The notes beneath the pieces were generated by a model. The model was given only the letters and a program-made list of their open reading frames with translations, was not told where the DNA came from and did not search any database. A program made the position numbers and the translations under genes. Positions 1 to 21,851 of a DNA stretch of 21,851 nucleotides are shown one piece after another. Positions within the stretch are counted from its first letter, which is position 1; each line of letters begins with the position of its first letter. Source of the DNA: a virus; the IMG/VR virus record IMGVR_UViG_3300005549_000033, positions 1 through 21,851 of that record. One strand, given 5' to 3'.

Positions 1-593
1 CCCGCGATGATATCGCCCGCCTGGTGGAGTCGGGCATCTCGTCAGGGCTGAGCCCGGTCGAGCTGGGCTCCGCTATCCGCGAGGCGACCGCCTTCAACGA
101 GGCACGGGCCGAGATGATCTCTCGCACCGAGACCATGTTCGCCTATAACGACGCCGCGCTGCGGACGTACCACGAGCTAGGCGCGGAGCGAGTGCAGGCC
201 ATCGACGGCGACCAGGACGAGGAGTGCGCCGCGCGCGACGGGCGCGAGTTCACGGTCGACGAGGCGTACAACATTACCGACCATCCAAACGGCACCCTGG
301 ACTGGATACCGATTGTGCCGGCCAAGGGGGAAGTGGTTGATCGGCCCGGCCCGGCCATGTGGGCCGGCATCGCCGAAATGGCCAAGGCCGCTAGTGTCCC
401 ACTGGAGATCCCAGCGCCCATCGTCCACGTCGAGGCTGCGCCAGCGCCGATCGTCAACATGGACACCTCGCAGTTCGCTGCCGCGCTGCTGGAGATCAAG
501 GCCGAGCTGGCCAAGCCCAAGCCCAAGGTCATCGGCTTTGAGCGGGATGCCAACGGCAACCTGCTGGGCCTCAAGTATGAGGAGACGCCATGA
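1..593 (+). CDS. Phage Mu gpF-like minor head (head morphogenesis) protein, C-terminal part
   Basis: The frame is open from base 3 at the left edge (RDDIARLVESG...), so the 5' end lies outside the window and the GTG at 24 is only an internal codon. The first ~95 visible residues carry the signature of the Mu gpF / SPP1 gp7 minor head family: RTETMFAYNDAAL, then AIDGDQDEECAARDGREF with its two acidic residues and Cys, then DHPNGTLDW. Proteins of this family sit inside or at the portal vertex and act in head assembly and DNA packaging or ejection. The remaining ~95 residues are Pro/Ala-rich and end in a short RDANGNLLGL segment often seen at the C-terminus of portal-associated proteins. The stop overlaps the next start (ATGA at 590). 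The portal gene is presumably just upstream; fusion to portal cannot be excluded. Confidence 0.85.
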   Translation, partial: RDDIARLVESGISSGLSPVELGSAIREATAFNEARAEMISRTETMFAYNDAALRTYHELGAERVQAIDGDQDEECAARDGREFTVDEAYNITDHPNGTLDWIPIVPAKGEVVDRPGPAMWAGIAEMAKAASVPLEIPAPIVHVEAAPAPIVNMDTSQFAAALLEIKAELAKPKPKVIGFERDANGNLLGLKYEETP

Positions 594-880
594 TCGTCAC
601 CCCCGTGCGCCAATGGGAATGCCCGAACTGCTCCTTTACCGATGTGACCCACGAGGCGCGACCTCACTCGCGCTTCCATGCTTGCGCTGGGCTCCACGGC
701 CTGTCCGCTCCGATGGTCCAAGCCGGGCAACGGGTGCGGGTGACGGCGGTGGATCGGGAGGACTACATCGGCACGGAGAAGGTCGGCCCGGTAATGGCCG
801 TCAAGACTGAACGCGCGGACGGCAGCAACGATGTCGCCGTCTTCGCCCCCACCGCAACCGCAGCAGCCAAGGAGCTCTAG
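590..880 (+). CDS. Small zinc-ribbon-like phage protein of the head module
   Basis: A 96-residue protein that starts in an ATGA overlap with the minor head gene and has GAGGAG upstream of the ATG. Near the N-terminus it has a CPNC pair (residues 11-14) followed by HSRFHAC, consistent with a Cys/His zinc-binding ribbon. The C-terminal half (GQRVRVTAVDREDYIG... DVAVFAPTATA) looks like a small beta domain. Similar small proteins occur beside portal and minor head genes in actinobacteriophages, but I know no assigned function. Its position suggests a virion or assembly role. The next gene starts immediately after its TAG stop. Confidence 0.7.
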   Translation: MIVTPVRQWECPNCSFTDVTHEARPHSRFHACAGLHGLSAPMVQAGQRVRVTAVDREDYIGTEKVGPVMAVKTERADGSNDVAVFAPTATAAAKEL

Positions 881-1354
881 ATGGCTTGGACCAACTCGAA
901 GATATTCCAGCAGACGTTGCTCGACGCGCTCGGCAACACGATGGCGATGGACCTCGATACGTCCGCCGACATCCCCAAGGTGGCGCTGTTCGACAACACC
1001 ATCACCCCTTCCCAGACCGTCTCGGCCGCCAACTCGGCCTATGCGGCTGGGGTGTGGGCCTCGGGTGGGGTATCGGACGCCTCAGGCTGGCCTGCTGCTG
1101 GCAGGGTGCTGGCCTCGATCACTTGGGCCGCCTCAGCGGGCGTGCTGACCTACGACGCGGCCGACACGGTGAGCGCCAACAGCACCACAACGCTGACCAA
1201 CGCCTACGGCTGTCTGGTCTATGACGACACCCTGACCACTCCGGTGGCCGATCAGGGCATCTGCTACAACTACTTCGGGGGTGCCAACTCGGTGGTGTCC
1301 GGGACGTTCACCGTGGTGTGGAACACTGCGGGCATCTTCGCCCTGACCCTCTAA
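881..1354 (+). CDS. Virion accessory protein (hypothetical)
   Basis: A 157-residue protein. ATG at 881 directly follows the previous stop and is preceded by AAGGAG (869-874) at 6-nt spacing, so the start is well supported. The sequence is rich in Ala, Thr, Ser, Asn and Val with few charges, as expected of an all-beta virion surface protein. Recognisable elements include NSKIFQQTLLDAL at the N-terminus, LTNAYGCLVYDDT and ADQGICYNYFGG in the second half, and a GTFTVVWNTAGIF C-terminus. This arrangement is widespread among actinobacteriophage structural clusters without an assigned biochemical role. It is followed after 14 nt by the repeat-containing fibre-like gene, suggesting the two products act together on the virion surface. 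Confidence 0.65.
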   Translation: MAWTNSKIFQQTLLDALGNTMAMDLDTSADIPKVALFDNTITPSQTVSAANSAYAAGVWASGGVSDASGWPAAGRVLASITWAASAGVLTYDAADTVSANSTTTLTNAYGCLVYDDTLTTPVADQGICYNYFGGANSVVSGTFTVVWNTAGIFALTL

Positions 1355-1368
1355 GGCGGTAGCCCGCC

Positions 1369-3018
1369 GTGGCGCTGACAGGTACCGATCGCGGCACTGG
1401 CACCAAGAACTCGTCGGCGACCACCATCACGCTGTCGCCGAACGCCAACATCGGCGTCGGCTCGATGCTGGTGCTGGTGTTCGCAACCGACAACGCCCAC
1501 GCCGGGGGCACCGCCTTTACCACCTTCACCTGCACCGATAACGTCGGGGCGGGCAATACCTGGACCGCTCGGCAGGTTCCGCTGTACGACCCCGGTGCAG
1601 CCTCGGCTGGCGTAGCTGGCGCGATCTTCACGACCAGCATGAACGTCGGGCAGATCCTTTCTACCTCGGTCATCACGGTCACGGTGGATACCGCCACGGT
1701 TGCCTCCGCGTGGGCGTTGATCGAGATCGCGCCCACCTCCGGCAATATCGTCTCCTACGTCACCGGTGGAGTGAACACCGGCGCAGGCACCGCCGCTCCG
1801 ACGGTGACGACCGGCTCGATCAGCAACACCCACGCGGTGATCGGCGGCGTGTTCGCTGAGAACACCGCCTCCAGCGCCGATCCGTGGGTCGGTGACGCCG
1901 ATACCTCTAACGGCAACTGGTCCACCGAGCAGCACACCGGCGTCACTGCCTCGACCTCAGGCACCTCGGTTGGCGCGCAGTACAAGGTCGCCACCGCCAC
2001 CGCGACGCAGACCTACAACCCCACTGCCTCGGCTGGCACGCCCGACTGCATCCTGGCCTGGATCGAGCTGCGCGAGGATGTCAACGCCGCGGCTGGCAAG
2101 GCATCAGGCACCGGAGCGGCCAGTGCGGCTGCTATCTCCCTGGCGCCGGCTGGCGGATTGTCGAGTGGCACCGGCTCGGCTGGTGCTGCGGCTGACAGCG
2201 TTTCCCCAACTGCGGGGGTTAGCGCAGGGACCGGCGCGGCCTCCGCCGCCACGGTTGCCACTGGCAAGGAGGCACCGGCTGGTAATGCGGCCGGCACGGG
2301 AGCGGCCAGCGGGCCGAGCCTCAAGGTCGCACCTGGATCAGGCGCCGCAAGTGGAGTTGGGGCTGCTGGTGCTGCGGCAGCCTCGATGGCGCCCAACGCG
2401 GCGAACGCGAGTGGCACGGGAGCCTCGGGCTCCGCCACCAGCAGCGTCGCGCCGGTCATCGGAGCTGCCTCTGGCACCGGAGCGGCTGGCAATGGCTCCG
2501 CCAGTCTGCAACCCAACGCGGGCAATGCCAGTGGCTCTGGCGCGGCCGGCTCCGACAGTTCCTCAGTCGCTCCGACCGTCCAGGTTGCGGCCGGGACCGG
2601 CATCGCCTCGGGTGCCAACGGCTCAGAGGACGCCAGCCCGCTTATCGCCTCGGGCACTGGCGCGGCAGCCGGTGCCTCGCTGGCGCTGGCACCGCATGGC
2701 GGCAACGCTGCCGGAGCCGGGGCGGGCTACGACGCCACCGCCACGACCGGCGGGGCTGCGACCGATGCCTCGGCCGCGAACGCGGTCGCTACGGGGTCGG
2801 CCTACGACCCGACCGTCTCAACCTCTGCCGTGGCCGTTGGCCCACCTCGTCACGGGCCACGTCTGGGTGCGGCACGGGTCACCGGACCCGCTGGGCGCCG
2901 CCACATCACCATTCGGGCCAAGGCTGCTACCGCACACGGGCGCGGCTCTGCCTTCGATGCGATTACGACTTGGAATGACGATGAAACCGCCCTACTCCTG
3001 CTGCTGGAGGCTGCATGA
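1369..3018 (+). CDS. Fibre-like virion protein with N-terminal beta domain and Ala/Gly/Ser/Thr-rich repeats
   Basis: A 549-residue protein starting at GTG 1369, with AAGGCGG at 1353-1359 as a plausible ribosome site. Residues 1 to ~240 form a globular, Thr/Ala/Val-rich, probably jelly-roll-like beta domain (for example AWALIEIAP, CILAWIELRED). From residue 245 (nt 2101) a tract of about eleven 20-residue repeats follows, consensus roughly NASGTGAAGxAxxSVAPxAG. A degenerate unit and a basic segment come next, then an acidic/hydrophobic C-terminus ending LLLLLEAA. Similar (A)xGTGxA repeats occur in actinobacteriophage surface proteins. The low charge and many Ser/Thr make it a conceivable O-glycosylation acceptor for the enzymes encoded at 6344-11714; this is inference. 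The stop overlaps the next start (ATGA). Confidence 0.75.
   Translation: MALTGTDRGTGTKNSSATTITLSPNANIGVGSMLVLVFATDNAHAGGTAFTTFTCTDNVGAGNTWTARQVPLYDPGAASAGVAGAIFTTSMNVGQILSTSVITVTVDTATVASAWALIEIAPTSGNIVSYVTGGVNTGAGTAAPTVTTGSISNTHAVIGGVFAENTASSADPWVGDADTSNGNWSTEQHTGVTASTSGTSVGAQYKVATATATQTYNPTASAGTPDCILAWIELREDVNAAAGKASGTGAASAAAISLAPAGGLSSGTGSAGAAADSVSPTAGVSAGTGAASAATVATGKEAPAGNAAGTGAASGPSLKVAPGSGAASGVGAAGAAAASMAPNAANASGTGASGSATSSVAPVIGAASGTGAAGNGSASLQPNAGNASGSGAAGSDSSSVAPTVQVAAGTGIASGANGSEDASPLIASGTGAAAGASLALAPHGGNAAGAGAGYDATATTGGAATDASAANAVATGSAYDPTVSTSAVAVGPPRHGPRLGAARVTGPAGRRHITIRAKAATAHGRGSAFDAITTWNDDETALLLLLEAA
2101..2766 (+). repeat. In-frame tandem repeat tract, 60-nt period
   Basis: Repeat units begin with Ala/Ser-(Ser/Ala)-Gly-(Thr/Val/Ser)-Gly at 2101, 2161, 2221, 2287, 2347, 2407, 2467, 2527, 2587, 2647 and 2707. 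Spacing is exactly 60 nt except for one 66-nt unit. Each unit encodes 20 residues with a Gly/Ala-rich first half and an (S)xAPxxG second half. Nucleotide identity between units is incomplete, so the repeat is old or under protein-level selection. A degenerate further unit (ATGSAYDPTVST) starts near 2788. The tract lies wholly inside the coding frame. Confidence 0.85.
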
Positions 3019-3674
3019 CCGCGCTACGCAACGCCGCAACCGCGACACAGACCGTGTTCGACATCGACACGCCGCTGAACATCAACACCTACCCCAAGCC
3101 GTACACCATCGACTCGGAAGTGGTGAACGTGGTCGGTGGCGGCAGCGCAACCTCGATCACCGTGGTGCGCGGCGTGGGTGGCAGCACGGCGGCAGCTCAC
3201 GTCAACGGTACCGCCCTGACCGCCGCCAATGCGTTCAGCGGGGGAGGCGGCGTTGAGAATCCATTGTCATCTGATCTGTTGATGGGCACCCACTTTCTAA
3301 CTGGGACAAGTGCCGGAGGGGCTTACGCAGGTCAGATGGCCATCGGAGATTCTAGCGGGAATGATGGCGGCGCCATCATCCTCAATGCGGGCTATGCCGC
3401 TGCCGCTGGTGACGGTGGGGGGCTTCTGCTTGCCAGTGGTCAAGGCGATGATGGAGCTGCCCTCGAAGCGATCATTGATATCCGGGGGGGGAATGCCGGC
3501 GGTGACATTGATGGGGTGATCCGCATTCAGACGGGCGGTAGCTCTGGTCCTGGGCCATTGGTGTCGGACGGTACCGACGTTCATTACTCGCTCGCTGCGT
3601 TTGTCGCTAACGGGTCTACCGTAGACCAGCTCCGTGATGCTCTCATCGCCGCTGGACTGATGGCTGCGTCCTGA
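3015..3674 (+). CDS. Glycine-rich virion/fibre-like protein, two-part architecture
   Basis: A 219-residue protein translationally coupled to the repeat protein by ATGA, with GGAGG (3006-3010) upstream. Residues 1-75 form one part: TVFDIDTPLN, then SITVVRGVGGSTAAAHVNGT, a pattern common in phage tail, fibre and baseplate proteins. From ~residue 80 the sequence changes to Gly/Ala/Asp-rich stretches (GGAIILNAGYAAAAGDGGGLLLASGQGDDG... GGNAGGDIDGVIRIQTGG) that suggest a glycine-rich or beta-helical fibre segment. It ends in a short helical tail (TVDQLRDALIAAGL) that could trimerise or anchor. Base composition becomes less GC-rich from ~3250, consistent with a module of different origin. Function is unproven; a surface fibre or decoration role is likely. 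Confidence 0.65.
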   Translation: MTALRNAATATQTVFDIDTPLNINTYPKPYTIDSEVVNVVGGGSATSITVVRGVGGSTAAAHVNGTALTAANAFSGGGGVENPLSSDLLMGTHFLTGTSAGGAYAGQMAIGDSSGNDGGAIILNAGYAAAAGDGGGLLLASGQGDDGAALEAIIDIRGGNAGGDIDGVIRIQTGGSSGPGPLVSDGTDVHYSLAAFVANGSTVDQLRDALIAAGLMAAS

Positions 3675-3739
3675 TGCTGCGCGGTGCGCCCGAGCTGCGA
3701 CGGCGGCTGAAGGCGATCAAGACGCTAGAGAAGAACTGA
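3674..3739 (+). CDS. 21-residue micro-ORF resembling the N-terminus of HK97 gp10-like proteins
   Basis: ATG at 3674 overlaps the upstream stop, and its own TGA (3737-3739) overlaps the downstream protease ATG at 3739, giving ATGA junctions at both ends. The peptide is MLRGAPELRRRLKAIKTLEKN. It matches the start of the HK97 gp10-like protein encoded at 12232 (VKGIPELRTRLERIK) at G-PELR-RL--IK. It may be a remnant of a second gp10-like gene truncated to its first codons, or a leader that couples translation of the fibre gene to the protease. Expression is plausible through translational coupling but not demonstrated; there is no strong Shine-Dalgarno. Confidence 0.45.
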   Translation: MLRGAPELRRRLKAIKTLEKN

Positions 3740-4629
3740 TGGCAACCTGGTCCTCGGCATACATCACAGACCTTCCTGACAGCAGCTTCGCCTGCGTCAA
3801 CTCGTCCGGGCGTCACTACCCGCACCACGACGCCTCCGGCCAGCTCGACCTCCCCCATCTAAGAGCTGCTTTGAGCCGGATCGGGGACGCCTCTAACGAG
3901 CAGTGCGGCAAAGCCCACCTTCAGGCCCACGCCGACGCCAACCTCGGTAAGAGTCTGCTACCACTCAAGGCAGAGCCGATGGCTGACGACGAACTGAATG
4001 CCTGGTTCGCCGGCAAAGTTCCTCGTCGACTATTGGCGATCCCGTTTGGTGGTCCGATCCCCAACGGCAAGGCGGGGCTTGATCTCGACGGCGAGTTCTT
4101 CAGCCCCAACACCGACATCTACGGCAAGATCGCCGGACTGCGCAAGACGCGCGAGCGGCTGCTCGACTGGCACCACGGCGCCGACGAGCTGATGCGGCGA
4201 GTGGTGATCGGCAAGACCCTGCTCGACCCCAACCCCGACGAGGATGGCTGGTGGGTGGACGCTTGGCTCAAGGCCGGTTCCCAGCACCTCGAGATGGTCA
4301 AGCGGCTGGTGGAGCGCGGCGCTCAACTGTTCGGCTCGTCGGAGGCCGCCTACAAGAATGTGGCCGACGATGGCGAAATCATGGTCTGGCCGATGATCCT
4401 TGAGACCCTGACCACTCGCCCTACCAATACCCTCTCCGTCCTCCGCCCCAGTAAGGCGATGCTGGACGACATTGAGCCGGTCGATCCCGCCCTGCGCAAG
4501 GTGCTGGACGACCTCGGTGCCCTCAGCGGTTCCCTGACTCCGACCCTCCGTGGCGAGGTGGCGGCGAAGGCTGGGCGCGTGTTGGACGAATCCCTGGAAC
4601 CGTGGACCACCACGGCAAGGAGAACCTAA
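3739..4629 (+). CDS. Prohead (capsid maturation) protease
   Basis: A 296-residue protein. Residues 1-68 (DLPDSSFACV... RHYPHHDASGQLDLPHLRAALSRI... GKAHLQAHADA) resemble the small XkdF-like domain often found before phage proteases. The protease part follows: PIPNGKAGLDLDGEFFSP, LLDWHHG (His145/His146), DEDGWWVDAWLKAG, then ERGAQLFGSSE (Ser200/Ser201), and EIMVWPMILETLTTRPTNTLSVLRP. The His in DWHHG and a Ser in GSSE are the best catalytic candidates for a serine prohead protease that cleaves scaffold and capsid delta domains inside the procapsid. Placement directly upstream of the major capsid gene is canonical. The start is set by the ATGA overlap with the micro-ORF. The C-terminus overlaps an alternative GTG (4602) of the capsid frame. 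Confidence 0.85.
   Translation: MATWSSAYITDLPDSSFACVNSSGRHYPHHDASGQLDLPHLRAALSRIGDASNEQCGKAHLQAHADANLGKSLLPLKAEPMADDELNAWFAGKVPRRLLAIPFGGPIPNGKAGLDLDGEFFSPNTDIYGKIAGLRKTRERLLDWHHGADELMRRVVIGKTLLDPNPDEDGWWVDAWLKAGSQHLEMVKRLVERGAQLFGSSEAAYKNVADDGEIMVWPMILETLTTRPTNTLSVLRPSKAMLDDIEPVDPALRKVLDDLGALSGSLTPTLRGEVAAKAGRVLDESLEPWTTTARRT
4617..4622 (+). promoter_or_regulatory. Shine-Dalgarno AAGGAG deciding the capsid TTG start
   Basis: AAGGAG ends 9 nt before an in-frame TTG at 4632 and sits over the last codons of the protease gene. No comparable site precedes the earlier in-frame GTG at 4602. It therefore favours TTG 4632 as the capsid start. Confidence 0.65.
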
Positions 4630-4631
4630 CG

Positions 4632-5978
4632 TTGGACGACCTCAAGGAGCTGGAAGATCAGCTCGCCAAGCACGCCAACCGCGTCAAGGAGATCGGTGAC
4701 GAGATCAAGACCCTCGTCGAGTCAAACGACACCGAGTCAAAGGCACGTCTGGACGAGCTCCAGAAGGAGCAGCACACCCTGACCGAGGCGGTTGCACCGC
4801 TCTTGGCAGATAAGGAGCGCGCCGAACAGAAGGCCGCCGTCGAGCAGACCCAGCGTCAGCTCGAGAGCCTGATGTCCTCGACCCGCACCGCCAGCAAGGG
4901 CAGCCTGATTGGCGCCGGCCGATCGCCAGACCCGCAGGTACGCGCGGGAGCGTTCCTCGGTTCGCTGGTGGCCCTCAAGTCAGGCGACCCCGACCAGTTC
5001 CACGCCGCCAAGGCCACCCTCGAAGGCATCAGTGCCTACGAAGAGTCGTGGGGCAAGGCCGCACTCGGCACGTCGGACGCGACCGGCGGCTGGATCATCC
5101 CGAATGCGATCGTGGATGACATCATCAAGCCGGCCACGTTCAAGAACGTGTACCGCGACCTGATGACGGTGGTGCCCGGCGTGACCGCCTTCGCGGTCGA
5201 TGCCCCATTCCGCGCCGCATCTCCCAGCCGCGCGGTGATCGCACCGTTCGGCTCAACCAAGGAAAACGTGGACCTGACGTACAACGGCTACGCCGTGACC
5301 ATGTACACCTTGGCCCGCATCCACGATGTCGGCAACCAGTTCCTGCGCCAGTCGCAGGGAGCGGCCGAGACCGATGTCATGCAGGAGCTCGCCACGGCCT
5401 TTGCCCTGGGCGAGGCTTACTACATCCGAGAGGGTTCCGGCTCGTCCCAGCCGTTCGGGTACACCAGTGCCCTGACCAACGGGCCTGCCACCTTCCGGTC
5501 ATCTTTCTCGCCATCGGCCTCCACTCTGGCAGGCTCGATCCTGACCTCCATCGCCGCCGCCGCGGGCGCGTTGTCAGGCAGGGGTCGCACGCCGGACGGA
5601 GCGGTGCTGGCCGCCACCACCTACTGGACCATGGCCTCGCAGGGCCTGGACGGGACGGGCTTCTTCTATGCTCCGGCCGCTGGCCCGAGCGCGATCCGTC
5701 CCGGCACCCTGCTCACGCCGTGGGGCATCCCGGTCTATCCGGATGCCGCGGCCGATAACGAAGGCACGGCCGCCGTCCTCGACAACCTTGTCGTGGCGGA
5801 GTTCAAGTCCTTCAAGATTTACTTCGGCGAGAACTACCGCGTCGATTCGTCGAGCGTGGCCGGCACTCGCTGGGACGCCAACGTCACCGGCTTCCGAGGT
5901 GAGGAAGAGATGGGCTTCGATGCTCGTCCCGCCGTCTACTCGGGTGCCGCTCAGATGATCACTGACGTCTTGCCGTAG
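4632..5978 (+). CDS. HK97-fold major capsid protein with N-terminal scaffold (delta) domain
   Basis: A 448-residue protein from TTG 4632, chosen for its AAGGAG; a GTG at 4602 would add 10 residues and overlap the protease by 28 nt. Residues 1-85 are highly charged and predicted coiled coil (DDLKELEDQLAKHANRVKEIGDEI...), typical of a delta/scaffold domain removed by the protease, perhaps near the Ser/Thr/Gly-rich stretch at residues 82-97. The mature part contains SDATGGWIIP (148-157), FKNVYRDLMTVVPG, and LARIHDVGNQFLRQS. It then has EAYYIREGSGSSQPFGYTS, the capsomer A-domain-like TPWGIPVYPDAA, and FKIYFGENYRVDSS, with late RGEEEMGFDARP. All are familiar features of actinophage HK97-type capsids. 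It lies directly downstream of the protease. A TTG start is unusual for such an abundant protein. Confidence 0.9.
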   Translation: MDDLKELEDQLAKHANRVKEIGDEIKTLVESNDTESKARLDELQKEQHTLTEAVAPLLADKERAEQKAAVEQTQRQLESLMSSTRTASKGSLIGAGRSPDPQVRAGAFLGSLVALKSGDPDQFHAAKATLEGISAYEESWGKAALGTSDATGGWIIPNAIVDDIIKPATFKNVYRDLMTVVPGVTAFAVDAPFRAASPSRAVIAPFGSTKENVDLTYNGYAVTMYTLARIHDVGNQFLRQSQGAAETDVMQELATAFALGEAYYIREGSGSSQPFGYTSALTNGPATFRSSFSPSASTLAGSILTSIAAAAGALSGRGRTPDGAVLAATTYWTMASQGLDGTGFFYAPAAGPSAIRPGTLLTPWGIPVYPDAAADNEGTAAVLDNLVVAEFKSFKIYFGENYRVDSSSVAGTRWDANVTGFRGEEEMGFDARPAVYSGAAQMITDVLP

Positions 5979-6019
5979 CCAATCGGCTCCCCCCTTGCCG
6001 TGGGACATCAGGCAGGACT

Positions 6020-6037
6020 GGCCGGACCTAAGCGGCC
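6020..6037 (+). other. Short hairpin between capsid gene and next gene
   Basis: GGCCG (6020-6024) pairs with CGGCC (6033-6037) around an 8-nt loop in the 86-nt gap after the capsid stop. No T-run follows, so it is not a convincing intrinsic terminator. It could be an RNA-stability or attenuation element. Confidence 0.25.
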
Positions 6038-6064
6038 GCCTAACTTCGTAGCGAGGTGCCATTC

Positions 6065-6259
6065 ATGGCGACCGCCAAGAAACCAGCGGCGAAGCAGCCG
6101 AAGACCTCAGGCGAGGTCGTCTCTGCCTCCGTCGCCGAGTCCATGGCTGCGTATCGGGCCGATCAAGAAGCCGCCGCAGCGAAGCCGGTCAAACCAGCCA
6201 AGCCTGCCCCGGCGATCGAGGAGCAGCCCGCCGCCTACCAGGGTCACGATCGGCGTTAG
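6065..6259 (+). CDS. Small Lys/Ala/Pro-rich protein after the capsid gene
   Basis: A 64-residue protein from ATG 6065, preceded by GCGAGG at about 8 nt; an in-frame GTG at 6056 is less well placed. The sequence is low-complexity and basic at the N-terminus (MATAKKPAAKQPK), has one short amphipathic helix (AESMAAYRADQEAAAA) and a K/P/A repeat (KPVKPAKPAPA), and ends GHDRR. No family is recognised. Its position right after the capsid gene is where decoration or small head-completion proteins are often found, but that is only context. The stop codon lies inside a hairpin that begins a series of three inverted repeats. Confidence 0.6.
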   Translation: MATAKKPAAKQPKTSGEVVSASVAESMAAYRADQEAAAAKPVKPAKPAPAIEEQPAAYQGHDRR

Positions 6260-6281
6260 CGCCGGGCCGGTGCTTCGGCCC
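6252..6281 (+). terminator. Putative hairpin terminator or attenuator at the head-module boundary
   Basis: Two adjacent perfect inverted repeats. GGCG-TTAG-CGCC (6252-6263) contains the stop codon of the preceding gene. GGGCCG (6264-6269) pairs with CGGCCC (6276-6281) across the loop GTGCTT. The downstream sequence TTCATGGGTT has only a weak T content, so this is at best a partial terminator between the capsid genes and the glycosylation island. Confidence 0.4.
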
Positions 6282-6290
6282 TTCATGGGT

Positions 6291-6320
6291 TGACGGGCGT
6301 AGAAGCACCTCCGCCCGTCA
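6291..6320 (+). other. Perfect 9-bp inverted repeat upstream of the island
   Basis: TGACGGGCG (6291-6299) is followed after 12 nt by its exact reverse complement CGCCCGTCA (6312-6320). It lies between the terminator-like hairpin and the AGAGG ribosome site (6334-6338) of the methyltransferase. It could be a second transcription-attenuating hairpin, a protein-binding site, or a trace of the recombination that inserted the island. Confidence 0.5.
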
Positions 6321-6343
6321 CCCGCCTACACTCAGAGGTGCTC

Positions 6344-7033
6344 ATGTTCCGAACCCCCAACGGCTCGTCCTTCTCGCTGGTGGTGCGCGGCGATACCAAC
6401 GATGGCGCGCTGGCCGTCGGCATCCTGGGTACCGATGAGTACCAGCTCGCTGGGCTGAAGATCGAAGGCTGGGCGCTCGACATCGGGGCCCACATCGGCA
6501 CGGTCGGCCTCGCGCTGGCCATCGACAACCCCGAGCTGCGGGTCATCTGTGTCGAGCCGGTGCCCGACAACTGCGACCTGATCCGCGAGTCGATCCGGCT
6601 CAACGGGCTCGGGGAGCGGGTGTTCGTGGAGGAGGCTGGGGCGGGCGCCATTGGGCAGAGCACGGTGCCCTGCCACTACGCCTACACCGCGGCCGGCATC
6701 CCCGACAAGAGCTACGTCGAGCAGAACCGCTACATCGGCAACCTGTGGCGCGGCAGCATGGAATCGGTAGGCACCGTCATCGACGCCCCGGTGGTGACGC
6801 TGGCCGGGCTGCTCGACAAGTACGGCATCGACCACTTCGACTTCGCCAAGACTGACTGCGAGGGTTGCGAGTGGGAGTTCTTTAAGGACGGCGCAGGCGT
6901 CATCGACTACATCCTGGGTGAATGGCATGACGGGCCGTTCAGCCGCATCCACGACCTATTGAACAAGACGCACGACGTGACGCTGGTCACCGACTACGGA
7001 GGCAGCGGCATCTTCCGCGCCGTTCGGCGGTGA
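6344..7033 (+). CDS. FkbM-family SAM-dependent methyltransferase
   Basis: A 229-residue protein from ATG 6344, chosen because AGAGG (6334-6338) lies 5 nt upstream; an in-frame TTG at 6290 has no ribosome site and sits at a hairpin. Motif I for SAM binding is ALDIGAHIGTVGLAL (residues 44-58). The acidic residue after beta-2 is in CVEPVPDNC (69-77). The family-typical ending VTLAGLLDKYGIDHFDFAKTDCEG (151-174) is characteristic of FkbM methyltransferases, which O-methylate small molecules and sugars. Length fits the family. It leads a translationally coupled cassette of glycosyltransferases (GTGA overlap at 7030), so O-methylation of a virion- or phage-directed glycan is the likely role. The acceptor is unknown. 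Confidence 0.85.
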   Translation: MFRTPNGSSFSLVVRGDTNDGALAVGILGTDEYQLAGLKIEGWALDIGAHIGTVGLALAIDNPELRVICVEPVPDNCDLIRESIRLNGLGERVFVEEAGAGAIGQSTVPCHYAYTAAGIPDKSYVEQNRYIGNLWRGSMESVGTVIDAPVVTLAGLLDKYGIDHFDFAKTDCEGCEWEFFKDGAGVIDYILGEWHDGPFSRIHDLLNKTHDVTLVTDYGGSGIFRAVRR

Positions 7034-7857
7034 GGGTCCTCTTAGACAGGCACCACGGGGTGCTCCACGAAGCGCTGTGCATCCTGTTCGAGGACCGCTT
7101 CGGCTGGGAGACGGCGGTGTGGATCGACGGCCAATACGTCACCGGGCCACCGATGATGGATTTCCCGCCGCGGACCAGCCTCACGTTGAGTTCTGAGACC
7201 GTCCGCGAGTGGCGGCCGGATTTCGTGATCGCCTCGGTGTTCGGGACGCGGCAGCCGATGAAGGCGTTAGCGAAGGAGGTCGGCGCGGTCTACGTCGACC
7301 ACGTGGGCAACGCGTGGGACGCACCGATCAGTGATCACGCCCTGCGCTCGGTGGCCGGCGACTACGGCATCCTGTACCACTCCGAGTTCCACCGGGTGCC
7401 GTACACCGAGCCGACGGGCAACCGCATCGGCTCCTTCCACGGTTCGCTGGCCGTGTCGCCGTGTCGCGCCCACTGGGATCGGGCGCATCGGGAGCACCCC
7501 GAGTGGGACTTCCAGCTCTACGGCGTGGCCGAGAATCCGCTCTACCCGTGGCAGGTAGCGCAAGCCATGGCTGACTGCTTCGCCATCTGGCACGACAAGG
7601 ACGCCGACGGCTACGGCTTCACGGTGCATGAGACGTTCGCTTCCGGGCGGCCGGTGATCGGCCACGCAGGACACTACGCGGGCAAGCTGGCCGAGGGCTT
7701 GTGGGAGCGCGGTGTCACCTATCTCGAGCCCGACGATGACCTGAGCAAGGCTGATGCCGCGATGGGGCAGCGGGCGCTCGCGCGTTTCGAGGCGCTGGTA
7801 GACTTCGACGCGGAGGCGGACGCGATCCGCGAATACCTGGAGGTGCTTCTCCGATGA
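7030..7857 (+). CDS. Putative glycosyltransferase (GT-B type), paralogue of the 9253 gene
   Basis: A 275-residue protein from GTG 7030, overlapping the methyltransferase stop (GTGA). The N-terminus MRVLLDRHHGVLHEALCILFEDRFGWE and the C-terminal part (HPEWDFQLYG; DADGYGFTVHETFASGRPVIGH; YAGKLAEGLWERGVTYLEPDDD) look like the two halves of a GT-B fold. The DGYGFTVHETFASGRPV stretch occupies the place of the GT4 nucleotide-sugar-binding motif (EGFGL...E). It aligns with the protein at 9253 over most of its length, which is ~80 residues longer. Sugar donor and acceptor cannot be told. The glycosyltransferase assignment rests on the C-terminal motif and on neighbours, so it is less secure than for the 10320 gene. 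Confidence 0.65.
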   Translation: MRVLLDRHHGVLHEALCILFEDRFGWETAVWIDGQYVTGPPMMDFPPRTSLTLSSETVREWRPDFVIASVFGTRQPMKALAKEVGAVYVDHVGNAWDAPISDHALRSVAGDYGILYHSEFHRVPYTEPTGNRIGSFHGSLAVSPCRAHWDRAHREHPEWDFQLYGVAENPLYPWQVAQAMADCFAIWHDKDADGYGFTVHETFASGRPVIGHAGHYAGKLAEGLWERGVTYLEPDDDLSKADAAMGQRALARFEALVDFDAEADAIREYLEVLLR

Positions 7858-8264
7858 GCGACTGCTGGGAATGGCCTGCGGGCCGAACGTCTGCCGGATA
7901 TGGCATCACCCGGATTCGCAAGCGGCCTGTCTACGCTCACCGATGGTCATGGGAACAGACGAACGGGCCGATCCCTGTCGGTATGTTCGTCTTGCACCAC
8001 TGCGACAATCCGCCGTGTGTTCGTCCATCCCATTTGTTCCTCGGAACGAACCAAGACAACCGCCGTGATGCGATGAGCAAGGGTCGCGGTAGCCAGCCTC
8101 CGCACTACTACGGGGAGCAGCACCACAATCATCGACTCACGCTTGCTCAAGCACGGGCAATCAAGCAGGATCGCCGGATACTCCGAGAGGTAGCCGCGAC
8201 TTACGGTGTCAGCATCCCCACCGTTCACTCCATCCGGGCAGGTAAGACCTGGAGGGATGCATGA
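7854..8264 (+). CDS. HNH endonuclease (free-standing homing type) with C-terminal HTH
   Basis: A 136-residue protein. The N-terminus has CWEWPAGRTSAGYG and AHRWSWEQTNGPIPVGMFV, followed by the HNH core HHCDNPPCVRPSHLFLGTNQDN (residues 48-69) with His49, the Cys50/Cys55 pair, His60 and the terminal Asn residues of the beta-beta-alpha-metal fold. Residues 95-134 form a DNA-binding helix-turn-helix (ILREVAATYGVSIPTVHSIRAGKTW). This is the standard layout of free-standing phage HNH homing endonucleases. It sits between two glycosyltransferase genes with ATGA overlaps at both its start (7854) and end (8261), so it does not interrupt translational coupling. It need not take part in glycosylation and may be a mobile passenger. 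Confidence 0.88.
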   Translation: MSDCWEWPAGRTSAGYGITRIRKRPVYAHRWSWEQTNGPIPVGMFVLHHCDNPPCVRPSHLFLGTNQDNRRDAMSKGRGSQPPHYYGEQHHNHRLTLAQARAIKQDRRILREVAATYGVSIPTVHSIRAGKTWRDA

Positions 8265-9256
8265 GCCGGATTCTGCTTTTGACGGCGCACAGCATCGCTG
8301 AGTTCGATGACCTCCGAATGCTGCACGAGATTGGCCACGAGGTCATGTCCATCGGGGCTTACCTCGACCCGGCCCGTCCGCAAGATGACAAGCGGCCTGC
8401 CTTACCCGAAGTGCCGCCCGCCCCGAAGGAGCTAACCGACCTCGTAGTCGGGGATCAGATTCAGTTCAAAGGGCATCTGCCCGACGCGATCCTCGACTGG
8501 GCTGAGATCGTGATTTGCCATCATTTCACATACGATTGGGTTGGGGGCCAGTGGGGGAAGCTGCGGGACCACGGGTGCCGCGTCATCTGGCGCACCTGCG
8601 GGCAGACCTCACCACAGCTCGAACAGTTCATGGAGTACCTGCGCCCTGAAGGGCTCCAAATCGTGCGCTACAGCCCCAAGGAGCGATTCAACGGACCGTG
8701 GTTCGCTGGGCAGGATGCGCTGATCCGGTTCGGCATGGACCCCGACGAGTTCTCGGGCTGGCATGGCTCCGAGGCGGTGGTCGGCAACGTGACCCAGGAT
8801 ATGGTGAACCGCGCCGATGCCTGCGGCCTCGACTTCTGGCTGGAGGCGACGGGCGAGATTGCACGCAAGCCGGCCGGCCCGAACTCGCAGCTCCTGCCGG
8901 ACGGCATCGGAGCGCTCACTTATGAGGGTCTGCGCGAGTACCTGCGCTCGATCAGGACCATGCTCTACACCGGCACCCTGCCCGCGCCCTACACACTTGG
9001 GCTGATCGAGGCCATGATGACCGGGGTTCCCGTCGTCTCAATCGGCAAGCAAGCGTGGGGCCTGCCCGACCTGTTCGAAGGGTCGGAGATCACCGGCCTG
9101 TCGAGCAACACGCCGGACGGCGCCAAGGCACTGCTCCTCGCCTTTCTGAACGATCCGGCCTTCGCTCGGGCGGAGAGCAATCGCCAGCGTGAACGGGCGA
9201 TTGATCTGTTCGGGATGCCGAAGATTCGTGAGCAGTGGCGAGCATTCCTGGCGTGA
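8261..9256 (+). CDS. Glycosyltransferase, GT4-like GT-B fold
   Basis: A 331-residue protein starting in the ATGA overlap with the HNH gene. An N-terminal Rossmann-like half is suggested by MSRILLLTAHSIAEFDDLRMLHEIGHEVMSIG and ILDWAEIVICHHF. The C-terminal half contains YTGTLPAPYTLGLIEAMMTGVPVVSIG (from about residue 236), which corresponds to the GT4 motif that binds the nucleotide-sugar donor; the conserved Glu is in LIEAM. GLSSNTPDGAKALLLAFLNDP and a terminal helix fit the usual C-terminal region of these enzymes. It probably transfers a sugar from a nucleotide donor onto a glycan or protein; the acceptor is unknown. It shares less similarity with the 7030/9253 pair than they share with each other. 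Confidence 0.75.
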   Translation: MSRILLLTAHSIAEFDDLRMLHEIGHEVMSIGAYLDPARPQDDKRPALPEVPPAPKELTDLVVGDQIQFKGHLPDAILDWAEIVICHHFTYDWVGGQWGKLRDHGCRVIWRTCGQTSPQLEQFMEYLRPEGLQIVRYSPKERFNGPWFAGQDALIRFGMDPDEFSGWHGSEAVVGNVTQDMVNRADACGLDFWLEATGEIARKPAGPNSQLLPDGIGALTYEGLREYLRSIRTMLYTGTLPAPYTLGLIEAMMTGVPVVSIGKQAWGLPDLFEGSEITGLSSNTPDGAKALLLAFLNDPAFARAESNRQRERAIDLFGMPKIREQWRAFLA

Positions 9257-10323
9257 GAGTCCTCGCCGATTACCACCACTCAGACTTGTTCGAATCGCTG
9301 GCCTTGCTTTTTGAGGATCGGTACGGCTGGGAGTTGTTTCGCCCGGCCGGGATGGAGTGGTTTGATGAGGGCTACTGGAACTTCGAGCGCAAGTTCCACG
9401 GTGACGCGGTAGCCAAGCAATACCTCGCCATCTGGAAGGACGACAGGTACGCGGGCGACCACTTCAGACGCGACGACACCACCCACCCAGGGCGCATCCT
9501 CAAGGGCGTCACACTGGAGCAGGCGCGCTCCCAGTCGTGGGACATCGTGCTCTGCACCATCAGCCACAACGAGTCCGGCTTCGCCCGTTTCGCTGCGGAG
9601 GTCGGCGCCCACTACGGCATCCAGGCTGGCAACGTGGGTCAGATCGCCAACGTGGCGGTCGAGGGTGCGGGCTGGGGACCGACCGAGTTCGTGCTGGCCT
9701 CGACCACCTTCGATGTGCCGATCCCGGTGCCCTACGTCATCTACCGGCAGGAGTTCAGCCTGCACGACTTTCGCTTCGAGTGGCCGCCGGTCGAATCCAA
9801 GAGCGTGGCGTCGTTCGTGCAGTGCTTCGCCGAGAACCGCGGCATGGAGCGCGGCGGCTTCTACGATGAGTTCGAGCACTTGGCGCTGACCTACCCCGAG
9901 TTCGACTGGAAGGTGTACGGGGCTTACGGCACCCAGCCGGAGGACCAGTGGGCCTGCGGCAACCTGCCATCCACGCCTGACGTGGCGGCGCACATGCGCG
10001 CGTCATGGGCGCTGTGGCACGCCAAGTTCTGGAGCGATGGCTACGGGCATGTTGTCCATAACATCCATGCCGTGGGACGGCCGATCTTCAGCTACCACAA
10101 CTACTACGCCGATAAACTGGCCGGGCCACTGATGGAACACGGCGTGACCGGCTTCGACCTCAACCGCATGGACGAGGCGGAGATCATGGCCACCCTGCGC
10201 CGGCTGCGGGAGCCGGAGTACCACCAGCAGATCAGCGTGGCGACGGCGGCGCGGTTCCGTGAGATCGTCAACTTCGACGAGGACGCTGAGAAGGTGAGGG
10301 CGCTGCTAGAGTCCATCCTGTGA
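9253..10323 (+). CDS. Putative glycosyltransferase, longer paralogue of the 7030 gene
   Basis: A 356-residue protein. GTG 9253 overlaps the previous stop (GTGA), matching the start of its paralogue; an in-frame ATG at 9235 would remove that junction. The N-terminus MRVLADYHHSDLFESLALLFEDRYGWE aligns with MRVLLDRHHGVLHEALCILFEDRFGWE at 7030. The C-terminal halves share PE(W/F)D(F/W)xxYG, DGYGxxVHxxxAxGRP, YxxKLAxxLxExGVT and a final RF..(V)xFD...R..LE. Extra sequence lies in the N-terminal half (about residues 30-90) and middle. Likely GT-B glycosyltransferase, but no experimentally known family is recognised with certainty. The gene is coupled to the next by GTGA. Confidence 0.65.
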   Translation: MRVLADYHHSDLFESLALLFEDRYGWELFRPAGMEWFDEGYWNFERKFHGDAVAKQYLAIWKDDRYAGDHFRRDDTTHPGRILKGVTLEQARSQSWDIVLCTISHNESGFARFAAEVGAHYGIQAGNVGQIANVAVEGAGWGPTEFVLASTTFDVPIPVPYVIYRQEFSLHDFRFEWPPVESKSVASFVQCFAENRGMERGGFYDEFEHLALTYPEFDWKVYGAYGTQPEDQWACGNLPSTPDVAAHMRASWALWHAKFWSDGYGHVVHNIHAVGRPIFSYHNYYADKLAGPLMEHGVTGFDLNRMDEAEIMATLRRLREPEYHQQISVATAARFREIVNFDEDAEKVRALLESIL

Positions 10324-11714
10324 AGCTGCTGTTCGTCGGCGATCTAGCCGCCACCGGGTTTGGCACGGTTACGACGGACCTCGGGCGCGACCTGCTCAGG
10401 CTCGGCGTCGACGTGCGCTTCCTCAGCCAGAATGACACCGGCAAGGAGTTGCCCGAGCCGTTCCTGTCCCGCACCGCCGATCTCCGGTCGCTGATCCAGG
10501 CGGTAGACCCACAGACTGGTGAGGCAGGGGTGCAAGGCGCCAACCCCCAAGTCCCGGCCCTGATCTACGGCACGTCGAGCGCTAGCCTGACCAATGGTGA
10601 GTCGTGGGGCAACTGGAAACCGGACGCCTGCCTGCTGCTCGGCGACTTCCGCGCCGCCCAGATGTTCGTCAATCTCGCGGTCGAGGCGTTCGCCTCGCTA
10701 CCGACCATGCTCTATATCCCAGTCGAGGGCACCGACCTTCCCCCCTCTTGGAAGCGCCTGTTCGATATCGCGCACCCGGTGGCGATGAGCAGGTTCGGCG
10801 CCAAACAGCTCGCCAAAGTGATGGGCCATCCGGTGCCGATGGTCTACCACGGGGTGGATACCAGCGTCTTCCGCCCCGTCGAGCAGCGGTCGATCACGCT
10901 CACCAACGCGCAGGGCGAGACGACCACCTTCACCACCCGCGAGGAATGCAAGCGTTCGTGGGCCTACCTGCTGGCCAAGATCAACCAGGTCGATCGCATC
11001 CCGCGCAAGTGGCTGCTGCGCACCGACCGCAACATGCCGCGCAAGCAGTACGCCCGCATGCTGCGCTCACTGGCGCCCGTGCTGGAGCGTCATCCGGGCT
11101 GGGGCTTGGTCATCCACTGCTCTGTCTTCGATCAGGGGGGCTTCCTAGCCGATTCGGCGAGCAAGTACCCTTCGGTGCGCGACCGCATCCTGTTCACCGA
11201 TGCCGTGATCGACCGCGAGTCGCTGGTCATGCTGTACAACTCGGCCGACCTGTACGTCTCCAACAGCGCCGAGGGCTTCGGCCTGACCATCGCTGAAGCC
11301 ATTGCCTGCGGCGTGCCGGCGGTCGGGGTTCGCTATTCAGCCGTGCCGGAGGTGATCGGGCCGGCGGGCGTGACGGTGGATCGCTTCACGCTGATCGACA
11401 ACGAGTACGATCACTACTGGTGCGCGGTCGACGAGACGGCCTTCGCCAAGGAGGTGGAGGCACTGGTGACTGCCGATGCGCACCGGGAGGCGCTGGGAGC
11501 CAAGGGACCCAAGCACATCGCGGCTTCGTTCAGTTGGACGACCGCCGCCAAGCAGTTCGTCGAAGTCTTCGAGTCAGAGGTCGCCGCATGGCATCCTTCA
11601 CCAGCATCGCCGCAGTCCGCGAGTACCTCAACAACGTCCCCAACTCCGGCCAGTTCACCGATGGCATCCTCGGCAGCAACATCGTCGTTGCCTCCAATCG
11701 CCTCCAGCGCCTGA
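10320..11714 (+). CDS. GT4-family glycosyltransferase with out-of-frame C-terminal extension
   Basis: A 464-residue reading frame from GTG 10320 (GTGA overlap). The N-terminal domain begins MKLLFVGDLAATGFGTVTTDLGRDLLRLGVDV. YHGVDTSVFRP (from residue 176) marks the interdomain region. The C-terminal domain has ILFTDAVIDRESLVMLYNSADLYV and EGFGLTIAEAIACGVPAVG (Glu318 and Glu326, the EX7E donor-binding motif of GT4 enzymes), then SAVPEVIG. The catalytic domain should end near residue 424 (VEVFESEVAA). The last ~42 residues are Ser/Pro/Thr/Ala-rich and are encoded by DNA that is also the first 127 nt of the connector gene in another frame. That tail is probably not functional sequence and reflects loss of the original stop. 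Confidence 0.85.
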   Translation: MKLLFVGDLAATGFGTVTTDLGRDLLRLGVDVRFLSQNDTGKELPEPFLSRTADLRSLIQAVDPQTGEAGVQGANPQVPALIYGTSSASLTNGESWGNWKPDACLLLGDFRAAQMFVNLAVEAFASLPTMLYIPVEGTDLPPSWKRLFDIAHPVAMSRFGAKQLAKVMGHPVPMVYHGVDTSVFRPVEQRSITLTNAQGETTTFTTREECKRSWAYLLAKINQVDRIPRKWLLRTDRNMPRKQYARMLRSLAPVLERHPGWGLVIHCSVFDQGGFLADSASKYPSVRDRILFTDAVIDRESLVMLYNSADLYVSNSAEGFGLTIAEAIACGVPAVGVRYSAVPEVIGPAGVTVDRFTLIDNEYDHYWCAVDETAFAKEVEALVTADAHREALGAKGPKHIAASFSWTTAAKQFVEVFESEVAAWHPSPASPQSASTSTTSPTPASSPMASSAATSSLPPIASSA

Positions 11715-12235
11715 CCAACCGCCAGTTCGAGGTCCAGCTCGCCGCGACCAAGACCTTCACCACCCGCGGCCGGGCCAGCCTGACCATCCCCGACCTGACC
11801 TCTGCCTCAGCGGTGATCCTGAACAGCTCGACCCTGACGGCCAACTCGTCGTACTACCTGATCCCCGACGCGCACAACTCGGGCGTGTTCACGGCCATCG
11901 ACCTGCCGCAGTACCGGGCTCCATGGGACTACCGCGGCTACTCGGACTGGTTCGACAAGAACTACGACTCGCCGCTGTACCAGGCTCGGCTGCGATCAGG
12001 CATCCCCAACGACCTGTCGATCACCGGCACCTGGGGCTGGGCCTCCATCCCCGAGGAAGTCGCCAAGGCGACGGTGGTGCTGGCCGCCTGGTACACCAAG
12101 CGCCCCGATGCGGTGCTGGCCAACACTATTCAGACGCCGGAGGGCAACGTGTTCGACCTGTCGCGGCTGCCGCCGGAGGTGCAGGGCTTCGTGACCGAAT
12201 GGAGGATCGACCTCGACGCGGTGGCCAGCCTGTGA
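11588..12235 (+). CDS. Head-tail connector (adaptor) protein
   Basis: A 215-residue protein from ATG 11588; the frame is open further upstream only as a shadow inside the glycosyltransferase gene. MASFTSIAAVREYLNN at the N-terminus, NIVVASNRLQRLTNRQFEVQ and SVILN-like strands (SASAVILNSSTLTANSSYYLIP) occur together. They are followed by a Trp/Tyr-rich segment, GTWGWASIPEEVAKATVVLAAWYTKR and a short C-terminal helix, a layout typical of gp6/gp15-like connector proteins that bind under the portal. Gene order (connector, gp10-like, tail terminator, major tail protein) supports this. The start overlaps the glycosyltransferase 3' end by 127 nt, marking the right border of the inserted island. Confidence 0.8.
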   Translation: MASFTSIAAVREYLNNVPNSGQFTDGILGSNIVVASNRLQRLTNRQFEVQLAATKTFTTRGRASLTIPDLTSASAVILNSSTLTANSSYYLIPDAHNSGVFTAIDLPQYRAPWDYRGYSDWFDKNYDSPLYQARLRSGIPNDLSITGTWGWASIPEEVAKATVVLAAWYTKRPDAVLANTIQTPEGNVFDLSRLPPEVQGFVTEWRIDLDAVASL

Positions 12236-12681
12236 CCGTCAAGGGCATTCCCGAACTGCGCACCCGGCTCGAACGCATCAAGCCATCGCCCGAGCTGATG
12301 CGCACCCTCGGCCTGTCGGCCATCCGCGAGCAGAAGTTGCTGGTCCCCAGAAAGACCGGCAACTTGGGCAGAAGCATCGGGCTGGGCTCGATCACCCCGA
12401 CCGCGGTGGTCACGCGGGCAACGGCTGCCTACGCCGCCTTCGTCGAGTTCGGGACGCGGGCGCATGAGATCGTGCCGCGCGCGCGCAAGGCCCTCAGATT
12501 CGCTCCTACGGGCTCTGGGCGGCTATCCGGTGCCCCTCGCTCGGGTGGTCCGGTCGTGTTCGCCAAGCGCGTGCGTCATCCGGGTACCAGGGCCAAGCCG
12601 TTCATGCTTCCGGGCGCTCGAGCGGCGGTCGCAGGCGCAGCGTTTCGTGACACCATCGTGCGCCTCTGGAACGGGCGATGA
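12232..12681 (+). CDS. HK97 gp10-like head-tail joining/minor tail protein
   Basis: A 149-residue protein from GTG 12232, which overlaps the connector stop (GTGA); longer versions of the frame are shadows. The N-terminus MTVKGIPELRTRLERIKPSPELM is followed by IREQKLLVPRKTGNLGRSI, AAYAAFVEFGTRAHEIVPR, and a C-terminal HPGTRAKPFMLPGARAAV. V(P/R)xxTGxLxxSI, FVEFGTR and HPGTxAxPFM are classic HK97 gp10 family motifs. The protein joins head completion and tail assembly. Its first 17 residues resemble the micro-ORF at 3674. Confidence 0.88.
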   Translation: MTVKGIPELRTRLERIKPSPELMRTLGLSAIREQKLLVPRKTGNLGRSIGLGSITPTAVVTRATAAYAAFVEFGTRAHEIVPRARKALRFAPTGSGRLSGAPRSGGPVVFAKRVRHPGTRAKPFMLPGARAAVAGAAFRDTIVRLWNGR

Positions 12682-13109
12682 CGACCTCGGCTCGGCAGGA
12701 CCTGCGGGCCGGCTGCGCCTCCGTCCTCTCCACTTATCAGGCCGCCAACCCGACCCTGCTGGGCAAGGTGTACGACTACCCGCCGGAGTCATTCGCCACG
12801 CCGTGCGCCTACGTCGAGAAGACGGTCAACGAGCGGATCGAGCACGACGCCTCGCTCCGACGTAGGACGCTCAGCGTCAACGTGGTGATCGTCAACAAGC
12901 TGATGAGCAACGACCAGGCCACGGGTGAGCAGGACGTGCTGGTGGATGGGCTGCTCGACGCCTTCACCGCCGGCTATCACGCCGCCTCCGGCTCGACCGT
13001 ACTTCAGCCTGTTTCGGTCACAGATACCGAAGTTTCTGGTGGGGACGGAGTAAAGTACGCAGCAGCAGTCATCGCAGTGGAGCTCTCAATCCAAGAAGGC
13101 CGGTTCTAA
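12678..13109 (+). CDS. Tail terminator / tail completion protein
   Basis: A 143-residue protein coupled by ATGA to the gp10-like gene. Features such as LRAGCASVLSTYQAANP, a Tyr/Pro segment (VYDYPPESFATPCAYVEK), strands in RRTLSVNVVIVNK, and EQDVLVDGLLDAFTAGYHAASG followed by a final beta pair (YAAAVIAVELSIQEGRF) fit the compact alpha/beta tail-terminator fold (lambda gpU / SPP1 gp17 type). Assignment rests on size, predicted secondary structure and position between the gp10-like protein and the major tail protein. The stop codon lies within a small inverted repeat. Confidence 0.7.
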   Translation: MTTSARQDLRAGCASVLSTYQAANPTLLGKVYDYPPESFATPCAYVEKTVNERIEHDASLRRRTLSVNVVIVNKLMSNDQATGEQDVLVDGLLDAFTAGYHAASGSTVLQPVSVTDTEVSGGDGVKYAAAVIAVELSIQEGRF

Positions 13110-13133
13110 GACCGGATTCAGCCGACCGGGCTG
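13100..13133 (+). other. Two consecutive short hairpins before the major tail gene
   Basis: CCGGT (13100-13104) pairs with ACCGG (13111-13115), enclosing the upstream stop codon. CAGCC (13119-13123) pairs with GGCTG (13129-13133) around a 5-nt loop. They sit in an 85-nt gap, one of the few in this operon. No T-run follows. A role in mRNA processing or stability for the abundant tail tube transcript is possible but speculative. Confidence 0.3.
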
Positions 13134-13194
13134 GTGCTTCAGACGGTCCCATCCAATCCGCCGGGCGTGAGCAGGCGGGAAAGGGAAGTCAGTC

Positions 13195-14256
13195 GTGCCA
13201 GTCGCATCCGGTGGATTCGTTCGATTCCGCAAGCGCCAGTGGGGCTACCAGGGATCGAACTCCTCAGTCATCGTCACTCCGGCGGTTGCCACTCGCGTGC
13301 TGCCGTGGCGGGGCGTGCCCGATGTCAACCTCAACTACACCTACCCCGACCAGGATGAGGGCTCGCTGCACAAGATCGCAGCGCCCTACCAGACCGCCAA
13401 CGACATCACCGCCACCATCTCTGGCCCGCTGAACCACAACGACGCGCCGTACCTGTTCAGCGCCGGGCTGGTGGGCGGTATCACCCCGACCGGCGGCACC
13501 GCCAAGAGCTGGGCCTTCCAGCCACCCTCGCTGACCGCCTCGCCACTCGGCAAGTTCACCGAGGAGTTCGGCGACGATGTGACCACCGACTGGTGGCAGT
13601 TGCTCGGCGGCTCGGCTGAGTCCTTCACCTTGACCGGCGACGCCTCGATGGGACCGCTCCAGGTCAGCGCCAACATGCGCTACGCCCAGTGGAAGTCCAC
13701 CGGCTCGACCGATCATCCGGTGTCCGGCACGGTGCCGACCTCACTGACCATCGACTCTACCCCGGTGCCGGTCTTCCTGGGCGACTGCGAGCTGTTCCTC
13801 GACGCCACTTCGGGTGGCATCGGCACCACCAAGATCACCAACGCGCTCGAGGGGCTGGCGCTGACCGTCACCAACTCGATCGACGTGAAGCGCCGGGCCA
13901 ACGGCTCCAACACGCGATTCGCCGCCAACGACCTCGCCCTCGGGGCGCAGGACATCACGCTGGCCCTGACCTTCGCCAAGACGGCCCAGACGGTCGGGCT
14001 CCTTTCCGAGAACGACCTGTGGTTCGACGACACCCCATCCAAGCGTTACTGCGAGTTGCGCTTCACCAACCCGACCATCATCACTGGCGTGACGCCGTAC
14101 TCGCTGGTGATACGGGGCGCGTATTTCTACACCACCAGAGGAGATGGGGAGCAGAACAACAACACCCAGATCACGCTGACTGGCACGCTCGGCTATGACT
14201 CGGGGTTGGGCTACGCCATCCGAGCCGTGGCCGTGAATACGCTCGCCAGCCTGTGA
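13195..14256 (+). CDS. Major tail (tube) protein
   Basis: A 353-residue protein from GTG 13195 with AAGGGAAG (13181-13188) upstream. The sequence is almost entirely beta (WRGVPDVNLNYTYPDQDEG, NDITATISGPLNHNDAPYLF, ESFTLTGDASMGPLQVSANMRYAQWK, GLALTVTNSIDVKRRANGS, DITLALTFAKTAQTVGL) with repeated Thr/Ser/Gly-rich strands. The final ITLTGTLGYDSGLGYAIRAVAVNT resembles the ending of actinophage tail tube proteins. Position between the tail terminator and the tail assembly chaperones fits exactly. It forms the stacked hexameric rings of the tail tube. The dedicated gap with a good ribosome site fits high expression. Confidence 0.85.
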   Translation: MPVASGGFVRFRKRQWGYQGSNSSVIVTPAVATRVLPWRGVPDVNLNYTYPDQDEGSLHKIAAPYQTANDITATISGPLNHNDAPYLFSAGLVGGITPTGGTAKSWAFQPPSLTASPLGKFTEEFGDDVTTDWWQLLGGSAESFTLTGDASMGPLQVSANMRYAQWKSTGSTDHPVSGTVPTSLTIDSTPVPVFLGDCELFLDATSGGIGTTKITNALEGLALTVTNSIDVKRRANGSNTRFAANDLALGAQDITLALTFAKTAQTVGLLSENDLWFDDTPSKRYCELRFTNPTIITGVTPYSLVIRGAYFYTTRGDGEQNNNTQITLTGTLGYDSGLGYAIRAVAVNTLASL

Positions 14257-14290
14257 GGTCTGCCTATCGCTAGCAGTTGAGGTGCTTACC

Positions 14291-14791
14291 GTGGATACTT
14301 CGCTCGTCCCCGTCGCTGTCGCGTGCCCGTGCCCTGGTACGCCTCACAGCGGCGGGGATACCGTGTTTCTCGGTCCCAAGCTGGGCTTCCGGGCCGGCGT
14401 CATGGCCGAGTCCAAGATCGCCCAGATCATCAACGGGGTAGACCCCGGCGGTGAGGCCAAGGCCATCATCTTCGAGACCTACCTGCTCGATGGGGTGAAG
14501 GCGTGGACCTTCGTCGATAGTGAAGGCACCGCCGTGCCGGTGTCCGACGCCGCCATCAGGGTGTGGCTGCTATCCGACTACTCGCTCGGGCTGGTGGTGG
14601 CTGAGGAAGCCGACAAGCTGTACAGCGAGGCGGTGACGAACCCTTTAGCGAAGAGGAGCTTCGGGTCCTCTCTCAATGGGCAGACCGACGCATCGACCTC
14701 TCCCAAGTCGGTCTCCTCGGCAAAGCGCCGAAAGCGATCCTCGCCATCCTCGACCTCCACTTCCACGACGGAAGGCATCGAGACGACCTGA
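14291..14791 (+). CDS. Tail assembly chaperone, zero-frame product (gpG-like)
   Basis: A 166-residue zero-frame product. GTG 14291 is preferred over GTG 14282 because GAGGTG (14279-14284) then sits as its ribosome site. Residues 1-119 are well behaved: FLGPKLGFRAGVMAESKIAQIINGV, VKAWTFVDSEGTAVPVSDAAIRVWLLSDYSLGLVVAEEADKLYSEA. After AVTNPL (residue 119) the zero-frame sequence becomes a Ser/Thr/Lys/Arg low-complexity tail ending EGIETT, unlike a folded domain. That is expected if part of the ribosomes shift frame at CCCTTTA (14641-14647). Position between major tail protein and tape measure gene is the canonical place of G/GT-type chaperones. Confidence 0.8.
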   Translation: MDTSLVPVAVACPCPGTPHSGGDTVFLGPKLGFRAGVMAESKIAQIINGVDPGGEAKAIIFETYLLDGVKAWTFVDSEGTAVPVSDAAIRVWLLSDYSLGLVVAEEADKLYSEAVTNPLAKRSFGSSLNGQTDASTSPKSVSSAKRRKRSSPSSTSTSTTEGIETT

Positions 14792-14916
14792 TGGAAGCGC
14801 GAGCACGGATCCAGCTCCTGGCCGAGCTGAGCGTCGGTCGGCTGGTGCGTGCCCAGGAGCTGGCAGAGGAGGCCGATTACACGCGGCTGAAGGAGTCCAC
14901 GCTTGGCGTTAGCTGA
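14291..14916 (+). CDS. Tail assembly chaperone, -1 frameshift fusion (gpGT-like)
   Basis: A fusion of 14291-14647 with 14647-14916 read in the -1 frame, 208 residues in all. After the slip the sequence is SEEELRVLSQWADRRIDLSQ, then a helical stretch beginning LAILDLHFHDGRHRDDLMEA, then QLLAELSVGRLVRAQELAEE and a short end. It is charged, amphipathic and helical, as expected of the T part of GT chaperones, and contains no stop until TGA 14914-14916. The tape measure start (TTG 14903) overlaps its last codons. In siphophages the G and GT products together chaperone the tape measure protein during tail assembly. The downstream frame has no long independent start of its own; an ATG at 14791 in this frame could give only a 41-residue peptide. 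Confidence 0.85.
14641..14671 (+). promoter_or_regulatory. -1 programmed frameshift site: CCCTTTA plus cUUCGg-capped hairpin
   Basis: The heptamer C-CCT-TTA (14641-14647) is positioned in the zero frame exactly as X-XXY-YYZ requires. Four nucleotides later AGAGGA (14652-14657) pairs with TCCTCT (14666-14671). Inside it, C14659 and G14664 close a UUCG tetraloop, one of the most stable RNA loops. Slippage by -1 leads into an 89-residue open frame. The spacer is slightly short compared with many known sites. Confidence 0.85.
14890..14895 (+). promoter_or_regulatory. Shine-Dalgarno AAGGAG for the tape measure TTG start
   Basis: AAGGAG lies 7 nt before TTG 14903 and inside the end of the frameshifted chaperone frame. 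It decides the unusual TTG start and places the start codon 14 nt before the chaperone stop. Confidence 0.75.
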
Positions 14917-17425
14917 CACGGCCAACCTGATCGTCACCCTGCGGCTGGACGACAAGCTGTCGGCCCCGCTGGGCCGGATCGACGCCAGCCTGTCCCGCTT
15001 CCAGTCGGGTGCCTTGCAGACCGGCAAGGGCATCGGCCAGATCGGGCTCGGGCTGGCGCGGGCGGGCGCCATCGCGGCTGGCACGTTCGCCACTGGTATC
15101 GGCACGGCCGCCAAACTGGCCGGCGACTTTGAGGCCCAGCTCAACACGATCAACACCATCGTCAAGCTCAATGGCTCACAGCTCACTACGCTGGGCGAGG
15201 GCATCCGCAAGACGTTCCGCGAGACCGGCGCACCGTTGGAGGAGTTGACTTCGGCGTACTACGACCTCCTGTCGGCCGGGGTCAAGGTGGAGGATGCGCA
15301 GAGCGTTCTCAACACCGCGGTCAAGCTCGGCATCGGCGGCATCGCCACCACCAAGGAATCGGTCGACTTGCTGACGACGGCGATCAACGCCTACGGGCTG
15401 AACGCCTCGCAGGCGGCTGGCGCGGCTGACATCTTCGCCGCCGCGGTTCGAGACGGCAAGGTCACGGTTGCCGAGCTGAGCGGCTCGTTCGCCGACGTGG
15501 CGCCGCTGGCCTCCCAAGTCGGCATCAAGCTGGAGGAGATTGGCGCCGGCTACGCCACCCTGACCGCCCGCGGCGTCGAAGCCACTGAAGTCGGCACCCA
15601 GTTCAACCGGGCCATCATAGAACTGCTCAAGCCGGGACCCGAGCTGACTCAGGTTATGAAGGGCCTCGGGCTGGAGACGTTCGAGACCTCGATCAAGCAG
15701 AAGGGGCTGGTGCAGACCCTCGAGGACGTGCGGGTCGAGGCTGAGAAGCAGGGCATCCCGTTCCAGGACCTGTTCGGTCGTCTCGAAGCCTACAAGTTTG
15801 CCCTCGCCACCACGGGTCCCAACCAGGCCAAGTTCAATCAGGAACTGGCGGCGATGGGCAAGGCCGCGGGCGAGACCAACGCGCAGTTCGAGGAGCGCCA
15901 GAAGGGCCTCAACTTCCAGCTCGCCAAGCTGAAGGCCGCCGCGCAGGACGCGGGTATCACCATTGGTCAGGCGCTGATCCCCAAGTTGGTGCCGCTGATC
16001 GAGAAACTGTCCACCTTCATCAATCAGAATCAGGGCAAGATCGCCGAGTTCGGCCAGAAGCTGGCCGACAGCTTCGGGGCGTTCGCCGACAAGATTCAGA
16101 CCACCGACTTCACAGGGATCATCGACGGGCTGAAGCTGCTGGGCGAGGTCGGCAAGAAGGTAGTCGACATCTTCCTGTCGCTGCCGCCCGGTGTGCAGTC
16201 GGCGCTGGTGGCGGGGCTGGCCATCAACAAGCTGTCCGGCGGGCTGGTGGCACAGGGCGTCGGCAACGTGGCGGGCGGCTTCCTCAAGATCGCCTTCTCG
16301 CGCGGCGCCACACCGCTCACGCCGCTGTACGTTCAGCAGGTAGGCGGGATTCCGGGTGCGGGTGGCGTCCCGGTGGCCGGTGGCGGCGGAATCATCTCCA
16401 AGTTGCTTGGCATCACCACGGCGGTAGGACTCGGGGCGATCCTCGGCTCCGCAGTCGGGCACGCCCTGGTGGACTCCGGCATCGCCGCGGGCGCCAAGTA
16501 CGAGGGCACCAAGTTCGACCAGTTCGTGGCGCAGCACAGCTCCGATCCGGTCGCCATCCAGCGCGCGATCAACTCGATCAGCGCCAACATCGGCAAGTTC
16601 TACAACGAGAACGACCCGATCCAGAGTGCGCTGGCGCATGCGCTGTTCGGCGATCAGCTCAAGGTGCTGGAGGATCAGCGCACCATTCTCGAGAACCTGC
16701 TCAAGGAGACCAAGGATGGCAAGCAAGCCAGCCCGCTGACGGCGCTCATTCGAGACTTCAAGGAGAAGCTGAAGGCCCCTCTGAAGCTCGACGACGACGC
16801 GTTGATCACCGCTTTGGCCCAAACCTCGGAGTTCGGAAAGGCCGGGGTCGGGACCACCATCGAAAGCGGACCGTTGACGGGCACCGATCCCTACGGCGAG
16901 CAGGCGCTGGCGCTGTTCCGACAGGCCCAGTTCCCGCAGCAGGGCCGCACGTTGGGCGAGATTCAGCGCCACATCATCGCGGCTGAGGAGGTGCAGGCTG
17001 AGTACCTTCAGAGCGGGGATATCAACAGCGCCAAGCGCACGCAGGCGGTGATCGATGGTTTGCATGCGCTGCTCGGAACGACCGACAAGACCATCCCGAT
17101 CCTGTCTCAGACCAAGGAAGAGACGCAGCGGCAGTTGGCGGCCGTCAAGGAACTGAAGCTGCCGCTTGGTCTGGGCAACGTGATCGCGCAGCAGATTCGT
17201 GATCGAAGCGATGAGTCACTGGCCCGGCAGCGCAATATCGAGGGCTACGTGGGGCGCTGGGGTGGCAAGCTCGACAACATCGCGGCCAAGGACTTCAGCC
17301 CGACCTTCAGCCCCACGATCGTCAACAACAACACGGTCAACGCCAGCCTGTCGGTGGCACAGGCGTTGCAGACCATCACCATCAGCAACTCGATCCGCTA
17401 TGACGGCAAGCTGGTCCCGATCTAA
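14903..17425 (+). CDS. Tail tape measure protein
   Basis: An 840-residue protein from TTG 14903 with AAGGAG 7 nt upstream. Residues 1-80: LRLDDKLSAPLGRIDASLSRFQSG, then small hydrophobic GKGIGQIGLGLARAGAIAAGTFATGI. Residues ~80-330 are the phage minor tail/tape measure domain: AGDFEAQLNTINTIVKLNGSQL, SAYYDLLSAGVKVEDAQSVLNTAVKLG, DVAPLASQVGIKLEEIGAGYATLTARGV, EVGTQFNRAIIELL. The middle has helical stretches and, at about residues 493-530, a Gly/Ala/Leu-rich hydrophobic segment (GIISKLLGITTAVGLGAILGSAVG) that may contact the host membrane during DNA ejection. The C-terminal ~250 residues are helical and charged. Tape length sets tail length; by the usual ~1.5 Å per residue rule a tail of roughly 125 nm is expected. 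Confidence 0.92.
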   Translation: MALADTANLIVTLRLDDKLSAPLGRIDASLSRFQSGALQTGKGIGQIGLGLARAGAIAAGTFATGIGTAAKLAGDFEAQLNTINTIVKLNGSQLTTLGEGIRKTFRETGAPLEELTSAYYDLLSAGVKVEDAQSVLNTAVKLGIGGIATTKESVDLLTTAINAYGLNASQAAGAADIFAAAVRDGKVTVAELSGSFADVAPLASQVGIKLEEIGAGYATLTARGVEATEVGTQFNRAIIELLKPGPELTQVMKGLGLETFETSIKQKGLVQTLEDVRVEAEKQGIPFQDLFGRLEAYKFALATTGPNQAKFNQELAAMGKAAGETNAQFEERQKGLNFQLAKLKAAAQDAGITIGQALIPKLVPLIEKLSTFINQNQGKIAEFGQKLADSFGAFADKIQTTDFTGIIDGLKLLGEVGKKVVDIFLSLPPGVQSALVAGLAINKLSGGLVAQGVGNVAGGFLKIAFSRGATPLTPLYVQQVGGIPGAGGVPVAGGGGIISKLLGITTAVGLGAILGSAVGHALVDSGIAAGAKYEGTKFDQFVAQHSSDPVAIQRAINSISANIGKFYNENDPIQSALAHALFGDQLKVLEDQRTILENLLKETKDGKQASPLTALIRDFKEKLKAPLKLDDDALITALAQTSEFGKAGVGTTIESGPLTGTDPYGEQALALFRQAQFPQQGRTLGEIQRHIIAAEEVQAEYLQSGDINSAKRTQAVIDGLHALLGTTDKTIPILSQTKEETQRQLAAVKELKLPLGLGNVIAQQIRDRSDESLARQRNIEGYVGRWGGKLDNIAAKDFSPTFSPTIVNNNTVNASLSVAQALQTITISNSIRYDGKLVPI

Positions 17426-20400
17426 TGGCGGCGCCGACCCGTAGCCTGAAGGTCTACAACGGCTCGGACGCAACTCCGGTCACCGATGTAACCGATCGCA
17501 CCGACTGGCCCGGCACCGAGCTGTCAGTCATGGCCAACGCCGGCGAGGCGGCGGCCGGCACGTGGCTGATGCGCGACGAGACCGGGACCATCCCGGACTT
17601 CCTGGCACCCGGCGAGCTGGTCGATTCGCACAACGTCATCGTGGCCTTGGTCGGCTCGAACACCCTGTTTCGGGGCCGCATCGCAGCCGATGAGCATTTC
17701 CGCGGGCGCCAAAAAGCAGGCCGCGCCAAGGAGATCAGCTTCACGCTGGAGGACCAAAATTCCCACCTGCGCGGGATCATCATTCACGAATGGATACGTC
17801 CGGCTGAAACAGACGCCGCCAGAGCGCAAGCTCTGGTGGCGGCGTATCTGTCTGGGGCGCCACGCGCGACGACCAACCTGAACGGCTCGAACCTGATCAT
17901 CACTGGCTCGAACGCGATCTCATTGCCGGCCAAGACTTATTCCGGCGTCACGCCGTATGACGTGATGCAGGAACTGGCCTCCAACGCCGACAAGGAGATG
18001 TTCGTCAGCATCGACAACGACCTCGCCTATTTCGGCCACGACTACACCGGCTACGTCTCGCTGTTGCGCGTGTCCGACGACCCGGCTGACCAGAACGCGA
18101 ACACCTACCCGCCGATCAACCCCCACGGCTTCGAGTTCGGGCGCCAGAAACTGTCAGCGTTGCGCGTCTACTACGGATCGGATGTCACACAAAGCACGGT
18201 GCGCGTGTCCAACGCGTTGGAGCCGCGCTTCGACTACTGGGAGGACGTGTTCTGGGATAGCGAGTCGGTCACCCCCGAGCAGGCTGAGGCGCGTGCCCAG
18301 AAGATGCTCGACTACCGCTCCACCGACGACGTGAACTACACCTGCTCGATCGGCCCGCTGTCGGGCGATGACATCTGGAAGATCAAGCCGGGCCAGCAGA
18401 TCAACTTCAAGTCACGCGCGGCGCGAGGCGGGCGCAACGCCAACGGCACCTACAGCGGCGACAACTTCCTGACCACGCGCGTGCGCCAGATCAACTGGAC
18501 CATGCCAGCCGAGGACATCTACTTCGCCCGGCTCGAGATCGAACGACCCAAGCGCACGCAAGCACCCGGCACCGGCAATCAGGCGCTGGCGACACAACCC
18601 CGCCCAGCGCCTGAAACTGTGCCCGATACCGTCGTCAACCCGACCACCATCTACCACGCCCTGTTCACTACCGACAACAAGGACGAGGAGACCCACACTT
18701 ACGCCTTCGGTTTCGTGCGCACCGCGGCCAACTCGGATATCCCAGACTGGCACGGTGGCACCGGGGGAGGGTCAGACCTATTCCCGATCTCGCCCAACAC
18801 TGTGTACGCCTTCCGTGCTGACGTGGTGTGGGGCTTCACTCCCGCCAACCGGGATGTGCTGATCAACTGGCGTAATGCGGCCCTTGCGCATATCGGCCCG
18901 GAGGAGGTGTGGATCGACGGCAGTGGGCATGCCACCCACACCTACTACTCTGCCCTCACATATCTGAGCACCAGTCCGCCGACCGCAGCGTTCGTCCAAC
19001 TGCGATGGGGCGTCAGCGGCAGCGGAACCTATGTGGCCGGGATTTCCGCTGACAACATCTATATCGAGACGCCCGGCTCGGTGGTAGCAGCCAACAACGA
19101 TCCCTATGCGTTACCAGATCCTGGTAACAGCCCGTACTACATGAAGTCGGACGACCCTCGCGTGCTGTCGCTGATCGACCAGATGGCGACGGTTGGCTTC
19201 TCGTGGAAGCAGCCCGTCCTTGCCGCTACCACCACGGCAGGCACCCTCGCCTCCAGCTTCGAGGCGGGCGACACGATCGACGGAGTGACGCTGGAAGAGG
19301 GCAACCGCATCCTAATCAAGGACCAGGCGTCCGGTGCGGAGAACGGCATCTACCTCGTCAACGTTTCAGGAGCTCCGACTCGTGCGGTGGACTTCGTGTC
19401 GGATGGTCAGGTGCTAGGGGCGGCCACCTTCGTCAGTCAAGGCACCGTCAACGCTGACAAGGTGTTCGTCTGCACTACCAACAGCCCGATCACGGTGGGC
19501 TCCACCGTCCTGGCCTTCGCGCAAGTGTCCGGCGGTGGGTTGACTGTTCAAGAGGACGACTCCACCGTCGATGCGGCGGTCACCACCCTCGACTTCCGCA
19601 CCGCCCTCAACGTTACCAGTTCACCATCTGGCGAAGCGAACGTCTCGGTCGATCTCGGCACCGCTTCAACCCAGGCTGCGGCGGGGGACCATACCCACAC
19701 GGCGGGAGACTCCGCGCAAGCCTCTGGCACTGGCGACGTGACTACCACCACCTCGCTGGCCGACGTAACCGGAGCCTCACTATCGCTCGTTGCGGGCACC
19801 TACACCGTAGTCGGCGTGTTCGATACGCTGGTCAACAATGCTCTCAATGATCGAACCTTCGAGGGCCATCTGGATGTCAACGGCAGCGACCAGAACGACT
19901 ACGCCCAGCTCAACGCACCGGGGCTGGTCAACGTGCGGGCCACCCTGCCCCAAGTGTGGCGCGTCACGCTGGGCTCGACCCAGACCATCAAGTTGCGCAC
20001 CAAGCATTCCGGCGGGACGACGGGCGACTTCACAGTCAAGAGCACCAATACCAGCCTCGCGGCGTGGGCGTCGGGTCAGAGCCACGGGGCGTGGACGGAC
20101 TACACCCCGACCTGGACGACGACCGGCACCGCTCCGGCTATCGTCAACGGAACTCTTACCGGGCGATACAAGCTGCTCGATGCCAATACCTTGGTGGTCC
20201 ACATTGTCTTTATCGCGGGCAGTTCGACCACCTTTGGTACGGGCACCTGGGCCTTTGCTCTGCCGCAGGCTATCGTCGCTCGCAATCAAGTGCTCACTGG
20301 TTGGATTCTGGACTCCGGCACTGACAACAAGCTCGCGGTCGGGAATGTCGTGGCAAGCGATAACAAAGTCGTCCAGATCACAGCGGAGGGCGCTAACGTG

Positions 20401-20472
20401 GTCACTAATACCGTTCCCCAGACATGGGCAAGCGGCGATCAACTCACCCTTGAGGGCATCCTAGAGGTCTAG
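17425..20472 (+). CDS. Large minor tail protein with C-terminal fibre/receptor-binding modules
   Basis: A 1015-residue protein; the TAATG junction at 17423 couples it to the tape measure gene. Residues 1-385 look like a tail hub/baseplate protein (SLKVYNGSDATPVTDVTDRTDW, LFRGRIAADEHFRGR, GVTPYDVMQELASNADKEMFVSIDNDLAYF, QKLSALRVYYGSDV, final ARLEIERPKR). Residues ~400-560 form a beta domain of binding type. Residues ~590-700 are a fibre module seen in other phages (AGDTIDGVTLEEGNRILIKDQ, ENGIYLVNVSG, RAVDF, VGSTVLAFAQV). GDHTHTAGD carries His756-x-His758, a motif used for metal binding in some trimeric phage fibres. Residues ~890-1015 (YTPTWTTTGTAPAIVNGTLTGRY... FGTGTWAFALP) resemble the common C-terminal fibre domain. 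Likely functions are tail tip structure and host recognition. Confidence 0.8.
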   Translation: MAAPTRSLKVYNGSDATPVTDVTDRTDWPGTELSVMANAGEAAAGTWLMRDETGTIPDFLAPGELVDSHNVIVALVGSNTLFRGRIAADEHFRGRQKAGRAKEISFTLEDQNSHLRGIIIHEWIRPAETDAARAQALVAAYLSGAPRATTNLNGSNLIITGSNAISLPAKTYSGVTPYDVMQELASNADKEMFVSIDNDLAYFGHDYTGYVSLLRVSDDPADQNANTYPPINPHGFEFGRQKLSALRVYYGSDVTQSTVRVSNALEPRFDYWEDVFWDSESVTPEQAEARAQKMLDYRSTDDVNYTCSIGPLSGDDIWKIKPGQQINFKSRAARGGRNANGTYSGDNFLTTRVRQINWTMPAEDIYFARLEIERPKRTQAPGTGNQALATQPRPAPETVPDTVVNPTTIYHALFTTDNKDEETHTYAFGFVRTAANSDIPDWHGGTGGGSDLFPISPNTVYAFRADVVWGFTPANRDVLINWRNAALAHIGPEEVWIDGSGHATHTYYSALTYLSTSPPTAAFVQLRWGVSGSGTYVAGISADNIYIETPGSVVAANNDPYALPDPGNSPYYMKSDDPRVLSLIDQMATVGFSWKQPVLAATTTAGTLASSFEAGDTIDGVTLEEGNRILIKDQASGAENGIYLVNVSGAPTRAVDFVSDGQVLGAATFVSQGTVNADKVFVCTTNSPITVGSTVLAFAQVSGGGLTVQEDDSTVDAAVTTLDFRTALNVTSSPSGEANVSVDLGTASTQAAAGDHTHTAGDSAQASGTGDVTTTTSLADVTGASLSLVAGTYTVVGVFDTLVNNALNDRTFEGHLDVNGSDQNDYAQLNAPGLVNVRATLPQVWRVTLGSTQTIKLRTKHSGGTTGDFTVKSTNTSLAAWASGQSHGAWTDYTPTWTTTGTAPAIVNGTLTGRYKLLDANTLVVHIVFIAGSSTTFGTGTWAFALPQAIVARNQVLTGWILDSGTDNKLAVGNVVASDNKVVQITAEGANVVTNTVPQTWASGDQLTLEGILEV

Positions 20473-20526
20473 CCGGGACAACGGCAACCTTTGAGAACGT
20501 GGTGCTCGAACTGCTGCAGTAGGGGG

Positions 20527-20555
20527 TTGACAAAGGTACCGATAGGGGGGACAAT
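20527..20555 (+). promoter_or_regulatory. Sigma70-like promoter TTGACA-N17-GACAAT
   Basis: TTGACA at 20527-20532 is a perfect -35 hexamer. After exactly 17 nt comes GACAAT (20550-20555), matching the TATAAT consensus at four of six positions. The site is in an 89-nt gap after the tail fibre gene. The expected start site, about 7 nt downstream, coincides with the GTG start codon at 20562. Confidence 0.7.
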
Positions 20556-20561
20556 CCTACC

Positions 20562-20975
20562 GTGGCCGAAACGATCGAGCAGTACGCCCAACGCGAGCGG
20601 GCGATGAACAAGGTGTCGCAGGCGAAGGCCAAAGGCATCCTCGTTATTCTGCCGTGCAGAGTGTGTGGAGCTGTTGACGTTCAGGCACATCATCCCCGTG
20701 GCTATTCGGATGAGCATGCATTAGATGTTGAGTGGCTTTGCTCGATCCACCACAGACAAGCTCATTTTGTGATGCGAGGAAGGAACGTGAGCGACCTAAC
20801 CTACCGCGAAATGCAGGTATCCGAGTACGTCGTCGCCGGCCTCAAGGCCAAGGAGATTGCGGACCTACTCGGGCTCAGTGAGCAGACCGTGAAGAACACC
20901 AAGGTCGCCATCTACCAGAAGCTCGGCGTCCGCAACGCGGTCGAGTTGACACTGAAGCTGAAGGAGCCCGCATGA
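20562..20975 (+). CDS. HNH-like zinc-finger domain fused to LuxR/GerE-type HTH
   Basis: A 137-residue protein from GTG 20562. Residues 1-25 are a charged helix. Residues 31-70 hold CRVCG (Cys32, Cys35), AHHPRGYS (His43, His44) and WLCSIHHRQAH (Cys60, His63, His64, His68), an HNH-like zinc-binding arrangement found in small phage proteins; nuclease activity is uncertain. Residues 78-133 are a LuxR/GerE DNA-binding domain: LTYREMQVSEYVVAGLKAKEIADLLGLSEQTVKNTKVAIYQKLGVRNAVELT. Such domains normally serve as transcription activators. The first part is visibly less GC-rich than the second and contains a TTA codon, suggesting the two domains have different origins. A GTG at 20787 with its own ribosome site could produce the HTH domain alone. 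It is the first gene behind the promoter at 20527. Confidence 0.8.
   Translation: MAETIEQYAQRERAMNKVSQAKAKGILVILPCRVCGAVDVQAHHPRGYSDEHALDVEWLCSIHHRQAHFVMRGRNVSDLTYREMQVSEYVVAGLKAKEIADLLGLSEQTVKNTKVAIYQKLGVRNAVELTLKLKEPA
20776..20789 (+). promoter_or_regulatory. Internal ribosome site and GTG that could yield the HTH domain alone
   Basis: GAGGA (20776-20780), within GAGGAAGGAAC, lies 6 nt before an in-frame GTG at 20787 (residue 76). Initiation there would give a 62-residue protein consisting almost only of the LuxR-type HTH, the size of a typical small stand-alone GerE protein. Confidence 0.5.
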
Positions 20976-21130
20976 AGTCCCAAGCCCACCGCCATCCACC
21001 GCTCTTGCCGTTCATCATCGGCTGGACCCTCGCCATCATCGGCGCCTGCCTGGTCGCCACCGCCTTCGTGTGGGTGGCGATGGCGGTCCTGGCGAGTTTC
21101 GCCTCGTATATTCCAAGTGGGCTGCGATGA
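20972..21130 (+). CDS. Small membrane protein (candidate holin-like)
   Basis: A 52-residue protein from ATG 20972 in an ATGA overlap with the HTH gene. The first ten residues are basic and polar (MKSQAHRHPP). Residues 11-47 are hydrophobic (LLPFIIGWTLAIIGACLVATAFVWVAMAVLASFAS), enough for one long or two short membrane helices, and the end is YIPSGLR. Size and location after the tail genes make a holin-type role possible, but no endolysin is present in the window. A different membrane role is equally possible. Confidence 0.6.
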   Translation: MKSQAHRHPPLLPFIIGWTLAIIGACLVATAFVWVAMAVLASFASYIPSGLR

Positions 21131-21378
21131 CCTACGACGACTCGCCGCTGCTCCCCGCCTCACCCCGCGAGGCGCTGGACCAGCCCATTCAACAGGGGGA
21201 GCCGCCCCAGCCGGGCACTGTTGGCAGCGCGGCTTCCCCTGATACCGAGGCCGCCGCCCGCGCAGCGGTCACCGCCGCCAGCCTCGCCAACGAACGGCGC
21301 TGGGCCACGCTCGACGCCGACGAGTACGACCGCGAAGCCTACGAGGACCGGGTGGATTGGGAGGCGAAGCAGCCATGA
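21127..21378 (+). CDS. Small acidic, probably disordered protein
   Basis: An 83-residue protein from ATG 21127, whose ATGA overlap with the membrane protein's stop fixes the start. The N-terminal half is Pro/Gln/Ser-rich and looks disordered. The C-terminal half is helical and charged (AAARAAVTAASLANERRW, DADEYDREAYEDRVDW). No family is recognised. The tight coupling suggests co-expression with the membrane protein and the next gene. Confidence 0.55.
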   Translation: MTYDDSPLLPASPREALDQPIQQGEPPQPGTVGSAASPDTEAAARAAVTAASLANERRWATLDADEYDREAYEDRVDWEAKQP

Positions 21379-21602
21379 GCACGGTCTACTGCGGCGATAA
21401 CTGCAATCACACCGGGCCACATAACTACCCGCCGCCGAACGTCCCACCTGAGCCGCCTCATGAGCATGTGTGGGCCGCTGTAGGAATGGAGCGCAACTTC
21501 GGTGGTGGCGTTGGCTGGGTCATTCAATCGTGCCTATGCGGTGAAGTTCGCCGCGTCGCCCTACCGAAGGACTATCCCGGTTGGGTAGACGACCTCGCAT
21601 GA
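21375..21602 (+). CDS. Small Cys/His-rich protein
   Basis: A 75-residue protein from ATG 21375 in an ATGA overlap. The N-terminus YCGDNCNHTGPHNYPPP and the later SCLCG give four Cys and several His that could bind zinc. The middle has HVWAAVGMERNFGGGVGWVIQ. It resembles small zinc-ribbon proteins common in actinobacteriophages; function unknown. The stop overlaps the next ATG (21599). Confidence 0.55.
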   Translation: MSTVYCGDNCNHTGPHNYPPPNVPPEPPHEHVWAAVGMERNFGGGVGWVIQSCLCGEVRRVALPKDYPGWVDDLA

Positions 21603-21851
21603 CCCTCGAGGAAGACCCCAACGTCATGCGCCCCGCTTTCCTAGGCCGCCCCGACGTCGACTGGCGTGGGTTCAGCGCCCAGGAGATCGCCGACCTGCGG
21701 GCCTTGCGCGAACTGCATCGGCCTTGGTCCTCGCAGGACCGCGACTGGGCCGGCGTCCCACTCCACGCTGGCAACGGCGTCATGGAGATCGTGCCGTTCT
21801 CGATCGACCTGGTGGAGCCGCACTGCAAGCGGTACTGGCGGCACGAGGCCA
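21599..21851 (+). CDS. Hypothetical protein, 5' part only
   Basis: An open frame from ATG 21599 (ATGA overlap) that runs off the right edge after about 84 codons. It reads MTLEEDPNVMRPAFLGRPDV, later SAQEIADLRALRELHRPW, then VPFSIDLVEPHCKRYWRHEA. Composition is normal for a real gene, with no low-complexity bias. No family is recognised from this fragment. Confidence 0.55.
   Translation, partial: MTLEEDPNVMRPAFLGRPDVDWRGFSAQEIADLRALRELHRPWSSQDRDWAGVPLHAGNGVMEIVPFSIDLVEPHCKRYWRHEA

Follow-up and report, generated by a model that had tools for sequence, protein, structure and literature searches.

A conserved glycosyltransferase and methyltransferase cassette between the capsid and connector genes of uncultivated tailed phages, a candidate pathway for virion glycosylation

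The window analyzed here, i.e., the whole 21,851-bp record, belongs to an uncultivated tailed phage (GC 65%), and a comparison with 50,697 phage records returned nothing closely similar. Its + strand genes run in the order MuF-like C-terminus, protease, major capsid, FkbM, gtA, HNH, gtB, gtC, gtD, connector, neck, tail terminator, tail tube and tape measure, with a Ser/Thr/Ala/Gly-rich protein encoded at 1369-3018, upstream of the capsid gene. The initial annotation had placed an FkbM methyltransferase, four glycosyltransferase-like proteins and an HNH gene at 6344-11714. This content is confirmed by Pfam/NCBIfam matches, GT-B models and an alignment of gtA with gtC, which identify a gene for an FkbM methyltransferase, an HNH gene and four genes for glycosyltransferases of GT-B type (gtA, gtB, gtC and gtD); every one of them lies on the + strand. 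The coordinates are likewise exact: the cassette starts at the ATG of the FkbM gene and ends at the stop codon of the last glycosyltransferase gene, gtD. The features of the locus are as follows.

4602..5978, + strand: major capsid protein, left flank, candidate glycan acceptor (PF05065 E 3e-15, phrog_10 E 8e-19)
6065..6259, + strand: small Lys/Ala-rich ORF 3' of the capsid gene (frame and codon GC pattern)
6264..6339, + strand: stable RNA hairpins in the capsid/cassette interval (MFE -48.3 kcal/mol, z -3.5, computed for 6250-6345)
6344..7033, + strand: FkbM-family SAM methyltransferase (PF05050 E 2e-10, TIGR01444 E 1e-15)
7030..7857, + strand: gtA, shortened divergent paralogue of gtC (31/44 conserved positions retained in an alignment with the gtC family)
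7854..8264, + strand: HNH endonuclease (PF13392 E 1e-16, phrog_59)
8261..9256, + strand: gtB, GT-B-fold glycosyltransferase family (AF2 pLDDT 96.9, Z up to 25)
9253..10323, + strand: gtC, GT-B-fold glycosyltransferase family (AF2 pLDDT 93.6, Z up to 23)
10320..11714, + strand: gtD, GT4 glycosyltransferase, constant cassette member (PF13692 E 2e-12)
11588..12235, + strand: head-tail connector, right flank, starting within gtD (conserved in relatives, where it lies between gtD and neck1)
12232..12681, + strand: neck1/tail completion protein, context (phrog_5 E 8e-14)

Neighboring cassette genes overlap by 4 bp (7030-7033, 7854-7857, 8261-8264, 9253-9256 and 10320-10323), and gtD overlaps the connector gene by 127 bp. 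The translational coupling first proposed for the block and the late operon thus links the cassette genes to one another and to the connector, but does not extend to the capsid gene, which shares their strand and is separated from FkbM by 365 nt containing a small ORF and hairpins. In phiPsal1, the protein annotated as an HK97-gp6-like neck is a weak match of the connector (E 9e-8).

gtD scores above cut-off for PF13692 and PF00534 and is assigned to GT4; the two glutamates of its EX7E motif, E318 and E326, are invariant across 10 relatives. Its profile matches chlorovirus B736L (E 1.5e-5), and no mycobacteriophage is found among its tblastn matches in the phage collection. gtD is the candidate initiating enzyme. 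Neither Pfam nor NCBIfam gave a match above cut-off for gtB or gtC, and tblastn gave none in the 50,697 phage records, so that both are glycosyltransferase families unmatched in the annotated phage records that were searched. Structure prediction, which the initial annotation had proposed as a check, returned confident models that are predicted to be clear GT-B folds: the best VIA-align Z was 25.1 for gtB (285 residues, 2.6 A) and 23.4 for gtC (302 residues, 3.2 A). The top structural matches were PsBGluT/BshA and TarM, and MshA was also among the nearest solved structures. gtB retains the second Glu alone of EX7E, in 75/75 sequences, and gtC carries D-G-[FY]-G-H where the motif would stand; both are therefore described by their GT-B fold, and GT4 membership is not claimed for either. 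The fold gives neither donor nor acceptor.

Relatives of the FkbM gene are found in most cassettes, and tblastn of this gene against the 50,697 records of the phage collection gave no match. The HNH gene is probably a mobile passenger, because its GC content is lower than that of its neighbors (0.60 vs ~0.65) and its occurrence in relatives is sporadic. Chance or mis-annotation was rejected as an explanation of the cassette, given the conserved motifs in all enzymes and the many relatives.

The initial annotation had also called for a survey of related phages. Relatives were gathered by the capsid profile alone, without selection for glycosyltransferases, and among the viral contigs that reach the connector, gtD lies between capsid and connector in 43/43 and gtB-gtC-gtD in 37/43, these 43 contigs being partly non-independent (e.g., L028/L029 and L140/L141). 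The remaining six have gtD plus other gap genes, including GT2-type genes and, in some, a methyltransferase. A first survey of 49 contigs, partly chosen on gtB, gave a median gap of 4.7 kb and FkbM-gtB-gtC-gtD as the commonest order (n=35). Among capsid relatives with several kb past the capsid gene, L138 alone is without a glycosyltransferase, and it is probably rearranged, because recognizable connector and tail tube genes are absent as well. A conserved cassette is thus well supported. The block had been described as inserted into the head-tail operon; this is misleading, since it is constant in the phage group, and a one-off insertion in this contig was rejected on the same 43/43 count. 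The gtB family is present in 115 viral contigs, whereas a scan of 84,980 genomes recovered it in only three MAG contigs (Nanopelagicales, Omnitrophota and Gottesmanbacteria), which may be phage contigs assigned by binning; there is therefore no sign of lysogenic carriage. WhiB was tried as a marker of an actinobacterial host and rejected (0/20 relatives).

What varies among relatives is the filling of the gap. The same interval can hold a GDP-mannose 4,6-dehydratase (E 3e-125) and an FdtA-type isomerase (E 5e-41), as well as an NAD-dependent epimerase, a UDP-glucose/GDP-mannose dehydrogenase, a KdsB-like cytidylyltransferase and a PseH-like acetyltransferase. Further gap genes encode FabH with a short-chain dehydrogenase, a hexapeptide-type protein, several methyltransferases and GT2. 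Judged by family, these are sugar-nucleotide and glycan-tailoring functions, which would fit an assembled carbohydrate. Additionally, the enzymes accompany virion modules of other kinds. The gtB, gtC and gtD families are found directly 3' of a P22-like coat gene and 5' of the adaptor gene in L105, L111 and L112, and near other head proteins in L060 and L092. In L064 and L090, cassette families lie between connector/neck genes and the tail tube, directly 5' of the tail tube gene, and in L089 and L085 upstream of the portal. That these enzymes recur next to virion modules that differ in ancestry speaks for a role in the virion, and the L064/L090 and L085/L089 arrangements place the block elsewhere in the virion cluster, so that the capsid-connector gap is not its sole site.

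Co-inheritance was assessed by Spearman correlation of protein distances across the 24 contigs left after dereplication at 70% capsid identity. In this set, gtD tracks the capsid (rho 0.77; 0/500 permutations as high) and the connector (0.84), values that stand beside 0.74 for capsid vs connector and 0.56 for capsid vs protease. By contrast, gtB (0.03), gtC (0.04), neck (-0.03) and tail tube (0.22) show little or no tracking of the capsid, and the tail tube tracks gtD weakly (0.30); FkbM does not track the capsid either (0.05, in an overlapping set of 39 contigs). Since gtD follows the capsid and gtB, gtC and FkbM do not, the middle of the cassette is exchanged while its flanks, the capsid and gtD-connector, travel together. 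Such tracking would be expected if gtD were matched to the capsid, but simple linkage between conserved flanks could also produce it; when the connector is controlled for, the partial correlation between capsid and gtD is 0.41.

Phage virion glycosylation has been reported for Corndog, Che8 and Myrna, and is described on capsid and tail-tube proteins of mycobacteriophages (PMC12363180, PMC11600133, PMC11256854). Phage-encoded glycosyltransferases, which characterize this class, are present in the window (gtD by Pfam, gtB/gtC by GT-B models). The closest precedent is Corndog, a cluster O mycobacteriophage in which gp35-gp38, an O-methyltransferase and three glycosyltransferases, lie within the structural genes and were proposed by the authors to modify the capsid (PMC4351075); in a later report, capsid/tail-tube modification is attributed to these enzymes (PMC11600133). 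The window shares with Corndog the presence of glycosyltransferases and a methyltransferase among virion structural genes. However, the Corndog genes are located between portal and protease, whereas those of the window lie between capsid and connector. In the phage collection, from which two Corndog accessions were absent, gtB, gtC and FkbM have no tblastn match and gtD has none in a mycobacteriophage. In Che8, a cluster F mycobacteriophage, gp108-gp110 are described in two papers as glycosylating the major capsid protein (PMC11256854, PMC12363180). Unlike the cassette, they are located at the far end of the genome, so that capsid glycosylation does not need an adjacent position. The Che8 capsid and adaptor genes are 11 bp apart. 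No profile match between gp108-gp110 and the cassette families was obtained at E up to 10, so the cassette may act like the Che8 system with a different enzyme set.

Two cultured phages resemble the window in gene position. Pontimonas phage phiPsal1 carries a gtD-type glycosyltransferase, a SAM methyltransferase and a GT2 (genes 010-012) between the capsid and an HK97-gp6-like neck, but is without gtB or gtC, its methyltransferase is annotated on the opposite strand and its capsid similarity is marginal; in the single paper located on phiPsal1, no glycosylation test was found. In Microcystis phage Mae-JY09, the interval from capsid to head-tail adaptor holds a gtD-type RfaG glycosyltransferase together with an NAD-dependent epimerase, but the phage has no gtB, gtC or FkbM match and another capsid, and its annotation is silent on virion modification. 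In chlorovirus PBCV-1, the glycans of the major capsid protein are built by enzymes of the virus itself, namely glycosyltransferases and a methyltransferase domain (PMC7826918, PMC4691112); this is a eukaryotic virus with N-glycans, and its likeness to gtD is at the GT4 superfamily level only. A literature search that covered few subscription papers found no paper describing this cassette as a conserved system. The suggestion that the system is undescribed can thus be kept in part: what appears to be new is the set of enzymes, their fixed place between capsid and connector throughout the group and the capsid-linked gtD, whereas phage-encoded virion glycosylation had already been described, and Corndog has its O-methyltransferase and three glycosyltransferases among structural genes (PMC4351075).

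We consider it fairly probable that the cassette is a late-expressed modular pathway in which gtD initiates a methylated glycan that is built on a virion protein, the capsid being the likeliest one. The initial annotation had proposed a late, capsid-adjacent glycan cassette, and this stands as the best reading because of the constant position, the swapped sugar-nucleotide genes and the unrelated capsids; the capsid is a candidate for the glycan-bearing protein. In such a pathway, soluble glycosyltransferases would draw on host- or phage-made sugar nucleotides to assemble a short methylated glycan directly on the virion protein, in the cytoplasm, during head assembly. The initial sugar would be added by gtD, the one member present throughout and alone among the cassette genes tested in following the capsid; its most likely target is the major capsid protein. 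gtB, gtC and gtA would then lengthen the glycan and FkbM would methylate it, and exchange of the middle genes would alter the glycan and hence the particle surface. We infer the chemistry, the step order and the acceptor. Virion glycosylation in this group is predicted from the genes.

Other substrates have to be weighed against this proposal, and each of the three considered suits the gene anatomy less well. A different virion protein might carry the glycan, for example the tail tube or a structural protein rich in Ser/Thr, with the capsid left unmodified. Mycobacteriophage tail tubes are glycosylated too, according to two reports (PMC11600133, PMC12619734), the block of L064/L090 directly precedes the tail tube gene, and the window encodes the Ser/Thr/Ala/Gly-rich protein at 1369-3018; however, tail tube-gtD tracking is weak next to that of capsid and gtD, and relatives of the 1369-3018 protein are recognized in few cassette-bearing contigs, for which reason it was rejected as a universal acceptor. 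We regard this alternative as unlikely. Glycosylation of the phage genome (hypermodified bases) against host nucleases appears quite improbable. It would draw on the GT-B fold that phage DNA-glycosylating enzymes share, T4 alpha-glucosyltransferase with DNA (1y8z) being among the gtC matches (Z 19.6), and a DNA-protection role has been proposed for glycosyltransferases of Nanopelagicales phages, which are other actinophages (PMC10202952). Yet many GT-B enzymes of other function match equally well or better, and several glycosyltransferases with deoxysugar and methylation genes beside the capsid better suit a surface glycan. Moreover, among 20 long relatives, whose records may be incomplete, a thymidylate-synthase-family match occurs in 1/20 and a Tet/JBP match in 0/20, the control being likewise silent. 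DNA modification is thus weakened as a first-choice reading.

Phage serotype-conversion glycosyltransferases are known to modify the host envelope, and the cassette enzymes could similarly alter it to block superinfection or change adsorption; a superinfection role has been suggested (PMC10202952). Nevertheless, the genes are locked in the late virion gene chain and not in an early or lysogeny region, and by their hydropathy the enzymes of the window look soluble (maximum over 19 residues 0.6 to 1.61). Gtr serotype-conversion systems comprise a membrane flippase and an integral-membrane glycosyltransferase, whereas the block has no such Pfam match and no clearly hydrophobic membrane protein. 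Together with the near absence of the gtB family from the 84,980 genomes (the three MAG contigs), this makes an envelope target very unlikely.

Virion glycosylation by the cassette, if true, would mean that a whole environmental group keeps a glycan cassette at one fixed place while swapping its parts. Phage virion glycosylation is known from a small number of mycobacteriophages, where discussion centers mostly on immune recognition in therapy; what phage surface glycans do in nature (in receptor use, sorption, grazing or stability) would become testable. More tentatively, and as a possibility we hold with some doubt, capsid glycosylation could be a core function of this large uncultivated group, in which a capsid-matched gtD would be inherited with the capsid and the glycan-building genes exchanged like serotype cassettes, giving rise to surface serotypes; some relatives would themselves supply the deoxysugar or acylated-sugar precursors (GMD, FdtA, FabH, cytidylyltransferase).

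A promoter/terminator scan of the cassette gave a signal no higher than in shuffles. In the interval that precedes it, ORF 6000-6293 was rejected as a gene, 6065-6259 being the likelier frame, and small ORFs resembling the latter are present in relatives. Strong RNA structure after the capsid gene is found group-wide, with z < -2 in 70% of 61 loci; the share is 12% among random windows and 5-36% in other gaps. From this predicted structure, we infer that the hairpins may help to set capsid output high and enzyme output lower.

The gap between the capsid and connector genes differs in content among relatives of the window; the features concerned, with one upstream of the capsid gene, are as follows:

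L130:11667-18170 (related locus), between capsid and gtD (GT4 glycosyltransferase): a very rich gap, with GT2s, FdtA, GNAT acetyltransferase, ACP-like protein, short-chain dehydrogenase and FabH
L155:5995-9267 (Microcystis phage Mae-JY09), between capsid and head-tail adaptor: glycosyltransferase and epimerase (annotated hypothetical protein)
L069:8854-9813 and L112:14820-15518 (related loci), and relatives: two recurrent cassette protein families, clusters c1 and c9
Window 1369-3018, between the MuF-like gene and the protease: Ala/Gly/Ser/Thr-rich low-complexity protein, 549 aa

The gene set of L130 suggests that this phage makes an acylated sugar. Mae-JY09 is a cultured cyanophage. Clusters c1 and c9 lack Pfam matches, and c1, which counts 21 loci, had zero tblastn matches in the phage collection (50,697 records). 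A capsid relative, L138:1879-9351, carries no glycosyltransferase genes; its connector and tail tube genes likewise went unrecognised, a recombinase-like gene lies close by, and the locus is probably a rearranged element. Additionally, a thymidylate-synthase-family match occurs at G004:8941-9279, on the contig of L028, the sole case among 20 long relatives.

Stable RNA hairpins lie immediately 3' of the capsid gene, at 6264-6339 in the window and in the equivalent gap of relatives (z < -2 in 70% of 61 loci vs 12% of random windows). These hairpins lack a U-tract and could possibly represent an mRNA-stability or attenuation element.

Upstream of the capsid gene, the low-complexity protein has no Pfam match, and similar proteins are present in a few relatives. 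At the other end, after the tail genes, the window encodes a LuxR-type helix-turn-helix protein (20562-20975; GerE, E 3.5e-15).
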